From Cruoricaptor ignavus (GTDB lineage Bacteria; Bacteroidota; Bacteroidia; Flavobacteriales; Weeksellaceae), in contig NZ_FQYI01000004.1 of assembly GCF_900141665.1 (NCBI RefSeq), forward strand, positions 1-64,000: a stretch of DNA of 64,000 nucleotides. The letters are read 5' to 3'. Position numbers and translations under genes: made by a program. Within the stretch, counting starts at the first letter, position 1; every line of letters starts with the position of its first letter. Below are positions 1 to 64,000 of this stretch, piece by piece. The notes under the pieces were generated by a model. The model worked only from the letters and a program-made list of their open reading frames with translations, searched no databases and was not told the DNA's origin.

Positions 1-132
1 CACCCATCCGAAAATCCATTTCTTGTTGATGGCATCGGCTACATAGCGGCTGTCGGTGTAGATGTATTTCAATTCCAGTGTGGTGCGATTAAAAGCCGTT
101 GCTTTCGGCGGAACAAATCTAATAAACTTAGG
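1..132 (-). pseudogene. rnhA: Broken fragment of ribonuclease HI
   Basis: Read on the minus strand, positions 90 to 1 encode a clear piece of RNase HI: YTDSRYVADAINKKW followed by IFGWV, the region around the third catalytic Asp. The frame is closed upstream by TAG at 133-135 and has no start codon. The N-terminal half with the first catalytic Asp and Glu is missing, and NRTTLEL runs straight into YIYTDS, as if about 15 residues were deleted. The remainder would continue left of the window. I read it as a 5'-truncated remnant at the edge of the CRISPR-Cas block. A frameshifted intact gene is the alternative. Confidence 0.6.
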
Positions 133-172
133 CTATGAAGCCAAATGTTTCCCGAGTTTTTCGCTAAAAAAA

Positions 173-214
173 TCGTCAACCCCCAATCATAAGATTTCAT
201 TGGGGGTTCGACGA
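173..214. repeat. Imperfect inverted repeat between rnhA remnant and cas block
   Basis: An exact 8-bp stem, CCCCCAAT (181-188) with ATTGGGGG (200-207), has an 11-nt loop. It extends outward imperfectly through TCGTC (173-177) and GACGA (210-214). No T-run follows on either strand, so it is not an obvious intrinsic terminator. The stretch 215-328 holds nothing I can assign; a 26-codon frame (257-337, plus) has no visible homology. Confidence 0.5.
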
Positions 215-328
215 CTTTGTAACCCGCTCATTATAAGGCAAATATAAAAATAAATTATGTTCGAAGATGTCAAAGAACTAATTTCCAGCAAGACCGACGA
301 CTTTTCCTTTTGCCGGCATGCTCTCCTT

Positions 329-703
329 TCAGCTTAGAGCTAAAGGATATTCTCGAAATTTCACAAACTGAAACCTGCTCTGCTTCACGCCCTGCTCGGT
401 TTCTTCTACGCTGCGTACCGTGGTGGAAGCTACGCACCTTATCGCATTATCCTGCAGCAATCTTAGCATTGCCACCACGAATGTAAGCTCTCCCATAATA
501 TGCACGGCATCTTCCTTGGTTTGCAGCATTTTCCTGATTTTCTCTGCGTAGCTTTCTGCGAGCTTCACCACTTCTTCTGTGGATGCTTCGGGTGGTATAG
601 CGGGAAAGGGCAAGTCTTTGACGCTGCCGAACATTTCTACCGCTGCGCTTATCTGCTCTTCAGGCCAGTTAGCCGATGGATGGTTAGAGAGGTTGAGGAG
701 CAT
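329..703 (-). CDS. Small type III CRISPR accessory protein, ring-nuclease-like (Csx15/Csx16/Csx20-type)
   Basis: 124 aa, last gene of the cas run, overlapping the CARF-HEPN gene by 20 nt. It starts MLLNLSNHP, continues with LPFPAIPP, and carries VHIMGELTF followed by CVASTTVR near residues 68-93. From memory this pattern (NHPS..W, LPFP, H.MGE.TF, ASTT.R) belongs to small stand-alone proteins found beside type III csm genes, a group that includes predicted ring nucleases degrading the cyclic oligoadenylate messenger. The exact family name is uncertain. Its place directly after the messenger-activated RNase fits an off-switch, but that role is inferred. Confidence 0.6.
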   Translation of the reverse strand: MLLNLSNHPSANWPEEQISAAVEMFGSVKDLPFPAIPPEASTEEVVKLAESYAEKIRKMLQTKEDAVHIMGELTFVVAMLRLLQDNAIRCVASTTVRSVEETEQGVKQSRFQFVKFREYPLALS

Positions 704-1916
704 TAAAAATATCCTTTATTTTCATAAATGATTCATTCAAGAGGATTTGGAAATCATCATCATTTGGTCTAAATCCGCCATGGTTTATATCATTTCTGGC
801 TTTTGTAAGTTTCGAAAAAATCCCAGATATAGTTTTAATATCTTCTATTTGATTTAAAATTTCAATGGAGTCTTCATTTTCAGCTTTTGCCAATTCAAAT
901 TTCCATTTCTCCTTAGGCTTTCGGCCAAATTGTAGATATTGACTTATTAAATTCCTATTTTCTTCTTCTTTGAAATCCCTGTCAACTTCTTCACAAAGCA
1001 TTGTGATAATACCCTCCTGAAGTTGGGTTATACCTTGTTGCGTAAGTCCCTTATCTACACACCATTGAACACCCAGCATTATATTCTTGCTGCTTTGAGA
1101 TTTAAAATCTGCTATGGCTGTTTTAATATTATGAACTATCGGAACGAATGGCGGTAATATATTGGATTTTTCAAGTTTGTAAATATCATTAACAATCTCT
1201 ACTCCTTCAGAAAATCTATATATTGAACTACCTCTATTTGTGAGGAAATTTTGTGAAACTATTGAAAGATTTGTGGCAATGTTACCTATGAGGGCAGCCT
1301 CTGAACTTCCAATACCTTTTACGCTTTCGTTCGCTAATTCTGCAAATTTATCCGCATTTCCAAGTTTTATAAAATTATTCGCAGCAACTGTCCAATCCTG
1401 CAATGCTGAAAATGGTGTAAGGTCAAAAATTGGTGCTTCACGATCTTCTGGATTTGGTATGTTTTTCTCAACCAGATATTTAGGCCCCAAGACCTCAAAT
1501 GCACCATAATAAATGCCGGTAACTTTTATGTTTTTCAGAAACTTAGCGTACTGCATCAGTACTATACCAAGCATCGGTAAAGAACGGAAGCCGTGCGTAA
1601 TATCCAGAACAATTTCGTCGTCATCTTTTAGCTGCTTAAAGACTACATCAAAGATTTCCCAAATCTGCTGTTCCGAATTACCGTCAGGAATTTTAACCTT
1701 TGTGAATTCCTGCTCACCCTCTTGTGTAAGTTTACCGTAATTTTCTTCGGCAGCGTCTGTACAGAATATATAGTGATTATCGAAATCAATATTTAGCAAT
1801 TCAATGAATGCGTTCTGTACAAATTTTACTACGCGTGATTTTTTTCCATTAAGCAAATAGCAGCACAATGCATAATCAGTGGTTCCCAAAAACGATAAGA
1901 ATACTGTTCTGCTCAT
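684..1916 (-). CDS. csx1: CARF-HEPN ribonuclease, Csx1/Csx2 (TM1812) family
   Basis: 410 aa. The N-terminal CARF domain has the first strand motif FLSFLGTTDY (residues 6-15) and the family hallmark DITHGFRSLP (105-114), which lines the pocket for cyclic oligoadenylate. The C-terminal HEPN domain keeps the RNase motif R374-NDIN-H379 (R-x4-H). In this family ligand binding switches on non-specific RNA cleavage. It follows csm5 by 5 nt and is followed by the small ring-nuclease-like gene, so it is the likely effector of the messenger made by the neighbouring Cas10. Both key motifs look intact. Confidence 0.9.
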   Translation of the reverse strand: MSRTVFLSFLGTTDYALCCYLLNGKKSRVVKFVQNAFIELLNIDFDNHYIFCTDAAEENYGKLTQEGEQEFTKVKIPDGNSEQQIWEIFDVVFKQLKDDDEIVLDITHGFRSLPMLGIVLMQYAKFLKNIKVTGIYYGAFEVLGPKYLVEKNIPNPEDREAPIFDLTPFSALQDWTVAANNFIKLGNADKFAELANESVKGIGSSEAALIGNIATNLSIVSQNFLTNRGSSIYRFSEGVEIVNDIYKLEKSNILPPFVPIVHNIKTAIADFKSQSSKNIMLGVQWCVDKGLTQQGITQLQEGIITMLCEEVDRDFKEEENRNLISQYLQFGRKPKEKWKFELAKAENEDSIEILNQIEDIKTISGIFSKLTKARNDINHGGFRPNDDDFQILLNESFMKIKDIFNAPQPL

Positions 1917-1921
1917 AGCTT

Positions 1922-3004
1922 CTAATTTTCCAATTCAAGTTTTACCCAGCCCACCGGCAAAAATTCTCCCAATTCTATTGCCCTCGTCAAAGGAAATTTC
2001 TTCGCATCAATAAGAGGCGGGTTCTTAAAACCATTATTCCTTAAAAATTTTGTAAAATTCTGTTTGTTATTAGAATTATCAGCGTTATAAAGTGCAAGAG
2101 CAACGGTATTGTAATAGAATCCTTTGCCGTTACCAATTCTCAAGCAGGCTGCATTTTCACGGTTGGCTCTATCGATTTGATTTGATTTTTCTCTATAAAA
2201 TTGTAATAAATCGTCATAATCAACCTTATAATCCTGGCTGAAAGTTTGACCTGCGTTATCAAGTAGAAACATTTCCATTTCATTGCATTCCTTTGAATAA
2301 AGGTTGATTTTTGGAAATATCTGCTCCCAGTTTTGATTGCCGAAATTCGCAGTAAAATGCGTGGACTTATTCTCTAATACTGCTTCCCACAAAGTTTTTA
2401 CCCTATCTACTCCTGTAGTGATTTTAATTTTATTGACATTTACAATACTTAGCGCATCATATCCAAATTCATCTGTATCGCTAATCTGCAATTCAATTTT
2501 TGCAAGCTCGCTATCAAGTTTTTTTTCTAGATTTTTTCTTACAAAATCATTTTCTAAACTATTCAGATAATCATTTGCCCAACGCATTCCCTCATTACTT
2601 TTTGTCCAATCATATAGTAATGCTGTTTTTATAGCGCCTTTTATCGTGCTTCCAGGGATGTATGGTTTTTGGCCTGCGTTTTTTACGATGGTGTTTAGCT
2701 CTTTTATCTCAGTGCCGCTGCACTGGTACGATTTTAAGATGTACTCCTCCTCATCAAGATTTAATTCTTCTTCAAGAAAGCTTTTAAGGCTAAAATTCTG
2801 ATTTCCAGATGTAATACCACTTACATAATCATCCATCAATTCAGGATATTCACCAAGTATTTTTTCTACAGCAGCCTTGTTGATGTAGTGAATTCCTTCG
2901 TTCGCCTGGTCAATTATAAAATCAGCATAAGGCGACAGCTTTTCGCCGCTGCCAATGCAGACAGGACTAAGCGTGGTGAGCTTTATATTGTAAGGATTGG
3001 GCAT
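1922..3004 (-). CDS. csm5: Type III-A effector subunit Csm5 (RAMP)
   Basis: 360 aa. A RAMP protein beginning MPNPYNIKLTTLSPVCIGSG, with the glycine-rich YIPGSTIKGAIKTALL near residue 115 and LRIGNGKGF near residue 287, as in Csm5 caps at the crRNA 3' end of the Csm complex. An upstream ATG in the same frame (3043) would add 13 residues reaching into csm4. The internal ATG at 3004, 4 nt after the csm4 stop, gives the family-like N-terminus, so I chose it. It lies between csm4 and the CARF-HEPN gene in one run. Confidence 0.9.
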   Translation of the reverse strand: MPNPYNIKLTTLSPVCIGSGEKLSPYADFIIDQANEGIHYINKAAVEKILGEYPELMDDYVSGITSGNQNFSLKSFLEEELNLDEEEYILKSYQCSGTEIKELNTIVKNAGQKPYIPGSTIKGAIKTALLYDWTKSNEGMRWANDYLNSLENDFVRKNLEKKLDSELAKIELQISDTDEFGYDALSIVNVNKIKITTGVDRVKTLWEAVLENKSTHFTANFGNQNWEQIFPKINLYSKECNEMEMFLLDNAGQTFSQDYKVDYDDLLQFYREKSNQIDRANRENAACLRIGNGKGFYYNTVALALYNADNSNNKQNFTKFLRNNGFKNPPLIDAKKFPLTRAIELGEFLPVGWVKLELEN

Positions 3005-3008
3005 TTTT

Positions 3009-4028
3009 TTAATTGTTTTTATCCAAATAATCGGGAAGTGCAATGCTTAGCGCACCGCTGTATTTCCAGTAATCTCTTTCGGCTTTCCATTCTTTGTCAT
3101 CAATTCTTTGCGGCAAATCTTCATTCAAAACTGCCCCTTCCAAAACGGCAAGCCGTACAGGCAACCTCTTAGCATTTCCGTAAGGCATTCCGCCGCGTTT
3201 TTTGGTTTGGTAAAATTCCAGTTTTTCTGCGGAATTTGCATCAGGATAAGCCAGCGATAGCAGCATCTTTCTGCCGGTATTTTCTTTGGTTTCAAAATCT
3301 TTGAAAATCACTTCGTCAATTTTTCCGCATCCTGTGGAGCGTTCGCCGCCAATTCCTGTGAATGGCAATTGTCCGATACATTTGGTTAAAATATCTTTAT
3401 CCGCTTCATCAAGCGTTTCCTCTAAAAGAAAATACCAGTGCACCTTGTGATTTTCATCGCCCAAAATCATCAGATCGGTTTGAGAATAGAGCTTGCCGTC
3501 ATCTTCAGTTGTGCGCACTTTCACTTTCAGGCTGTCCGTTTTTTCGGCGAGTTTAAAATTAACACTCTCAGGAATTTCTGATGAGAGAAAAAGCGTTTCG
3601 CTGCTTGGCTGAGAGAATTTCCCTTCGCTTTGCAGCCATTCTTCCACCGAAGTTCCGGCATTATAAACGCCCTGAGAAATGAATTTTATTTTCTTGAATT
3701 TCTTGAAATCAACTTTGGGCTCTTTATCGTTATTGTTGAATTTTACCAAATTAGCAATAATTGGTTTTGGTAGAAGATAAGTGAATTTCTCATCTTTTTC
3801 CACGCAGAAAAACCCGGAAGAAAATTTTATTTTTCCTTCCTCGAAATACCCTCTGAAATCTTCCAGCTTTTCAGGATAATTTTTCGCAAGGATGGAAATG
3901 AAGGCGCCGAAGATTACATCGGAATGCAGAATGTCCGAGCATTGGCCAAGCGTGGTGGCTGAATGCTCTGCATACTCGCCCAGATGAAATCGGTAGCCAG
4001 GTTTACATTTAAGAATGACTGCCTGCAT
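3009..4028 (-). CDS. csm4: Type III-A effector subunit Csm4 (Cas5-like RAMP)
   Basis: 339 aa with the start at 4028; an earlier ATG at 4043 would add five residues. It carries the Csm4 signature LPFTGIGGERSTGCGKI near residues 222-238 and an N-terminal RAMP strand (QAVILKCKPGYRFHLGE). Csm4 binds the crRNA 5' handle and contacts Cas10. The gene overlaps csm3 by 20 nt and is followed 4 nt later by csm5, consistent with translational coupling of complex subunits. Confidence 0.9.
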   Translation of the reverse strand: MQAVILKCKPGYRFHLGEYAEHSATTLGQCSDILHSDVIFGAFISILAKNYPEKLEDFRGYFEEGKIKFSSGFFCVEKDEKFTYLLPKPIIANLVKFNNNDKEPKVDFKKFKKIKFISQGVYNAGTSVEEWLQSEGKFSQPSSETLFLSSEIPESVNFKLAEKTDSLKVKVRTTEDDGKLYSQTDLMILGDENHKVHWYFLLEETLDEADKDILTKCIGQLPFTGIGGERSTGCGKIDEVIFKDFETKENTGRKMLLSLAYPDANSAEKLEFYQTKKRGGMPYGNAKRLPVRLAVLEGAVLNEDLPQRIDDKEWKAERDYWKYSGALSIALPDYLDKNN

Positions 4029-4641
4029 TGATTTTTGCCTCATTTATGGTGTGTAAAATGTTGACTTTTCCGTAGCCTCTTGTTCCGCTTCCGCCAAGAT
4101 AATCGTTCTGCAACAGGTCGAAACCTTCTTTCAATTTGTTTTCAAACTCACTTGCATCATCGCCCTCATACACATCCATCACGATTTCAAAATCGAAAAC
4201 CGCACCGGCAGGCACACGCTCTATCTGGCGTGGATGCTGCGCTTTGCCGCTTTTTCTGTCAATTACATTTTCAAATTTTCCTTCGGAAAATTCTTCGTCC
4301 ATTTGTGCGCCAGCAAAATTTTCTTTGAATTTTTTAGTGTCCAGATAAGCATCACGGAAAATCAGCCTTGTATTACCTGATCTTTCATCAGTTGAGCTTC
4401 CGAACAATTTCTTTAAAATTTCGGAATCATTTTTCACATCGTCCGAGCCTTCCTTCTTTGCTAAAAGTGAACGGATTTTTCCTTTGAAGGAACTTCCCGG
4501 GATATAAGGCACGCCAAGCGGTGTCTTAATCACAGGGCTATCCAAACCGCCAATATCCATACTGCTTTTAGAGCCACCGATATGAAGACCAGTTTCCAAG
4601 GTGATAGTGCCGGTGATGATTTTTTTATCGAGCAGTTTCAT
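4009..4641 (-). CDS. csm3: Type III-A backbone subunit and target-RNA nuclease Csm3
   Basis: 210 aa, a usual Csm3 length. ETGLHIGGS, IGGLDSPVI and YIPGSSFKGKIRSLLAK give the RAMP fold and the catalytic loop. D34 (in IGGLDSPV) matches the aspartate that cleaves target RNA at 6-nt intervals in characterised Csm3 proteins, so target RNA cutting is probably preserved. The C-terminal GGSGTRGYGKV is the glycine-rich RAMP loop. It lies 13 nt after csm2 and overlaps csm4. Confidence 0.94.
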   Translation of the reverse strand: MKLLDKKIITGTITLETGLHIGGSKSSMDIGGLDSPVIKTPLGVPYIPGSSFKGKIRSLLAKKEGSDDVKNDSEILKKLFGSSTDERSGNTRLIFRDAYLDTKKFKENFAGAQMDEEFSEGKFENVIDRKSGKAQHPRQIERVPAGAVFDFEIVMDVYEGDDASEFENKLKEGFDLLQNDYLGGSGTRGYGKVNILHTINEAKINAGSHS

Positions 4642-4654
4642 TTTTTTAATTTAA

Positions 4655-5083
4655 TTATTTATGAAATTTGTGATAAGCTACGAAGGCTTCCATTGTCTTT
4701 TTGAAAGATTCTAATTGCTCTTTGCTGTTTACATTTTGAATAAGTAAATCTACAAAGGACATAAACTCTTTTGCTTTTTTGTTGCTTTGGCGTGCAGAAA
4801 TGTAAGCTAGGTTTGGCCTTATCATTTTTAATTCTGAAACTTCTTTTACACCCACTATTTTACTAAAAACATTTCGAAGCTGATGAGTGGTAATGCTCTC
4901 TTGCTTTCTGTTTGGATTGTTTGTTGCGTAAGTATATTCGATAAAGCCTTCAATATCTTTGAAAGTTTTATCAATATCCATATCCTTGGCTTTCTCCGAA
5001 TCTCCTAATTTTAGTAGATTGTCAAATGTTTGCGAAAAATACTTAGTCTTCACATCATTTGCCATTTCAGTCATTGTTGGCAT
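4655..5083 (-). CDS. csm2: Type III-A small subunit Csm2
   Basis: 142 aa, mostly helical. The family pattern is clear: ITTHQLRNVFSKI near residues 64-76 and RPNLAYISARQ near residues 88-98. Csm2 forms the inner helical strand of the Csm complex along the crRNA-target duplex. Its start overlaps the end of cas10 by 17 nt. A second in-frame ATG at 5074 is possible. Confidence 0.9.
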   Translation of the reverse strand: MPTMTEMANDVKTKYFSQTFDNLLKLGDSEKAKDMDIDKTFKDIEGFIEYTYATNNPNRKQESITTHQLRNVFSKIVGVKEVSELKMIRPNLAYISARQSNKKAKEFMSFVDLLIQNVNSKEQLESFKKTMEAFVAYHKFHK

Positions 5084-6581
5084 ATTCTGTATTTTTTGGT
5101 TTATAATTTTTAAGTGATAGTTCTGCCCATCTTGCTGCCACTACAAAAGGTGCAGCAGCATTAGGCTTTTTTGTTGCATCTTCATCTTTTCTCATAAAAT
5201 CATCTATTAATGCCTCTGCATAAAAAACGAAAAGTTTTTCTAGCTCCGCCCTGCCTTCCGCAGACTTTGCGTTGCGCAAATAATACTTCAGCCTATAAAC
5301 TTTCGGAATTTCGATTTTATTTGTCTTGTGGATTTTCTCCTGCAGGCTCACGAAGCCAAGGTCTGAAGATTTCACACGATGCAGTAAAGCCCGGGATTCA
5401 TTATTTTCCGTGATGAGTTTTTTCAATTTCACAGCCCATTGAGCTGATTCTTTAAAATCACTCCATTTCAAAGGCTCGCCGAAAATTGTGATTTTATTTT
5501 TCCCGTGAGATTTTGAAATCCCCAAGGCTTCTTCCGCTTCTTCTGCCAGCCTTATCATCGGGAATTTCCGGTGGACGATTACAACGCCCGCAGAAATTGT
5601 AGGCGGATTTTTTTGAATTTCTTCATCAGTAAGAATTCTCAGTATATCAGCTCTTACAAATTCATCGAAAGCAGCCTGAATCTTCGGAGCAACCTCCAAA
5701 ATCACATCCCAACCTCCAATGAAGAAACAGTCATCACCTCCTGCGAACACAGGATAAACATCGCCGCTTTCAATATCACTTTTTAACAGCGTAAATAATT
5801 CCTTTGAGAAAAAATTCTCCATCAGCTGGGAAACCTCCTCGTACTGCTTCCTGCTTCTGTTGCGGAAAAGCAGTCCCAAATTATCCACATCCATTTTCAG
5901 TGCCGCAAGTTTGTCGTCGGCTCCTCTGGCTTTACATTTTTCAGCAATCTCATCAAATGACGAAATGGTGTCTTTAGACCCTTTGGGCAGTTTGTTAAGA
6001 ATGTTACCTTCGAATGAAAATTCAGGATTCGTACTTTTTAAAACAGCTTTATATGCCATAGAGACATCTTCCCCGTTCGCACTTTTCTCAACTGAAAAGC
6101 CTTTGGCATTGAGAAAATCTCTAATGAAATTATCCGTTTTCTCATCATCTTTATTCGTGTCCTGTACCTTTAATTTTTCCCAATTATCCAGAGGCCTGCG
6201 ATATTTCTGCCGCTGCATTTTATCCGCTAAATCTTCCATCAGCTTGGGAAAATCTACCTCATCATTATAATTTTCCGGCACTGCAACGAAAGCTACGAAT
6301 GGAAAAACCGAATCATTAATATATGTATTCTGAAACTCTTTCGCCGCTTGGCTTAGCGCTTCCTCTTCGCCGTTTAGAAAAACAATTAAATTTCCGCCAC
6401 CGTTATACACCCTTTCAAAACCGTTCGGAAAATGCTCCTTAAAAAAGGCTTCGGCGATGTGCGTTAAAGTATAAACCTCGAAAGACCTCTTCTTCAGTTG
6501 CTTTGCTGCGCCGTCTGAAGGTATGCTGAAGATATAATCCTGTATACCGGAAATATCAACCTTTAGTAAAAACTTTGCCAT
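5067..6581 (-). CDS. cas10: Cas10/Csm1 lacking the HD nuclease domain
   Basis: 504 aa, against roughly 750-850 for most Csm1 proteins. The chain starts MAKFLLKVDISGIQDYIFSI, which in full-length Csm1 is the beginning of the first palm domain, so the N-terminal HD single-strand DNase is absent. The second palm keeps KMDVDNLG (229-236) and GGDD (281-284), the cyclic-oligoadenylate synthase site. No CxxC zinc finger is visible in the linker. A helical C-terminal domain follows. The promoter-proximal side is 49 bp of AT-rich DNA after cas2. I infer a signalling-only Cas10 paired with the CARF-HEPN RNase. Confidence 0.93.
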   Translation of the reverse strand: MAKFLLKVDISGIQDYIFSIPSDGAAKQLKKRSFEVYTLTHIAEAFFKEHFPNGFERVYNGGGNLIVFLNGEEEALSQAAKEFQNTYINDSVFPFVAFVAVPENYNDEVDFPKLMEDLADKMQRQKYRRPLDNWEKLKVQDTNKDDEKTDNFIRDFLNAKGFSVEKSANGEDVSMAYKAVLKSTNPEFSFEGNILNKLPKGSKDTISSFDEIAEKCKARGADDKLAALKMDVDNLGLLFRNRSRKQYEEVSQLMENFFSKELFTLLKSDIESGDVYPVFAGGDDCFFIGGWDVILEVAPKIQAAFDEFVRADILRILTDEEIQKNPPTISAGVVIVHRKFPMIRLAEEAEEALGISKSHGKNKITIFGEPLKWSDFKESAQWAVKLKKLITENNESRALLHRVKSSDLGFVSLQEKIHKTNKIEIPKVYRLKYYLRNAKSAEGRAELEKLFVFYAEALIDDFMRKDEDATKKPNAAAPFVVAARWAELSLKNYKPKNTEYANND

Positions 6582-6585
6582 ATAG

Positions 6586-6602
6586 ATTTATAGTCTATAA
6601 AT
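6586..6602. promoter_or_regulatory. 17-bp palindrome just upstream of cas10
   Basis: ATTTATAG and CTATAAAT are perfect 8-bp arms around one central base, ending 5 bp before the cas10 ATG. The 49-bp gap between cas2 and cas10 is otherwise AT-only in character. It could be an operator or a short leader hairpin; no function is established. Confidence 0.4.
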
Positions 6603-6630
6603 TTAAAAAAATTCGCCAAAAAATAAAGCT

Positions 6631-6894
6631 TTAAAGAAAATTATCCAAATTATTCTTTTCCAGGCCTATCACCTGCTTCTCAAGCCATTTTTCGTCGCGC
6701 GATGTAAAGATAATCAAGCTATCCGTTTCATCATCCATTATTTTTTTGGCATTGGCTATCAGCTCTTTCAGCTTCACCTCGCTTATTTCGCCTTCAAAAA
6801 CGCTGTTCTGTATCCAGTTCAGGTAGCGCCTGCACAGCTTAAGCATCTTTGCCACGCGCCTTTGCTCTATATCGTAAACGAGTATGCAGTACAT
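6631..6894 (-). CDS. cas2: CRISPR adaptation protein Cas2
   Basis: 87 aa starting MYCILVYDIEQRRVAKML, the ferredoxin-like first strand with the conserved Asp (D8) of Cas2. The ATG at 6894 shares one base with the cas1 stop (TAATG); a GTG two codons upstream is less likely. Cas2 dimerises and bridges two Cas1 dimers to integrate new spacers. It is the last gene of the adaptation block and separates the type I-B and type III-A halves. Confidence 0.93.
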   Translation of the reverse strand: MYCILVYDIEQRRVAKMLKLCRRYLNWIQNSVFEGEISEVKLKELIANAKKIMDDETDSLIIFTSRDEKWLEKQVIGLEKNNLDNFL

Positions 6895-7898
6895 TACCAC
6901 CAGATTTTAAAAGGTTCGTAGCTGTCCATTTTCATAATGTGCTTCACGAGCTTGTAGCATTCCAGCCGGATGAGGTGTCGGTAGCTCACGCTTTTGCCCA
7001 GCGTTCTGTGCTTTATGGTTTCGCCCAGCCTTTCCTCCCAGGCACGAATTACTTTTTGTGTGGAAGATGGCTTCAGCAGGCAGCTGTTGAGATTGGTATC
7101 GAAATCCGATGCGCTGATTTGCCTTTTGTTCAGCAGCGAAAATATTAACCTGTCCACCAGAATGGGCTTGAAGATTTCCGCCAAATCGAGAGCGAGCGAA
7201 TAGCGCCGAAATCCCGGCTCGTGAAGATAGCTGATGGTAGGGTTTAGCTGTGTATGGTAAATCTGATCGAGGCAGGCCGTGTAGCACACCATATTGAGAA
7301 ATGATATCAATGCATTCACCTCATTATTGGGTGGCTGCTTTGTGCGGCTGTTCATTTCAAAACCGTTGATGATTTCGCCAAAGCATTCGTAATACAAAAT
7401 GCGCACATTGCCTTCTATGCCCATCAGTTCGTCAATTTCCGCGGTCTCGCCAATTCGGGAAATAAGGTGCTCAATCTGCGGAATTCTCTCGCCGGTTTCC
7501 CTGCCACGGTTGGCATAGTATTTCAGGTTGCGCAGCATATTGTAGGCGCCGCCTTCCACAAATTTTTGGGCTATGGCCATCCGCTTTTTCTTCGCCGTGT
7601 AATGCTCTACCTGGTGCACCAGCACTTTTCCGCTGAGCAGATATTCCTTCGGCATAAAGCTGCCGGTGTAATGCTCGTAATAATCGAAGAAATGCACGGG
7701 AATCTGGCTCTTGCCGAGAAAATTGTACATAGCGGAGTTGGCATCCAGCGCGCCGAAGCAGTAAAGATTTTTGATGCCTTCTATGGGCAGAAATTTTGGC
7801 GCACCTTCTTTCCCGTGTTCATCCGTGGGTACGAATTTCAGCGTATTATCTTTGCGCGAAAGCCTTCCGGGATTGAACAGGTAGTAGGATTTCTTCAT
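6894..7898 (-). CDS. cas1: CRISPR integrase Cas1 (type I-B style)
   Basis: 334 aa. Metal-site residues are visible: E162 in MGIEGNVR, H226 in YLHEPGFRRYS, and acids D238/E241 in LALDLAEIFKP. The protein begins KKSYYLFNPGRLSRKDNTL, as in Cas1 of type I-B loci. It is overlapped by cas4 upstream (4 nt) and cas2 downstream (1 nt). With cas4 and cas2 it forms the only adaptation module here, so it presumably supplies spacers to both effector types. Confidence 0.95.
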   Translation of the reverse strand: MKKSYYLFNPGRLSRKDNTLKFVPTDEHGKEGAPKFLPIEGIKNLYCFGALDANSAMYNFLGKSQIPVHFFDYYEHYTGSFMPKEYLLSGKVLVHQVEHYTAKKKRMAIAQKFVEGGAYNMLRNLKYYANRGRETGERIPQIEHLISRIGETAEIDELMGIEGNVRILYYECFGEIINGFEMNSRTKQPPNNEVNALISFLNMVCYTACLDQIYHTQLNPTISYLHEPGFRRYSLALDLAEIFKPILVDRLIFSLLNKRQISASDFDTNLNSCLLKPSSTQKVIRAWEERLGETIKHRTLGKSVSYRHLIRLECYKLVKHIMKMDSYEPFKIWW

Positions 7899-8428
7899 AA
7901 TTCAGAGGAATAACAGAATTCGAAATAAGAGCATTTCTTACAATATTGAAACTCAATTTTGCCAGGAACGGTTTCAGAATTTAATATTTTCGATATTTCA
8001 TCTGTCATTTTCCTCAATTCACACTCGTATTCTTCCGATAACTGCACTTCCGTGGTGTCTCTGAATTTTGGGTATTCTATTATCCCTGAAGCGGCAGGAA
8101 TATTATTCAGTTTCAACATCCATAAATAAAATCTTACCTGCCATTCATGAGAAGCTTCTTTGCTACTTGATTTTTTAACCTCGTGTACGATTTTATTTTT
8201 CGCATCATAAAAATCTATTTTTGAAGATAGTAGGATTTCCTTCGAATATTGATAGGAAAGTTCAACCTGCGAATATTTAGCCGGCCTTTGCTGATAGGTA
8301 TTTTCTCCGATTAATTTACCTTCAGCTACGAGGTCAGAATTTTGTTCCATACGAATGTTATTGGCGTGAAGCCACATCCTTCTCTTGCAATAAATGTAGT
8401 AGGAAACAAGGGTAGCATTTATAACCAT
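7895..8428 (-). CDS. cas4: CRISPR adaptation exonuclease Cas4
   Basis: 177 aa RecB-family nuclease with an iron-sulfur cluster site. C14 (YIYCKRRMW) and C163, C166, C172 (CKKCSYFEFC) are the four cysteines. The PD-(D/E)xK core is KIDFYD and HEVKKS. Cas4 trims prespacers and selects the PAM end during acquisition. The ATG shares one base with the cas3 stop, and the gene overlaps cas1 by 4 nt. Confidence 0.93.
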   Translation of the reverse strand: MVINATLVSYYIYCKRRMWLHANNIRMEQNSDLVAEGKLIGENTYQQRPAKYSQVELSYQYSKEILLSSKIDFYDAKNKIVHEVKKSSSKEASHEWQVRFYLWMLKLNNIPAASGIIEYPKFRDTTEVQLSEEYECELRKMTDEISKILNSETVPGKIEFQYCKKCSYFEFCYSSEL

Positions 8429-10854
8429 TATAGAATACAGTTTTCATAGCCCAGCTCAATGCCAGTTTCTTTTGAGTATCTTGATAAATCGCTGAGAACC
8501 CTTATGCCGAAATACTCTTCCGGATTGCTGTATTGTGGAGCAGTCTGTTCTTTTCTGATACGTACAGTGAGTAGCCTTCCGCTTATTTTCTTTAGTGCGC
8601 TTTCAATCCGGGATTTATAATATAATCTTTGTTGGATGCTTTCTGCCTTCAGGCTTTCTTTCATCAGCAGTACTAACTCCTCATAGCGTTTATCCATGTC
8701 ATTTTCTGGAATGAAATATTGATAGCTTTCTCCAAACCTACTCTCTACAATTAGTTTAAATTTACCTGCCTTTGCAAATTCGGCTTTATTAATACACTCA
8801 ATGAAATTATAGGTGCTTTCATTTCCGTATCGATCGATTTGGTAGGTAAATTCTCCTACTGTCAAATCATTTTTTATTTGCTCGAAAAATTTACTCTGAA
8901 TATAAAATAATTCTTTTTCGAAAACCTTGCCATTTATCTCATCTTTGCAAAATCGAAGGAAATCTTTAGCTTCTTTTCTATAAATCATTTCAGCGCTGCT
9001 CTTTCCTTCCCGATTAATCAAATGAAAAAAGAATACAGCGCCGTATTGCTGTTTTTTGTTTCTGTTACATCGTCCAGCACTTTGTATCAGGCTTGGAAGC
9101 GGACATAAATCCCTGTAAACCACAGGGAAATCCACATCTACACCGGCTTCAATCAATTGAGTGGAAATCACCATTACCTGTTCATTATTTTTCAGAAAGC
9201 GTTTTACTAAATCTATTTTTTCGATCCTGTCCTGTACCACAAAATGCGTATTCAGCAATATCACATTTGGAAATTTGTGTTTCAACTCATTGTATAAAAA
9301 CTTTGTATCGGCAATGGTATTTAGAATAATTAGGCAGGAAGACTGCTGAGAACAGATGTGAGTAATAAGTTCTTCAAAACTGGTTCTTTCTTCATTGAGC
9401 CATTTTACCCAATACCGATTGAAAACTTCCTGATTGAAATATTTCTCAGGGCTTATAATTTCCGTAATGCATTCGCTGTTGTAATTTTTAAAAAGCAGCC
9501 TAGGATTTTTATCCGATTTTTCGGGCGGATATATTTTATCTGGAAGCGTAAATTTTGGCATTGTTCCTGTAGAAAGCACCGCATAGGAATTATGTCTCCT
9601 GCAAAATTCATCGAGCCAGGCGGCAAAGAAGGTGTACAACCTAGGCGGCAAAGCCTGAATCTCATCAATCAGGAAAATTCTGTTTTTGAAGTTTGGAAGT
9701 TTCAGCAGCGTTGAATTTTTATTACTTACCAAACTTTCAAAAAACTGAACGAAAGTTGTCAGAATAAAAGGGTGATCAAAAGTATCTTCTGAGAAGCTTT
9801 GTTTTAGCAGGGTATCAAGGTTTTCGGGCGTTGGGTTGTTTTCATAATCTTCCTGTGCTTTTTGTAGTTTTTCATTTTCAGATTTTGATGAGATGGGTAG
9901 GCATTCGATTCCTAAACCTTCCAAAATTTCCTGTACTTGATCTGTGATGGAAAGAAACGGTAAAGCGTAAATTATGCCCAAATTACCATCCAGCTCCTGT
10001 AATTTTTTTGCTACTGATAGAAGGGTGAAAGTTTTTCCGGCTCCTGTAGGTGCAGGCAACGAAAAAACTCTTTTTCCCAATTCATAATTCTCTTCTACTT
10101 TTGCCGTGGCTTCCTTTCGAATTTCCGTCCTGCATTTGTTTAGAGCTGACGCTTCTGAAAATCCATCAATTTCAATAAACTTACTATTTAATTTTTCCCA
10201 AAAATTTTTCTGAAAACTACATAGATTTGTCCAGAAGTCATAAGCATCATTATTTGCTGCATCTCTTTTATCCGCTTCAATTACTGATGAAAATACAAAT
10301 TGGGTATCCATAAAATTTACCAAAGCATTCGGCTTCCAGTTTTTATCTTCAAATTTTGTAAGTAGACAAGTTTTATTAAAATCTAAACAAAAGCTGCTAT
10401 GCTCTAAATTTAGTTTTTCTGCTAAAAAATTGGACCATTCAAAGTGATTTTCATTAAGAAAACGAAGAGCAGAATCCATTTCATCAAGACTCAGCAAACT
10501 ATCAAAATCGGGCAGATTTCCGTGGTGATGCGCAATGATTGCTAATATCTGCTGCACCTTATTCTTAAAATCGATTTTATCATTGCTTCCTAGAATGTCT
10601 CTTGTCAAAGCTTCATTTTTCATCAGAAAATTCATAAATGCTAGCGCAGATAAGTAGGAATGATGGCTATATCCATAAGCCGGATTTCCGAAAACCTTTT
10701 TTTGGAAATTAGGGTTGAATTTTCCTAAATCGTGAAACAGAACAGCAACCTTACCAATAGGCAGGCTGCTGTTTTTTAAATATTTTTCAAGAACTCCTAA
10801 AGTATGGGCTTCTAAAGTTTTACTTGGATGAGACCATATTATATCAGGCACCAT
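8428..10854 (-). CDS. cas3: Type I CRISPR nuclease-helicase Cas3 (HD plus SF2)
   Basis: 808 aa. The N-terminal HD domain has H17, HDLGK (41-45), YSHHS (62-66) and IAHHHGN (107-113). The helicase has Walker A PAPTGAGKT (267-275), DEIQ (397-400), STGTMP (428-433) and motif VI QSAGRCNR (591-598). All catalytic elements look intact in one chain, as in type I-B. Cas3 is recruited by Cascade to unwind and degrade target DNA. The start overlaps cas5 by 16 nt and the stop touches cas4. Confidence 0.95.
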   Translation of the reverse strand: MVPDIIWSHPSKTLEAHTLGVLEKYLKNSSLPIGKVAVLFHDLGKFNPNFQKKVFGNPAYGYSHHSYLSALAFMNFLMKNEALTRDILGSNDKIDFKNKVQQILAIIAHHHGNLPDFDSLLSLDEMDSALRFLNENHFEWSNFLAEKLNLEHSSFCLDFNKTCLLTKFEDKNWKPNALVNFMDTQFVFSSVIEADKRDAANNDAYDFWTNLCSFQKNFWEKLNSKFIEIDGFSEASALNKCRTEIRKEATAKVEENYELGKRVFSLPAPTGAGKTFTLLSVAKKLQELDGNLGIIYALPFLSITDQVQEILEGLGIECLPISSKSENEKLQKAQEDYENNPTPENLDTLLKQSFSEDTFDHPFILTTFVQFFESLVSNKNSTLLKLPNFKNRIFLIDEIQALPPRLYTFFAAWLDEFCRRHNSYAVLSTGTMPKFTLPDKIYPPEKSDKNPRLLFKNYNSECITEIISPEKYFNQEVFNRYWVKWLNEERTSFEELITHICSQQSSCLIILNTIADTKFLYNELKHKFPNVILLNTHFVVQDRIEKIDLVKRFLKNNEQVMVISTQLIEAGVDVDFPVVYRDLCPLPSLIQSAGRCNRNKKQQYGAVFFFHLINREGKSSAEMIYRKEAKDFLRFCKDEINGKVFEKELFYIQSKFFEQIKNDLTVGEFTYQIDRYGNESTYNFIECINKAEFAKAGKFKLIVESRFGESYQYFIPENDMDKRYEELVLLMKESLKAESIQQRLYYKSRIESALKKISGRLLTVRIRKEQTAPQYSNPEEYFGIRVLSDLSRYSKETGIELGYENCIL

Positions 10855-11531
10855 TTGCTATTGTCATTAAATTCGAAATGCTTTCCTACAACTGAAATTT
10901 TATTTCCTGCTGATGGATAAATTACCGATTGAAATTCATTATTCCAGAAATCATCATTCTGATGAACTGGGATATTATCAAAGCCTAAACGCATTGGAAT
11001 TTGTGCGTTATCTGATAATGTATGTTGATTGGTAACAAACCCCAGTGTCTCAAACTCAGCATTGTCGATCATACTTACTTCTCCTTCCTTAATGAAAGTA
11101 ATTTCCGCAGGGCAATTGTGCAGCCCTAAAACAGGTTCGTAGTGAGATTCCCCATTTTTGCAGTAGTTTGCGAAATCGTCAAAATAGTTTTCTGATTCTT
11201 GATTTAGAAGTGCGAACAAAACCCTATACTTAGGATTGCGAATAAACTCCATCTGCCCCGGTGATTTCCGCCAATATTCTGAGGTATATCGGAAAGTGAA
11301 TCCCCAAGATTGTTTATTGACATCATTCAGAATTTGAACACCGTAAAGAAAGTCCCTGCACCACTTTGGAAAATGATTCTTCATTTCAGTTCTGCGGATA
11401 CCAAGAACAGCACCCACCATGCCGATGAAGGCAGTTTTAGTAATTATATCGTGTGATAAAGGATTACTATTAGTTTCTGCTCTTCGGAATTGAGCCCAAT
11501 TACCAGAAATTTCTAAAAGGACAGCTTTCAT
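10839..11531 (-). CDS. cas5: Type I-B Cascade subunit Cas5
   Basis: 230 aa RAMP protein. It starts MKAVLLEISGNWAQFRRAET, and residues 30-45 (IITKTAFIGMVGAVLG) match the Cas5 N-terminal helix that follows the first strand. Cas5 holds the crRNA 5' handle in Cascade. It sits 6 nt after cas7 and overlaps cas3 by 16 nt, the normal I-B order cas8-cas7-cas5-cas3. Confidence 0.9.
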   Translation of the reverse strand: MKAVLLEISGNWAQFRRAETNSNPLSHDIITKTAFIGMVGAVLGIRRTEMKNHFPKWCRDFLYGVQILNDVNKQSWGFTFRYTSEYWRKSPGQMEFIRNPKYRVLFALLNQESENYFDDFANYCKNGESHYEPVLGLHNCPAEITFIKEGEVSMIDNAEFETLGFVTNQHTLSDNAQIPMRLGFDNIPVHQNDDFWNNEFQSVIYPSAGNKISVVGKHFEFNDNSKWCLI

Positions 11532-11537
11532 TATAAC

Positions 11538-12497
11538 TTAGTATGAGTTATATTTTGCTTTTTCCCCAACATTATTAATAATTTGTTCTTTCAGATTTTC
11601 ATCTTCCGTATAAAATCTTATTTCTTTTACTTTTTCATTCTTAGCAATTTCAGCAAGACCGGAAAAATCAAAATTATAATCTTCAGAATCTCTTATTTGC
11701 TCTTCCTGTTTTTCAGTTGTAATGCTGATGGCTTTATCCACACCATAAATTTTATCAGTTGGGTTAGCATAAACAATCTGAAGAAGTAACAACGCATTCT
11801 GATTGGATTTTGTGCGAGTGTTAGCATTATTGACACTAGCCCACAAAGCAGTAAAAAGCTCCTCAATATCGCCCTGATTCAATTCAGTTTGCAAAGCAGA
11901 ATAAGGATTTATCCAGCCGTGAATTTTATTTAAAGCATAGGGTACCACGGAAGTTGTACCTATGGCCCCACGGGTTTTATCAGCGCTTGATGAAAATACA
12001 GAAGTATTCTGATGAATGCGCAAATCCGTTTTGTTTAGCGAAGGGTTTAGCAATGCGAACTGAACAGGACCGGTAAGATTTACTGCAGCATCCTTTTCTG
12101 TAGAAATCCCACCAAACAATCTCACATCAATACATTTTTTCAGCAAGGAAAGTGCAGCGGCCTCCATCTCTTTTTTGCCAGGTTTTTGCGGATAATATTT
12201 CTTCCACAAAGACTGCATTCTTGCCGATGCTCCGGATTCTTTACTGCCTTCGGAAATTTGAGATTTATCGTTAAAAACATAAACTTCGTACTTAGGCTCT
12301 TCTCCGTTTGCAATTGCCAAATTATTTTTTTCAATAAAATAATCGCGTACAAACCGCTTAATCCTTACATCACTTACCAAAACTTGCTTGGTTTCTTCAT
12401 CATATCTTTGCTCGCCTGTAAATGGATCACCATTTGGTATAGAATATTTACTTTCGTAGAGAAAGAGAATCTCCGATTTTTCAACTGTCGTTTTCAT
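11538..12497 (-). CDS. cas7: Type I-B Cascade backbone Cas7 (Csh2-like)
   Basis: 319 aa from the ATG at 12497, one base after the cas8b stop. The longer frame (to 12566) would run into cas8b and is unlikely. FLYESKYSIPNGDPFTGEQR near residues 10-29, DVRLFGG, LTGPVQFALLNPS and the THR-like thumb segment GAIGTTSVVPYA are those of Csh2/Cas7. Several copies coat the crRNA in Cascade. Confidence 0.92.
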   Translation of the reverse strand: MKTTVEKSEILFLYESKYSIPNGDPFTGEQRYDEETKQVLVSDVRIKRFVRDYFIEKNNLAIANGEEPKYEVYVFNDKSQISEGSKESGASARMQSLWKKYYPQKPGKKEMEAAALSLLKKCIDVRLFGGISTEKDAAVNLTGPVQFALLNPSLNKTDLRIHQNTSVFSSSADKTRGAIGTTSVVPYALNKIHGWINPYSALQTELNQGDIEELFTALWASVNNANTRTKSNQNALLLLQIVYANPTDKIYGVDKAISITTEKQEEQIRDSEDYNFDFSGLAEIAKNEKVKEIRFYTEDENLKEQIINNVGEKAKYNSY

Positions 12498-12498
12498 A

Positions 12499-14286
12499 TT
12501 AATCATTTTCTGCAATGGTTTCAGTATCTTTTTCAGGTTTTTTATATGGTGCATAGTAGCTCTCAAAAAAACCTAAAGAGCAGTAGTGCTTGTTATATTT
12601 TTCTCCTTCAAAATTTTTCAAAGTTTCTGCTAGAGAAAGGAAGGCTTCTTTTTCGGCCTTGAATGCTCTTTCGTGAATCGTGAGCTTTTGATTAAGGAAA
12701 TCGGAAAATTTGGTCACATCATCCAAAGATGATATTCTACGGGTAAGATTTCCAACATAAGATTTTTCGAATGATTTTATAGGACAATCATCTCGCCAAG
12801 CTGCAAAAGGCCGTGCCATAGTTCCTAAAGCCTGACCGATCGTATAGCTTTTGGAGTTAGTAATTTCCGCCATTATATCTGTTTTTTGTAGTCTTATCAA
12901 AAAATAAAAATCATACTTCAAAGTTGAGAAACCTTGCCCGCTATTTCTGATGTTGTATTCGACCCTTTCAATAAATGCAGGCAAAATTATAGGGTCGTGA
13001 TAGTAAGTGTCCGTATATATTTTGGGAAGTACGCTTAATAGATGGTTCTGAAACTTCTTTTTATCTTTTGTTACATCTCCCAAAATTTTCAAAAAGCTAA
13101 TTTTAGTATCAAAAACTGGTTTACTCTTTAGATTTGGAATTTCAGAATAGGCCCAAGAATTTACTTCGTGCTTTATATTGCGAATCTTTTCATTGATGTT
13201 GACCAGCAAACTTTTCTCCAAATTGGCTATTTCCGTTAAATCCCAAAAAACTCCGGCAGGCGATTTTGGTATGTTTGTAAACACAAGGTCGTACTTTACC
13301 TTGGCATCAAAATTATTCTCTACCAATTCTGCAAATAAAGATTCATTGTCACCATCCGCCCTGGAACTCATCTCTCCTTCTTTCCCTTGCTCTATATCAA
13401 CCTCTTCATCATTGAGATACGAGTTGTTTCGTTCGAAAAATCTGACAACTTCTGAAGAATTTAGATTATCAGAGTGTGGAATTGCAATAATCCCTATGTT
13501 TGTGGGATTAATCCGTATCGTCGGGCTTTCAGCTGCTTTACCTGCATACATAAGGCTGATGATTTCATCCCTGCTGAAAAGTCGGTTTTTATATCTGCTC
13601 TCTTCGGAAAAGCCAGGTGTGGCGCCACCTAATGTTTTATACAGATATTTATCGAGAGCCACTTTGTTTTCGAAAGAAGTGTTGATAACGAGCGAATCCG
13701 TGAGAATACTATCAATGTTATCAATAGTTCCTTCAAAATCAATCCATCTTTTTCCTCCGAAATCAAAATGTAAAACTACGGAAGGGTAGCTTTTTAACAG
13801 CTTTTCAATTTCATCAGCTTTTTCGCGAAACGCAGCTCTAAACTTTTGAATGAAAGGATCATCCATAGTTTTAGCTACTTCTTCACACTTGAAAAATGAA
13901 CTTGGCTTCTTACCTTTTGGCATCCTGTAATTGCCATTCTCTTCGATCTCACCTTTTTTATTTACAAAAGATGAATAAACAATGTCACCTATCAAAAATC
14001 TTTTTTCAGCATCTTTTTTAGATGTTTTAAAGTTGAGATAGTATATATTGGATTTTTTATCTTCATCGGTTATTTCTGCGGTATTTTCCAAATCAAAAAC
14101 AAGAGTGTCGCCCTGCTCCACAGGAATATTAATAAAGGTGGTTTCGATAGTATTGCCATTAATATCTTTCTTTTTCGACAGGTTTTCAACATCTTTCATA
14201 GCCGAATTTACCTGATCGTGATACTTCCAGGAATTTTCAGAATTTCTATAATGCTTACCAACTTTTATTACCGCATCAAGACTCAT
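12499..14286 (-). CDS. cas8b: Type I-B Cascade large subunit Cas8b (Csh1-like)
   Basis: 595 aa, first gene of the interference block after cas6. The sequence is divergent, as large subunits usually are. Size, position before cas7, and the C-terminal SKSYTIGQALGTMARPFAAW segment fit Cas8b/Csh1, which reads the PAM and contains the small-subunit part at its C-terminus. A -7 element (TATCTTTG) lies 17 bp upstream, giving a very short leader. The 135-bp gap to cas6 contains the solitary CRISPR-like repeat. Confidence 0.87.
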   Translation of the reverse strand: MSLDAVIKVGKHYRNSENSWKYHDQVNSAMKDVENLSKKKDINGNTIETTFINIPVEQGDTLVFDLENTAEITDEDKKSNIYYLNFKTSKKDAEKRFLIGDIVYSSFVNKKGEIEENGNYRMPKGKKPSSFFKCEEVAKTMDDPFIQKFRAAFREKADEIEKLLKSYPSVVLHFDFGGKRWIDFEGTIDNIDSILTDSLVINTSFENKVALDKYLYKTLGGATPGFSEESRYKNRLFSRDEIISLMYAGKAAESPTIRINPTNIGIIAIPHSDNLNSSEVVRFFERNNSYLNDEEVDIEQGKEGEMSSRADGDNESLFAELVENNFDAKVKYDLVFTNIPKSPAGVFWDLTEIANLEKSLLVNINEKIRNIKHEVNSWAYSEIPNLKSKPVFDTKISFLKILGDVTKDKKKFQNHLLSVLPKIYTDTYYHDPIILPAFIERVEYNIRNSGQGFSTLKYDFYFLIRLQKTDIMAEITNSKSYTIGQALGTMARPFAAWRDDCPIKSFEKSYVGNLTRRISSLDDVTKFSDFLNQKLTIHERAFKAEKEAFLSLAETLKNFEGEKYNKHYCSLGFFESYYAPYKKPEKDTETIAEND

Positions 14287-14302
14287 AACTCAACCAATCG
14301 TA

Positions 14303-14310
14303 CAAAGATA
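14303..14310 (-). promoter_or_regulatory. Candidate -7 element for cas8b
   Basis: TATCTTTG on the minus strand matches the Bacteroidota TAnnTTTG box, placing transcription start about 10 nt before the cas8b ATG. The nearest upstream TTTG is only 13 bp away, short of the usual 19-21, so the promoter is only a candidate. Confidence 0.45.
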
Positions 14311-14357
14311 AAAAAATTATATGCAAAAATCATCTTAATAATTCTTTATGTAAATTC

Positions 14358-14405
14358 GTTTTTTAATCGAGCTCTTGTTTTAATCGAGCTCTTGAGAATT
14401 GAAAT
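14358..14405 (+). repeat. Solitary CRISPR-like repeat with a truncated tandem copy
   Basis: The 29-nt unit at 14377-14405 begins GTTTTAATCGAGC and ends GAATTGAAAT. Its last eight bases ATTGAAAT look like the 8-nt 5' handle Cas6 leaves in type I-B crRNAs (ATTGAAAC/T). Directly before it, 14361-14377 is an exact 17-bp copy of 14378-14394. There is no second full repeat and no spacer array. It lies between the stops and starts of cas6 and cas8b, so it is not coding. It could be a decayed array, or a crRNA-like regulatory RNA read on the plus strand toward the cas6 3' end. Confidence 0.6.
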
Positions 14406-14421
14406 AAATATTATCTGAATC

Positions 14422-15207
14422 TTAATTAGGAATTTCTTTTGCTGAAAGAATGCCACAGCCAAGACTATTGTAAGGGCCTGCGCCGGCGTTCATCAACATT
14501 TCCACAAATTTCCTTTCCGCCGTCACCTCAATTTTTAAGTTCATCCAACCTCTGATTTTGGTTTGTTGTGCTGTGCCCTCTTTTATGGTTATCAGTCGGG
14601 ATTTTGGCGGCTTTTGCAATAAAATCGGCTTCAATAAAAGCATTGCATTTTGCGCTGTTTCATCATCATAGCACGCCGCAATTTTGCTGCGCCAGTTAAA
14701 TAATAAGCTTTCTGCAAACCTTGCATCTTCCGGCGAAAGAAAGGTGTAATTACCATTCTCATTTTTCACTGCCGCTACAATTGGCGATAGCGGTTCCAGC
14801 TCCATTTTAATGATTTCGTTCTCCTTTACTTTCTGCAAAGGATTTGGTAAACTCTCTACAGATTTCACGGAAAAAACTGCGCGGGATTTCTTGTCGGCAA
14901 TCTCGATTTTCTGCGACTGAAACAGCCCTTTCACGAAATTCTCCATTGCTTGCGGCAAATGAAACGCAATCTGAAAACTCACCTCATCGGTAAGCAAATT
15001 CATCCTGTCACCATCGATTTCAAACTTGCAGTTCAGCTGAGAAAATGTGAAAAACTTGAAGCCCTTGCCGTAGCCTGTATTATGCAGAAACTCGGCATAC
15101 TCAGCGTCGCCCTGCGAAATGATTTTATAAATCGCCGCACTCATCGGATACTGATAATTGATAGGAATGATGCGGTCCTTCGTCTGCAGCCTGACTAGAA
15201 ATCTCAT
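14422..15207 (-). CDS. cas6: CRISPR RNA endonuclease Cas6
   Basis: 261 aa, two RAMP folds. The C-terminal glycine-rich loop GAGPYNSLGCGIL (242-254) is the Cas6 signature. H42 in EFLHNTGYGKG is the likely catalytic histidine by position. Cas6 cuts precursor crRNA within each repeat for type I-B and normally also for type III-A complexes that share the array. It is the first gene of the run, with a good promoter at 15224-15254 and a 135-bp gap to cas8b. Confidence 0.92.
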   Translation of the reverse strand: MRFLVRLQTKDRIIPINYQYPMSAAIYKIISQGDAEYAEFLHNTGYGKGFKFFTFSQLNCKFEIDGDRMNLLTDEVSFQIAFHLPQAMENFVKGLFQSQKIEIADKKSRAVFSVKSVESLPNPLQKVKENEIIKMELEPLSPIVAAVKNENGNYTFLSPEDARFAESLLFNWRSKIAACYDDETAQNAMLLLKPILLQKPPKSRLITIKEGTAQQTKIRGWMNLKIEVTAERKFVEMLMNAGAGPYNSLGCGILSAKEIPN

Positions 15208-15223
15208 TAATTTTTGCTTTATT

Positions 15224-15254
15224 CAAATTTAAATAAAACAAAATTATTAACAAA
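15224..15254 (-). promoter_or_regulatory. Promoter of the cas run (upstream of cas6)
   Basis: On the minus strand TTTG (15254-15251), 19 bp, TAAATTTG (15231-15224) is a perfect Bacteroidota promoter. Its -7 box ends 16 bp before the cas6 ATG. It could drive the whole 14.9-kb run, since no terminator-like hairpin was seen inside it. Confidence 0.7.
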
Positions 15255-15255
15255 A

Positions 15256-15301
15256 GAAAGCAGGAGCCTGATAATTAACAACTATTTCAGCGCCTGCTTT
15301 C
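15256..15301 (-). terminator. Hairpin directly upstream of the cas6 promoter
   Basis: GAAAGCAGG (15256-15264) pairs with CCTGCTTTC (15293-15301) across a long loop, followed on the minus strand by TTTTG. It may stop transcripts entering the cas run from the right or act as a regulatory structure. Confidence 0.4.
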
Positions 15302-15326
15302 AGTAACTTTTTGCATTCTAATAAAT

Positions 15327-15352
15327 AAAAAAGCGCTTCTGCGAAAGCACTT
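15327..15352 (-). terminator. Minus-strand intrinsic terminator in the nhaC-cas6 gap
   Basis: On the minus strand AAGTGCTT, a 6-nt loop and AAGCGCTT (8 bp with one G-U) are followed by a T-run. No minus-strand gene lies immediately upstream, so it may end a small unannotated RNA from 15353-15480 or insulate the cas run. Confidence 0.5.
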
Positions 15353-15479
15353 CCAGTATTGGTCGGGTGCTTACTTAGGCGCAGGCCCGCTTCATACAAC
15401 AGAAGTTTGTATTGGACGAATCCCCTGTTTTTTTAAGTGCGGTATTACTCAAAATTCTAAATTTGCTGAAAAATTTTCG

Positions 15480-16778
15480 GTGAAAAAAGATAGCGCTTTT
15501 GCACTCCTGCCTTTTTTGGTGTTTGTAATACTTTATTTCGGGGGTTCCGTTTATGCCGGAGATTTTTATGCGCTGCCTGCGCCGCTTATATTTTTGGCTG
15601 CAGTTATTATTGCGCTCCTCCAGTTCCCGAAAGATTCTTTTGAGAAGAAGCTGAACGCTTTCGCGCAGGGCGCCGGCGATCCCAACATTATGATAATGAT
15701 TATCATATTTCTCCTCGCGGGGATCTTTGGAGAGATCAGCAGGGGAATGGGCGCGGTAGAATCGGCCGTCAATTTCGGGCTGCAATACATTGCGCCGCGT
15801 TTTATGCCTGCCGCGCTGTTTGCCATTGCGGCATTTATCTCGCTTTCGCTGGGCACTTCGGTAGGAACGATTGCCGTACTCGCCCCGTTCGCTCTCGGTA
15901 TAGAGCAAAGTGCGCCCGGGCACCTGGGGATTCTGCTGGGCGCGGTGGTGGGCGGATCTATGTTTGGGGATAATCTTTCCTTCATTTCTGATACCACCAT
16001 CGCAGCGACGCGCACTCAGGGGATAGGTATGAGGGAAAAATTCCGTACAAATATTAAAATTGTATGGATTCCCGCCTTGCTGTCCGTTCTGGCTTTTATC
16101 TTTCTAAGCACCGATCTTAGCGGAGTTCCCGGCGGGGTACGGGGAAGCTACACTTTGCCGAAGATTCTGCCTTATCTGCTGGTTTTTGTATTAGCCCTCC
16201 TCGGGCTGAATGTAATCTGGACGCTGCTTACCGGGATAATTTCTTCGCTGGTTATCGGTTTTTTCTATCAGGATTTCAGCGCGCTCGAGGCTTTGCAGAT
16301 GATGGGGAAGGGGATGTCCTCGATGTTCGAAATCAGCATTATTTGCCTTTTGATTGGGGGCATGGTCGGGATAATACGGCACAATGGCGGCATTAGCTAT
16401 ATCCTTGCCCACCTGAAACGGAGGACGAATTCTGCCAAATCGGCGCAGCTTACTGTAGCGGCACTTACCGCAGCTGTGAATGCCTGCACCGCGAATAACA
16501 CCATCGCCATCATCATCGTAGGGCCTATAGCGAAAGAAATGAGCGATGCCACAGGCGCGCAGCCCAGGAGTATGGCGAGCATAATGGATACCATCTCGTG
16601 TTTCGTGCAGGGTGTGCTGCCCTATGGTGCGCAGATCCTCACGGCGCTGTCCATAGTTTCCTTTTCGGTTTCTCCCTGGGAGGTTATTCAGTACCTCTTT
16701 TACCCATTCCTTATCGGGGTTTTTATCATGGGGTATATTTTATTGCAGAAGGGGAATCCTATGGCGAAAGAGCGCTGA
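15480..16778 (+). CDS. NhaC-family Na+/H+ antiporter
   Basis: 432 aa, about eleven hydrophobic segments. GTSVGTIAVLAPFA, GGSMFGDNLSFISDTTIAATRTQG and CTANNTIAIIIVGPIAKE are characteristic of the NhaC group in the ion transporter superfamily. The start is GTG at 15480: no ATG precedes it in the open frame, and VKKDSAFALLPFLVFVILYF gives the expected first membrane segment. It probably exchanges sodium (or an organic acid) for protons in the inner membrane. It converges on recN with an 8-bp gap. Confidence 0.85.
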   Translation: MKKDSAFALLPFLVFVILYFGGSVYAGDFYALPAPLIFLAAVIIALLQFPKDSFEKKLNAFAQGAGDPNIMIMIIIFLLAGIFGEISRGMGAVESAVNFGLQYIAPRFMPAALFAIAAFISLSLGTSVGTIAVLAPFALGIEQSAPGHLGILLGAVVGGSMFGDNLSFISDTTIAATRTQGIGMREKFRTNIKIVWIPALLSVLAFIFLSTDLSGVPGGVRGSYTLPKILPYLLVFVLALLGLNVIWTLLTGIISSLVIGFFYQDFSALEALQMMGKGMSSMFEISIICLLIGGMVGIIRHNGGISYILAHLKRRTNSAKSAQLTVAALTAAVNACTANNTIAIIIVGPIAKEMSDATGAQPRSMASIMDTISCFVQGVLPYGAQILTALSIVSFSVSPWEVIQYLFYPFLIGVFIMGYILLQKGNPMAKER

Positions 16779-16785
16779 AACGCCA

Positions 16786-18435
16786 TCATTTCATAAGCTC
16801 CTTAGCCTGTTCCAGGGCGGCATCTGTGATTTTGGCGCCGGACAGCAACTGGGCAATCTCCGTTAATTTTTCATCCGCAGAAAGCGGGATTACAGTGGTG
16901 CGGGTTTTTCCTTCCATATCGGATTTTACTACTTTATAGTTGGCATCGCCCTTGGCGGCAACCTGAGCCAGATGCGTGATCACGACCAGCTGGAGATCCC
17001 GGGACATCTCTTTCATCAGGGATCCGATTTCCTCCGCCACCTTTCCGGAAACTCCGGTGTCGATTTCATCCAAAATCAAGGTGGGCAGGGCGGAGTTTTC
17101 AGCCATAATTTTCTTTATAGCCAGCATTACGCGGGACCTTTCACCACCCGATATCGCCGACTGTATGGGCCTCAGAGGGAATCCTGAATTTGCCCTGAAA
17201 AATATACCGATTTCCTCGCCGCCAAATGGCCCGGGCTCTGCCGCAGGGGCGAGCTCCGCGGTGATTTTTGCCTTCCCCAATCCAAGTCTCTTCAGCACCG
17301 ATTCTGTTTTTTCCGAGAAAACGGGTGCTGCGGAGGTTCTGTTTTCAGAAAGCTGCCCTGATAAGTGCATCAGTTTTTCATACGATTCTGTAAGGCTTTT
17401 TTCCGCATCAGCAATCTTGCCTTCCATATCCTCGAAACTGCTTTCCTGTGCTGCCAGTTCTTCGCGGATTTCTACCAATTCATCAATGGATTGAGCTCCG
17501 TGCTTCAGGAAGAGCGCGTTCAGGCGGTTGTTTACACTGGTGAGGGACGCCAGCAATTCGGGGTTGATTTCCAGGTTTTCCGCGCCGCTTTCCAGTTCGC
17601 CGAGGATATCTTTTATTTCGAAATAAGTTTCTTCCAGCCTTTGCTTAAGATCATCAAACCGCGGGGAAAGTTCTGAAATTCTGGTTAATTTCATCCTCGC
17701 GTCGTTCAGCGAAGAAATCACCCCGACCTCCTCAGCATTGAATTTTGAAATTACTGAAAAAAGCTGCTCCGAGATTAATTCCGCATTCTCCAGAGTGGCA
17801 AGCTGCTGCTGAAGGTCCTCATAGTCCAGCTCGTCCAGCTGCATTTCTTCCAGTTCATTCAGCAGAAACCTGTTGTAATCCGTGGTTTTGTTTCCTTCCG
17901 CAAGCTGGGTTTTCAGCCTCTTTAGTTCTTGCTTTAATTTTTGATATTCAGTGAATTCCGCCTGATAATCAGAAAGTAAAGGATAATTCCCGGCGAGCCC
18001 GTCCAGAATCTTAAACTGATATTCCTGAGAAAAAAGCTCTGAAGTTTCAAACTGAGAGTGGATGTCGATAAGCTTTGAGGAGAGGCTTCGCAGCACTTCC
18101 AGCGTCACGGGTACATCGTTTATAAAAGCGCGCGACTTCCCGCTCGGCAAAATTTCCCTTCGGATGAGCGTCTGGGAATCGTAATCCAGGTCGTTTTCCT
18201 CAAAAAAAGCCTTCACCTTCTCGCTGATACGGAACTCCGCCTCCACGATGCTTTTCTCTCCCGATTCGCTCACCGCTTTGGCGTCTGCCCTTTCGCCCAG
18301 AATAAGGCGCAGCGCCCCGAGGATGATGGATTTCCCGGCACCAGTCTCCCCCGTAATCACCTGCAGGCCGGGGCTCAGGCTGAGCTCCAGCCTTTCGATC
18401 AGGGCAAAATTCTGTATAAAAATCCGCTCCAGCAT
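16786..18435 (-). CDS. recN: DNA repair protein RecN
   Basis: 549 aa SMC-like ATPase. Walker A GETGAGKS is at residues 29-36. A long coiled-coil middle follows, then the signature ISGGERSRVMLAI and Walker B TLILDEIDTGVSG in the C-terminal third. RecN acts early in double-strand break repair. It follows the porD-like gene by 3 nt, the last of a coaBC-porD-recN run that is common in Bacteroidota. Confidence 0.96.
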   Translation of the reverse strand: MLERIFIQNFALIERLELSLSPGLQVITGETGAGKSIILGALRLILGERADAKAVSESGEKSIVEAEFRISEKVKAFFEENDLDYDSQTLIRREILPSGKSRAFINDVPVTLEVLRSLSSKLIDIHSQFETSELFSQEYQFKILDGLAGNYPLLSDYQAEFTEYQKLKQELKRLKTQLAEGNKTTDYNRFLLNELEEMQLDELDYEDLQQQLATLENAELISEQLFSVISKFNAEEVGVISSLNDARMKLTRISELSPRFDDLKQRLEETYFEIKDILGELESGAENLEINPELLASLTSVNNRLNALFLKHGAQSIDELVEIREELAAQESSFEDMEGKIADAEKSLTESYEKLMHLSGQLSENRTSAAPVFSEKTESVLKRLGLGKAKITAELAPAAEPGPFGGEEIGIFFRANSGFPLRPIQSAISGGERSRVMLAIKKIMAENSALPTLILDEIDTGVSGKVAEEIGSLMKEMSRDLQLVVITHLAQVAAKGDANYKVVKSDMEGKTRTTVIPLSADEKLTEIAQLLSGAKITDAALEQAKELMK

Positions 18436-18438
18436 CGG

Positions 18439-19335
18439 CTACTTCAGTTTGTTCCACTTCTCAGAATCTTTCGGGGAGAGCGTGTTCAGCAGCGCCTGCA
18501 GCTCCGAAATATTCACCCCGGAAGTGTTTCTCCCTGAGAAAACATTGTAAATCTCATCCTTTTTCGTATCCATATAAATGTTGAAAGGATAGTTCATCTG
18601 GAAGTTGGTCTCGTATTGTTTCAGCATCATCAGCGAGCTGAAAATGCCGCGCTTTGCCTGGTTCTGATCCTGCTGGTAGAGCTGGTCCATCCCGTTTCTG
18701 TGGTAGGAGTAGAAGGAATTGCGCATCGTGTTGCTGTCCGGGTTCAGCAGGGTTTCTATGAGCCTCGCCCGTGTGCGCGGCCCCTCGGACTGCGACCATC
18801 CGGAAAAGCGCTGATTCTGAGAATTTTGTGAAATCTTTAGCGCCTTCTCAAACCAGGGCTGGCCACCCATCTGCGCGAAACTGTCGGCATCGTAGCCAAG
18901 GATGAGGTAGGTGTAGAAGGCGATCACATCTATCATATTCTTCCCAGAAAAGGCACGCTCGTTGAACGCCAGGTTCTCATTTTCGTTGTACTCAAATTCA
19001 AATTTCTGGTCGTTAATGTTCAGCAGCGGGCTCTCATAAGTAGTGTTGAACACCGGGCGGGAGGCCTGCACCACGATACTGCCGGAGTACTGGTTGCCGT
19101 TTCTGCCGGTGAGCAGTATCGCGAAGTTGCATTTTATTTTTTCGAAATTCTGGAGTTTTCGCCCCGTCCAGCTCGTGTTGTTCACAAAGTCGCGGAGCGT
19201 TTTCTCCATTGTTTTAAAGACCTGAGGATTCGTGCTGCCGAGCTGGCTGTAGTTTACCTGTACATTGGCAAGCAATTCCTGCGCCCCTGCCGCCTGCGAG
19301 AGCATTACCATCAGGATAAATATTAATTTTCTCAT
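18439..19335 (-). CDS. porD: Type IX secretion protein PorD-like (DUF4835)
   Basis: 298 aa with a signal peptide ending at AGAQE (about residue 20). Features of the family are ELLANVQVNYSQLGSTN after the signal, a TYLILGYDADSF segment, and a C-terminal ELQALLNTLSPKDSEKWN. DUF4835 proteins are annotated as PorD, associated with gliding and T9SS, and act in the periplasm or outer membrane. The start overlaps the coaBC stop by 4 nt (ATGA). The window also holds a T9SS cargo protein at 61779. Confidence 0.85.
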   Translation of the reverse strand: MRKLIFILMVMLSQAAGAQELLANVQVNYSQLGSTNPQVFKTMEKTLRDFVNNTSWTGRKLQNFEKIKCNFAILLTGRNGNQYSGSIVVQASRPVFNTTYESPLLNINDQKFEFEYNENENLAFNERAFSGKNMIDVIAFYTYLILGYDADSFAQMGGQPWFEKALKISQNSQNQRFSGWSQSEGPRTRARLIETLLNPDSNTMRNSFYSYHRNGMDQLYQQDQNQAKRGIFSSLMMLKQYETNFQMNYPFNIYMDTKKDEIYNVFSGRNTSGVNISELQALLNTLSPKDSEKWNKLK

Positions 19336-20528
19336 GAATTCAGTATTTCGTTTTCCAAAAAATCCAGGATGTCTGCCGCCACTTCCTTTTTTGGTTTCAA
19401 AGAATATTCCCGGGTGGTTTTTTCCGTTAAAATTTTAATGTGATTGGTATCGTTTCGAAAGCCCGCGCCTTCGCTTCGCAGGGAGTTCAGGACTATCATA
19501 TCCAGGTTTTTGGACCGGAGCTTGCCCATCGCGTTCTCTTCCTCGTTTTGCGTTTCCAGCGCGAAGCCTACGAGTTTCTGCGCCGCCTTGCGCTCGCCCA
19601 TTGTGCGGAGGATGTCTGGGTTTTTCACAAGCTCTATGGTCATTTCATCCTCCTTTTTTTTAATTTTTTGGGTTGCTGTTTCTTTCGGCCGGTAATCCGC
19701 AACGGCCGCGCTTGCGATGGCAACATCTACATCATCAAAAAACTGGAAAACCTTGTCGAACATTTCTCGAGCAGTGGTCACCCGGTGCAGGATAATATTC
19801 CTGTGCGATGTGGAAAGTGCTGTTGGTCCGGATATCAGCACTACTTCTGCGCCTCTTTCTGCCGCCGCTTCTGCCAGGGCGAATCCCATTTTCCCTGAGG
19901 AATGATTCCCGATGAAGCGCACGGGGTCGATAGCCTCGTAGGTGGGGCCGGCCGTCACCAGAAATTTTTTTCCGCCTAATGATGTTGCTGTCCTGCCAAA
20001 GTACCCCCGCAGAATGCCAATTATATTCTCAGGCTCCGCAAGCCTGCCCTCGCCGGTGAGCCCGCTCGCAAGTTCGCCGCTCTCAGCAGGGATGATGATG
20101 TTTCCGAAATCTTCCGCCGCTGCAAGATTCTGCCGTGTGGAGGGGTGCGCGTACATATCCAGATCCATAGCGGGGGCGATGAATACCGGGCATTTTGCGG
20201 AAAGATATACTGCGACTGCGAGGTTGTCGCAAATGCCGTGAACCATCTTCCCGAGCGTGTTTGCTGTGCATGGCGCTACCAAGACGGCATCTGCCCAAAG
20301 TGCCAGTTCCACATGGTTGTTCCAAGAGCCATTACTGCCAAAAAAATCCTGATAGACATCGTTTTTTGAAAGTGTGGAGAGGGTAAGCGGCGTGACGAAA
20401 TTAGCCGCATCGGCCGTCATTACCACGCGGACCTCTGCGCCAGCCTTGACGAGCAGACGCACAATGAGCGCAGATTTATAGGCGGCGATGCCCCCTGTGA
20501 CTATCAGCAGGATTTTTTTTCCTTTCAA
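19332..20528 (-). CDS. coaBC: Bifunctional CoA synthesis enzyme CoaBC
   Basis: 398 aa. The N-terminal CoaC part begins KGKKILLIVTGGIAAYKS with PAMDLDMYAHPST lower down. The C-terminal CoaB part has VTAGPTYEAIDPVRFIGNHSSG. It makes phosphopantothenoylcysteine and decarboxylates it to phosphopantetheine. The start must be TTG at 20528, since a stop lies 6 nt upstream and no ATG fits. Together with coaX at 50827 the window carries two steps of CoA synthesis. Confidence 0.96.
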   Translation of the reverse strand: MKGKKILLIVTGGIAAYKSALIVRLLVKAGAEVRVVMTADAANFVTPLTLSTLSKNDVYQDFFGSNGSWNNHVELALWADAVLVAPCTANTLGKMVHGICDNLAVAVYLSAKCPVFIAPAMDLDMYAHPSTRQNLAAAEDFGNIIIPAESGELASGLTGEGRLAEPENIIGILRGYFGRTATSLGGKKFLVTAGPTYEAIDPVRFIGNHSSGKMGFALAEAAAERGAEVVLISGPTALSTSHRNIILHRVTTAREMFDKVFQFFDDVDVAIASAAVADYRPKETATQKIKKKEDEMTIELVKNPDILRTMGERKAAQKLVGFALETQNEEENAMGKLRSKNLDMIVLNSLRSEGAGFRNDTNHIKILTEKTTREYSLKPKKEVAADILDFLENEILNS

Positions 20529-20572
20529 AATTCAAACTTTGTGGAAACGAAAATAAGCATTTCCTTAAAAAC

Positions 20573-20596
20573 AAAAAAAGCCGCGATAAGTGCGGC
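20573..20596 (-). terminator. Intrinsic terminator after rpoZ
   Basis: On the minus strand GCCGC, a 7-nt loop and GCGGC are followed by seven T residues. It lies 26 bp past the rpoZ stop and before coaBC. Confidence 0.8.
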
Positions 20597-20621
20597 AGTA
20601 AATTGACATAGAAAAGTCTTG

Positions 20622-20942
20622 TTAATTTCTCTCATCCGTCCTGCGGAAATAGATTTCATCATTCATCCACTCTGCGATGGCTATGGATGTCGGTTTTGCC
20701 ATTTTCTCATAATGGCGGGATATCTCAATCTGTTCCCGGTTTTCGAAAACTTCCTCAAGGGTAGCATTCTGGACGGAGAATTCCTCGAGTTTTTCGTGCA
20801 GTTCGCTGCGGATTTCAGCGTTGATCTGCTCCGCTCTTTTTCCCATAATTACGATGGCGTCATAAATTGAGCCTACTTTGTCCTCAATTCGTTCTCTGTC
20901 GTAAGTAATCGTGTTGATTTCTGGCTGTACTTTAGTGCTCAT
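20622..20942 (-). CDS. rpoZ: RNA polymerase omega subunit (Bacteroidota form)
   Basis: 106 aa. GSIYDAIVIMGKRAEQINAEI near residues 24-44 is the Rpb6/omega helix that clasps the beta-prime C-terminus. EEFSVQNATLEEVFENREQ and the trailing RHYEKMAKPTSIAIAEW are typical of the Bacteroidota version. It stabilises RNA polymerase assembly. Its own promoter box lies at 20965-20972, squeezed between it and bamD. Confidence 0.9.
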   Translation of the reverse strand: MSTKVQPEINTITYDRERIEDKVGSIYDAIVIMGKRAEQINAEIRSELHEKLEEFSVQNATLEEVFENREQIEISRHYEKMAKPTSIAIAEWMNDEIYFRRTDERN

Positions 20943-20964
20943 TAAAGCGAATATTTAAAGTCTG

Positions 20965-20972
20965 CAAATTTA
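20965..20972 (-). promoter_or_regulatory. -7 element for rpoZ
   Basis: TAAATTTG on the minus strand, 22 bp upstream of the rpoZ ATG in the 34-bp gap after bamD. It suggests rpoZ can be expressed apart from bamD. Confidence 0.5.
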
Positions 20973-20976
20973 CGAA

Positions 20977-21981
20977 TTAATTTTTTACCGGTAGCGTGAT
21001 TGCCGGAGCAGGGGTGGATGCCTCTGCGCTGTCGATCCTTGCTTTGTCTGTCTGCTGCAGGCTTTTTTGAAGGTCGTTTTCTTCTTCCTCAGCTAGTTTT
21101 TTCCGCCTTTTGGCGCTTGCCCTTGCCTCTTCTGCCTTTTGCTTTTCTGCGAGTTTTTCTTTGTGTTTTTCAGTATCGGCTTTTACTTTGGCAAAGCGTT
21201 CCTTCTCCGCAAGCAGTTTCGGCTGCTGCTCGGCTGCGGTTTTTGCGGCATCGGTGCCTTGAGCATTTTTTTCCAGAAATCTTGCGTAGGAGAGCGCGTT
21301 TTCTATCCGTTCCTCCTTAAGGCTGTATATGGAGTTCATCGCCAGCTCGTAGCGGGACTTCATTATATAATCATAGATTTTTGGGCGCAGGGTGGTGGCG
21401 GGGAAGTCGTCCAAAACATTTTCAAAAGAGGCGTTCGCAGCCTTATATTCTCCCATTTTGAAGAACTGGCGTGCGTTTTCGTATGCCTTGTATTCCAGTT
21501 TGTAGCTAAGTTCCTCTATCAGCTCGTTGATGTTTTTGGCCTTCTCCGAGTCGGGATAGCTGTTTAGAAAACTCTGCATTTCATTGATGGCAGATTCCGT
21601 GCTTGTTTGGTCCAGGTTGTACTGCAGGGAGCCCTGGTAGTAGTTCAGCGCTGCCATATACGCGGCTTCCTCCGCCCGCTCGTCATTGGGGAAGGTGGCG
21701 GCATATCTTTTAAAATGGCTGGCCGCGAGCTTGTAATTTTTATCGTAATACTCGGCATAGGCAGTTTTAAGAAGCACCTCCTGCAGCTCATCAGTACCGG
21801 CTACCAGCTTTGCCGCACGCTCGTAGAGCGCCAGTGCCTCCTTCCATTTTTTCTTGGAGTACATATCATTCGCCGCAGAGAGGATTACATCTTTGTCTGT
21901 GCTTTTCATCGCGGCGTCGTACTGGTTTTTGCAGGAAGCCAGCAATGCCGCTATGCTGAGGATATAGAGAATCTTTTTCAT
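20977..21981 (-). CDS. bamD: Outer membrane assembly lipoprotein BamD
   Basis: 334 aa from the ATG at 21981. The lipobox LLASC gives a lipidated Cys at residue 17, and a longer frame upstream would bury it. Repeated TPR-like helices follow (KKWKEALALYERAA, YKLAASHFKRYAATFPND, SAINEMQSFLNSYPDSEKA). The C-terminal third is a charged Lys/Glu/Ala coiled stretch (about residues 255-310), longer than in enterobacterial BamD. It works with BamA in inserting beta-barrels. A TATTTTTG box lies at 22013-22020. Confidence 0.9.
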   Translation of the reverse strand: MKKILYILSIAALLASCKNQYDAAMKSTDKDVILSAANDMYSKKKWKEALALYERAAKLVAGTDELQEVLLKTAYAEYYDKNYKLAASHFKRYAATFPNDERAEEAAYMAALNYYQGSLQYNLDQTSTESAINEMQSFLNSYPDSEKAKNINELIEELSYKLEYKAYENARQFFKMGEYKAANASFENVLDDFPATTLRPKIYDYIMKSRYELAMNSIYSLKEERIENALSYARFLEKNAQGTDAAKTAAEQQPKLLAEKERFAKVKADTEKHKEKLAEKQKAEEARASAKRRKKLAEEEENDLQKSLQQTDKARIDSAEASTPAPAITLPVKN

Positions 21982-22012
21982 AGAATTTTGACCAACGCGG
22001 CCATTCAGTCGG

Positions 22013-22020
22013 CAAAAATA
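22013..22020 (-). promoter_or_regulatory. -7 element for bamD
   Basis: TATTTTTG on the minus strand (TAnnTTTG), 31 bp before the bamD ATG. No TTTG at the usual distance was seen upstream. Confidence 0.45.
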
Positions 22021-22066
22021 CCAATTTTTCAATTGATGGTTTCCCGGCATGCGCTTTTATGATTTT

Positions 22067-22708
22067 TTAACGAGGATCGGCTTCCGGCTGATAGCCAAGC
22101 AGAGAGAAGATATTCTGGTAAGAGCTGCTCAGCACCTTCGCCTGAGCCTTTTGCAGGTAGGTCTCGCTATCGTTATCGGGGATGTATTTTTTATAGAAAT
22201 TTTCATTGCGGATGGCAAACAGCGCCGCCCCGATAATGGTCACCAGTATATCCTCAGACTTTGGCGCATAGTGGAAAACGCCTGTAGCCACGCCCTTTTT
22301 CACGATGGCATCTATGTAGGTCGTCACCCTGTGGTAGAATTCCAGCAAGTCATCCTTTATCACCTCGTCGTGCTGGAATTCCTGCCGAACGAAGCCGTGG
22401 AAATAGCTGTAGTGGAACATCTGGTTCACCACGAACTTTATAATTTCCTTCATCTGCATCTCCGGCTTCCCATCGATGATGGTCTGCGCAAACTCAGAGA
22501 GGTTCGCACGGGCGCGCTGCACGCGGTACTGGTACAGGTAGGCGAGCATCTTCTCCTTGGAGCCAAAGTAATAGGAGATCATCGCTACATTCACATTTGC
22601 CTTAGAGGAAATTTCCCGAACGGAGGTGCCTTTAAAACCCTTTTTTGCGATGAGCTCCTCTGCCACATCCAGGATGTGTATCTGCTTGTCAGTAAATTTC
22701 TTACTCAT
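22067..22708 (-). CDS. TetR/AcrR family transcriptional regulator
   Basis: 213 aa. The N-terminal helix-turn-helix is typical: ILDVAEELIAKKGFKGTSVREISSKANV then AMISYYFGSKEKML (residues 12-55). The C-terminal ligand domain is helical and not diagnostic. No efflux or fatty-acid gene is adjacent, so its target is unknown; it is divergent from the TatD-like gene. A palindrome in its leader (22712-22731) may be its own operator. Confidence 0.9.
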   Translation of the reverse strand: MSKKFTDKQIHILDVAEELIAKKGFKGTSVREISSKANVNVAMISYYFGSKEKMLAYLYQYRVQRARANLSEFAQTIIDGKPEMQMKEIIKFVVNQMFHYSYFHGFVRQEFQHDEVIKDDLLEFYHRVTTYIDAIVKKGVATGVFHYAPKSEDILVTIIGAALFAIRNENFYKKYIPDNDSETYLQKAQAKVLSSSYQNIFSLLGYQPEADPR

Positions 22709-22711
22709 TAA

Positions 22712-22731
22712 ACCGCAAAATTTTCTGCGGT
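22712..22731. promoter_or_regulatory. Candidate operator of the TetR gene
   Basis: A 20-bp palindrome with 6-bp arms ACCGCA and TGCGGT lies 3 bp upstream of the tetR ATG, in the divergent gap. Position and size fit TetR self-repression; this is inference. Confidence 0.4.
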
Positions 22732-22794
22732 AAATTTAACTTTTTTTAACTAATAAACAAATGTTTAACAAGCCGATCAATATTTTCCATACTT

Positions 22795-23427
22795 TTGAAT
22801 GTGCAATACTTCAATTTTCACCATCATAAAAAAGAACTCTCCGGCGGTATTTACAATCTCGTTATGGATGAGCCTCCCGCGCAAAGATGGTTTTCCGCCG
22901 GAATTCACCCGATGGAGATTACGGAAAATTGGCAGCAAAAATTTGAGGAAATCAACCGTAAAGTCCTCAGCAGCCGCTGTATAGCGATTGGAGAATGCGG
23001 CCTGGATTCCCGCGCCGCCGCGCCCCATAGCCTTCAGGACGAAGTATTTTTAAAGCATCTTGAGCTCGCAGAAAGCCTCCGCAAACCGCTCATAATCCAC
23101 TGTGTGCGGCGGCATCAGGACCTTATAAGGCTCTGCGGAAACGCGCAGGTGCCGCTCATCGTACACGGTTTTAATAAAAAATCTGAAACCGCACGCGCGC
23201 TGCTAGGCGCCGGATTTTATCTTTCCTTTGGCGCGGAGCTTTTGCGCAGCGTATCTTTGCAGGAAATTTTCCGCGAAATTTCTCCCGACAGTTTTTTCCT
23301 GGAAACCGATGATACCGAAATTGAAATTGAAGAAATTTACAGCAAAGCAGCGGAAATTAAGCAAGTGACGATGTCTCAAATAAACAAGCAAATTTTTGAG
23401 AATTTAGCAAAACTAAAAGATGAGTAA
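22795..23427 (+). CDS. Short TatD-family metal-dependent hydrolase
   Basis: 210 aa, shorter than the usual 250-265 of TatD. Metal ligands are present: HxH at 9-11 (FNFHHH), E in IAIGECGLD, H in KPLIIHC, H in IVHGF, and D in FLETDD. Members are 3'-5' DNases or related phosphohydrolases. No ATG is available before the HxH motif, so the start is TTG at 22795 or GTG at 22801. It overlaps tcdA by 8 nt, and both run on with rnpA. Confidence 0.82.
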   Translation: MNVQYFNFHHHKKELSGGIYNLVMDEPPAQRWFSAGIHPMEITENWQQKFEEINRKVLSSRCIAIGECGLDSRAAAPHSLQDEVFLKHLELAESLRKPLIIHCVRRHQDLIRLCGNAQVPLIVHGFNKKSETARALLGAGFYLSFGAELLRSVSLQEIFREISPDSFFLETDDTEIEIEEIYSKAAEIKQVTMSQINKQIFENLAKLKDE

Positions 23428-24139
23428 AAATTGGCAGGAAAGAACGGAACTTCTCGTGAAGCAGGATGGCTTGCAGAAGCTGAATGCTGCCAATGTTTTA
23501 GTGGTTGGCCTTGGCGGCGTGGGTTCTTTCGCCGCGGAATTTTTAGCGAGAGCAGGCATCGGAAAAATGACGATTGCAGACGGAGATTCTGTGGATATTA
23601 CAAACATTAACCGGCAACTTCCTGCGCTGCAAAGCACCGTGGGAAAACCGAAAGCGGAAGTAGTAGCAGAACGGCTAATGGACATCAATCCGGAACTTAA
23701 GCTGCAGACAATCAATGAGTTCCTTATTCCAGAAAAAATGCACGAGCTTCTGGATTCGGAGAATTTCGATTATATATTAGATTGCATCGACAGCCTCTCG
23801 CCGAAAATCGCGCTGATAAAGGCGGCAAGGCATCGCAAACTGAAGATCGTAAGTGCGATGGGCGCCGGCGGGAAGAGCGACCCGAGCAAGGTGATGGTGC
23901 GCGATATATCCAAAACCAGAGACTGCTACCTCGCGAAGCAGGTACGAAAGAGGCTGCGGAGAGATGGGATTAATAAAGGCTTTCGCTGCGTATTTTCCAC
24001 CGAACTTCAGCAGGAAGATGCGCTGAAAATGACGGACGGCGAAAATTTCAAAAAATCGTACTATGGCACCATCAGCTTTATTCCTGCCATCTTCGGGCTG
24101 TACGCCGCTGCTGAAGTCATTAACCACTTAAGGAAATGA
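23420..24139 (+). CDS. tcdA: tRNA threonylcarbamoyladenosine dehydratase TcdA
   Basis: 239 aa ThiF/E1-like enzyme. The nucleotide-binding motif is VLVVGLGGVGSFAAEFLARAG (residues 26-46). DITNINRQ and KPKAEVVAERLMDINPE follow, as in the CsdL/YgdL group. It cyclises t6A at tRNA position 37 using ATP. It is overlapped by the TatD-like gene upstream and by rnpA downstream (4 nt), making a small plus-strand operon. Confidence 0.92.
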   Translation: MSKNWQERTELLVKQDGLQKLNAANVLVVGLGGVGSFAAEFLARAGIGKMTIADGDSVDITNINRQLPALQSTVGKPKAEVVAERLMDINPELKLQTINEFLIPEKMHELLDSENFDYILDCIDSLSPKIALIKAARHRKLKIVSAMGAGGKSDPSKVMVRDISKTRDCYLAKQVRKRLRRDGINKGFRCVFSTELQQEDALKMTDGENFKKSYYGTISFIPAIFGLYAAAEVINHLRK

Positions 24140-24528
24140 CAGACCGCGGCTACAAACGTAGTGAGAAACTGAAGGGGAAAAGCGGAATAGACAGGCTGTT
24201 CCGCGAGGGAAAATGGCATACGGGCGGCAGCCTCCGCGTGATTGTCCTGCCCGATGAAGGAGGTAAGATGCCGAAAGTAGGGGTTTCCGTATCGAAAAAA
24301 TTTCTGAAAAAGGCAGTAGACCGCAACCGTGCAAAACGGCTCCTGCGCGAAACTTACCGGCTGAACAAGGCATTGTTTCTTGAGGCATTTGGAGTATCTT
24401 CCTCGATGCTTTTCTGGGTTTCGAGAAAATTACCCAAAAACCAGGCGGAGGTAGAAGTGGATTTTATAAAACTTTGCGAAAAAATTAAAAGACAGAAGGC
24501 TGCGGAGGAAGATGAAACCAATGCCTAA
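24136..24528 (+). CDS. rnpA: Ribonuclease P protein component
   Basis: 130 aa. SEKLKGKSGIDRLFREGK is the N-terminal substrate strand. GVSVSKKFLKKAVDRNRAKRLLRETYR is the RNase P protein signature (the RNR motif region). It helps RNase P RNA process tRNA 5' ends. Its usual partner rpmH is not next to it here. Its end overlaps the converging TPR-like gene by 4 nt. Confidence 0.95.
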   Translation: MTDRGYKRSEKLKGKSGIDRLFREGKWHTGGSLRVIVLPDEGGKMPKVGVSVSKKFLKKAVDRNRAKRLLRETYRLNKALFLEAFGVSSSMLFWVSRKLPKNQAEVEVDFIKLCEKIKRQKAAEEDETNA

Positions 24529-25961
24529 ACACGCCCCCGCAATTCCTTGATTTCGTTGATCTTAGCCTCAAAATAATCCTCCCTTGCAGGATATTTGTCC
24601 TTTAGCAGCGTAAATGCCTTTATGGCCTTTGCATACAGCTTCTGTTCAGCGTAGAGATTGGCAAGGGTTTCCGTCATCAGGTGGGAAATATCGCTGCCCC
24701 TTTCCCTCGCTACGAAGCTGCTATCCTCATTCAGGCGTGAGATTTTTGGCTCAGTTTCGATGAAGCGGTCAATCGCGGAAGCTTTTGCATCAGCTATAGG
24801 GCCTGTTTTTGAAAGGTTTTCTGCGGGCTCGGCGGAGTTTTCTTTCGCAGCTGCTATTCCCAGTTTGAGCCAGTTTTTCCAGGTGTCTATGAAAATAGGG
24901 ACATTGCTTTCGTTTGTGTTTTCAACTCTTTCCCCCGCTTGTTCGTTTTCGTGCTGTGTCCGGCTGCTTTCGCTGAAGTTTGTCTCCTGGCTGATATTCG
25001 CATCAGGCTCCTCACTGGCTGCATTCGTTTCGATTTTGTGTGAGCTGCCAGCTTGCTTTTCAAGTTTTTTTGCCTGCATTTTTGCTTCTACAGAAGCGAT
25101 CAGTGCGCGCATCTCTGCATCGTGCCTGCTAAGTTGCTGCGGAGGTGGCATCTGTATATGATTTCCGCCGGCTTTCAGGTTTATTTCAGGGAAAAAATTC
25201 TCCTCGCTTTTAAAACTTGTCTGCGCAGAATGCCTGGCCTGTTTAGTCTCCCGAGTATTTGCTGAAGTTTCCTCCAGAGTTTTCCGGCTATGAAGATTTT
25301 CTTCATCCATAATTTCCTGATCTCCTTTTGCTCCTTCAAATTGCTGAATTTCAGTGTTTAAACCGTTTTCAGCGGATTCATTTTTTAAAAGTTTTTGCTC
25401 CAAGATTTTTTCCTGATTTTGCGGTTGGGCAAATTCTCCAGTATCGCTATTCGCCAAAACAATCACCCCGGACTCCTTGGTAGATTCCAAATCGATTTCC
25501 ACCGCCGGCTGATTCATGAAATCTTCCTCGCCTTCAAACAAAATCCTGTTCAGCTCACCATTCACATACACGGGCTTCAGCTTTTCTTCCTGAATAAGTT
25601 CCGGTATTTCATTAAAACTAAAATCCGGAGTTGTTCCAGCAGCTTCCTTTGCCGGCACCAGGCGGAAGCTTTCTACATCCCGGTTGTCAGAAATGGTTTC
25701 CGGTACTGATGGGCGCTCCTCAGTTTGTCTGTGTTTTCTTATGAGGCGGTAAAGCAGTTTTTTATCCGTGGTAAAAGCCGCAGTTTTAGAAAGTTCTTCA
25801 GTATAATATACTGAGTTAAAACTCTGAATACCAATCAAATACAAAGCCCTAAAACTTTGTGTATATGGAAACTTTTCAATGGCATTTTCTAAAATTGGCA
25901 AATCATCCAATGTGATGCTTTCCGGATTTTTCGCCAATTCCAAAATTCTTGAATTTATCAT
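24525..25961 (-). CDS. Unknown protein with C-terminal TPR-like helices
   Basis: 478 aa from the ATG at 25961, sharing one base with the lptE stop. The N-terminus (ILELAKNPESITLDDLPILENAIEKFPY) is helical and recurs in uncharacterised Bacteroidota proteins. Residues about 100-380 are low-complexity, rich in Glu, Ser, Asn and Gln, and look disordered. The last 60 residues (LANLYAEQKLYAKAIKAFTLLKDKYP) form a TPR-like pair. No signal peptide is seen. It follows lptE in one run, so a link to envelope assembly is possible but unproven. Confidence 0.75.
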   Translation of the reverse strand: MINSRILELAKNPESITLDDLPILENAIEKFPYTQSFRALYLIGIQSFNSVYYTEELSKTAAFTTDKKLLYRLIRKHRQTEERPSVPETISDNRDVESFRLVPAKEAAGTTPDFSFNEIPELIQEEKLKPVYVNGELNRILFEGEEDFMNQPAVEIDLESTKESGVIVLANSDTGEFAQPQNQEKILEQKLLKNESAENGLNTEIQQFEGAKGDQEIMDEENLHSRKTLEETSANTRETKQARHSAQTSFKSEENFFPEINLKAGGNHIQMPPPQQLSRHDAEMRALIASVEAKMQAKKLEKQAGSSHKIETNAASEEPDANISQETNFSESSRTQHENEQAGERVENTNESNVPIFIDTWKNWLKLGIAAAKENSAEPAENLSKTGPIADAKASAIDRFIETEPKISRLNEDSSFVARERGSDISHLMTETLANLYAEQKLYAKAIKAFTLLKDKYPAREDYFEAKINEIKELRGRV

Positions 25962-26503
25962 TACCAATCTGCGATGATGTCGTTAAAAATTTTATTGATA
26001 ATCCGCTCGTTCACAATCTTCACCTGGGATGCTTCAATCTGATTGATGTCCAGGTCTGAACTGAAAACCGCTTCATCGGAATAAGTTCTGTCGAAGCCTT
26101 TTTCCGGATTAATTTTATTCTCGTAATGCACTTTAACTGTGATAGTTAGCTTGTTTTGCGCCGCTTGAATTATACCACCCTGCGTTTCAATTCCGCTTGA
26201 AATCGTTGTCGGCGAAATCACATAATCCGTAATCTCACCTTCGATTAAAAGGTCTGGCTGAACCGTTGCACCCTTCAAAGTTGTGCGCTGATAAAAGCGG
26301 TTTTGGATGTCGGTAGAAAACTGCTGCGCCAAATTTGGATTGACCAAAGAAGCCGTGTTTACAAAGTCCCGAACTAAAATTGTTTTCACTTCCGGACTCA
26401 GCGAAGAGCCAGTGAAACTATAGCAAGAATTCAGCAAAAATATTGCGAATAATGCAATTTGTGAAAAGCAACTTTTCAGCCTGAATTTTATAGCCATCAG
26501 CAT
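25961..26503 (-). CDS. lptE: LPS assembly lipoprotein LptE
   Basis: 180 aa. A signal sequence ends in the lipobox LLNSC, followed by YSFTGSSLSPEVKTILVRDF. The pattern ..Y.f.g...p...ti.v..f.N and the later RTTLKGATVQPDLLIEGEITDY are those of Bacteroidota LptE-like proteins. LptE plugs LptD in the outer membrane. It begins immediately after the sigma-54 activator stop with no gap. Confidence 0.88.
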   Translation of the reverse strand: MLMAIKFRLKSCFSQIALFAIFLLNSCYSFTGSSLSPEVKTILVRDFVNTASLVNPNLAQQFSTDIQNRFYQRTTLKGATVQPDLLIEGEITDYVISPTTISSGIETQGGIIQAAQNKLTITVKVHYENKINPEKGFDRTYSDEAVFSSDLDINQIEASQVKIVNERIINKIFNDIIADW

Positions 26504-27760
26504 TTACTTTTCTAAATCATACTGCTTTATCTTCCGGTACAGCGTGCGCTGCGAAATTCCAAGCTCGTCCGCTGCACGGTTTCTTCGGCCTTTGTGCTTT
26601 TCTAAAGCCTTCATTATCAGCTCTTTTTCATTGTTTTGCAGCGACAGCGTTTCCGGCTTTTCCTCCTCAATTTCCACATCTTCCACATCTTGATATTCCG
26701 GTGCATCCGCCGAAATCACAGGGTTCGTCACCGCCTGATTTTCAAAATACAGTAGCGAACCAGGATTCGTTTCCTGTGTGTAGATGCGGTTTATCAGGCT
26801 TTGCTCGTGGTTTGTAAGCGCTGCGTTACCGCGGTTTTTTATCAGCTCCGAAGTTAAGGTTTTTAAATCATTAATGTCGTTCCGCATATCGAAAAGGATT
26901 TTGTACATCAGCTCCCTTTCGCTGCTGAAATCGCTGCCAGCCGAAGAATTTTTCTGCACAACTGCCGGCAGATTCTCCTGCATCGGTATGTACTCCGCCA
27001 GTTTCTGCCCGCTGATTTCGCGGTTCTGCTCCACTACGGTCATCTGCTCCACCAGGTTTCTCAGCTGGCGCACATTTCCCGGGAAAGCGTAGCCCTCAAG
27101 ATACTGCACCGCATCTTGAGACAGGCTGAGCTCCGGCATCCGGTATTTCTCGGCAAAATCTATCGCAAATTTCCGGAACAGCAGGTGGATGTCGCCCTTT
27201 CTTTCGCGAAGCGGCGGCATATCAATCTGCACCGTATTCAGCCTGTAGTAAAGGTCTTCGCGGAATCTACCATCCTGAATAGCCCTCAGCATATTCACAT
27301 TCGTAGCCGCCACGATGCGCACATCCGTTTTCTGAACCTGAGAAGAGCCCACCTTCATAAACTCGCCACTTTCCAAAACGCGAAGCAAGCGAACCTGCGT
27401 CTGCAAAGGCAGTTCGCCCACCTCATCGAGGAAAATCGTGCCGCCGTCAGCCACTTCGAAATAGCCTTTCCTTGTGGAAGTGGCACCGGTAAACGCACCT
27501 TTTTCGTGACCGAAAAGCTCCGAATCTATCGTGCCTTCCGGGATTGCGCCACAGTTTACCACGATGTACGGCTGATGTTTTCTTCGCGATTCGGAATGGA
27601 TGATTTTCGGGATGAACTCCTTCCCGGTTCCCGATTCACCGATGACCAGCACGGTGATGTCTGTAGGCGCCACCTGGATTGCCTTTTCCAGCGCTCTGTT
27701 AAGCGCAGGATAATTTCCGATGATGCCGAAGCGGTTTTTTATTGGTTGTAAATCTGCCAT
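26504..27760 (-). CDS. Sigma-54-dependent transcriptional activator
   Basis: 418 aa. AAA+ domain: Walker A GESGTGKE (41-48), GAFTGA sigma-54 contact loop (88-93), Walker B GGTIFLDEVGELP. No N-terminal receiver or PAS domain is present, so control must come from elsewhere. A linker precedes the C-terminal Fis-type helix-turn-helix (RAADELGISQRTLYRKIKQY). Flavobacteria usually carry this single-domain form ahead of lptE, as here. Confidence 0.93.
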   Translation of the reverse strand: MADLQPIKNRFGIIGNYPALNRALEKAIQVAPTDITVLVIGESGTGKEFIPKIIHSESRRKHQPYIVVNCGAIPEGTIDSELFGHEKGAFTGATSTRKGYFEVADGGTIFLDEVGELPLQTQVRLLRVLESGEFMKVGSSQVQKTDVRIVAATNVNMLRAIQDGRFREDLYYRLNTVQIDMPPLRERKGDIHLLFRKFAIDFAEKYRMPELSLSQDAVQYLEGYAFPGNVRQLRNLVEQMTVVEQNREISGQKLAEYIPMQENLPAVVQKNSSAGSDFSSERELMYKILFDMRNDINDLKTLTSELIKNRGNAALTNHEQSLINRIYTQETNPGSLLYFENQAVTNPVISADAPEYQDVEDVEIEEEKPETLSLQNNEKELIMKALEKHKGRRNRAADELGISQRTLYRKIKQYDLEK

Positions 27761-27784
27761 AGATTTTTTGTGTTAAATTTTGTT

Positions 27785-28567
27785 TTATTGATTGATTTTC
27801 AAACTGTTAGGAAGCATCAGTAGAAAATCCAATGCCTTCCCGAAATCCAGAAAATCGAATTCCAGCCCAAGCTTCCGAAGGTTTTGGTAATATAAATTAT
27901 GATGTTGGTAATAAAATTTTTCACTTTGGATGAGCCAGGCTTTTTCACCAAGTTTCTCCGCAAGAAACCACTTTTCCAGAAGCCGTGCAAGCCTTCCGTT
28001 GCCATCGTTCATCGGGTGGATTTTCACAAAGGTCAGATGAATTAGCGATGCGAAAAATAAAGTTTCATTAATCGTTAACTCTTCACAAATCAAATCTTTA
28101 ACCTCATCAACAAACGATTTCATTTCATTTTCCAAAGCCTCAGGATTTGCCGCCACATACTCTATTTTCCCATCCTCCGTCATCACGAACATATTGCCGG
28201 TGCGAATTTTTCCCTGCTGATTTTTCGCCAGAATATTCCTTGACAAAATTTTATGCGCTTCGAAAATATTCTCTTTGGTTAATGAATTCTGCTGCGCAAA
28301 AAGATACGCATCAAACAGGTCGTCCACTTTTTTGGTGAAATCGGGCTGAAACTCCGCCAGCTGATTTTTATGTTTCAGGAAAGAATCCAGCTCCACTTCC
28401 TCACCCTCAATTTTTGACGAAAAAACAGACGACACCGAAGTATAAAAACTGAAATTCTCCGCCGAAACCTCCGCATCCTTCAGCAATGAAAAATCTTCCG
28501 CAACACCTTGTGTTTCAGTAATATATTGCGGGAAAAGTTTATCGTAAATTTCTCTGAAGCCAATCAT
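27785..28567 (-). CDS. Fic family protein (probable AMP transferase)
   Basis: 260 aa. The catalytic motif is HPMNDGNGR (184-192), matching HPFxxGNGR with Met in place of Phe. An inhibitory motif S50-SKI-E54-G55 in the N-terminal helices fits the class II self-inhibited type. Fic enzymes usually transfer AMP to hydroxyl side chains of target proteins. The ATG overlaps the miaB stop (ATGA), so it is probably translated with miaB. The target is unknown. Confidence 0.9.
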
Positions 28568-30003
28568 TCCTCCACCGTTCTGCCTTTCAGCGTTCCCTGG
28601 GTATTGTCGTACACGAAAACCCGCACCATATCGCCGATGTTTTGGCCGGGAAGTTTGTCGAAAACGCAAACCGCATTTTGGGAATTCCTGCCCTTCCATT
28701 GATTTTCATCTCTTTTGGAAGTGCCTTCTATCAAAATTTCGTGCACCCTGCCCACATAGCTCTGCATCCGCTTCCGCGAAAGCTCCCCCTGCAAATCTAT
28801 TACTTCCTGCAGCCGGCGTTTTTTGGTTTCTGGCGGAACATCGTCCGCCATCTTTTTGTGTGCTGGCGTTCCAGGACGCTCCGAATATGCGAACATATAG
28901 CCGTAATCGTACTCCACTTCGCGCATCAGCGAAAGTGTATCCTGGTGGTCTGCTTCTGTTTCCGTGCAGAAGCCCACAATCATATCCTGCGAAAACGCAA
29001 CATCCGGCACTATTTCGCGCGCCGCTTTTATCAGGTCTATATACTCCTGCCTTGTGTGTTGCCGGTTCATCAGCTGCAGAATTCTGTCGCTGCCGCTCTG
29101 CACCGGTAGGTGTACATAGCGGCAGATGTTCTTGTGCTTCGCCATCGTCCGGAAAACGCTCAGGCACATATCCTGCGGATTGGATGTGGAAAATCTTATC
29201 CGCATTTCTGGCACGGCAACTGCCACCATATCAAGCAGTTGCGCGAAATCTACCGCTGTAGCCTTCTGCATTTCGGATGCCTTGGCAAAATCCTTCTTCG
29301 GTCCGCCGCCATACCAAAGATACGAGTCCACATTCTGGCCAAGCAGCGTCACCTCCTTGTAGCCATTCTCCCAAAGTTCGCGGCATTCCTTGATGATGGA
29401 GTGCGGATCCCTGCTTCTTTCGCGGCCTCTGGTGAAGGGCACCACGCAGAATGTGCACATATTATCGCAGCCTCTGGTAATCGTGACAAAAGCCGTCACG
29501 CCGTTTCCACCCAAGCGAACGGGATTAATGTCCGCATAGGTTTCCTCCTTGGAAAGTATCACATTTATCGCATCTCTGCCGTCCTCCGTTTCCTTCAGAA
29601 GATTGGGCAAATCCCTGTAAGCATCGGGGCCTACCACGATGTCCACCAGTTGTTCTTCCTCCAAAAACTTCGTTTTCAGGCGCTCTGCCATACAGCCTAA
29701 AACGCCAACCTTCAGCCGTGGGTTTTGCTGTTTCTGGTTCTTAAACTGCGACAGTCTTTTGCGTACGGTTTGCTCCGCTTTTTCGCGGATTGAGCAGGTG
29801 TTCAGCAAAATTAAATCTGCTTCCTCCGGCACAAGCGTTGTGTTGTAGCCCTGCTCATTTAGGATGGAAGCCACGATTTCCGAATCCGAAAAATTCATCT
29901 GGCAGCCGTAGCTTTCCAGGAAGAGCTTCTTCGTATTCTCAGGCCTTTCCGCAATCGCAAAGGCTTCGCCCTGCTTGGTTTCGTCTATATATTTCTGTTC
30001 CAC
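28564..30003 (-). CDS. miaB: tRNA methylthiotransferase MiaB
   Basis: 479 aa. The N-terminal UPF0004 domain has [22 protein letters not shown] and GVLGCMAE, with three cluster cysteines. The radical SAM motif is [20 protein letters not shown] domain ends the chain. It adds methylthio to i6A37 in tRNA. The start is GTG at 30003. The enzyme for a later step on the same base, MiaE, lies at 63712. Confidence 0.96.
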
Positions 30004-30145
30004 TACTTTGGTTCAAAGTTTAAGGGTCAAGGTTTAAAGTTAATTTGGTAAAAAGTTCTGTTTGCTAGTTGTTGATGCATTTTTATTAAACAAAAATTCT
30101 CAAGAACTGGGCTGCAAAGATAAAGAAATAAGACAAAATGGCAGA

Positions 30146-30177
30146 TTTGAATAGATGAGTACTCTTTCTTAAATTTG
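30146..30177 (+). promoter_or_regulatory. Promoter of the ThrE-like exporter pair
   Basis: TTTG (30146-30149), exactly 20 bp, TAAATTTG (30170-30177), 5 bp before the ATG at 30183. It is a near-ideal Bacteroidota promoter giving an almost leaderless message. Confidence 0.75.
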
Positions 30178-30182
30178 CCGAT

Positions 30183-30959
30183 ATGCCGGAACATAATCAA
30201 TTATCCCAAATTTGCGAAATCCTTTCGGAGACTGGTAATCTGCTCGTTACCAACGGTGCCAATGCCACAAGGACGGCAAGAAACCTGCACCGGATGGCGG
30301 GTGGTATGGGCTGTGAGGCGGAATTTTTCTTTTCTCATTCCGCATTGATTTTCAGCATCTTGCACAAAAAAAGTGGCAGGAGACAGACGGTAGTAAAAAG
30401 CATAAAGGGCTACCATGTAAATTACGGCATCGTTTCGGAAATCAGTATTCTTAGCTGGGATGTGGCTCAAAAAAAAATGACTCCTGCAGAAATTCAGGAA
30501 AAACTTACGCATATCTCCGGGCTGAACGGATACCCAGAGTGGGCGAAACTAACAGGCGTCGCGCTTGCCACGGCGGGGCTTACGGGGCTCTTCGGCGGCG
30601 GCATCGGGCAGATGGCTGCAGGCTTTATTGCCGCGGCACTCGGGTATGCGGTGCGCGGCATAGTCCTTAGGAAAAAGTTTAATATGCATGTGGCTTGGTT
30701 CATCGGCGCGGCAGTTTCGGCGGGCCTCGTGGAGCTGTTCTCCCTGATATTTTCATCCCGGTTCGACGGTGCGCTTACCGCCAGCGTACTGTGGCTGATA
30801 CCCGGCGTGCCTCTCACCAACGGCTGCCTGGATCTCATCTCCGGTCAGGTGGTTTCCGGCTGGGCAAAGCTCGCGATGGCGATGATGATGGTGGCAGCCG
30901 TAGCACTGGGGTTCAGCGTGGCACTTTTATTATTTGGAAATGGGACAGGAATTCTTTAA
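30183..30959 (+). CDS. ThrE-type exporter subunit, YjjP-like
   Basis: 258 aa. A cytoplasmic N-terminal part contains LLVTNGANATRTARNLHRMA. About five membrane segments follow from residue 120, with WLIPGVPLTNGCLDLISG near the end. This is the DUF1212 half of the threonine/serine exporter family. The second half follows directly and overlaps, so the two act as one transporter, as YjjP/YjjB do for dicarboxylates. The substrate here is unknown. Confidence 0.87.
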   Translation: MPEHNQLSQICEILSETGNLLVTNGANATRTARNLHRMAGGMGCEAEFFFSHSALIFSILHKKSGRRQTVVKSIKGYHVNYGIVSEISILSWDVAQKKMTPAEIQEKLTHISGLNGYPEWAKLTGVALATAGLTGLFGGGIGQMAAGFIAAALGYAVRGIVLRKKFNMHVAWFIGAAVSAGLVELFSLIFSSRFDGALTASVLWLIPGVPLTNGCLDLISGQVVSGWAKLAMAMMMVAAVALGFSVALLLFGNGTGIL

Positions 30960-31494
30960 GGAAATATTTTTGGCAATCTGCGTGGCGGTAGGCTTTGCGG
31001 TACTTTTCAGCACTCCGAAGCGCGCGCTTTGGGCGGTCGCAGTCCTGGGAGCAGTAGGCTTTACGGTTAGGAATTTTTTTTTACAATTCGTATCGGACAA
31101 CATCATCGCAGCATCGCTTGCCGGCGCCTCAGTGGTTGGGATATCAGGGTTGTATTTCGCACATCGTGTGCACACCCCGCCGATAGTTTTTACGGTGCCG
31201 GCAATTACCAATATGATTCCCGGCAAGCTTGGTTATCAGTTCATCATCGGCCTGCTGAAATTTGTAAGCGAGGATGTGAATTCTGCGCAGATTCAGACCT
31301 ATCTCGAAATTTTGAGCGATGGCCTCCGCGCTTCGCTTATAATGCTCGCCCTCGCCATAGGAATCATCTTTCCCATCCTTGTATTCAATACCCAGACAGT
31401 GAAGAATAAAGATCCGCAGGAAATAATCAGAAGAAAGGTTGAACGCAACAAGCGGCTAATAAGATCAGCACGGCTAAAAAACAAACGCCGCTAA
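30940..31494 (+). CDS. ThrE-type exporter subunit, YjjB-like
   Basis: 184 aa from the ATG at 30940, overlapping the previous gene by 20 nt. Five hydrophobic segments are seen. PAITNMIPGKLGY near residues 86-98 echoes the P-x-I-P-G element of ThrE_2 proteins. The tail is strongly basic (RRKVERNKRLIRSARLKNKRR, about 20 residues), probably cytoplasmic. Its end overlaps the converging exonuclease gene by 4 nt. Confidence 0.85.
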   Translation: MGQEFFKEIFLAICVAVGFAVLFSTPKRALWAVAVLGAVGFTVRNFFLQFVSDNIIAASLAGASVVGISGLYFAHRVHTPPIVFTVPAITNMIPGKLGYQFIIGLLKFVSEDVNSAQIQTYLEILSDGLRASLIMLALAIGIIFPILVFNTQTVKNKDPQEIIRRKVERNKRLIRSARLKNKRR

Positions 31495-32714
31495 TCTTGA
31501 GTAAATTCCTGGACTCTATAGTTTCCGCGTAACAGGCTGATTTTTAGTTCGTTAAGGGTGTCGGTATCTGGTTTGGCATTTACCATACTCTGGTGAATTT
31601 TTTCTAAAGTGTTGATTTGGGTGTTGATTTCAAAGAAACCATAGCCTCGCAGCCTGCCTTTCTCAATAAAGAGAAAAGATTTTTCGCCAATCTTCCTGCC
31701 CGAAGATATGAGAAGAAAATTTTTTTCTGGTAAATTAATTTTTTGGTTTAAAGACTCTAAATCAGAAAGTTGCAGCTCTGAAGATAGGTATTGTATTACC
31801 TTTTTCGCCTGGCTGTAAGTTTTAAATTTAAGAATAGCATCTCTTCGGTTTTCAGTATTAAGATCTGATATAATAAACTGATTTTCAGTAAAAAAGAGAC
31901 CGTGAGAATATCGGTTCCTTCGTGAGATGCCCAAATTTTTTATCATCAGCCCCGCAATTACCGGCGTACCGGTAAGCTCGTAATTAACCTGCTGAGTATT
32001 TTCTTGCAGAGCGCGCACCCTTGCAGATTTTGAGTTGAACATCCGTTTAGCCGAGCGGTTTATATTTTCAGAATAGTCGCAGCGGAGTATCTCGCCAGAT
32101 GCGTTTTGAAAAAAAATAATTCCCTTGTCCGCAGGCAAATCCTGCGTCAGCTCTTTTACTTTGTTCGTATAAGTTTTCGCATTGGTTTCCTCAAATTGCT
32201 GCTCTATGATTTTTCGGTCTATATCTTTGGTAATCAGCAGTTTAAACAATTCCAAAGTTGCCCTTGCATCGCCGGAAGCTCTGTGCTGCGAAGTCAGCGG
32301 AATTCCCAGCGATTTCACAAGTTTTCCAAGCGAATAACTTTCAGCGTTGGGGATGAGTTTCCGCGAAAGTTCAATCGTATCTAAAGTATTGATTCTGAAT
32401 TCAAAACCGAGCCGCTTGAAACTTTGGCGAAGCATCCTATAATCGAATTCAATGTTGTGGCCAACAAGCGTGGCACCTTCCGTAATTTCGAGAACGCGCC
32501 TTGCCAATTCGTGAAATTTCGGCGCGGTTTTCACCATTTTTGGCGTAATGCCGGTCAACTTCTGCACATACTTTGAAATCTCGTCTTCCGGATTGACGAG
32601 CGAAATGAACTGGTCCGTAACTTCGTGACCGTCAAAGCGATAGATGGCAATTTCGATGATGCTCTCCTCCCGAAATTTTCCGCCGTTGCTTTCGATATCG
32701 ATGATGGCATACAT
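31491..32714 (-). CDS. DEDDh exonuclease fused to a degenerate GIY-YIG-like region
   Basis: 407 aa. Residues 1-165 form a DnaQ-like exonuclease: DIES (6-9), GHNIEFDYRML and HRASGDARATLEL supply the four acids and His. The second half begins LPADKGIIFFQNASGEILRCDYS, laid out like the GIY-YIG of UvrC/Cho proteins, with AGLMIKNL where the catalytic Glu helix would be. The GIY and YIG tyrosines are not evident, so this half may bind rather than cut. It follows the HerA-like ATPase by 3 nt. Confidence 0.82.
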   Translation of the reverse strand: MYAIIDIESNGGKFREESIIEIAIYRFDGHEVTDQFISLVNPEDEISKYVQKLTGITPKMVKTAPKFHELARRVLEITEGATLVGHNIEFDYRMLRQSFKRLGFEFRINTLDTIELSRKLIPNAESYSLGKLVKSLGIPLTSQHRASGDARATLELFKLLITKDIDRKIIEQQFEETNAKTYTNKVKELTQDLPADKGIIFFQNASGEILRCDYSENINRSAKRMFNSKSARVRALQENTQQVNYELTGTPVIAGLMIKNLGISRRNRYSHGLFFTENQFIISDLNTENRRDAILKFKTYSQAKKVIQYLSSELQLSDLESLNQKINLPEKNFLLISSGRKIGEKSFLFIEKGRLRGYGFFEINTQINTLEKIHQSMVNAKPDTDTLNELKISLLRGNYRVQEFTQD

Positions 32715-32717
32715 CGT

Positions 32718-34274
32718 TTAGCGCCGTTTTCTTCCGCCTAAGCCAAGCATTCCCAAAATGCTTTTCGCACCTTCTCTCGCCAAAGTATTCGTGAAGGTTC
32801 TGCCCTGCCTGGAATTGAGAATTTGCTCGAAAACTGATGCTTCCTGTTTTGAGCTTGTACGCTGATTTCCAGCGCGTTGCGAAGACGTATTGTAGGTTGG
32901 TATTTGTTGCTGTGCGGCCTCTTCCATTCTGTGCGTCAGCATTTCGTAGGCCGAAACTTTATCCACCGGGTTTTCGTATTTTTTCACGAGTTCGGATTGA
33001 GATGTAAGCGCCGTAACCTCCTCATCTGTAAGCACATCCATCCTGGATTCCGGCGAAAGCAGGTAGGTATCCACCAAAGGTGTCGGGATGCCCTTTTCAT
33101 CCAGAGCGGTGACGAAGGCTTCGCCAATTCCCAAATTCTGGATGAGCTGCGCTGCATCGTAATATTCCGTAATCGGATAATTTTCCACAGCCTTCGTGAT
33201 TTCCTTTTTGTCCTTCGCTGTGAAGCCGCGCAAAGCGTGCTGAATTTTCAGCCCAAGCTGCGAAAGCACATTTTCCGGAACATCGCCCGGAATCTGCGTG
33301 ATGAAGTAGATGCCCACACCTTTTGAGCGGATGAGCTTCACCATCGTTTCAATCTGCGCTAGCAAAGATTTCGATGCTTCTTTGAAGATGAGGTGCGCTT
33401 CATCGATGAAGAGCACGAGCTTCGGTTTCCCGGAATCTCCTTCTTCAGGGAATGTCATAAAAATTTCCGCAAACAGCGACAGCATAAAGGTGGAGAACAG
33501 CTGTGGCTGGTTCTGTATGTTGGCTACACGAAGGATGTTTACCACGCCTTTTCCGTTTTTTTGGCGAAGAAGATCCTGCACATCAAAGCTTGGCTCGCCG
33601 AAAAATTTCGTGGCGCCCTGCTGCTCCAAAGCCACAATATTTCTGCGAATGGCACCGAGAGAAGCTGGCGAAATCGCGCCGTAATCATTGGTAAACTCTG
33701 CCTTGCCTTCCTTATTTTCCGTGACGAACTGAAGCACTTTTTTCAAATCTTCCAGATCAATCAGTGGCAAGCCGTAATCATCAGCATATTTGAAAACGAT
33801 GGACATAATGCTGGTCTGCGTTTCGTTCAGCCCTAAAATCTTGGACAAAAGCAAAGGCCCGAATTCTGTAACCGTAGCCCGAAGTTTTACGCCCTTTTCA
33901 CCGGAAATCGTCATCAGTTCCACAGGGAAACTTTGCGGCGAAAACTGCAGCCCGGTTTTAGTATATCTTTCCTTAATTATTTCATTTTCAGAGCCTTGCA
34001 CGGCAATTCCCGAGAAATCACCCTTAATATCCAGCACCAAACTTGGCACGCCTGCTTTGGAAAGCTGCTCCACAAAAACCTGCAGCGTTTTGGTTTTTCC
34101 AGTTCCCGTAGCACCGGCTATCAAGCCGTGGCGGTTGATGGTTTTAAGCGGGATTTCCACCGAAACTTCCGGCACCACCTCTCCGTTCAGGATGCCCTTT
34201 CCCAGCACTATGCTGTCGCCTTTTGCCGTGTATCTTGCGCTAAGTTCGCTGATAAATTTCTGTTTGTCCGCCAT
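32718..34274 (-). CDS. HerA-like ATPase (DUF853)
   Basis: 518 aa. Walker A is GLIAGATGTGKTKTLQ (residues 50-65) and Walker B is LVLFIDEAHLIF. RPGD-like QIPGDVPENVLSQLGLKIQHALRGFTAKD is the family arginine-finger region. The C-terminal 80 residues are Gln/Ser-rich and end GLGGRKRR. HerA relatives act as hexameric DNA translocases. It is grouped with the DEDDh exonuclease, an echo of HerA-NurA pairing, but cooperation is only inferred. Confidence 0.9.
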   Translation of the reverse strand: MADKQKFISELSARYTAKGDSIVLGKGILNGEVVPEVSVEIPLKTINRHGLIAGATGTGKTKTLQVFVEQLSKAGVPSLVLDIKGDFSGIAVQGSENEIIKERYTKTGLQFSPQSFPVELMTISGEKGVKLRATVTEFGPLLLSKILGLNETQTSIMSIVFKYADDYGLPLIDLEDLKKVLQFVTENKEGKAEFTNDYGAISPASLGAIRRNIVALEQQGATKFFGEPSFDVQDLLRQKNGKGVVNILRVANIQNQPQLFSTFMLSLFAEIFMTFPEEGDSGKPKLVLFIDEAHLIFKEASKSLLAQIETMVKLIRSKGVGIYFITQIPGDVPENVLSQLGLKIQHALRGFTAKDKKEITKAVENYPITEYYDAAQLIQNLGIGEAFVTALDEKGIPTPLVDTYLLSPESRMDVLTDEEVTALTSQSELVKKYENPVDKVSAYEMLTHRMEEAAQQQIPTYNTSSQRAGNQRTSSKQEASVFEQILNSRQGRTFTNTLAREGAKSILGMLGLGGRKRR

Positions 34275-34356
34275 CTTTTTTCCGTTCAGAATTAAGGGCT
34301 AAAGTTAATTTTTTTTGGCGAAACCTGCACATTTCAAACATTGGTTTATTTTTTGT

Positions 34357-34364
34357 TAATTTTG
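34357..34364 (+). promoter_or_regulatory. -7 element for the GreA-like gene
   Basis: TAATTTTG (TAnnTTTG) lies 17 bp before the ATG at 34382, in the divergent gap after herA. Confidence 0.45.
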
Positions 34365-34381
34365 AGTAAAATATTTTTGTG

Positions 34382-34825
34382 ATGACGAGAATGGACATAA
34401 TGCAGGCACTGATGGACGAGCAGCAGCAGATTGTAGAGCGCCTGGCGAAACGAACGGACGAGCTGGACAACGCTGCGGATCTGGATGAAGATGATACGAT
34501 AGACCCGGAAGACCTCTCTCACCAGGATGAGCTAAAGCAGCAGCAGTTCGGGATGGAGGATGTGCTAGCGAAGGCAAATGAAAATCTGGCAATCCTAAAA
34601 TCTTTTGAAAACCAGGAATTTACATCGGTTGAAGAAGGCAGCATCGTGAATTTGGACGAGATGATAGTGTTCATAGGCGCAGCAATTCCAGCGGTGGATT
34701 TTAACGGGAAGAAACTCATCGGCATTTCTTCGGACGCACCACTTTTCGCAGGCGTTCAGGGAAAAACCGTGGGCGAAAAAGTAAAGCTCGGCGAGAAAAA
34801 TGTTGAGATATTAAATATTTTCTAA
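34382..34825 (+). CDS. Small GreA-C-terminal-like protein
   Basis: 147 aa from the ATG at 34382; a GTG precedes it. The N-terminus is an acidic helical stretch (RMDIMQALMDEQQQIVERL, then Asp/Glu-rich). The C-terminal 60 residues (KKLIGISSDAPLFAGVQGKTVGEKV) resemble the FKBP-like domain of transcript cleavage factors, including the GKxVG motif. The GreA coiled-coil finger is missing or short, so cleavage activity is doubtful. A role with RNA polymerase is inferred. Confidence 0.6.
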   Translation: MTRMDIMQALMDEQQQIVERLAKRTDELDNAADLDEDDTIDPEDLSHQDELKQQQFGMEDVLAKANENLAILKSFENQEFTSVEEGSIVNLDEMIVFIGAAIPAVDFNGKKLIGISSDAPLFAGVQGKTVGEKVKLGEKNVEILNIF

Positions 34826-34914
34826 TAAAATTAAGGCATTGAGAAATTGAGCCATTATGAAATTTTCTCGCTGAATTTCCTAATTTCTTAATCTGGTAAT
34901 TTCTTAATTTGTTA

Positions 34915-36306
34915 ATGACAACTAAAGTGAAAATCGAACAAATCTACACCGGGTGTTTGGCGCATGGTGCCTATTATATCGTCTCCGGAAACGAAGCAGC
35001 CATCATAGATCCTCTGCGCGAAATAGCGCCTTACCTTCAGCGGCTGGAAAATGACGGCGTGAAGCTAAAGTACATTTTTGAAACGCACTTCCATGCAGAT
35101 TTTGTGTCCGGCCATTTGGATTTAAGCCAGAAAACCGGCGCACCCATTGTGTATGGGCCAACTGCCGAGCCAAGCTTTGAAGCCACCATCGCTGAAGATG
35201 GGCAGCTCTTTGAAATTGGCGAAGTGAAGATAAAGGCGCTTCACACACCGGGACACACGCTGGAAAGCACCACCTATCTTCTGCTGGATGAAAGCGGAAA
35301 GGAAATCGCAATTTTCTCCGGCGATACTTTGTTTCTAGGTGATGTAGGTCGCCCTGATTTAGCGCAGAAATCAGCGAATATGACCCAGGAAGAACTTGCC
35401 GGAATGCTGTACGAAAGCTTGACGGAGAAAATCCAGCCACTCCCAGATGATATCACGGTTTATCCAGCTCATGGCGCTGGCTCTGCCTGCGGAAAAAATA
35501 TGCAGAAAGAAACGGTGGATACCCTGGGCAATCAGAAACGCACGAATTACGCGCTGAACCAGCCGGATAAAGATTCCTTCGTGAAGGCTGTGTTGGATGG
35601 GCTGAGTGCGCCGCCGAAATATTTCGGGATGAATGTGGCGATGAACAAAGGCGGCTACGAAAGTTTCGAAAGCGTGATGCAGCAAGGCTTGAAGCCGCTT
35701 TCTGTAGAAGATTTTGAAATGGCGGCTGAGCAAACCGGCGCCGTAATTCTGGACACAAGAAGTGCAGCGGAATTCCACAAAGCCTTCATTCCCAATTCGG
35801 TAAACATCGGGCTGAAGGGCGATTTTGCACCGTGGGTTGGCGCGATGATTGTGGATGTGCAGCAGCCTTTGCTGTTGGTTTGCGAACCGGGCACCGAAGA
35901 AGAAGCGATTACAAGGCTTGCAAGGGTGGGCTTTGATAATGTGGTGGGCTATTTGGACGGCGGTTTTGAATCGTGGAAAAATTCTGGGAAAGAAACCGAT
36001 GCGGTGCGCAGAATTTCTGCCGATGAAATGGCGCAGGAAATCTCGCCGGATTCGAAAATTGTGGATGTGCGGAAATGCGCGGAATTTTCTGCCGGCCACT
36101 TGGTGAATGCGCAAAGCTTCCCTTTGGCGGAAATTGCGGAATGGTCTCCGCAGATTTCAGATGATGAGCACTTCTACCTGCATTGTGCGGGCGGCTACAG
36201 AAGTATGGTGGCGGCAAGCATACTGAACGCGAAAGGCATCCGGAATTTCACGGAAATTGACGGAGGTTTTAACAAAATTAAAGAAACTAAACTCAAAACT
36301 GTTTGA
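34915..36306 (+). CDS. MBL-fold persulfide dioxygenase-like enzyme with two rhodanese domains
   Basis: 463 aa from the ATG at 34915. The MBL domain has THFHADFVSGH near residues 53-63. The last His of HxHxDH is Phe, as expected for single-iron persulfide dioxygenases. LHTPGHTLES and GDTLFLGDVGR follow. Rhodanese 1 (about 255-355) has LVCEPGTEEEA and rhodanese 2 (about 365-455) has LHCAGGYRSM, both with the active Cys. It probably oxidises protein or glutathione persulfides. Cupin and thioredoxin genes follow within 11 bp. Confidence 0.85.
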   Translation: MTTKVKIEQIYTGCLAHGAYYIVSGNEAAIIDPLREIAPYLQRLENDGVKLKYIFETHFHADFVSGHLDLSQKTGAPIVYGPTAEPSFEATIAEDGQLFEIGEVKIKALHTPGHTLESTTYLLLDESGKEIAIFSGDTLFLGDVGRPDLAQKSANMTQEELAGMLYESLTEKIQPLPDDITVYPAHGAGSACGKNMQKETVDTLGNQKRTNYALNQPDKDSFVKAVLDGLSAPPKYFGMNVAMNKGGYESFESVMQQGLKPLSVEDFEMAAEQTGAVILDTRSAAEFHKAFIPNSVNIGLKGDFAPWVGAMIVDVQQPLLLVCEPGTEEEAITRLARVGFDNVVGYLDGGFESWKNSGKETDAVRRISADEMAQEISPDSKIVDVRKCAEFSAGHLVNAQSFPLAEIAEWSPQISDDEHFYLHCAGGYRSMVAASILNAKGIRNFTEIDGGFNKIKETKLKTV

Positions 36307-36308
36307 TT

Positions 36309-36605
36309 ATGAATATTTTAGAGAATATAGAGTTCAGCGCTGAAAAAGCAAATATTTTCAAAATCAAAAATTCCCCGAAAAGCCGTCAGTTTGTTGTGGC
36401 TTTAGGTGAGGGTGCGGTGATGAAAAAGCATCAAACCCCAGTGCCGGCAACGCTCATTGTACTGAAGGGTGAGATTAATTTCTTGATCGAAGGGCAGGAG
36501 CTACGCTTCGGCGAGGCGGATGTCTACGAAATTCCTGTAAATGTGCAGCACGAGGTGGTTGGCATTCAGGAAAAGAATCTATTTCTCATTATTCAGGAGC
36601 TTTAA
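36309..36605 (+). CDS. Small cupin-domain protein
   Basis: 98 aa. A single small barrel: VVALGEGAVMKKHQTPVPATLIVLKGEINFLIEG is the first cupin motif, and FGEADVYEIPVNVQHEV the second. The metal ligands appear only partly kept (one His in each motif). It begins 2 bp after the MBL-rhodanese stop. A role in sulfur or redox handling follows only from context. Confidence 0.75.
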   Translation: MNILENIEFSAEKANIFKIKNSPKSRQFVVALGEGAVMKKHQTPVPATLIVLKGEINFLIEGQELRFGEADVYEIPVNVQHEVVGIQEKNLFLIIQEL

Positions 36606-36616
36606 TCCAATTTTTT

Positions 36617-36919
36617 ATGTCACAGAAATTTCAGGAACTTATCCACTCGGGGCGTCCCGTCCTTATTGATTTTTTTGCTACCTGGTGCCAGCCGTGCAAA
36701 GTGCAGTCGAGCGTTTTGAACAGCGTGAAAGAAAATGTGGGCGAAAAAGCGCGAATCGTGAAAATCGACATCGACCAATATCCTTCGATTGCCGCGCAAA
36801 ACGGTGTGAGAGGTGTGCCAACTTTAGCGATTTTCAAAAACGGCGAGCAACTTTGGAAGGCAAGCGGCGTGCACGATGTGAATACGCTGACTGAGCTGCT
36901 GAACCGTTTCGCTGATTAA
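36617..36919 (+). CDS. Thioredoxin
   Basis: 100 aa, whole thioredoxin fold. The active site WCQPC is at residues 23-27, with the cis-Pro in GVPTLAIF. No signal peptide is present, so it is cytoplasmic. It is the last gene of the MBL-rhodanese, cupin, thioredoxin run and may reduce persulfides released by the rhodanese domains. Confidence 0.9.
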   Translation: MSQKFQELIHSGRPVLIDFFATWCQPCKVQSSVLNSVKENVGEKARIVKIDIDQYPSIAAQNGVRGVPTLAIFKNGEQLWKASGVHDVNTLTELLNRFAD

Positions 36920-36946
36920 GGGATTTAGGAATTAAGAATTCTGTCC

Positions 36947-37678
36947 TTATAATATAAGTTCAAAATCGTCGCGGTCTTGAAGGAAGTGGAATTTCTCACG
37001 GAATTTCTGCAATTCAGCTAAATCGAAATCGGCGGTGATGAGGTTTCCGGATTTTTCGGAAATTTCCGAGCCGTCGGCAAAAAACGCGTGCGAACTTTCT
37101 TCGTAGAAAAGCTGGTTGCCATCCGTCCCAATTCTGTTCAGGCCAAAAACGAAGGCTAAATTTTCTATCGCCCTGGCTTTCAGCAAACTACGCCACGCAT
37201 CAATTCTGCTTTGCGGCCAATTGGCAACGAATAGAATCGCCTCATAATCATCGCGGTTTCTGGAAAAAACGGGAAAGCGCAAATCGTAGCATACCTGCAG
37301 CAGAAAGCGTATGCCGCGAAATTCCACAACTTTCCGCTGGGTTCCCGCTTGGTAAATTTTATCTTCGCCGGAATAGGAAAACAGATGGCGTTTATCATAA
37401 AAATCCGCGCATCCATCGGGCTTTACGAAGTAGAAGCGGTTGAAAAACTTCCCGTTTTCCTTCACGGAAATGCTTCCTGCAACTGCCGCATCTTTCGCCT
37501 TCGCCAAAGCTTTCATCCAGGCTAAAGTTTCGCCGGCATCCATACAGAAACCGGTGGAAAACATTTCTGGCAGAAGAATTACATCCGTTTGAACCTCAGC
37601 GAATTCTTTTTCGATAATTTCAAAATTCGCCCTTGGGTTTTTCCAAACAATATCAAGATTCAGCCCGGTAATTTTCAC
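36947..37678 (-). CDS. Nitrilase-family amidase (Nit2/YafV-like)
   Basis: 243 aa with GTG start at 37678; a TTG four codons earlier is the alternative and no ATG fits. The catalytic triad is Glu in LPEMFSTGF, Lys in YDKRHLFSYSGE and Cys in QVCYDLRFPVF. These fit omega-amidases, which hydrolyse alpha-ketoglutaramate or ketosuccinamate. It converges with the thioredoxin gene (27-bp gap). Confidence 0.88.
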   Translation of the reverse strand: MKITGLNLDIVWKNPRANFEIIEKEFAEVQTDVILLPEMFSTGFCMDAGETLAWMKALAKAKDAAVAGSISVKENGKFFNRFYFVKPDGCADFYDKRHLFSYSGEDKIYQAGTQRKVVEFRGIRFLLQVCYDLRFPVFSRNRDDYEAILFVANWPQSRIDAWRSLLKARAIENLAFVFGLNRIGTDGNQLFYEESSHAFFADGSEISEKSGNLITADFDLAELQKFREKFHFLQDRDDFELIL

Positions 37679-37764
37679 AATATTTCCCAAAGTTTTCAGT
37701 TTTTAAAACAATTCAAAGTTGGCGGTTTGCCATATTTTTTGGAAATTTACACAAAATCAGTTTA

Positions 37765-38205
37765 ATGAAGAAGTTAATTTTGGCGGCTGCCGCCGCATTT
37801 ATAGCAAACTTTGCGTCCGCGCAGGCGTGGGGCGGGCAAAATTCTCAGACTGTTTCCGGGGGGTTCAATGTCTTCGGATACGGCTCCGGGATTGCGGCGA
37901 ATTATGAATATGGATTCACCAACACGCTCAGCGCCGGGGCGGGCTTGCATTTGTACTTTAATAACAACGAGCACGATGGCAAAGAGCGTCAATATTTTAT
38001 CTTCGGGCGGCTGAATGCGCATCTGCAGGATGTTCTATCCCTGCCGCAGCAGTGGGATGTATACCCGGGTGTGGATCTAGGCATCGTGGGAGGAGATTTA
38101 GGGTTCGGCGTGCATATTGGCGGAAGATACTTTTTCAATGATAGATTCGGTGCTTTTGCAGAGATTGGGAGCCACGGGGCGCTTGGCATCGTTGTAAATC
38201 TTTAA
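37765..38205 (+). CDS. Small exported beta-barrel-like protein
   Basis: 146 aa. The signal peptide ends FASAQA (about residue 20). The rest alternates hydrophobic and polar residues with many Gly and aromatic residues (GGFNVFGYGSGIAANYEYGF, LGFGVHIGGRYFF), consistent with a small outer-membrane barrel. I do not recognise the family with certainty. It precedes nadC by 14 bp. Confidence 0.7.
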   Translation: MKKLILAAAAAFIANFASAQAWGGQNSQTVSGGFNVFGYGSGIAANYEYGFTNTLSAGAGLHLYFNNNEHDGKERQYFIFGRLNAHLQDVLSLPQQWDVYPGVDLGIVGGDLGFGVHIGGRYFFNDRFGAFAEIGSHGALGIVVNL

Positions 38206-38219
38206 AAAAAGTAAACAAA

Positions 38220-39086
38220 ATGATAGGTACCCGACCACCGTATGCGACAGAAGAGGCGCTGCGGGAATTTGTACAAAATGCCCTGAAGGAAGATCTCGGG
38301 CCTGGAGATTTCTCCACGCTTTCCACGATTCCTGAAGGGATGGGGCAGAGCGCGAAACTCCTCATCAAGGAAGATTGCATCCTTGCCGGAATTGAGCTGG
38401 CGGAGATCATCTTCAAAACCTTCGACCCTGAACTTAGCCTGGAAATCCTGATGAAGGATGGCGATGCTGCGAAAGCCGGTGATATTGGCTTCATCGTGAA
38501 AGGCAGCGCACGGGGCATCCTGCAAACAGAAAGGCTGGTGCTGAACTGTATGCAGCGGATGAGCGGCATAGCTACGCTGACGCACGACTGGAATTCGCGA
38601 CTTCTCGGCACGAAGGCTAAACTTCTGGACACGCGGAAAACCACGCCTAACTTCCGCGTTTGCGAAAAATGGGCGGTAGCAATAGGCGGCGGCACGAACC
38701 ACAGGTTTGGCCTTTATGATATGGTGATGCTGAAGGACAACCACATAGATTACAACGGCAGCATAACGAACGCCGTGAAAATGTGCAGGGAATACCTGGC
38801 GAAAAACAATTTAGACCTGAAGATAGAAGTAGAAACGCGGAACCTTGATGAAGTGCGGGAAGCGCTGGAAACCGGCGTGGACAGGATAATGCTGGATAAT
38901 ATGCCGATACCGATGATGCGGGAAGCCGTGGAAATAGTGAACGGCAGAACGGAAACCGAGGCAAGCGGCGGCATTACGAGGGATGTGCTGCACGCCGTGG
39001 CAGAAACTGGGGTGGATTATATTTCTGCGGGCGCCCTCACACATTCGGCGAGAAATATCGACATTAGCCTGAAGGCTGTGAAATAG
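38220..39086 (+). CDS. nadC: Quinolinate phosphoribosyltransferase NadC
   Basis: 288 aa. EDLGPGDFSTLST at the N-terminus, RMSGIATLT, DTRKTTPNFRVCEKWAVAIGG and MLKDNHI are the substrate-binding segments. EASGGITRDVL and DYISAGALTHS close the barrel. It makes nicotinate mononucleotide from quinolinate and PRPP in NAD synthesis. nadA and nadB are not in the window. A terminator follows 2 bp after the stop. Confidence 0.96.
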   Translation: MIGTRPPYATEEALREFVQNALKEDLGPGDFSTLSTIPEGMGQSAKLLIKEDCILAGIELAEIIFKTFDPELSLEILMKDGDAAKAGDIGFIVKGSARGILQTERLVLNCMQRMSGIATLTHDWNSRLLGTKAKLLDTRKTTPNFRVCEKWAVAIGGGTNHRFGLYDMVMLKDNHIDYNGSITNAVKMCREYLAKNNLDLKIEVETRNLDEVREALETGVDRIMLDNMPIPMMREAVEIVNGRTETEASGGITRDVLHAVAETGVDYISAGALTHSARNIDISLKAVK

Positions 39087-39087
39087 G

Positions 39088-39122
39088 AAAATGCGGGAAT
39101 CTTACAATTTCCGCATTTTTTT
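39088..39122 (+). terminator. Intrinsic terminator of nadC
   Basis: AAAATGCGG (39088-39096) pairs with CCGCATTTT (39111-39119), then more T residues. The remaining 175 bp to the receptor gene is AT-rich with no assignable gene. Confidence 0.8.
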
Positions 39123-39298
39123 GCGATATTCTAAATTATGATTTTTATCATATAAATTTTAAACTGCTGATTTTCAGCAATTTATGAAATTTATTAAATT
39201 TTAGATTGCTAAAAGTTAACATTGAGTTAATAAACAAGATTTAAATAATTCACATTTTTGCATAAATTTTCTGTAAAGAACCAAAAATATATAAAGGA

Positions 39299-42200
39299 AT
39301 GAATACAGTGAAAAAATCAGTGCTCATAGCTGCCATCGCCTTTGCTGGCTATGGCACGGTGCAGGCACAGGTAACGACATCCAGCATCCAGGGTGTGGTG
39401 GCTCAGGCTTCGGGCGCGTCGGTAACTGCTACGCACCTTCCTTCCGGAACGGTGTACACCGGTACGGCGGACAATGCCGGTGGCTTTACGCTCCCGAATA
39501 TGCGTGTGGGCGGCCCTTACCGCGTGGAGATTACAAAAGCAGGTGAAGCGCCTGAAGTTTATGATGATATTTATCTGGAACTTGGCGTTCCATTCGTGCT
39601 AAATACAAGCGCTGCCGCCAACAATGATGGTGCTGTGAAAACTACTATCCTTAGGGAAGTGGCAATCACCGGGACGCGGTCCAAGACAAACATCAACAGA
39701 ACCGGTGCTGCAACCAATGTGGGGCAGAAAACCATTCAGGAACTTCCACAAATTAATAGGAGTATTACAGATTTTACAAAGCTGACCCCACAGGCTAACG
39801 GTACATCATTTGCGGGTCGGGATGCGCGCTACAACAATTTGCAGATCGACGGGGCGAACTTTAATAACGGCTTCGGTCTTAGTACCAATCCGCTGCCAGG
39901 TGGTGGTTCCCAGCCAATTTCTTTGGACGCCATAGAGGAAATTACCGTAAACATCGCGCCATTTGATGTTACACAGTCCGGTTTTACCGGCGCCGGTATT
40001 AATGCTGTAACGAAATCGGGAACGAATAAGTTTCACGGCTCATTATACGGCTACTATAACGGTAAAGACCTAAACGGCTGGAAGATTAACGGTGAGGAGA
40101 TCACAAAATTAAGGGGGGCAAAAACGATCAACGGTCTTACATTTGGCGGGCCGATTTTAAAGAACAAATTGTTCTTCTTCGTAAGCGGCGAGATGGAAAA
40201 ATCCACCGGAGCAAATGCTAGCGGTGCAAATCTTTGGAAAGCTTCTCAGGATGGCGTCGCTAACACTGCTACGAATACGACGAGAGTTCTTGAGTCTGAC
40301 CTTATTGCTGTACGCAATCACTTGATTAACAGATGGAACTACGATCCGGGTAGATATCAGGGGTATGCTGATGAAGCGGAACAGCACGGTAACAAGTTCT
40401 TAGCCAGAATTGATTGGAATATCAACCCTCAGCATAAGCTTGCGGTACGGTACAATTATCTAAAAGGCGAATCCATGCAGGTTGCTAACGGCAGCTCCGG
40501 CCCTCAGCCGAGGTCTTCCTGGAATAGGGTAAGCGAAAATGCAATGACTTTTGAGAACGGTAATTACTCTTTTACAAACGAAGTTCAATCGGTAACTGCG
40601 GAGCTGAATTCAACTTTTAGTAACAGATTTTCGAATAAATTCTTATTCACTTACTCGAAAATTCAGGACACAAGAAGTACTCCGAGTGGCCAGCTGTTCC
40701 CGTTTGTTGACATCTGGAAGGGTGGGGGTAACTATATTTCTTTCGGGACAGAGCTGTTCTCTTATTTGAATGATGTGGTTAATGATAATTATTCCTTTAT
40801 TAACAACATCACTTATAACGCAGGCAAGCACGCCATTACAGGGGGTATAGCCTATGAAATCCAGAAATTTGGTAATTCCTATACCCGTATGGGAACGGGC
40901 TATTACAGATATAATTCTGTAGAAGATTTTCTAAAAACCGGTACTCCGGACGAAGTTGCCCCAATTAATTTCGGTTTAACTTATCCATATGCTGGTCAGG
41001 AAACATATGCGAGAGTAAATTTCGGATTGGGATCCCTCTATGTGCAGGATAAATTTTCTGTAACTGACCGGTTTAATTTCACAATTGGTCTTCGCGCAGA
41101 ACTTCCGTTTTATCTTAATGATTTAACTGCCAACCCTGCTATTGATGCGCTACAGTTCGTAGACCAGGATGGAAATCAGAGGAATTACTACTCTTCCAAA
41201 TGGCCGGATCAGAAAGTTCAGCTGTCCCCGAGGTTTGGATTTAACTTTGACGCGCTTGGTGACCGCTCGCTAATTTTCAGAGGTGGAACAGGTATATTCT
41301 ATGGAAGAATCCCGTTCGTATGGCTAACGAATATGCCTACCAACGCAGGGGTATTGCAGAACACCATAGAGCCGTCCTATGAATCTGCCGCACCTTGGAT
41401 TGGCCAGATCCGCTTCCATCCGGAGGATATTTATTATTATGTAAATAATCCTGTGTATTATACCAACCCTAAAGGTGAAAAGGTAACGCCATTTATATCT
41501 TCGCCAAGTGGCGGGGCTCCTGGTACAATTGCTACCGTGGATGATAAATTCAAAATGCCTGCTGTATGGAGATCAAGTTTAGGAATTGATTACAAAATAC
41601 CAAACACTCCCGTTACATTCACTACTGATATTCTTTACACAAAAGATGTAAATGCGGTGTTTCAGTACAATCCGAACAGGAAGCCGTCCGGTGTTAGTAT
41701 GACCAATCTGCCGAGAGAGTTTTATCCTGCAGCTCCTAAGGGACAGACTGCTGTATATCAGGTAAATCCGGCAATTGGTGCCAATAATGTAACGGTATTG
41801 ACCAATACCAATGAGAAGGGGCATGCGTTTTCAGTGACCGGCGGCTTCAACATTCGCCCTTGGCATGGATTATCTGGCTCTGCTTCCTACACCTATTCTG
41901 AAGCAAAAGATGTTACTAGCAACCCAGGTTCCGCGGCTGGATCTGCTTGGCAAGGCCTCCCATCAATAAACAACCCTAATGAGCAGATTCTCAGCACCTC
42001 AGATTTTGCTATCCCTCACCGGGTAACTGCGAACATCAGCTACAATATGCCTTGGGGAACTACTATTGGTGCATATTATAATGGCTCCAACCAAGGACGC
42101 TTCTCATACTATTATAGTGGAGATATAAACGGTGATAATATTGCATATGACCTGCTTTATATACCACAGAATACAGCGGATATGAAGTTTGCGCCAATTA

Positions 42201-42637
42201 CTGATAACAAAGGGAATGTCCTTTATACTGCTCAACAGCAGAGAGATGCTTTCGAGAAATATATCGTCGATAATAAGCTGGACAAATACAGAGGTTCCTT
42301 TGTGCCCCGTAATGCAGGCCTTCTGCCTTGGCTAAATAGGGTAGACTTAAGAATATCTCAGGATCTTTTCCGGGATATGCTGGATAAAGGCCATAAACTG
42401 CAGATTTCCCTTGATATTGTAAACTTTGGGAATATGTTAAATTCTGATTGGGGAATACAAGACAGAGTTCTCTCAAACGGACGCAGCGTGCTGAAAAAAG
42501 TTGAGAGAGGAGCCGTCGCAGATCCAACATTCCAAATGCTTATGGATGGGAAAGATTTAGTGACAACACCTTATAGGCCGGTAAGTTCAAGATTTACCAC
42601 CTGGAGTGCAAACTTCGGTATTAAGTATATGTTCTAA
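39299..42637 (+). CDS. Oar-like TonB-dependent outer membrane receptor
   Basis: 1112 aa. The signal peptide ends TVQAQ. A carboxypeptidase-regulatory-like domain follows (about residues 25-95, SIQGVVAQASGASVTATHLPSG). The plug is at about 120-240 (TRSKTNINRTGAATNV, GRDARYNNLQIDGANFNN, GSQPISLDAIEEITVNIAPFDV). A long barrel ends in an aromatic residue (GIKYMF). The layout is that of OmpA-related/Oar receptors, whose substrate is generally unknown. No SusD partner is adjacent. It is followed by a strong terminator. Confidence 0.9.
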   Translation: MNTVKKSVLIAAIAFAGYGTVQAQVTTSSIQGVVAQASGASVTATHLPSGTVYTGTADNAGGFTLPNMRVGGPYRVEITKAGEAPEVYDDIYLELGVPFVLNTSAAANNDGAVKTTILREVAITGTRSKTNINRTGAATNVGQKTIQELPQINRSITDFTKLTPQANGTSFAGRDARYNNLQIDGANFNNGFGLSTNPLPGGGSQPISLDAIEEITVNIAPFDVTQSGFTGAGINAVTKSGTNKFHGSLYGYYNGKDLNGWKINGEEITKLRGAKTINGLTFGGPILKNKLFFFVSGEMEKSTGANASGANLWKASQDGVANTATNTTRVLESDLIAVRNHLINRWNYDPGRYQGYADEAEQHGNKFLARIDWNINPQHKLAVRYNYLKGESMQVANGSSGPQPRSSWNRVSENAMTFENGNYSFTNEVQSVTAELNSTFSNRFSNKFLFTYSKIQDTRSTPSGQLFPFVDIWKGGGNYISFGTELFSYLNDVVNDNYSFINNITYNAGKHAITGGIAYEIQKFGNSYTRMGTGYYRYNSVEDFLKTGTPDEVAPINFGLTYPYAGQETYARVNFGLGSLYVQDKFSVTDRFNFTIGLRAELPFYLNDLTANPAIDALQFVDQDGNQRNYYSSKWPDQKVQLSPRFGFNFDALGDRSLIFRGGTGIFYGRIPFVWLTNMPTNAGVLQNTIEPSYESAAPWIGQIRFHPEDIYYYVNNPVYYTNPKGEKVTPFISSPSGGAPGTIATVDDKFKMPAVWRSSLGIDYKIPNTPVTFTTDILYTKDVNAVFQYNPNRKPSGVSMTNLPREFYPAAPKGQTAVYQVNPAIGANNVTVLTNTNEKGHAFSVTGGFNIRPWHGLSGSASYTYSEAKDVTSNPGSAAGSAWQGLPSINNPNEQILSTSDFAIPHRVTANISYNMPWGTTIGAYYNGSNQGRFSYYYSGDINGDNIAYDLLYIPQNTADMKFAPITDNKGNVLYTAQQQRDAFEKYIVDNKLDKYRGSFVPRNAGLLPWLNRVDLRISQDLFRDMLDKGHKLQISLDIVNFGNMLNSDWGIQDRVLSNGRSVLKKVERGAVADPTFQMLMDGKDLVTTPYRPVSSRFTTWSANFGIKYMF

Positions 42638-42660
42638 AAGCACACTTATTATTTTTATTT

Positions 42661-42687
42661 TCCCGGCCCCCCAGCCGGGATTTTTTT
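42661..42687 (+). terminator. Intrinsic terminator of the receptor gene
   Basis: TCCCGGC (42661-42667) pairs with GCCGGGA (42674-42680) over a 6-nt loop, then seven T residues. Confidence 0.9.
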
Positions 42688-42710
42688 ATCTTTGCTCAAA
42701 ACAAACAATT

Positions 42711-43145
42711 ATGGATTTTAATCTAATGCTTCACGCCCACCGTGGTTTCGCCTACCTTGTGCTGCTGGCAACGGCGGTTTTTCTCGTAGCACTTGCAATG
42801 GCAATGTTTGGCTACAGCGGCAGAATTAGCAAATTCCTGCAGAAATCTACCCTTGCCACGATGATTTTGTTCCACATTCAGGCGCTCATCGGCCTGGTAT
42901 TGCTGCTCTTCTTTTCAGACGGCTTCAAAGCGGCAAGAGAATCCGGAATGCTGATGAAAGACCCGGTGCTTCGCCACACCTATGTAGAGCATCCCACAGC
43001 GATGGTGATTGCCGTAGCGCTGATGACCATCGTAAACAAGAAATTCAAAACCAACACCCACCTGAGAATGCCTTGGGTGGTGATGGCCCTCATCGCTGTA
43101 GCCCTGATGCTGTGGGCGTTTCAGTGGCAAAGGCTGTTTGGGTAA
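42711..43145 (+). CDS. Four-helix integral membrane protein
   Basis: 144 aa from the ATG at 42711; the longer frame would cross the terminator. Four hydrophobic segments are seen: AYLVLLATAVFLVALAMAMF, TMILFHIQALIGLVLLLFF, TAMVIAVALMTIV and WVVMALIAVALMLWAFQW. His residues near the membrane faces (LHAHRG, LFHIQ, YVEHP) recall small cytochrome-b-like proteins of Bacteroidota, but heme binding is not shown. Confidence 0.75.
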   Translation: MDFNLMLHAHRGFAYLVLLATAVFLVALAMAMFGYSGRISKFLQKSTLATMILFHIQALIGLVLLLFFSDGFKAARESGMLMKDPVLRHTYVEHPTAMVIAVALMTIVNKKFKTNTHLRMPWVVMALIAVALMLWAFQWQRLFG

Positions 43146-43185
43146 GCCTTTAAGGTTAAATGTTTAATGTTCAAAATTTGAGGCG

Positions 43186-43395
43186 ATGACGATTTTGGTA
43201 GAAATCCCGGATAATAAAGAAAGTTTCGCACTGGAAGTTCTGCGCAGCCTGAAGTTTGTGAAAAAAGCGGAAGTTGCCGAGCAGGATGAGCCTGAACTTC
43301 TGAAAGACATACGGGAAGCCGTGCACAATCTGAACCTTGTGAAGAAAGGAAAAATGGAGGCGAAACCTGCAAGAGAGCTTCTGGATGAGCTTTGA
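43186..43395 (+). CDS. Antitoxin of a RelE-type pair
   Basis: 69 aa. It starts MTILVEIPDNKESFALEVLRSLKFVKKAE, a helix often seen in short Bacteroidota antitoxins, and ends with KPARELLDEL. Its last 11 nt overlap the toxin gene, the standard antitoxin-first layout. The DNA-binding part is not clearly recognisable. Confidence 0.75.
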   Translation: MTILVEIPDNKESFALEVLRSLKFVKKAEVAEQDEPELLKDIREAVHNLNLVKKGKMEAKPARELLDEL

Positions 43396-43714
43396 AATAT
43401 TTACAATTCCACCGTTCGACAAGCAGCTAAAGGCGTTGTCAAAAAAGTATTCATCAATCAAAAAAGATTACGATGAATTGCTTACTGAATTGGAAACTGA
43501 TCCGCTAATTGGCGTTGCCATTGGGAATCAGTGCCGAAAACTCAGAATGAAAATCTCTTCAAAAAACAAAGGTAAAAGTGGCGGTGGAAGGGTAATTGCT
43601 TATGTGGCAATTTCTAAAAACTCGGTTTATCTTTTGGCGATTTATGATAAATCCGAGAAGGAAACCGTTTCCGAAAAAGAAATTTCCGCACTGCTGAAAT
43701 TTATTGAAGATTAA
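43385..43714 (+). CDS. RelE/ParE-superfamily toxin
   Basis: 109 aa. FEIFTIPPFDKQLKALSKKYSSIKKDYDELLTELE is the N-terminal strand and helix pair. KLRMKISSKNKGKSGGGRVIAYV and VYLLAIYDKSEKE are the central and C-terminal strands of the fold. RelE members cleave ribosome-bound mRNA and ParE members poison gyrase; the sequence resembles the RelE side. It ends 3 bp before asd. Confidence 0.83.
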   Translation: MSFEIFTIPPFDKQLKALSKKYSSIKKDYDELLTELETDPLIGVAIGNQCRKLRMKISSKNKGKSGGGRVIAYVAISKNSVYLLAIYDKSEKETVSEKEISALLKFIED

Positions 43715-43717
43715 GCT

Positions 43718-44725
43718 ATGAAACTTGCTGTTGTAGGTGCTACAGGAATGGTTGGGCAGGTGATGCTCAAAGTTTTGGAAGAGCGGAATTTCCCAGTATC
43801 TGAGCTGATTCCCGTGGCTTCCGAAAAATCTGTAGGCACCAAAATTTCTTTTAAAGGAAATGCTTACGAAGTGGTTTCTTTGGAGAAGGCTGTCGAACTA
43901 AAACCGAAAATTGCGCTGTTTTCTGCGGGCGGACAAACATCTCTGGATTGGGCGCCGAAATTTGCGGAGGCTGGCTGTACCGTGGTCGATAATTCTTCGG
44001 CGTGGAGAATGGATGCCGGCAAAAAACTCGTGGTGCCAGAAATCAATGCCGATGTTCTCACGAAAGACGATAAAATCATTGCAAATCCCAACTGTTCCAC
44101 AATTCAGCTGGTGATGGTTCTGGAGCCGCTTCGCAAAAAATACGGACTGAAACGCGTCATAGTTTCCACATATCAATCCGTAACTGGAACTGGTAAAAAC
44201 GCTGTAAACCAGCTGGAAAGTGAGATTGAAAATTATATCAGCCCAAATTCTTCGGCGGCGGAAAAAGTTTACCCTTACCCGATTTTCAAAAATGCACTGC
44301 CGCAGTGCGATGTTTTCTCGGATGATTTTTACACCAAAGAAGAGCTGAAACTGATGCGTGAACCAAAGAAAATTCTTCGCGATGAAGGTTTCGGAATTTC
44401 TGCTACGGCGGTTCGCGTTCCGGTGCAGGGCGGCCATTCCGAAAGCGTAAACATCGAGCTTCAGAAGGATTTTGAGCTGGAAGAAGTCCGCGAAGTTTTA
44501 AGCCAGATGCCCGGCGTGAAAGTTCTGGACGATTTGGAAAATCTGCAGTATCCTATGCCGCTTTTTGCCGAAGGTAAGGACGAAGTTTTCGTGGGAAGAA
44601 TCCGCCGAGATTTTTCTCAGCCCAACACGCTGAATCTCTGGATAGTTGCCGATAATCTTCGGAAAGGTGCCGCCACAAACACCGTGCAAATCGCGGAATA
44701 CCTTGTGCAGCAAGGTTGGGTTTAA
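43718..44725 (+). CDS. asd: Aspartate-semialdehyde dehydrogenase
   Basis: 335 aa. NADP-binding VVGATGMVGQVMLKVLEER is at residues 4-22. The active Cys is in NPNCSTIQLV, with QSVTGTGK after it and the catalytic His in VPVQGGHSES. It reduces aspartyl phosphate for lysine, threonine, methionine and diaminopimelate synthesis. It follows the toxin-antitoxin pair closely. Confidence 0.96.
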   Translation: MKLAVVGATGMVGQVMLKVLEERNFPVSELIPVASEKSVGTKISFKGNAYEVVSLEKAVELKPKIALFSAGGQTSLDWAPKFAEAGCTVVDNSSAWRMDAGKKLVVPEINADVLTKDDKIIANPNCSTIQLVMVLEPLRKKYGLKRVIVSTYQSVTGTGKNAVNQLESEIENYISPNSSAAEKVYPYPIFKNALPQCDVFSDDFYTKEELKLMREPKKILRDEGFGISATAVRVPVQGGHSESVNIELQKDFELEEVREVLSQMPGVKVLDDLENLQYPMPLFAEGKDEVFVGRIRRDFSQPNTLNLWIVADNLRKGAATNTVQIAEYLVQQGWV

Positions 44726-44764
44726 AACAAAAATTCCTACAAATTCAGCTGATTATTTAAAAAA

Positions 44765-45757
44765 ATGAGGCCGTCCGAAAAAACGAAATTCTCATTTCAG
44801 CGCAATGTAGCTGTGGTGGGAATTTTGCTTTTTGCGGGAAAACTTCTGGCGTGGCTTCTCACCGATTCTGATGCGATTTTTTCCGATGCGATGGAAAGCA
44901 CCGTGAATATCATTGCTGCTTTTATGGGTCTTTATTCGTTGCACATCGCATCAAAACCGCGCGATTCCGACCATCCTTACGGCCACGGAAAAATCGAGTT
45001 CGTCACTTCCGCTGTGGAAGGCGCGCTCATCATTTTCGCCGGAATTATGATTATCATTCAGGCGGGAACTTCGCTGGCAAAAGGCAACGAGCTTCATAAG
45101 CTGGATTGGGGAATTTTCATCGTAGCGGCAACCGCCGCCATCAACTATCTTATGGGCTATCTCTCTGTGCAGAAGGGCATCAGGGAAAATTCCGCCGTGC
45201 TGATTGCCTCGGGGAAACATTTGCAGAGCGACACCATCACAACAACCGGTGTGGTGCTGAGCTTGGTGCTGGTTTACTTCACGAAAATTTTCTGGATTGA
45301 TGCGCTGGTTGCCCTGTTTTTCGGCGGCTACATCATTTTCGTTGGGTATAAAATTATCCGCAGTTCTTTGGTCGGGATTATGGATGAAGCCGATGTAGAG
45401 CTGCTCTCTGGCATTGCGGAATTTCTTGAAAAAAAACGGCAGCCACAGTGGATTGATGTGCACAATATGAAAATTCAGCAGTATGGCAGCAGCCTGCACA
45501 TCGATGCGCACCTTACTTTGCCGTGGTATCTGGAGCTTCGTGCGGCGCACGCCGAAATGGAAAACATCGTGAAGGAGATTGCGCAGCATCTTGACCGGCC
45601 TGTGGAATTTAATTTCCATATGGATGACTGCCAGGCCTTCAGCTGCCACATCTGCACGCTGGAAAACTGCCCGGTGCGCAAACAGCCATTATCCCAAAAA
45701 ATCACCTGGAATTTTAAGACAATTACACAGCCCGAAAAACACGGGAAAGGCCACTAA
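44765..45757 (+). CDS. Cation diffusion facilitator transporter
   Basis: 330 aa. Six membrane segments are seen in the first 200 residues. Metal-site motifs are SDAMES in segment 2 and HLQSD in segment 5. HPYGHGKIE is the conserved loop. The cytoplasmic C-terminal domain ends with a Cys/His cluster (DDCQAFSCHICTLENC, four Cys). Members export Zn, Fe or Mn by proton exchange; the metal here is unknown. Its end overlaps the converging exosortase partner by 4 nt. Confidence 0.9.
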   Translation: MRPSEKTKFSFQRNVAVVGILLFAGKLLAWLLTDSDAIFSDAMESTVNIIAAFMGLYSLHIASKPRDSDHPYGHGKIEFVTSAVEGALIIFAGIMIIIQAGTSLAKGNELHKLDWGIFIVAATAAINYLMGYLSVQKGIRENSAVLIASGKHLQSDTITTTGVVLSLVLVYFTKIFWIDALVALFFGGYIIFVGYKIIRSSLVGIMDEADVELLSGIAEFLEKKRQPQWIDVHNMKIQQYGSSLHIDAHLTLPWYLELRAAHAEMENIVKEIAQHLDRPVEFNFHMDDCQAFSCHICTLENCPVRKQPLSQKITWNFKTITQPEKHGKGH

Positions 45758-46197
45758 GCGAGATTTCTCTTCTGCATCTCCCTCCGGTAATAAAACATCG
45801 GGACAATCAGTAGGATAGCTATCGGCTGGATGACAAAGCGGCGCACATAAAATGAAAACAAATTCCCAATGCTGAATTCGGTGTGCAGGCAGTAGAGATA
45901 GATAGGAAAGGCAATCGCAAAGACGAGGGCTATTAATAATGCTGCCTGAACTGTCCACCTTTTATTCCGGAATAAAAAATGAACGATGACGAGCGAAAAA
46001 ACCAGGTTGAGAACGAAGCGGAATAAGTGGCTGAGAATCAGCGGAAGCCACTCGAACTGTGGGAATTTTCCGTGCTTATCGGCTTCGTGGAAATACTGCA
46101 AAAAAGGGTCGTAAAACAGTTGGTCTTCGAAAAAGCGCACCGCTACCAAGCCTGCAATTCCTGCCAAAACCAAGAGCCAATCAAAAAGCCTTCTCAT
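45754..46197 (-). CDS. Exosortase F-associated membrane protein
   Basis: 147 aa with four to five hydrophobic segments. RFFEDQLFYDPFLQYFHEADKH near residues 21-42 is the typical first loop of the small protein that accompanies XrtF. It overlaps xrtF by 17 nt. Its role in the system is unknown; the pairing is the evidence. Confidence 0.85.
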   Translation of the reverse strand: MRRLFDWLLVLAGIAGLVAVRFFEDQLFYDPFLQYFHEADKHGKFPQFEWLPLILSHLFRFVLNLVFSLVIVHFLFRNKRWTVQAALLIALVFAIAFPIYLYCLHTEFSIGNLFSFYVRRFVIQPIAILLIVPMFYYRREMQKRNLA

Positions 46198-46705
46198 CTT
46201 TCAGCACAAAAACTTTAATCCAAACCAGCCACAAAATCACAACGCTGCCGTAAATTACCGCAGGAAAAAGATAATCGTGGCCGATTTTAAAATATTTCTC
46301 GCCCTGAAAATACATCAGGTTCAGCCCAGCAATTCGTAACACATTCATAATGTGTAAGATAACGAGCGAAATCAGCGCGAAAACGAAGGTTTTCCTTCCT
46401 TTATAAAAAGCAAAAACGAACGCCAAAAACAGAATCATCACGGAAATCGCATTGCAGCCCTCCACCATTCTGGTCGGCTTTTTTCCGTTCACCTGAAAAT
46501 ACGCCGTTTCGTAGCGGTGGTCCGGGATTAATTTTGATTCATATCCCAAAAAATTCTGCACGGCAACCACTTGTTTTCCCACCCACATTGAAACTGAATC
46601 CAAACCGCTCTGCGTGTTGAGATACAGCTGGTAAAGCAGCAACAGCGCAATGTAGATGAGCACGAAGCGCAGAAGGATTTTCAGTACTGGTTTGAAATCG
46701 GACAT
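46181..46705 (-). CDS. xrtF: Exosortase XrtF
   Basis: 174 aa from the ATG at 46705; an upstream ATG would run into the divergent kinase gene. Multi-pass. The catalytic triad is Cys in VEGCNAISVMILF, Arg in NVLRIAGLN and His in IGHDYLFPA. Exosortases cut and anchor proteins with C-terminal sorting signals at the inner membrane. XrtF is specific to Flavobacteriia, and its cargo was not seen in the window. Confidence 0.9.
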   Translation of the reverse strand: MSDFKPVLKILLRFVLIYIALLLLYQLYLNTQSGLDSVSMWVGKQVVAVQNFLGYESKLIPDHRYETAYFQVNGKKPTRMVEGCNAISVMILFLAFVFAFYKGRKTFVFALISLVILHIMNVLRIAGLNLMYFQGEKYFKIGHDYLFPAVIYGSVVILWLVWIKVFVLKDEKAF

Positions 46706-46761
46706 CGTTGCAAAGATAGGTTTTGGCTGCAAATTTGGCAAAAATCTTAAATTTGTAAGCG

Positions 46762-47772
46762 ATGACGGACGAACAGGCATTAGAGTTTTTCGAAAATTTT
46801 TCCGCCGGAAATGTGCGGGATTTTAAAAGGCTGGCGCAAAGCGGTTCGGCAAGAATTAACTGGCTGGCGATTTCCAGGGATAAAAATTTCATCGTAACTT
46901 TCAACGAAAATCTTCGGGAAAATGAAGCCTTCTTTTATTTCTCGGAACTTTTTTCTGAACTGAATCTCAATACGCCAGAAGTCCTGAAAATTTCGGATGA
47001 CCGCAAAATCTATGTGCAGGAATTTCTCGGCGCAAAAACCCTGTCGGAAATTATCACGGAAGAAGGCGTTTCGCAGCGTGTGAAAAATCTCGTGAGGCAA
47101 ACCTTGAACAAACTTCACACCCTTCAAACTAAAACTTTAGGGAAAACGGATTTTGCCAAAACCTTCGAGTACGAAAGCTACGATGCGCTGCCTGTGATGC
47201 ACGATTTGTATTATTTCAAAAACTTCATTGCGGATGTTTTGGAGCTGCATTACCACAAATCATCGCTGCTGAAAGAATTTCAGAAACTGACGGAGATTGT
47301 GGAAAATTTGCAACCTAAAGTATTGATGCTCAGAGATTTTCAGGCTAGAAATATTTTGGTGAATCACCAGGACGAAGTTTTCTTTATCGACTATCAATCT
47401 GCGATGGAAGGCCCGGCGATTTACGATGCGGTTTCGTTTCTGTTTCAGGCAAAGGCCAATTTTCCAGAAGATTTCAAAAATGAAATGCTGGAGTTTTACT
47501 TTTCACTTTGGGAGAATCAAGCGCAACGCGATAAACTAAAAAATTCGTTGAAGCCCGTAATGCTGATGCGCTTCCTGCAGGTTCTGGGGGCATACGGTTT
47601 TCGCGGGCTGGTTCAGCGGAAGCCACATTTTCTGCAGAGCCTGAATCTCGGCATAAAAAACATTACCGAATTTTCAGAAAACTGGGAAGAAATGCATCGT
47701 TTCCCGGAGCTCAAATCCGTAATTGCTCAGCTGGATTCTGAAAAGAATTTAGACATAAGAGCCAAGATATAA
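46762..47772 (+). CDS. amgK: Sugar kinase of the AmgK family (aminoglycoside phosphotransferase fold)
   Basis: 336 aa. The catalytic loop is LRDFQARNILV (Asp and Asn) and the metal site FIDYQSAMEGP. The N-terminal lobe carries SARINWLAIS. AmgK phosphorylates the anomeric carbon of N-acetylmuramate or GlcNAc. The matching nucleotidyltransferase (MurU-like) lies two genes on, which supports AmgK rather than antibiotic resistance. The first base is 57 bp from the divergent xrtF start. Confidence 0.83.
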   Translation: MTDEQALEFFENFSAGNVRDFKRLAQSGSARINWLAISRDKNFIVTFNENLRENEAFFYFSELFSELNLNTPEVLKISDDRKIYVQEFLGAKTLSEIITEEGVSQRVKNLVRQTLNKLHTLQTKTLGKTDFAKTFEYESYDALPVMHDLYYFKNFIADVLELHYHKSSLLKEFQKLTEIVENLQPKVLMLRDFQARNILVNHQDEVFFIDYQSAMEGPAIYDAVSFLFQAKANFPEDFKNEMLEFYFSLWENQAQRDKLKNSLKPVMLMRFLQVLGAYGFRGLVQRKPHFLQSLNLGIKNITEFSENWEEMHRFPELKSVIAQLDSEKNLDIRAKI

Positions 47773-47846
47773 CGATAGATTTTAGCGAAATGCAAGCCTA
47801 CCGCTAACAAATTTTTCCTTAGTTTTACGGCTGAAAGTCTGATTTT

Positions 47847-48266
47847 ATGGCGCTGAATATCGACATCCACAGTTTTTCGTACAAGAAGGGCGGCATCCCG
47901 AAAGATGAATCGGGAAATGGCGGCGGTTTCGTTTTCGATTGCCGCGGCATCCTGAATCCCGGGAGAATTGATGAGTATAAATCGCAAACAGGCAGCGACG
48001 AAGCCGTGAAAAATTACCTGAAAGAAAAAACGAAAATCCACGATTTCCTGAGCGCTGCGGAGCAGATTATTTCCATCAACATCGATGATTATCTGGAGCG
48101 CGGCTTCGAAAATCTGCAAATCAATTTCGGCTGTACAGGTGGGCAGCACCGCTCGGTTTACGCCGCCAATCACATCGCGGAATTTATCCGGGAAAAATAT
48201 CCGCAGGTTTCGGTGAAACTGACGCACGACGAACAGCCACAACTCAACCAACACGCTGCAGAATGA
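47847..48266 (+). CDS. Stand-alone RapZ C-terminal domain protein
   Basis: 139 aa. INFGCTGGQHRSVYAANHIA near residues 92-111 is the RapZ C-domain loop, and VKLTHDEQ matches the usual V.v.HRD ending. The N-terminal kinase-like half of RapZ is absent. In E. coli the C-domain senses glucosamine-6-phosphate and binds small RNAs. Here it lies between amgK-like and murU-like genes and overlaps the latter by 4 nt. Confidence 0.85.
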   Translation: MALNIDIHSFSYKKGGIPKDESGNGGGFVFDCRGILNPGRIDEYKSQTGSDEAVKNYLKEKTKIHDFLSAAEQIISINIDDYLERGFENLQINFGCTGGQHRSVYAANHIAEFIREKYPQVSVKLTHDEQPQLNQHAAE

Positions 48267-48976
48267 AAGCGATGATTTTCGCAGCAGGCATGGGCACCCG
48301 CCTGAAACCCTTTACTGACGAGCATCCGAAGGCATTGGCCCCGGTAAACGGTGTTCCGCTTTTGGAGAGGAACATTCGATACCTGCAGAGTTTCGGGATT
48401 AATGAATTCGTGATTAACATCCATCATTTCGCGGAACAGATTGTTGATTTTTTAGAAAAAAATAAAAATTTAGGCGCGATAATTCACTTTTCCGACGAAA
48501 GCGCAGAGCTTTTGGAAACCGGCGGAGGCTTGCTTTTTGCCAAAAATTTTCTGAATGGGGATGAAGATTTCCTGGTTATGAATGCCGACATCCTCACCGA
48601 CCTGGATTTACGACCGTTCATCAGCAATCATCTTCAAAACAAAAACCTGGTGACGCTGGCCGTTTCGGCAAGGGAAAGCTCGCGTAAACTTCTGTTTAAC
48701 GATGAGATGATTTTGCGCGGCTGGATCAACAATAAAACCGGAGAGCAAAGGCTGGCGGAAATTAATTCTGGATTTAAAGAGCTGGCTTTCAGTGGGATAC
48801 ACTGCATTACCCCGAAATTTTTCAGCCTGATGAAGCGCACCGGAAAATTTTCCATCATGGAAGAATATTTGGATTTGATGAAATCGGAAAAGATTTTCGG
48901 CTATGAGCATCAGGCCAAACTAATCGATGTAGGCAGAGCAGAATCGGTGAAGGAGGCGGAACTTCTATTTAAGTAA
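48263..48976 (+). CDS. murU: MurU-like sugar-1-phosphate nucleotidyltransferase
   Basis: 237 aa. The signature is IFAAGMGTRLKPFTDEHPKAL (residues 4-24), followed by NADILTDLDL for the metal site. It is the size of MurU, which makes UDP-MurNAc from MurNAc-1-phosphate in the recycling route that bypasses fosfomycin-sensitive MurA. The start is coupled to the RapZ-like gene (ATGA). Confidence 0.85.
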   Translation: MKAMIFAAGMGTRLKPFTDEHPKALAPVNGVPLLERNIRYLQSFGINEFVINIHHFAEQIVDFLEKNKNLGAIIHFSDESAELLETGGGLLFAKNFLNGDEDFLVMNADILTDLDLRPFISNHLQNKNLVTLAVSARESSRKLLFNDEMILRGWINNKTGEQRLAEINSGFKELAFSGIHCITPKFFSLMKRTGKFSIMEEYLDLMKSEKIFGYEHQAKLIDVGRAESVKEAELLFK

Positions 48977-49063
48977 AAAGTTTAAGAACCGAGACACAAG
49001 AACCAAGGACAAAGTAAAAAGTAAGCTTACGGCATAAAGCCTATAGCGTAAAGCGATTAAGTA

Positions 49064-49837
49064 ATGAAAACCAACAAGATACAGCCAGATTACGATGTAA
49101 AAAAAGACGAGAGCCTGATAAATCCTGCGGTGGAAAACGAGGACGGCAGGCTGCAGGAGAGCTTCCGCAGGAAGACCTGGAATGAGAAGGTGACGAAGGA
49201 TAGCTGGATGGTATTTAAGGTGATGGCGGAGCTTGTGGAAGGCTACGAAAAAATGGCGAAAGTTGGGCCGTGCGTTTCGATTTTCGGTTCGGCAAGATTG
49301 AGCCCGGAGGATAAGTATTACAAAATGGCGACAGAAATTGCGCATAAAATCACGGAGCTTGGTTTTGGCGTGATTACAGGTGGTGGCCCGGGAATTATGG
49401 AGGCTGGGAACAAAGGCGCTTTTGAAAACAACGGTACTTCAGTAGGGCTGAATATCGACCTGCCCTTCGAGCAGCACCTAAATCCGTACCTAAATCCGCA
49501 GTATACGATGAATTTCGATTATTTCTTCGTGCGGAAGGTGGTTTTCGTGAAATATTCGCAAGGTTTCATCGTGATGCCAGGAGGCTTCGGAACGCTAGAC
49601 GAACTGACTGAGGCGCTGACATTAATCCAAACTAAAAAAATCGGGAGATTCCCAATCGTGCTGGTTGGCAGCGATTTCTGGGCACCGCTTCTGGACTGGT
49701 TCAAAGATACGCTGCTTGCCAACAACCTGATTTCCGAGCAGGACCTCAATCTTTATAGGGTGGTAGATTCTGCGGATGAAGCTGTGGCGCACATCAAGGC
49801 GTTTTACGACAAATATGCGGTGAATGTGAATTTCTGA
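49064..49837 (+). CDS. LOG-family nucleotide 5'-monophosphate phosphoribohydrolase
   Basis: 257 aa. VSIFGSARLSPEDKYY near residues 70-85, GGGPGIMEAGNKGA and PGGFGTLDELTEALT are the Rossmann-like LOG motifs, including the catalytic Arg/Glu region. An N-terminal extension of about 65 residues is present, as in longer Bacteroidota members (TIGR00730). It releases free bases from nucleoside monophosphates. Confidence 0.9.
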   Translation: MKTNKIQPDYDVKKDESLINPAVENEDGRLQESFRRKTWNEKVTKDSWMVFKVMAELVEGYEKMAKVGPCVSIFGSARLSPEDKYYKMATEIAHKITELGFGVITGGGPGIMEAGNKGAFENNGTSVGLNIDLPFEQHLNPYLNPQYTMNFDYFFVRKVVFVKYSQGFIVMPGGFGTLDELTEALTLIQTKKIGRFPIVLVGSDFWAPLLDWFKDTLLANNLISEQDLNLYRVVDSADEAVAHIKAFYDKYAVNVNF

Positions 49838-49875
49838 TTGGCATATAATTTGAGCAATGTTTGTCAAACGATTTA

Positions 49876-50349
49876 ATGATGAAGAAGTTTTTCAAACAGT
49901 TATTTTTTCTCGGGCTTGTGCTTGCAATGAGTTTTGCCAATGCGCAGTTTTACTCATCAATGACGAAGGCTGACTTTGTGGAGGGCAATAAGTCGCTGAA
50001 ATTCACGACGAAAATGAACACCGAGCACATTTCCAACGCCATAAAAATCAATCCAAATACTGCGGGCTTTGAAGCGGAAGTGAAAAAGTATGTGAACCGG
50101 AATTTCAATGTGGCGGTTAACGGTAGCGATAAGCCGCTGACCTTTACTGGAAGCCAGGTGAACGGAGAATCGGTATGGGTGTATTTTGAGGCTGGAAGCG
50201 TGAGCGATATTAAGTCGCTGAAAATCCGCAATTCGATTTTGATGGATGCCTACCCGAAGCAAACGAATGTGGTAAATGTGGCGTACAAAGGGCAGCAGAA
50301 GACGATGAGTTTCCAGAAAGGCAGGGAAAGCAGCGAGATTAGTTTTTAA
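49876..50349 (+). CDS. Exported protein resembling DUF6702
   Basis: 157 aa. A signal peptide ends SFANAQF. The mature part starts SSMTKADFVEGNKSLKFTTKMNTEHI, like the beta-sandwich of DUF6702, which in Bacteroidota often occurs near M1 peptidases; one lies at 51585. Function unknown. A clear terminator follows. Confidence 0.7.
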   Translation: MMKKFFKQLFFLGLVLAMSFANAQFYSSMTKADFVEGNKSLKFTTKMNTEHISNAIKINPNTAGFEAEVKKYVNRNFNVAVNGSDKPLTFTGSQVNGESVWVYFEAGSVSDIKSLKIRNSILMDAYPKQTNVVNVAYKGQQKTMSFQKGRESSEISF

Positions 50350-50363
50350 AATTTAATACTTTT

Positions 50364-50387
50364 CGCCCGAGAATTTCGGGCGTTTTT
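50364..50387 (+). terminator. Intrinsic terminator
   Basis: CGCCCGA (50364-50370) pairs with TCGGGCG (50376-50382) over a 5-nt loop, then five T residues. It ends just before tadA. Confidence 0.85.
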
Positions 50388-50393
50388 CTTTGT

Positions 50394-50825
50394 ATGTTTA
50401 GCGACGAATACTTTATGCGGCTGGCTTTGAAGGAAGCGGAGGAAGCCTATCATCAGGGCGAAATTCCTGTGGGCTGCGTTGTGGTCTCGCAAAACCGAAT
50501 CATCGCCAGAAGCCATAATCTGACTGAAACGCTGAACGATGTAACGGCGCACGCCGAAATGCAGGCGATAACTTCTGCCGCGGAATTTCTTGGTGGCAAA
50601 TACCTGAAGAACTGCACGATGTTCGTAACGCTGGAGCCCTGCGTAATGTGCTGCGGTGCGCTGAACTGGGCGCAGATTTCGCGGCTTGTCATCGGTGCAA
50701 GGGACGAGCAGAGAGGCTTCATCAGCAAGAATCTTTCGCTTCACCCAAGAACGGAAATGAGCACCGGAATTCTGGAAGCGGAATGCTCAGAGATTGTAAA
50801 GCAGTTCTTTCGGGAAAGGCGGTGA
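50394..50825 (+). CDS. tadA: tRNA-specific adenosine deaminase TadA
   Basis: 143 aa. Zinc site: HAE in TAHAEMQAI and PCVMC in LEPCVMCCGAL. EIPVGCVVV is the N-terminal strand. It deaminates A34 to inosine in tRNA-Arg(ACG). Its stop is 4 bp from the converging coaX end. It begins only 12 bp after the preceding stem, so its promoter may overlap the terminator region. Confidence 0.94.
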   Translation: MFSDEYFMRLALKEAEEAYHQGEIPVGCVVVSQNRIIARSHNLTETLNDVTAHAEMQAITSAAEFLGGKYLKNCTMFVTLEPCVMCCGALNWAQISRLVIGARDEQRGFISKNLSLHPRTEMSTGILEAECSEIVKQFFRERR

Positions 50826-50826
50826 G

Positions 50827-51588
50827 TTAGTCAGAATTCATTCCCAAAAAATACAAGCCCTTCAGCGTGTGCAGCCTGTCGGCGATGTGGATTTGCTCGG
50901 TGAGTGGCTTGTAGATGTGGGAAACGCCTCCTGTTGCTATCACGAAACAATCGTCCTGAACTTCGGCGTTGATGCGCTGTATGAAGCCTTCCACCATCCC
51001 TAAATAGCCGTACACCATACCGCTCTGCATACAGGTTTCCGTATCCAGGCCAAGCACAGATTTCGGCTTCGTGAGCTCGATTTCCGGAAGCTGCGCCGTT
51101 TCGCCCACCAAAGATTTCAGCGAGGTGATGATGCCCGGCGCAATGATAACGCCCACCGTATCGCCATCTGCCCTGATGCAGCTCACGGTAAGTGCAGTGC
51201 CGAAATCGATGATGATTTTCGTTTTATCCGGGTAAAGCTTGTGCGCCGCCACAAGGTTGGCGTAGATGTCTGTACCCATTTGCTGAGATTTCATCGGCAC
51301 TTCGCTCGGCGTATTCCTGTCCACCACGATTGGTTTTTTACCGTGAATTTTCTTCAGCGCCTGAGAAATTTCGTGCGTAAGCTGCGGCACTACGGAACCG
51401 ATGATGATGCGGTCTATAAGTTGCGGCTCTATGCGGTGCGTTTGGTACAGCATCATAAATTGCGCCTGCATCTCGTCACTTGTTCGGTAGGGCTTAGTGT
51501 TGATGACCCAGGAAATATCGCAGTTGTCATCATCGAAAAGACCGAAGCGAATGTTGGAATTCCCGATGTTTACAATGATGGATTTCAT
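50827..51588 (-). CDS. coaX: Type III pantothenate kinase CoaX
   Basis: 253 aa. The ASKHA phosphate loops are IIVNIGNSNIRFGLFDD (residues 4-20) and IIIDFGTALTVSCI. The catalytic Asp and K+ site lie in the MGTDIYANLVAA stretch. It phosphorylates pantothenate, the first step of CoA synthesis. Its start overlaps the M1 peptidase stop by 4 nt (ATGA). Confidence 0.95.
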   Translation of the reverse strand: MKSIIVNIGNSNIRFGLFDDDNCDISWVINTKPYRTSDEMQAQFMMLYQTHRIEPQLIDRIIIGSVVPQLTHEISQALKKIHGKKPIVVDRNTPSEVPMKSQQMGTDIYANLVAAHKLYPDKTKIIIDFGTALTVSCIRADGDTVGVIIAPGIITSLKSLVGETAQLPEIELTKPKSVLGLDTETCMQSGMVYGYLGMVEGFIQRINAEVQDDCFVIATGGVSHIYKPLTEQIHIADRLHTLKGLYFLGMNSD

Positions 51589-53450
51589 CGTTTTCCGTTT
51601 TTTGAATTGGTTAAATCTATGAAATTATCTTCCGGGTTTACATCCGCCAACCTTTGCGAAAAATCGATGCCAAGGGCTGCAATTTCGCTTTTGCTGAAAG
51701 GCAGGGTGAAGCTGTATTCCTTCTGCGTCCAAGGCCAGAAATTCAGCGTGGTAAATTCTCCGTAAACATCCTGCTTTTTCCGGTTTCTGGTAAGGTTGGT
51801 AGGGATGTTATAGGTTGTAATTTTTCCATCCTTCGTCAGCACGCCGAAATCTATCGGCATCGGCACGCCGCCTTTGTTGATGAGCGTTACCGTAGTTTCC
51901 GCCGCACCGTATTTCACATCCTTTATTGCGTAGTCTATCGTTTTCGTAGTATTTATCCAGTAGTGGTAGAACCATTTTAGATCCATCCCGCTCACTTTTT
52001 GCGCAATGTGCATAAAATCCCTTGGCGCAGGGTGCTTCATCTTCCATTCATTGTAGAATTCCTTCATCACGGTGCTTAGCGCAGGCTCACCGATGATGTA
52101 TCCTAGCTCTATCAGGAACATCTGCCCTTTCACATACGATGCGTGGGAATACGCCGCGCCGCCATCGTGATGATCGGCAAGCCAGGATGCCGGCGTTTCC
52201 ATTCCTCTTTTGGTGAAATTAATGTAGCGCTGAACGGTGTCGAAAAACGGATTCGGCACAGGGTTTTCCGGCGGGAAGAGCCTGTACATCGCATAATCTT
52301 CGGCATAGCTGGTGAAGCCCTCATCCAGCCAGGGATACATACTCTCGTTGCTTGCCAGCATATGCTGATACCAGGAATGCGCCGCTTCGTGGAACATCAG
52401 GCCGCAAAGCCTTTCCAGCGTAGAATGTTCGCCCAGCATCAGCGTACACATCCCGTATTCCATACCGCCATCACCACCCTGGATAAAGGCATAAGACGGA
52501 TAGACATACCTGCCGAAAGTTGCATTCATCAGCTGGAAAAACTTCGTGACAAACGGCTTGCTTTCTTCCCAAAATTTCGTGCGCTCATTTTTTTGGTAAA
52601 CAAAATAAACCTTCGGACCGTCAAGAATGGTAAAGGAGTCCACAAAATAATCACGGTCTGCCGCCCAAGCGAAATCAAGGATGCTCTTTGCCGTCCACCT
52701 CCAGGTTACTTTTCCGTTTTCATCCGGCGTTATTTCAGATTTCTCTGCATAGCCCTTCACTTCCCTTGGATTTTCCAGAGTTCCGCCGGCACCTATGATG
52801 TAATCCTTATCGATTTTAATGCTCACTTCAAAATCTGCAAATGGCGCGTGAAATTCCCTGCCCACATAATCGAAGGCCGCCCAGCCATCATAATCGTATT
52901 CCGCAATCTTCGGGTACCATTGCGTCATCGTCATATCTATGCCCTCGCTGCTGTTCCTGCCTGCCCTGCGGATTTGCTTCGGCACCACGGCATCCCATTC
53001 CATCGTGAATGTGGTGGTAGCGTTTGGCTTCAGCGGCGCTGCAAGCTGCACCTTCATCACCGTTTCTTGAATTTCAAATTTCAAATCCCTGCCGTTCTGC
53101 TTTATAAAATGGATGTTCTGAGCGCCTTCTTCATTTTTCGGGATGCTCTGCAAGCGCGAAACGCCGTTCGTTTGAAGCCTGCTATCGCCCATTTTTCCCT
53201 GAGCCTGCGCCCTTTGGTCCATCATGGAATTTGGGCGGAAGGCATTCCAGTAAAGGTGGAAGTACACTTCGTGCAGCTCGTCCGGCGAATTATTGGTGTA
53301 GGTAATGCTTTGGCTGCCCTTGTAGGTAAAGTTCGCCGCATCTACATCTATTTCCATTTTATATTTCGCAAACTGCTGGTAGTAAGACTTTTGCTGAGCG
53401 GAAAGGAAACTCATCAGCAGGAGAAAAATGATGCTCGGGATTTTTTTCAT
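51585..53450 (-). CDS. Secreted M1-family metallopeptidase
   Basis: 621 aa. The signal peptide ends FLSAQ. The zinc site is HEAAH (354-358) with E377 in LDEGFTSYAE, the exact 18-residue spacing of M1 enzymes. GGMEYG (about 328-333) replaces the GAMEN exopeptidase motif, as in the Bacteroidota group. Probably a periplasmic or surface aminopeptidase. It is transcribed with coaX. Confidence 0.92.
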   Translation of the reverse strand: MKKIPSIIFLLLMSFLSAQQKSYYQQFAKYKMEIDVDAANFTYKGSQSITYTNNSPDELHEVYFHLYWNAFRPNSMMDQRAQAQGKMGDSRLQTNGVSRLQSIPKNEEGAQNIHFIKQNGRDLKFEIQETVMKVQLAAPLKPNATTTFTMEWDAVVPKQIRRAGRNSSEGIDMTMTQWYPKIAEYDYDGWAAFDYVGREFHAPFADFEVSIKIDKDYIIGAGGTLENPREVKGYAEKSEITPDENGKVTWRWTAKSILDFAWAADRDYFVDSFTILDGPKVYFVYQKNERTKFWEESKPFVTKFFQLMNATFGRYVYPSYAFIQGGDGGMEYGMCTLMLGEHSTLERLCGLMFHEAAHSWYQHMLASNESMYPWLDEGFTSYAEDYAMYRLFPPENPVPNPFFDTVQRYINFTKRGMETPASWLADHHDGGAAYSHASYVKGQMFLIELGYIIGEPALSTVMKEFYNEWKMKHPAPRDFMHIAQKVSGMDLKWFYHYWINTTKTIDYAIKDVKYGAAETTVTLINKGGVPMPIDFGVLTKDGKITTYNIPTNLTRNRKKQDVYGEFTTLNFWPWTQKEYSFTLPFSKSEIAALGIDFSQRLADVNPEDNFIDLTNSKNGKR

Positions 53451-53512
53451 CTGAATTAAAAAATTTGAAAGATTAAAGGATTAAAAGATGGCAGGACTTG
53501 AAAAATAAAAAA

Positions 53513-55171
53513 TCAGCCCAGAATCTTTTCGAGAATTTTGTAAGTGATCAGGTAGGTAGGCTTCACGCCGGCAATACCAAGGCCCCCCGAAGAAAGCGTG
53601 CTGCCGGTTTCCAGCGGATTATCCGATGCATAGTAGGCGTAGCACAGGAACAGATCCTTCGAGATGTGCCGCCGGATTTGCGATGCTATCTGGATTGCTT
53701 TCTGGTAGTGGGCACCCTCCATTTCCAGCCCTATCGTTTTCCAGGAGCTGTTCAGGAAGTAGGATAGGATGTCCCTATTCTGCAGGGATGTGCCCAAAAC
53801 CGTGAGCATACTGCCTTCGAAAACCTGCAAATCTTCTCCTTCGAAGTCGGATTTTTTCAGCGCGTTTTCAAACGGGTAATTGTCCGCCGTTCCTTCAAAA
53901 ATGTGTGAGGTAGGGATCATTATATCGCCCTTCTGCCCTTCCAGGATGCCGGCCTTTCCCATTATGGAAATGGATTTGATGTGCATCGTGTGCACCTCAT
54001 CGCCGATTGTATAAGGCCGCAGCAATTCATCCATAATCTCAAAAGCCTGCTCACCAAAGGCATAATCGAACACCACTATTACATCATCACCGCTGTAGCC
54101 GCTGTCTGCAAACGGCGTATTTTCCAGCCGGGTTTTCGCCAGGTCGATAATCTGCACATCAATGTTGCTGCCGGAATTATCCTTGATGTAAATCATCCCG
54201 TTCCGCGTGGCGGTTTGCAGCACCTTTTCCTGCAAGGCCCTATCATTGCTGATGTCTTCATAAAGCTTGTAATCCACGGAAGAACTCGCCGATTTCCCGA
54301 GCGCCTCGTTCGCGAAAAGCATATTCTTCACGGAATGCATATTGGCGGAAACTATGTGCAGCGCCTTTCCGTTCAGCCCGTTTTTCGCCAGGGTTTCCTT
54401 CACGGCATCAGCCCATTTTTCACCAAAAAAATGATGCCCTACGCGCTCCCTCAGCACCGCGCTGAAAAATACTTCGCGTTCTCTAATCTCCAGCAAATCG
54501 TCCAGGCTCGTTTTGCCAAGCCAATAGATGATTTTAAACAGCCTGTCTGGATTTTCATCCGAGCCAAACCTATGGTAGGATTGCAGAATTTCCTCAAAGG
54601 TCCGCCCCAGCAGTGCCGAGACTTGCGTGAGCGCCACCTCTTTCTCCTGCCTGCTTTTTTTTGCACCGAGCGCTATTTCCTCAATCATCGCCCAAGCGCG
54701 GCGCGGCCTGTAGTCTTCGTCTTTCAAAAAGGCAAGATTGCGGATTTTATCCGCCTCAATGTAGAGGAAGGTGAGGTGGGTAAGGATGTCGTAAATTTCC
54801 GACCTGCCCAGCAGAACTTCGATGTTCATCTGGTGCTGATCGATTCGGAAGCAGTTCCGCCGGCGTTTTTTTGGGACAATGACTTCAAATGAGCCCTTGC
54901 CGAAACCCTCGTCAGAGGTCAGGAATATAAAGGGCGTTTCCTCGATGCCTTCCGGAAGCCTGTCCAGCACATAGAGGAGCCCATCCAGCTCCACCTTGTT
55001 GGCGATGCCCATAGAGCCGTAGATTTCCGGAGAAATGGTCATTAGCAGGTTTCTTAGCTGCTCTCCGGAGACTCCTCCCGGCTTGAAGAAGCCGCGATAA
55101 AAAAGGTGCCGCATGCTCACATATAGCCGCTCTATTGCTACGGTGGATTCTCGCGCCCGGGAGTTGTTCAT
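53513..55171 (-). CDS. DUF6909-like protein with a nucleosidase-like C-terminal half
   Basis: 552 aa, no signal peptide. The N-terminal half (about 1-270) is helical and unrecognised (TVAIERLYVSMRHLFYRGFF). From about residue 285 the chain resembles the nucleoside phosphorylase/AMP nucleosidase fold, with IVSANMHSVKN, IMIPTSHIFEG and IGLEMEGAHYQKAI near 480; MEG is the ribose/base-binding motif. No substrate is known. It stands alone with no close operon partner. Confidence 0.72.
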   Translation of the reverse strand: MNNSRARESTVAIERLYVSMRHLFYRGFFKPGGVSGEQLRNLLMTISPEIYGSMGIANKVELDGLLYVLDRLPEGIEETPFIFLTSDEGFGKGSFEVIVPKKRRRNCFRIDQHQMNIEVLLGRSEIYDILTHLTFLYIEADKIRNLAFLKDEDYRPRRAWAMIEEIALGAKKSRQEKEVALTQVSALLGRTFEEILQSYHRFGSDENPDRLFKIIYWLGKTSLDDLLEIREREVFFSAVLRERVGHHFFGEKWADAVKETLAKNGLNGKALHIVSANMHSVKNMLFANEALGKSASSSVDYKLYEDISNDRALQEKVLQTATRNGMIYIKDNSGSNIDVQIIDLAKTRLENTPFADSGYSGDDVIVVFDYAFGEQAFEIMDELLRPYTIGDEVHTMHIKSISIMGKAGILEGQKGDIMIPTSHIFEGTADNYPFENALKKSDFEGEDLQVFEGSMLTVLGTSLQNRDILSYFLNSSWKTIGLEMEGAHYQKAIQIASQIRRHISKDLFLCYAYYASDNPLETGSTLSSGGLGIAGVKPTYLITYKILEKILG

Positions 55172-55229
55172 TATAAACAGTTGTCGGTTGGGCTACAAAG
55201 ATAGCAAATCATCCTCGGGCTTAAAATAA

Positions 55230-55252
55230 AAAAATGCCGCCCAAAAAGCGGC
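55230..55252 (-). terminator. Intrinsic terminator of the NlpC/P60 gene
   Basis: On the minus strand GCCGC, a 7-nt loop and GCGGC are followed by A and seven T residues, 22 bp past the stop. Confidence 0.8.
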
Positions 55253-55273
55253 TGTGAAGATAAGTCGTTCGCA

Positions 55274-55960
55274 TTAGTTGCGGACAAATCCGCTGGATTC
55301 CGTGAGCATATCGTTTATCACCCGTCTCGCCTGAACAAACCTTGGCCCCCAGTACTTGTCGGAAAGAGCGGAAATCATCACTCCGCGGGATGTGGCTGCG
55401 TGAATAAACCGCACCTCGCCGCTTTCATCTACATCGTGCACGATGCCCACATGGCCAATTCTGCCGCCGCCGTGCGAGAAAAATACAAGGTCTCCCACCT
55501 TCAGCTCTGAGCGGGAAATGCGCTCACCCTGAGAAGCCTGCGAGGAGGATACCCGCGGCAGGTCTATGCCAAGGGCGGCGCCGAAAACAGACAAAACAAA
55601 AGCCGAGCAATCTATCCCGCTTCGGGTGGTGCCCCCGTATCGGTAGGGCGTCCCCAGGTAAGATTCTGCTTCGGCAATTAGGGAGTTTATTTTATTTTCG
55701 TGGAGGATGGCTTTCTCTATCTCAGCCTTTTTCCTGGATGCCTCCAAATTGGCGAGGGCGGCATCAATCTGCTTGGATGGGGAGTACTGTTTTTGTGGCT
55801 CCGTCAAATCTACTGCCGCAATTGGAGTAACTTTGGCATCAGATTTGTAAGTGTTACTCTGAGGAGAAGCTGGAGCCGACACTACATAATTTGTAACGCA
55901 AGACTGCAGGCTTAAAGCGGAAAAAAAAGCGGTCAGGTAAATTAAAACTCTTTTCTTCAT
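55274..55960 (-). CDS. NlpC/P60 cell-wall hydrolase lipoprotein
   Basis: 228 aa from the ATG at 55960. The lipobox SLQSC puts the lipid on Cys21, and an upstream ATG would spoil it. The C-terminal domain has the catalytic Cys in SGIDCSAFVLSVFG, His in IGHVGIVHDV and His in RFIHAATSRG. Family members cut peptide cross-links in peptidoglycan. A TACTTTTG promoter box lies at 56010-56017. Confidence 0.9.
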   Translation of the reverse strand: MKKRVLIYLTAFFSALSLQSCVTNYVVSAPASPQSNTYKSDAKVTPIAAVDLTEPQKQYSPSKQIDAALANLEASRKKAEIEKAILHENKINSLIAEAESYLGTPYRYGGTTRSGIDCSAFVLSVFGAALGIDLPRVSSSQASQGERISRSELKVGDLVFFSHGGGRIGHVGIVHDVDESGEVRFIHAATSRGVMISALSDKYWGPRFVQARRVINDMLTESSGFVRN

Positions 55961-56009
55961 ATATTTTGTTCTATAGTTGAAAAAGGTTTTGTGATTCACA
56001 TCAGCAAGG

Positions 56010-56017
56010 CAAAAGTA
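56010..56017 (-). promoter_or_regulatory. -7 element for the NlpC/P60 gene
   Basis: TACTTTTG on the minus strand (TAnnTTTG), about 50 bp before the ATG. A TTTG lies 24 bp further up, slightly long for the usual spacing. Confidence 0.45.
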
Positions 56018-56109
56018 TAAATAAGCCCCTGATAGGTTGGGCAAATGATCTTTCACAGAACAAATTTTAACATCTTTTAACATTTTCGCTTAAATTTTTA
56101 GCAAACTAA

Positions 56110-56145
56110 AACGCCAAAACCTGAGACATCTCAGGTTTTGGCGTT
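56110..56145 (-). terminator. Long perfect terminator stem after glnN
   Basis: AACGCCAAAACCTGA (56110-56124) pairs perfectly with TCAGGTTTTGGCGTT (56131-56145), with two more pairs inside. A short T-rich tract follows in the glnN direction. Confidence 0.85.
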
Positions 56146-56176
56146 ATTTTATTAAGAGATTTTAACAGCTGTAAAT

Positions 56177-58378
56177 TTACCTCGTGAAAAGCATCTCGCG
56201 GTATTTCACCATCGGCCACAGTTCATCATCCACCATCATTTCCACGGCATCGGCAGCATCGCGGATTTTACCAAAACGCGTGCGGACATTGTTGCAGAAA
56301 AAATCTGCCTTTTCCTGCGGGTCGGCTATGGCAAGTGCCTCCGCACGCGCTGCCAGCAGCTCATCTACACCCACCTTGATCTGATGAACATTCGCGGAAA
56401 GTTTCCGTATGAGATCCAGCTGCTCCTTGGCAACTTCCTGAAACTCACCCTCCGGGAATATCTCCTTAAGGCCTTTCACATTATCTACCAGTCTGGTTTG
56501 GTAATTCAACGCTGCAGGGATGATGTGGTTGCGGGCAATATCGCTGAGGACGCGGGCCTCTATATCCACCTCCATACTGTAGTTTTCCAGCTTGATTTCG
56601 TTTCTCGCTTCGAATTCTTTTCTGGTGTAGATGCCGAGTTCCTCGTACAGGTTTATGAATTTTTCATCCAGCTCCAGCTTCAGGGCATCCGGGGTGTTTT
56701 TTTTATTGTTAAGTCCGCGTGCGCCCGCTTCCTGCTCCCATTCGGAGGAGTAGCCATCGCCCTCGAACAAGATTTTTTTCATTTGTTTGATGTAATCCCG
56801 CAGCACATTGAATATCGCCTCATCCTTCTTTAAATCTTTTGTGAAAATCAGCCGGTCAACTTCCTTTTTAAACTCCTGGAGCTGCTTGGCCATAATGGAG
56901 TTCAGCACTATCATCGGCCCAGCGCAGTTTGCCGAGGAGCCTACCGCGCGGAATTCAAATTTATTTCCAGTGAAAGCAAACGGCGAGGTTCTGTTTCGGT
57001 CGGTATTATCGAGCAGGATTTCCGGGATTTTGCCGACCACATTCAGTTTCAGCTGGGTTTTTTCCTCGGGGGATAGTTTGCCGTCGTTCACTTTTTCCAG
57101 CTCATCCAGCACGGAATAGAGGTGGCTGCCGATGAATGCGGAGATGATGGCCGGCGGAGCCTCATTGGCGCCAAGCCTGTAATCGTTGCTCGCGGAAGCT
57201 ATGCTGGCGCGCATTAAATCTGCATAATCGTGTACAGCCTTCAGAGTATTGATGAAAAATGTGAGGAACCGAAGGTTTTTCTTCGGATTTCTTCCGGGGC
57301 TCAGCAGGTTTTCGCCCGTATCTGTGCTAAGGGACCAGTTGTTGTGCTTGCCGCTGCCGTTCACGCCTGCGAAGGGTTTTTCGTGGAAAAGGATGTGGAA
57401 ATGGTGGCGGTGGGCGATGCGTGCCATCACATCCATCAGCAGCGAGTTATGGTCTACAGCGATATTGGCCTCCTCGAACATCGGTGCCAGCTCGTACTGG
57501 TTAGGCGCCACCTCGTTGTGCCGCGTAGTTACCGGGATGCCCAGCTTTATACATTTTATTTCCAGCTCTTTCATAAAATTCATCACCCGGGTGGGGATCG
57601 AGCCAAAATAGTGGTCTTCCAGCTGCTGCCCTTTCGCTGGGGCGTGGCCAAGGAGTGTTTTCCCGGTAATTACAAGGTCCGGCCTTGCCTGGTACAGCGC
57701 GGTATCCACGAGGAAGTATTCCTGCTCCCAGCCGAGGGTGGCTATCACCTTGTTTACATTTTTATCAAAATATGATCTGCAAACCTCCGTGGCAGCCGCA
57801 TCTACAGCGTTCAGAGCGCGCAGCAGAGGAGTTTTATAATCAAGCGCCTCGCCTGTGTAGGAGATGAAGATAGAAGGGATGCACAACGTGGTACCCATGA
57901 TGAACGCCGGGGAGGTGGGATCCCAGGCGGTGTAGCCGCGCGCCTCGAAGGTGTTTCGGATGCCTCCGTTCGGGAAGGAGGAGGCATCCGGCTCTTGCTG
58001 AATGAGCATATTGCCGCTGAAGCGCTCGATGGCGCGGCCGTCTTCCGTAGGCGTGAAGAAGGAGTCGTGCTTCTCTGCCGTGGTACCGGTGAGCGGCTGG
58101 AACCAGTGCGTATAGTGCGTGACGCCCTTGCTCATCGCCCAGTCCTTCATTGCTGCGGCGATCTGGTCCGCCGTGTGCCGCGGGATTTTTTCCCCGTATT
58201 TCATGGCAGACTGTATGGCGGAAAAAGCCTCCCTGGTAAGGTAGGCACGCATCGTATTTTCGTTAAAAACATTCTCTCCGAACAGGTCCGAAAGTTTTTC
58301 AGGTACCTGCACGGCATTTTCTCTTCTATAATCTCTGAATGGAAGCGTTTTAAGCGCATTAAATCTTAAAGTGGACAT
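56177..58378 (-). CDS. glnN: Type III glutamine synthetase GlnN
   Basis: 733 aa, the length of GSIII. HYTHWFQPLTGTTAEKHDSF near residue 90 is the GSIII hallmark. GWEQEYFLVD, TRHNEVAPNQYELAP and GSGKHNNWSLST give the metal, glutamate and ATP sites. GSIII forms dodecamers and makes glutamine from glutamate and ammonia. No PII gene is adjacent. A TAACTTTG box at 58399-58406 lies 20 bp upstream. Confidence 0.96.
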   Translation of the reverse strand: MSTLRFNALKTLPFRDYRRENAVQVPEKLSDLFGENVFNENTMRAYLTREAFSAIQSAMKYGEKIPRHTADQIAAAMKDWAMSKGVTHYTHWFQPLTGTTAEKHDSFFTPTEDGRAIERFSGNMLIQQEPDASSFPNGGIRNTFEARGYTAWDPTSPAFIMGTTLCIPSIFISYTGEALDYKTPLLRALNAVDAAATEVCRSYFDKNVNKVIATLGWEQEYFLVDTALYQARPDLVITGKTLLGHAPAKGQQLEDHYFGSIPTRVMNFMKELEIKCIKLGIPVTTRHNEVAPNQYELAPMFEEANIAVDHNSLLMDVMARIAHRHHFHILFHEKPFAGVNGSGKHNNWSLSTDTGENLLSPGRNPKKNLRFLTFFINTLKAVHDYADLMRASIASASNDYRLGANEAPPAIISAFIGSHLYSVLDELEKVNDGKLSPEEKTQLKLNVVGKIPEILLDNTDRNRTSPFAFTGNKFEFRAVGSSANCAGPMIVLNSIMAKQLQEFKKEVDRLIFTKDLKKDEAIFNVLRDYIKQMKKILFEGDGYSSEWEQEAGARGLNNKKNTPDALKLELDEKFINLYEELGIYTRKEFEARNEIKLENYSMEVDIEARVLSDIARNHIIPAALNYQTRLVDNVKGLKEIFPEGEFQEVAKEQLDLIRKLSANVHQIKVGVDELLAARAEALAIADPQEKADFFCNNVRTRFGKIRDAADAVEMMVDDELWPMVKYREMLFTR

Positions 58379-58398
58379 ATACCCCTGTTTTTATGGGG

Positions 58399-58406
58399 CA
58401 AAGTTA
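58399..58406 (-). promoter_or_regulatory. -7 element for glnN
   Basis: TAACTTTG on the minus strand. The leader between it and the ATG carries CCCC and GGGG arms (58382-58398), which could fold into a weak stem. Confidence 0.5.
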
Positions 58407-58514
58407 GTTTTTTTTGGATAAATTGATAGAAGTGCCCCGAAAATTTTGTTGGCAGATTACTTTTTTATTGTTTTCAGCCCAAAATCAAATAAGTGTTTAA
58501 ATATAATATTTGCC

Positions 58515-58522
58515 TAAATTTG
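58515..58522 (+). promoter_or_regulatory. -7 element for the DUF5686 gene
   Basis: TAAATTTG on the plus strand, 23 bp before the ATG at 58546 in the divergent gap with glnN. No TTTG was found at the usual distance. Confidence 0.45.
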
Positions 58523-58545
58523 CAAATCTTTTCCTTTGAATTTTG

Positions 58546-60825
58546 ATGAAAATCAGATACCTGCTGTTCCCATTACTCTTCGCGATTCCGCTGCACGCCC
58601 AGGAGGATACGAAGGAGATAGAGGGCGTTACCATAAAATCCGGCATGAGTAAGTACAAAAATAGGCGAGAGAACCCTGCCTATGCCATAATGCAGGAAGT
58701 GTGGAGGCGGAAACGAAGCAACGGACTGGCGCAGTACGATACCTACAGGTACAAAGAGTATGAAAAAATCGAGATAGATGCGGCGAATCTCGACAGTGCT
58801 TTTACGAAGAAAAGGCTCTTCCGCAATATGGACTTCATCTTCGATTATGCAGACTCGACAGCAAGCGGAAAGCTGCTGCTCCCGCTTTTTATCAATGAGT
58901 CGATATATAAAACCACCGGGGAGAACCGACCGCAGCAGAGAAGGAAGCGCCTGCTGATCGCGCAGAAAAATTCAGGCTTTGAAGGCAACCAGGTCATTAC
59001 CAAAACCGCGCAAAACCTCTACCGCGACATCAATATCTACGACAATACGCTGAATTTCTTCGATATCGGCTTCCCGAGTCCCGTGTCCTCCGACGGCTTT
59101 TCCACCTACGACTACGAGCTGGTGGAGGAAACCGTGCGTAACGGTGCCGAAGTCTACCGGATAAAATTCCAGCCAAAGCGTGCCGATGTGCAGGCATTCG
59201 CCGGGGTGCTTTATATTTCGAAGGAAAGCTATGCCGTGGTGCAGGCAAACCTCCGTTCCACGAAGCAGCTGAATGTAAATTTTGTGAACTCCATAGCGCT
59301 ACAGCTTTCTTACGACAACCCGGATGAGCATACCTTCCTTCCGCTGCAGATCTATACCGAGCTACAGCTCTCCATTTTATCCAAAAGTAAAGAAGCCCAG
59401 TCCATGCTCGCCAAACGCACGCTGAATATCTCCGATTACGAACTCAATGTGCCGCTAAACAATGCTGACTTTGAAACCAGAAAAGAGGAACTAGAGCCGG
59501 ATTTCGCATCGCGAGATGAAGAGTTTTGGATAAATTCGCGCGCCGAGGAGCTTACGAATCAGGAGAAGGCCATCTACGAAATGCATGAAAAACTGAAACA
59601 AAATCCGAAATTTCAGCGTGTAGTAAAGGCTTATGAAACTTTGGAGTCCGGCTATGTGAATTTCGGAAATAAAATCGATATCGGGAATCTCTACAGCATC
59701 TATGGCCGAAATGCTGTGGAGGGCGACCGTATCCGGCTGGATGCTCGCACTTACTTTTCTCAAAATGATATGTGGCGCGTGCAGGGCTATCTGGCATACG
59801 GCTTCCGCGACGGGAATTTCAAGTACGGCGGAGAGGCCAAATATATGTTCAATAAAGTGAACCGCCTTACCCTCGGGGTGGCGGGGCGCAAAGATATCGT
59901 GCAGATGGGCGTGCAGCTGACTGGCGACGAAGGCATTATGAGCAGGACTTTTGCGTCTTCATCTGTTTTCAGCCGTGGGGAAAATGCCTCCCTAAGCGAG
60001 GTAGGGCAGGGGAATATTTTCACATCAATAGAACCCTGGAAAAACATCCAGCTGCGGCTGGACGGCACTCTGCAAAGCATACGATCCGCAAACCCCGATG
60101 GTTTCAATCTGGAATATTTCCGCCAGGGCGAGCTTCGGAAAACAGTGAACGATTCTCACCTAAGCTTCAGCGTTATCGCCAGGCCGGGCGCGCTTTACTC
60201 GAAGAGCGGCGTGGAGCGCAGCGAGCACTCCACCCTGGCGGCCACCATTGTGGCACGGTACTCCCGCGGCATCGAGGGGCTTTTCAATGCAGATTTTACC
60301 TACGATAAACTTCAGCTGCTTCTTTATAAGCCTTTCCTCACAGGGAGCTGGGGAAGGATGGAGTTGAGCCTGGAGGGTGGCAAAAATTTTCAGACTTTGC
60401 CGCTGGCGCTTCAGAATGTGATCCCTGGCAACCAATCCTATTCGGTGGTGCAGAATACTTTTGCACAGCTGAATTATTACGAATTCGTAGCCGAGCAATA
60501 TGCAACCCTGCATCTTGAACATCATTTCAACGGGAAACTTTTCTCCTTTCTGCCCATTCTGCAAAAATTGAAATTAAGAGAAATACTGATGTTTCGCTCG
60601 GCGGTAGGCTCGCTGAGCGACGAGGCGAAATCCATCAATGTGGATGGCTGGCGGTACTCTGCGCCGGCAGAGCACCCGTATTATGAATATGGCTTCGGGA
60701 TTGAAAATATCGGGGTCGGCAATCTTCGCCTCTTCAGGCTAGATTTCAACTGGCGGGGCAATTATTTGGAAAACCCCGGGGCGAAACGGTTCGGGGTAAA
60801 GTTCGGCTACAGATTCTATTTCTAA
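58546..60825 (+). CDS. DUF5686 outer membrane protein
   Basis: 759 aa from the ATG at 58546. The signal peptide ends PLHAQ. It opens with EIEGVTIKSGMSKYKNRRENPAY, the conserved block after the carboxypeptidase-like domain. That domain itself is absent here, so the protein is shorter than full-length relatives. The C-terminal 400 residues form a barrel of the surface-antigen type, ending KFGYRFYF. Probably an outer-membrane porin-like protein; function unknown. Confidence 0.83.
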   Translation: MKIRYLLFPLLFAIPLHAQEDTKEIEGVTIKSGMSKYKNRRENPAYAIMQEVWRRKRSNGLAQYDTYRYKEYEKIEIDAANLDSAFTKKRLFRNMDFIFDYADSTASGKLLLPLFINESIYKTTGENRPQQRRKRLLIAQKNSGFEGNQVITKTAQNLYRDINIYDNTLNFFDIGFPSPVSSDGFSTYDYELVEETVRNGAEVYRIKFQPKRADVQAFAGVLYISKESYAVVQANLRSTKQLNVNFVNSIALQLSYDNPDEHTFLPLQIYTELQLSILSKSKEAQSMLAKRTLNISDYELNVPLNNADFETRKEELEPDFASRDEEFWINSRAEELTNQEKAIYEMHEKLKQNPKFQRVVKAYETLESGYVNFGNKIDIGNLYSIYGRNAVEGDRIRLDARTYFSQNDMWRVQGYLAYGFRDGNFKYGGEAKYMFNKVNRLTLGVAGRKDIVQMGVQLTGDEGIMSRTFASSSVFSRGENASLSEVGQGNIFTSIEPWKNIQLRLDGTLQSIRSANPDGFNLEYFRQGELRKTVNDSHLSFSVIARPGALYSKSGVERSEHSTLAATIVARYSRGIEGLFNADFTYDKLQLLLYKPFLTGSWGRMELSLEGGKNFQTLPLALQNVIPGNQSYSVVQNTFAQLNYYEFVAEQYATLHLEHHFNGKLFSFLPILQKLKLREILMFRSAVGSLSDEAKSINVDGWRYSAPAEHPYYEYGFGIENIGVGNLRLFRLDFNWRGNYLENPGAKRFGVKFGYRFYF

Positions 60826-60846
60826 ATTAGCAAAAATTAAACAAAA

Positions 60847-60874
60847 AAAATCCCGGCAAAACTGTCGGGATTTT
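60847..60874. terminator. Bidirectional terminator between DUF5686 gene and rpmA
   Basis: AAAATCCCG (60847-60855) and CGGGATTTT (60866-60874) form a 9-bp stem flanked by A- and T-runs, so it can stop transcripts from both converging genes. Confidence 0.85.
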
Positions 60875-60892
60875 TAATGCTATGTAATCTGC

Positions 60893-61150
60893 TTAAGCGT
60901 TAGGCTCTACAGAAACGAAAGACCTTTTGTTGGCTTTCTTTGTGAATACCACCTTGCCATCTACCAGTGCGAAGAGCGTATGGTCTTTGCCCATACCCAC
61001 ATTTTCGCCAGGGTGGTGCTTAGTTCCGCGCTGCCGCACGATGATGTTTCCGGCAATGGCATTCTGCCCGCCAAAAATCTTTACTCCAAGCCGCTTGGAT
61101 TCTGACTCTCTACCGTTTTTGGAGCTACCAACTCCTTTCTTGTGTGCCAT
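60893..61150 (-). CDS. rpmA: 50S ribosomal protein L27
   Basis: 85 aa. It starts [23 protein letters not shown], and [27 protein letters not shown] is the diagnostic middle. The N-terminus reaches the peptidyl transferase centre. It follows rplU by 27 bp, the universal L21-L27 pair. Confidence 0.98.
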
Positions 61151-61177
61151 CTTATTCTAAGGGTTTTGGGTTAAAAC

Positions 61178-61552
61178 TTAATTTTCTGCAGCAGCCTCTT
61201 CCGCGTTTTCGGCCTGCGTCTGCTTAGCCGCCGTACCATCGGTAAGCCCATTGATCCCTGTAATACGGATCTGCGTCATTTGCTGCCTGTGGCCGTTTTT
61301 CTTCGCGTAGCCTTTTCTGCGTTTTTTCTTGAAGACGATCACCTTATCCGCCTTCACATGATCGATAATTTCTGCATCCACGGAGATGCCATCTACAGCC
61401 GGGGCGCCCACTGTGGTTGTGCCGTTTACAGTCAGGAGAACTTTATCGAAGCTCACTTTGTCGCCTATCTCCCCTTGCAGACGGTTTACAAACAGCTTGC
61501 GGTCTTGCTCAACTTTATATTGAAGCCCTGCTATTTCTACAATTGCAAACAT
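61178..61552 (-). CDS. rplU: 50S ribosomal protein L21
   Basis: 124 aa. FAIVEIAGLQYKVEQDRKLFVNRL is the N-terminal signature, and KKKRRKGYAKKNGHRQQMTQIRI the rRNA-binding part. The last 20 residues are an Ala/Glu/Gln-rich tail beyond the usual end, seen in Flavobacteriia. A TACTTTTG box lies at 61582-61589. Confidence 0.97.
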   Translation of the reverse strand: MFAIVEIAGLQYKVEQDRKLFVNRLQGEIGDKVSFDKVLLTVNGTTTVGAPAVDGISVDAEIIDHVKADKVIVFKKKRRKGYAKKNGHRQQMTQIRITGINGLTDGTAAKQTQAENAEEAAAEN

Positions 61553-61581
61553 GTCTTAAATTTGGTTTATAAATCAGGCTG

Positions 61582-61589
61582 CAAAAGTA
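61582..61589 (-). promoter_or_regulatory. -7 element for rplU-rpmA
   Basis: TACTTTTG on the minus strand (TAnnTTTG), 29 bp before the rplU ATG. Confidence 0.5.
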
Positions 61590-61778
61590 GGAATTTTTTT
61601 TTAAATAAAGCACCCTTGTTTTTAAATATTTTATACAAAACCAAACCTTGGCAACTTCTCAGCTGAAGGACCTGCCTCCGCTCCCCGCGATCCAGGATTA
61701 AATTAATGATTTCTTAATATAAATTTAATGCTGTCTTGGTATCCATTCATCAATTTTGTAACTGCAAATTTTAAGCAA

Positions 61779-63608
61779 ATGAAATACAAAATAGCAAGCC
61801 TGAAGGTGAAGGCTACCGCACTACTCGCCTTCGCCTCGGCTCTCGCAGAGGCGCAGGCCCTACCGAAAGACTGGAATGAATACTCCATCCCATCCGTCAG
61901 CGAATATTATCTCGGCGGCAGAGATGCTTCAGCTCTGAAGCCGAATACCACGCCGTTCAGCATTAATATGACAATCCACGGGGATCCGAGAACGCGTATG
62001 GGCTTCGCTTGGTTTACCAATCAGATTCCTGCGAACGACGGAAGCGTGGTCCAGATTGTGGCTAAGGCAAACGCTACAGAGGCAGATTTCGCGAATGCTG
62101 TCTCTATTCCTGCCGCAGAGCAGAAATTCTCTATGAACTACATGAGTACAAAAAATGTAAACGAGAAAAGAACGCTGGAGCAGGAAGCAAAGAAAGATGG
62201 TATCTCGCTGCCCAATTTCAGGAACTATACCTCGCACAAAGCAGTAGTAGAAAACCTTACTCCAGACACGGACTATTCATTCCGCGTGGGCAAGGAGGGC
62301 GCGTGGAGCGGCATCGGATCCTTCCGCACCGCGCCCCAGGGTGGCGGTTTTACTTTTAATTATACAACTGACACCCAGGCGAACACACTTCAGATGTTTG
62401 ATATTTCTGCTAAGACGATAAACCGTGCGATGAAGATGTTCCCCAATGCGCTCTTCAACCTGAATACCGGCGATTTCATTGAAACGGCTTCAACATCCAC
62501 AACTACCAACAACGCCTCCGAGTGGGAGTGGGAAAGATGGTTCGCCACTATGCAGGAACACTGGCTCACCACGCCCCTGGTACCGGTACTTGGCAACCAC
62601 GATATGAGCGTGATAGATGTAAACTTCCACCGCCATTTCAATACCGACACTAGCTGGAACGCGGAGCATCCGCAGGTGGCAGCGCGTATGGACGGGGCTA
62701 ACTACTCCTTCGTGTATGGCAACACGCTGTTTATGGCGCTGAACTATGAAGAATATAAAAAAGGGGGCTACCTGGAGACCCTGGGGGAGTGGATCACCGA
62801 ACAGGTGGCGAAACACCCTGATGTAAAATGGAAGGTGCTGATGTCTCACCGAAATGTATATACCGGCGCCAGCCACCACGCAGATGCTGACCAAAGGCTC
62901 ATCCGCGAGAAAATTCTTCCGTACATAGAAAAAAGCAACATTGATGTATACTTCCAGGGGCACGATCATGTTTATGAAGTTATCGGCCCGGTAAGCGGGG
63001 GCAAAGTAGTGGAGGGCTCCGTAACGGAACAGGAAACCGTAAAAGGCGGCGTACGGGAAAATATGACCGGGAAGCTCGGGGGCACTTATAATGTTTATAA
63101 AGGAACACTTTATCTTGTAAACAACTCAGCGGGCAAGAAAAAATATGAGCCTAAAACAGAGGCACAGATGAAAGCCCTGGAGGGATTCACCAATGTGAAG
63201 GACTATTACAAGCTCTTCACCGGGCGTTTCGGGCAGACTGGCGAGCCGACTTTCAGCAATGTAATAGTAACCGACGATATGATGAAAGTGGCCACCTATA
63301 CGGTAAGTGATGAAGGCGATGCCACGCTCTTCGATGAAATTAAAATAATAAAAAAAGAGACAGCCCTGAATGTCGCAAACCTCGCCACAAACCGCCACAC
63401 CTCCGTGTACCCAGTACCCGCGAGCGATGTACTGAATATCTCCACGGAGCAGATCCAGCAGGCAGATATTTTCACCACGGAAGGCAAGCTAGTCCTTAGC
63501 TCCCCTAAAAGCAAAATAGATATCTCAAAACTGACCAAAGGTAGCTATGTGGTGCGCGTAGTACTGAAAGACGGCTCCGCAAGCACGCATAAAATCCTTG
63601 TAAACTAA
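61779..63608 (+). CDS. Purple acid phosphatase-like phosphoesterase exported by T9SS
   Basis: 609 aa from the ATG at 61779. The signal peptide ends ALAEAQA. A fibronectin-type N-terminal domain (about 45-185) precedes the metallophosphatase core: NTGDFIE, VLGNHDMS, LMSHRNVYTG and FQGHDHVYEV supply the metal ligands. The last 75 residues (VYPVPASDVLNIS, DISKLTKGSYVVRV) form a type A T9SS sorting domain. It probably acts outside the cell or on its surface, releasing phosphate. A terminator follows. Confidence 0.9.
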   Translation: MKYKIASLKVKATALLAFASALAEAQALPKDWNEYSIPSVSEYYLGGRDASALKPNTTPFSINMTIHGDPRTRMGFAWFTNQIPANDGSVVQIVAKANATEADFANAVSIPAAEQKFSMNYMSTKNVNEKRTLEQEAKKDGISLPNFRNYTSHKAVVENLTPDTDYSFRVGKEGAWSGIGSFRTAPQGGGFTFNYTTDTQANTLQMFDISAKTINRAMKMFPNALFNLNTGDFIETASTSTTTNNASEWEWERWFATMQEHWLTTPLVPVLGNHDMSVIDVNFHRHFNTDTSWNAEHPQVAARMDGANYSFVYGNTLFMALNYEEYKKGGYLETLGEWITEQVAKHPDVKWKVLMSHRNVYTGASHHADADQRLIREKILPYIEKSNIDVYFQGHDHVYEVIGPVSGGKVVEGSVTEQETVKGGVRENMTGKLGGTYNVYKGTLYLVNNSAGKKKYEPKTEAQMKALEGFTNVKDYYKLFTGRFGQTGEPTFSNVIVTDDMMKVATYTVSDEGDATLFDEIKIIKKETALNVANLATNRHTSVYPVPASDVLNISTEQIQQADIFTTEGKLVLSSPKSKIDISKLTKGSYVVRVVLKDGSASTHKILVN

Positions 63609-63627
63609 GTTTACTAAATAAACTGTA

Positions 63628-63659
63628 AATCCGCTCCTAAGCCTGGGGCGGATTTTTTT
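63628..63659 (+). terminator. Intrinsic terminator of the phosphatase gene
   Basis: AATCCGCTCC (63628-63637) pairs with GGGGCGGATT (63645-63654) with one G-T pair, followed by T residues. Confidence 0.85.
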
Positions 63660-63689
63660 ATCATTTGCAAATTTTTACCCTTGAATCTT

Positions 63690-63697
63690 TAATTTTG
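63690..63697 (+). promoter_or_regulatory. -7 element for miaE
   Basis: TAATTTTG, 14 bp before the ATG. A TTTG at 63664-63667 lies 22 bp upstream. Confidence 0.5.
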
Positions 63698-63711
63698 CCC
63701 AAACTAAAAAA

Positions 63712-64000
63712 ATGTTCAGATTAAAACTTCCTACAGACCCCAGGTGGGCGAATATCGCCGAAGGCAACCTCGAGGAAATCCTGACGGACCACGCCTGGTG
63801 CGAGCAGAAGGCTGCCACCAACGCCATCACCCTCATCACTATGCTGCCGGAGTACCCCGAAATCATCACCGAGCTCCTCGCCATCGCGCAGGAAGAGCTG
63901 GAGCATTTCGGAATGGTGCACGAGATAATTCTGAAGCGGGGCTACACATTCGGCAGGCCGCGCAAGGATGATTATGTAAATGATCTGGCTAAATTCATCG
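63712..64000 (+). CDS. miaE: tRNA-(ms2io6A)-hydroxylase MiaE, 5' part
   Basis: 96 codons are visible and the gene runs off the right edge. DPRWANIAEGNLEEILTDHAWCEQKAATNA carries the first iron-ligand Glu of the diiron ferritin-like fold. AQEELEHFGMVHEI has the ExxH pair. It hydroxylates the isopentenyl group on ms2i6A37, downstream of MiaB (28564). Confidence 0.9.
   Translation, partial: MFRLKLPTDPRWANIAEGNLEEILTDHAWCEQKAATNAITLITMLPEYPEIITELLAIAQEELEHFGMVHEIILKRGYTFGRPRKDDYVNDLAKFI

Follow-up and report, generated by a model that had tools for sequence, protein, structure and literature searches.

The 64,000-nucleotide stretch of DNA analysed here (the window) carries, on its minus strand, a hybrid type I-B/III-A cas operon in the order cas6, gap, cas8b, cas7, cas5, cas3, cas4, cas1 and cas2, followed by a set of csm (III-A) genes that extends to about position 329; a single cas6 is common to the I-B genes and the csm genes behind them. 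The gap between cas6 and cas8b is 135 nucleotides long (14287-14421). The first-pass annotation had described it as containing a lone repeat with an exact 17-bp tandem copy and no array, and this description was borne out. The repeat, GTTTTAATCGAGCTCTTGAGAATTGAAAT, occupies 14377-14405, and TTTTAATCGAGCTCTTG is present as two exact tandem copies, at 14361-14377 and 14378-14394 (Table 1). Rather than at least two repeats with a spacer between them, as in a CRISPR array, the gap holds two 17-bp copies that abut directly. The orientation of the lone repeat had not been reported: it belongs to the plus strand, opposite to the cas operon, and is therefore antisense. The promoter of cas8b displays a −7-type box of the form TAnnTTTG, the offset of which from the cas8b ATG (−24) is the same in the window and in a related locus of Emticicia (L062).

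Table 1. Positions of the elements discussed in the text, in window coordinates
Feature	Position	Strand	Remarks
Degenerate CRISPR repeat (psiR1)	14377..14405	+	Altered between the conserved ends TTTTAATCG and GAATTGAAAT
5′ handle ATTGAAAT of psiR1	14398-14405	+	
Exact 17-bp tandem copy of the 5′ half of the repeat	14361..14377	+	Duplication just upstream of psiR1
Spacer-like psiS, AAATATTATCTGAATC	14406..14421	+	Putative, placed from the repeat orientation; continues into antisense sequence of the 3′ end of cas6
Candidate weak −7-like box TAAATTCG of an antisense transcript	14351..14358	+	Imperfect; putative
Candidate protospacer	14325..14339	+	Antisense strand, upstream of cas8b; 12/15 match to psiS
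cas6	14422..15207	−	Flank upstream of the gap
cas8b, 595 aa	12499..14286	−	Downstream flank; presumed regulated gene; identity from position and alignment with relatives
cas8b promoter −7-type box TATCTTTG (TAnnTTTG)	14303..14310	−	24 nt before the ATG
Leader-proximal repeat of the array (most likely), CTTTTAATCGCACCACACTGGAATTGAAAT	66..95	−	Found with the repeat model; remainder of the array not assembled

For comparison, 19 related I-B loci were retrieved through Cas7 (their array repeats are exemplified by CTTTTAATCGCACCAATATGGAATTGAAAC), and a sequence-only repeat model was built from 11 array repeats of relatives. The strong match of this model (29.2 bits, E = 6.6e-8) is the repeat at 66-95, which the first-pass annotation had not reported. 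It lies downstream of the csm genes and behind a leader that ends AACGG; the leaders of several relatives end ACGG or AACGG. It most probably represents the locus’s own array, as its leader-proximal repeat. Pattern and model searches of the whole genome for other arrays or repeats returned only this repeat and the lone one. Next to the array repeat, in place of a spacer and a second repeat, positions 1-65 of the window carry a 65-nt rnhA-like coding sequence that is close to the genome’s own rnhA (the latter found in L043), and the contig end at 1-95 looks chimeric.

The comparison of the lone repeat with the genome’s CRISPR repeat, which the first-pass annotation had proposed, showed that both ends, TTTTAATCG and GAATTGAAAT, are common to the lone repeat and CTTTTAATCGCACCACACTGGAATTGAAAT, whereas the centre differs. 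The repeat model scores the lone repeat at 10.6 bits, with an E value of 0.057 over 64 kb and of 2.0 genome-wide, the latter not significant, for a match inside the cas gap. The lone repeat is unique genome-wide when up to three mismatches are allowed. Ten copies each of TTTTAATCG and GAATTGAAAY are present in 594 kb of this genome, never paired at repeat spacing, and a chance resemblance is therefore unlikely. Ectopic creA repeats are degenerate but retain the Cas6 and handle nucleotides (PMC9458426, PMC8501985). Judged by its sequence, the lone repeat is CRISPR-derived, its ends kept and its middle changed in the manner of the degenerate psi-repeats of creA genes.

Downstream of psiS, we recognised no psiR2 (a second repeat whose conserved 5′ half would follow the handle at about 24-30 nt) in the window. 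A candidate at about 14417 (ATCTTAATTAGG) was rejected, as it would leave a spacer of only about 13 nt and its identity is weak. On the other side of the repeat, the spacing from the candidate box TAAATTCG to the handle is 22 nt when the 17-bp duplication is left out, and 21 nt in the L062 counterpart. Examination of the gap gave no clear −33 element and no terminator for the putative antisense transcript, the folding of the element as RNA does not stand out (z of 0.3-1.0), and an Rfam search returned nothing.

Mini-arrays are said to have been surveyed by Shmakov et al. in 2023 (NAR 51:8150). Among the related I-B loci, full psiR1-psiS-psiR2 mini-arrays are present in the cas6-to-cas8b region of three, those of Emticicia aquatica (L062), a Spirosomataceae MAG (L075) and a Saprospiraceae MAG (L070). 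The first two mini-arrays are antisense and upstream of cas8b, and the third is sense. In L062, promoter-like boxes of the mini-array’s own, TTTG-N20-TATCTTTG, are located directly upstream of it, and the cas8b promoter repeats the start of the spacer, TTAGTTATTTTG, over 11 contiguous bases with the 5′ flank ACCA, 42 nt before the ATG. In L075 the target has CGCA as its flank and coincides in part with the −33 region of a promoter that precedes the cas8b start by about 300 nt. The L070 spacer is matched over 11 contiguous bases, again beside ACCA, just ahead of a gene for a PIN-like DUF5615 protein, which a DUF433 gene precedes. In all three loci the seed (nt 1-5 and 7-11) matches at 10 of 10 positions at a CA-flanked site, a result reached by 8, 8 and 14 of 20,000 spacer shuffles for the three relatives, and it is from these self-targets that we infer a CA-3′ PAM. 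The mismatches fall at nt 12 in all three and at nt 6 in L075; the same two positions, nt 6 and 12, are unpaired in haloarchaeal I-B CreA (PMC8501985). Elements of this kind, with targets that are well formed by these predictions, occur in this I-B clade. In the loci whose Cas8b is closest (Parabacteroides, L058 and L114), the gap is very short and contains no such element, and the mini-array is absent from most relatives that do have a gap. Extra loci from the phylum, the class and two families of relatives yielded no further mini-array. Cas8b relatives in the family and order came down to one distant locus (G294), the gap of which is without a clear element; plasmids and viral contigs gave none, and the collections contained no relative from this genome’s own genus or species.

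A search of the window spacer under crRNA seed rules, also proposed by the first-pass annotation, led to the cas8b promoter but to no site with a strict seed match. The antisense strand about 40 nt before the cas8b ATG reads TGC followed by AAAAATCATCTTAATA, and psiS matches this sequence, ungapped, at 12 of 15 positions. The 8-nt match to the cas8b upstream region that had been reported earlier (ATCTTAAT) is real; the alignment given here is another one of the same region, in which the start of the spacer pairs with the candidate protospacer. The probability of a 12/15 match is 0.02-0.04 over the gap and 0.002-0.004 at that position alone; these values are modest, and the position-limited test was framed after L062 was seen. 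In strict register the 5′ flank of the protospacer is TGC; a 1-nt bulge brings GCA (14323-14325) into this place, which resembles L075 (bulged p = 0.003-0.008). In register with a CA flank, however, psiS pairs at only 5 of the 10 seed positions, and the 8 of 10 attained when the seed is shifted by one base are reached by 587 of 20,000 shuffles. Haloarchaeal CreA lost its antitoxic effect when any one of the ten seed nucleotides was altered (PMC8501985). Elsewhere in the genome, of which about 0.6 Mb was examined directly and the remainder was covered by searches, psiS has chance-level AT-rich matches only, none of them better. Within the window, the best site with a CA flank (9/10, at 57768) falls inside coding sequence, on the strand opposite a 733-aa ORF, and was rejected as a target. 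Two matches of array spacers are informative about the PAM; their flanks, TGT and GCA, are mutually inconsistent.

Our preferred but tentative interpretation is that a small crRNA-like gene of mini-CRISPR origin runs antisense to the operon here, that it is of the CreR (cas-repressing) kind, and that the lone repeat is its psiR1. CreR RNAs are crRNA-like autorepressors of type I and V-A loci (PMC12737573). In the model we propose, a short antisense RNA would start just left of the repeat and would be cut by Cas6 8 nt before the repeat end. The Cas6-dependent product, predicted to begin AUUGAAAUAAAUAUU and to have its 5′ end at 14398, would consist of the handle AUUGAAAU followed by AAAUAUUAUCUGAAUC... 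and would be loaded into the type I-B Cascade. Partial complementarity would then guide Cascade to the cas8b promoter, where it would not cut but would block cas8b together with the genes downstream of it, and spare Cascade would in this way lower its own synthesis. An autorepressor of cas8b of the CreR type would be expected at this place and in this orientation. Since its seed is displaced from the register by one base, the window copy as it stands today is probably weak or decaying. The crRNA-like regulator suggested by the first-pass annotation is supported by the ends shared with the array repeat, the position adjoining the cas8b promoter and the existence of related I-B mini-arrays with perfect-seed targets; the target of this copy stays a candidate, fitted by the spacer only with a one-base slip.

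Set against known systems, the window element shares with CreR a degenerate ectopic repeat with an intact 5′ handle inside a cas locus, a spacer that partly matches a cas promoter, and a location upstream of cas8; it departs from CreR in that it comprises one repeat only, with no psiR2 found, is antisense, and has the displaced seed. It resembles CreA of the CreTA systems of Haloarcula and Halobacterium I-B loci (PMC8501985, PMC9458426) in its cas6-cas8 location and its single psiR, as in H. hispanica, where this gap holds a strong local cas8 promoter (PMC8501985, PMC9458426). Unlike CreA, it has no toxin gene in its gap and breaks the 1-5 and 7-11 seed rule, which L062, L070 and L075 obey. 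The solitary phage repeat units known as Racr (PMC10651486) likewise combine a solitary repeat with an intact handle, but the window repeat is in a host cas operon and not in a phage. CreR-type self-control of Cascade is already known in several type I systems, and, CreR/CreA and mini-arrays being known kinds, the window element would be a further instance. L062, L070 and L075 appear to extend CreR-type control to Bacteroidota-type I-B loci under the same seed rule as in haloarchaea, and they provide concrete guide-target pairs, one of them in a cultured type strain (Emticicia aquatica). The window copy, for its part, may show how a CreR-type regulator weakens.

It is also quite conceivable that the element is a non-functional relic of an antisense mini-array or array fragment that is no longer processed or able to guide Cascade. 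The 5/10 strict seed match, the weakness of the antisense promoter, the lack of a better target in the genome and the absence of the element from most related loci all fit such a relic, and the 17-bp duplication, the one-base slip of the seed and the missing psiR2 can be read as signs of decay. Against a relic stand the two functional ends of the repeat, the Cas6/handle end and the 5′ end, both intact beside a changed middle, and the start of the spacer, whose fit to the expected site still exceeds that of most AT-matched sequence. That AT-rich intergenic DNA should look like a CRISPR repeat by chance has next to no credibility: the genome-wide E value would allow it, but the two conserved ends, never at repeat spacing in the 594 kb, are so spaced in a 135-nt gap inside the cas operon.

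Other readings retain a crRNA-like function and change the effector or the target. A cis-antisense guide for the type III-A (Csm) complex is improbable. Csm could cut cas6-cas8b read-through mRNA, with pairing between handle and flank keeping Cas10 signalling off; an antisense repeat means that spacer and handle both pair perfectly with RNA of the cas strand, and the csm genes follow the I-B genes and share their cas6, but the argument is one of geometry, common to any antisense crRNA-like element. We consider it more doubtful still that one antisense RNA serves both effectors of this hybrid locus through the shared Cas6, acting with Cascade on the cas8b promoter and with Csm on the read-through mRNA, with handle pairing in cis preventing Cas10 activation; if true, this dual-effector RNA would amount to a type III guide that is both self-silencing and encoded in cis. 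Equally remote is the guardian RNA of the first-pass annotation, a CreTA-type arrangement in which a crRNA-like antitoxin would repress a toxic RNA encoded in the gap. In Haloarcula hispanica creTA does sit between cas6 and cas8 (PMC8501985), but here the cas8b promoter, psiS and the repeats fill the 135 nt, neither strand has room for a mini-ORF with a promoter of its own, and 14287-14421 contains neither a candidate nor the space for a toxin RNA gene whose promoter would be the spacer target. This part of the earlier proposal is not supported.

Several features of the related loci are of separate interest. In L070, positions 6990-7820, between cas6 and cas8b, contain two full repeats, the DUF433/DUF5615 pair and a degenerate mini-array. 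CrePA is a protein toxin that is repressed by CreA-Cascade (PMC12737573), and the DUF433/DUF5615 pair is a candidate for a CrePA-like, CRISPR-repressed protein toxin: the mini-array targets the region upstream of the DUF5615 gene inside a cas locus, although the toxin candidate is PIN-like and not KilA-N, and nothing of the kind is present in the window. In L075 (1380-1800), the target promoter is followed by a six-codon ORF (ATG GTG GCT GGA AGT CGA TAA), and the target there could be a creT-like toxic RNA rather than regulation of cas8b. In L062 (7318-7629, minus strand), a small uncharacterised ORF (from MDIFRLYSKK..., 68 aa, no Pfam match) comes after the mini-array in the same orientation and is possibly co-transcribed with it. 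In an Anammoxibacter MAG (L065, 19100-19640), four isolated 3′ repeat halves (CTATAAGGAATTGAAAC) are found past the end of the array, about 160-180 nt apart, and at least three of them lie within longer near-identical units.
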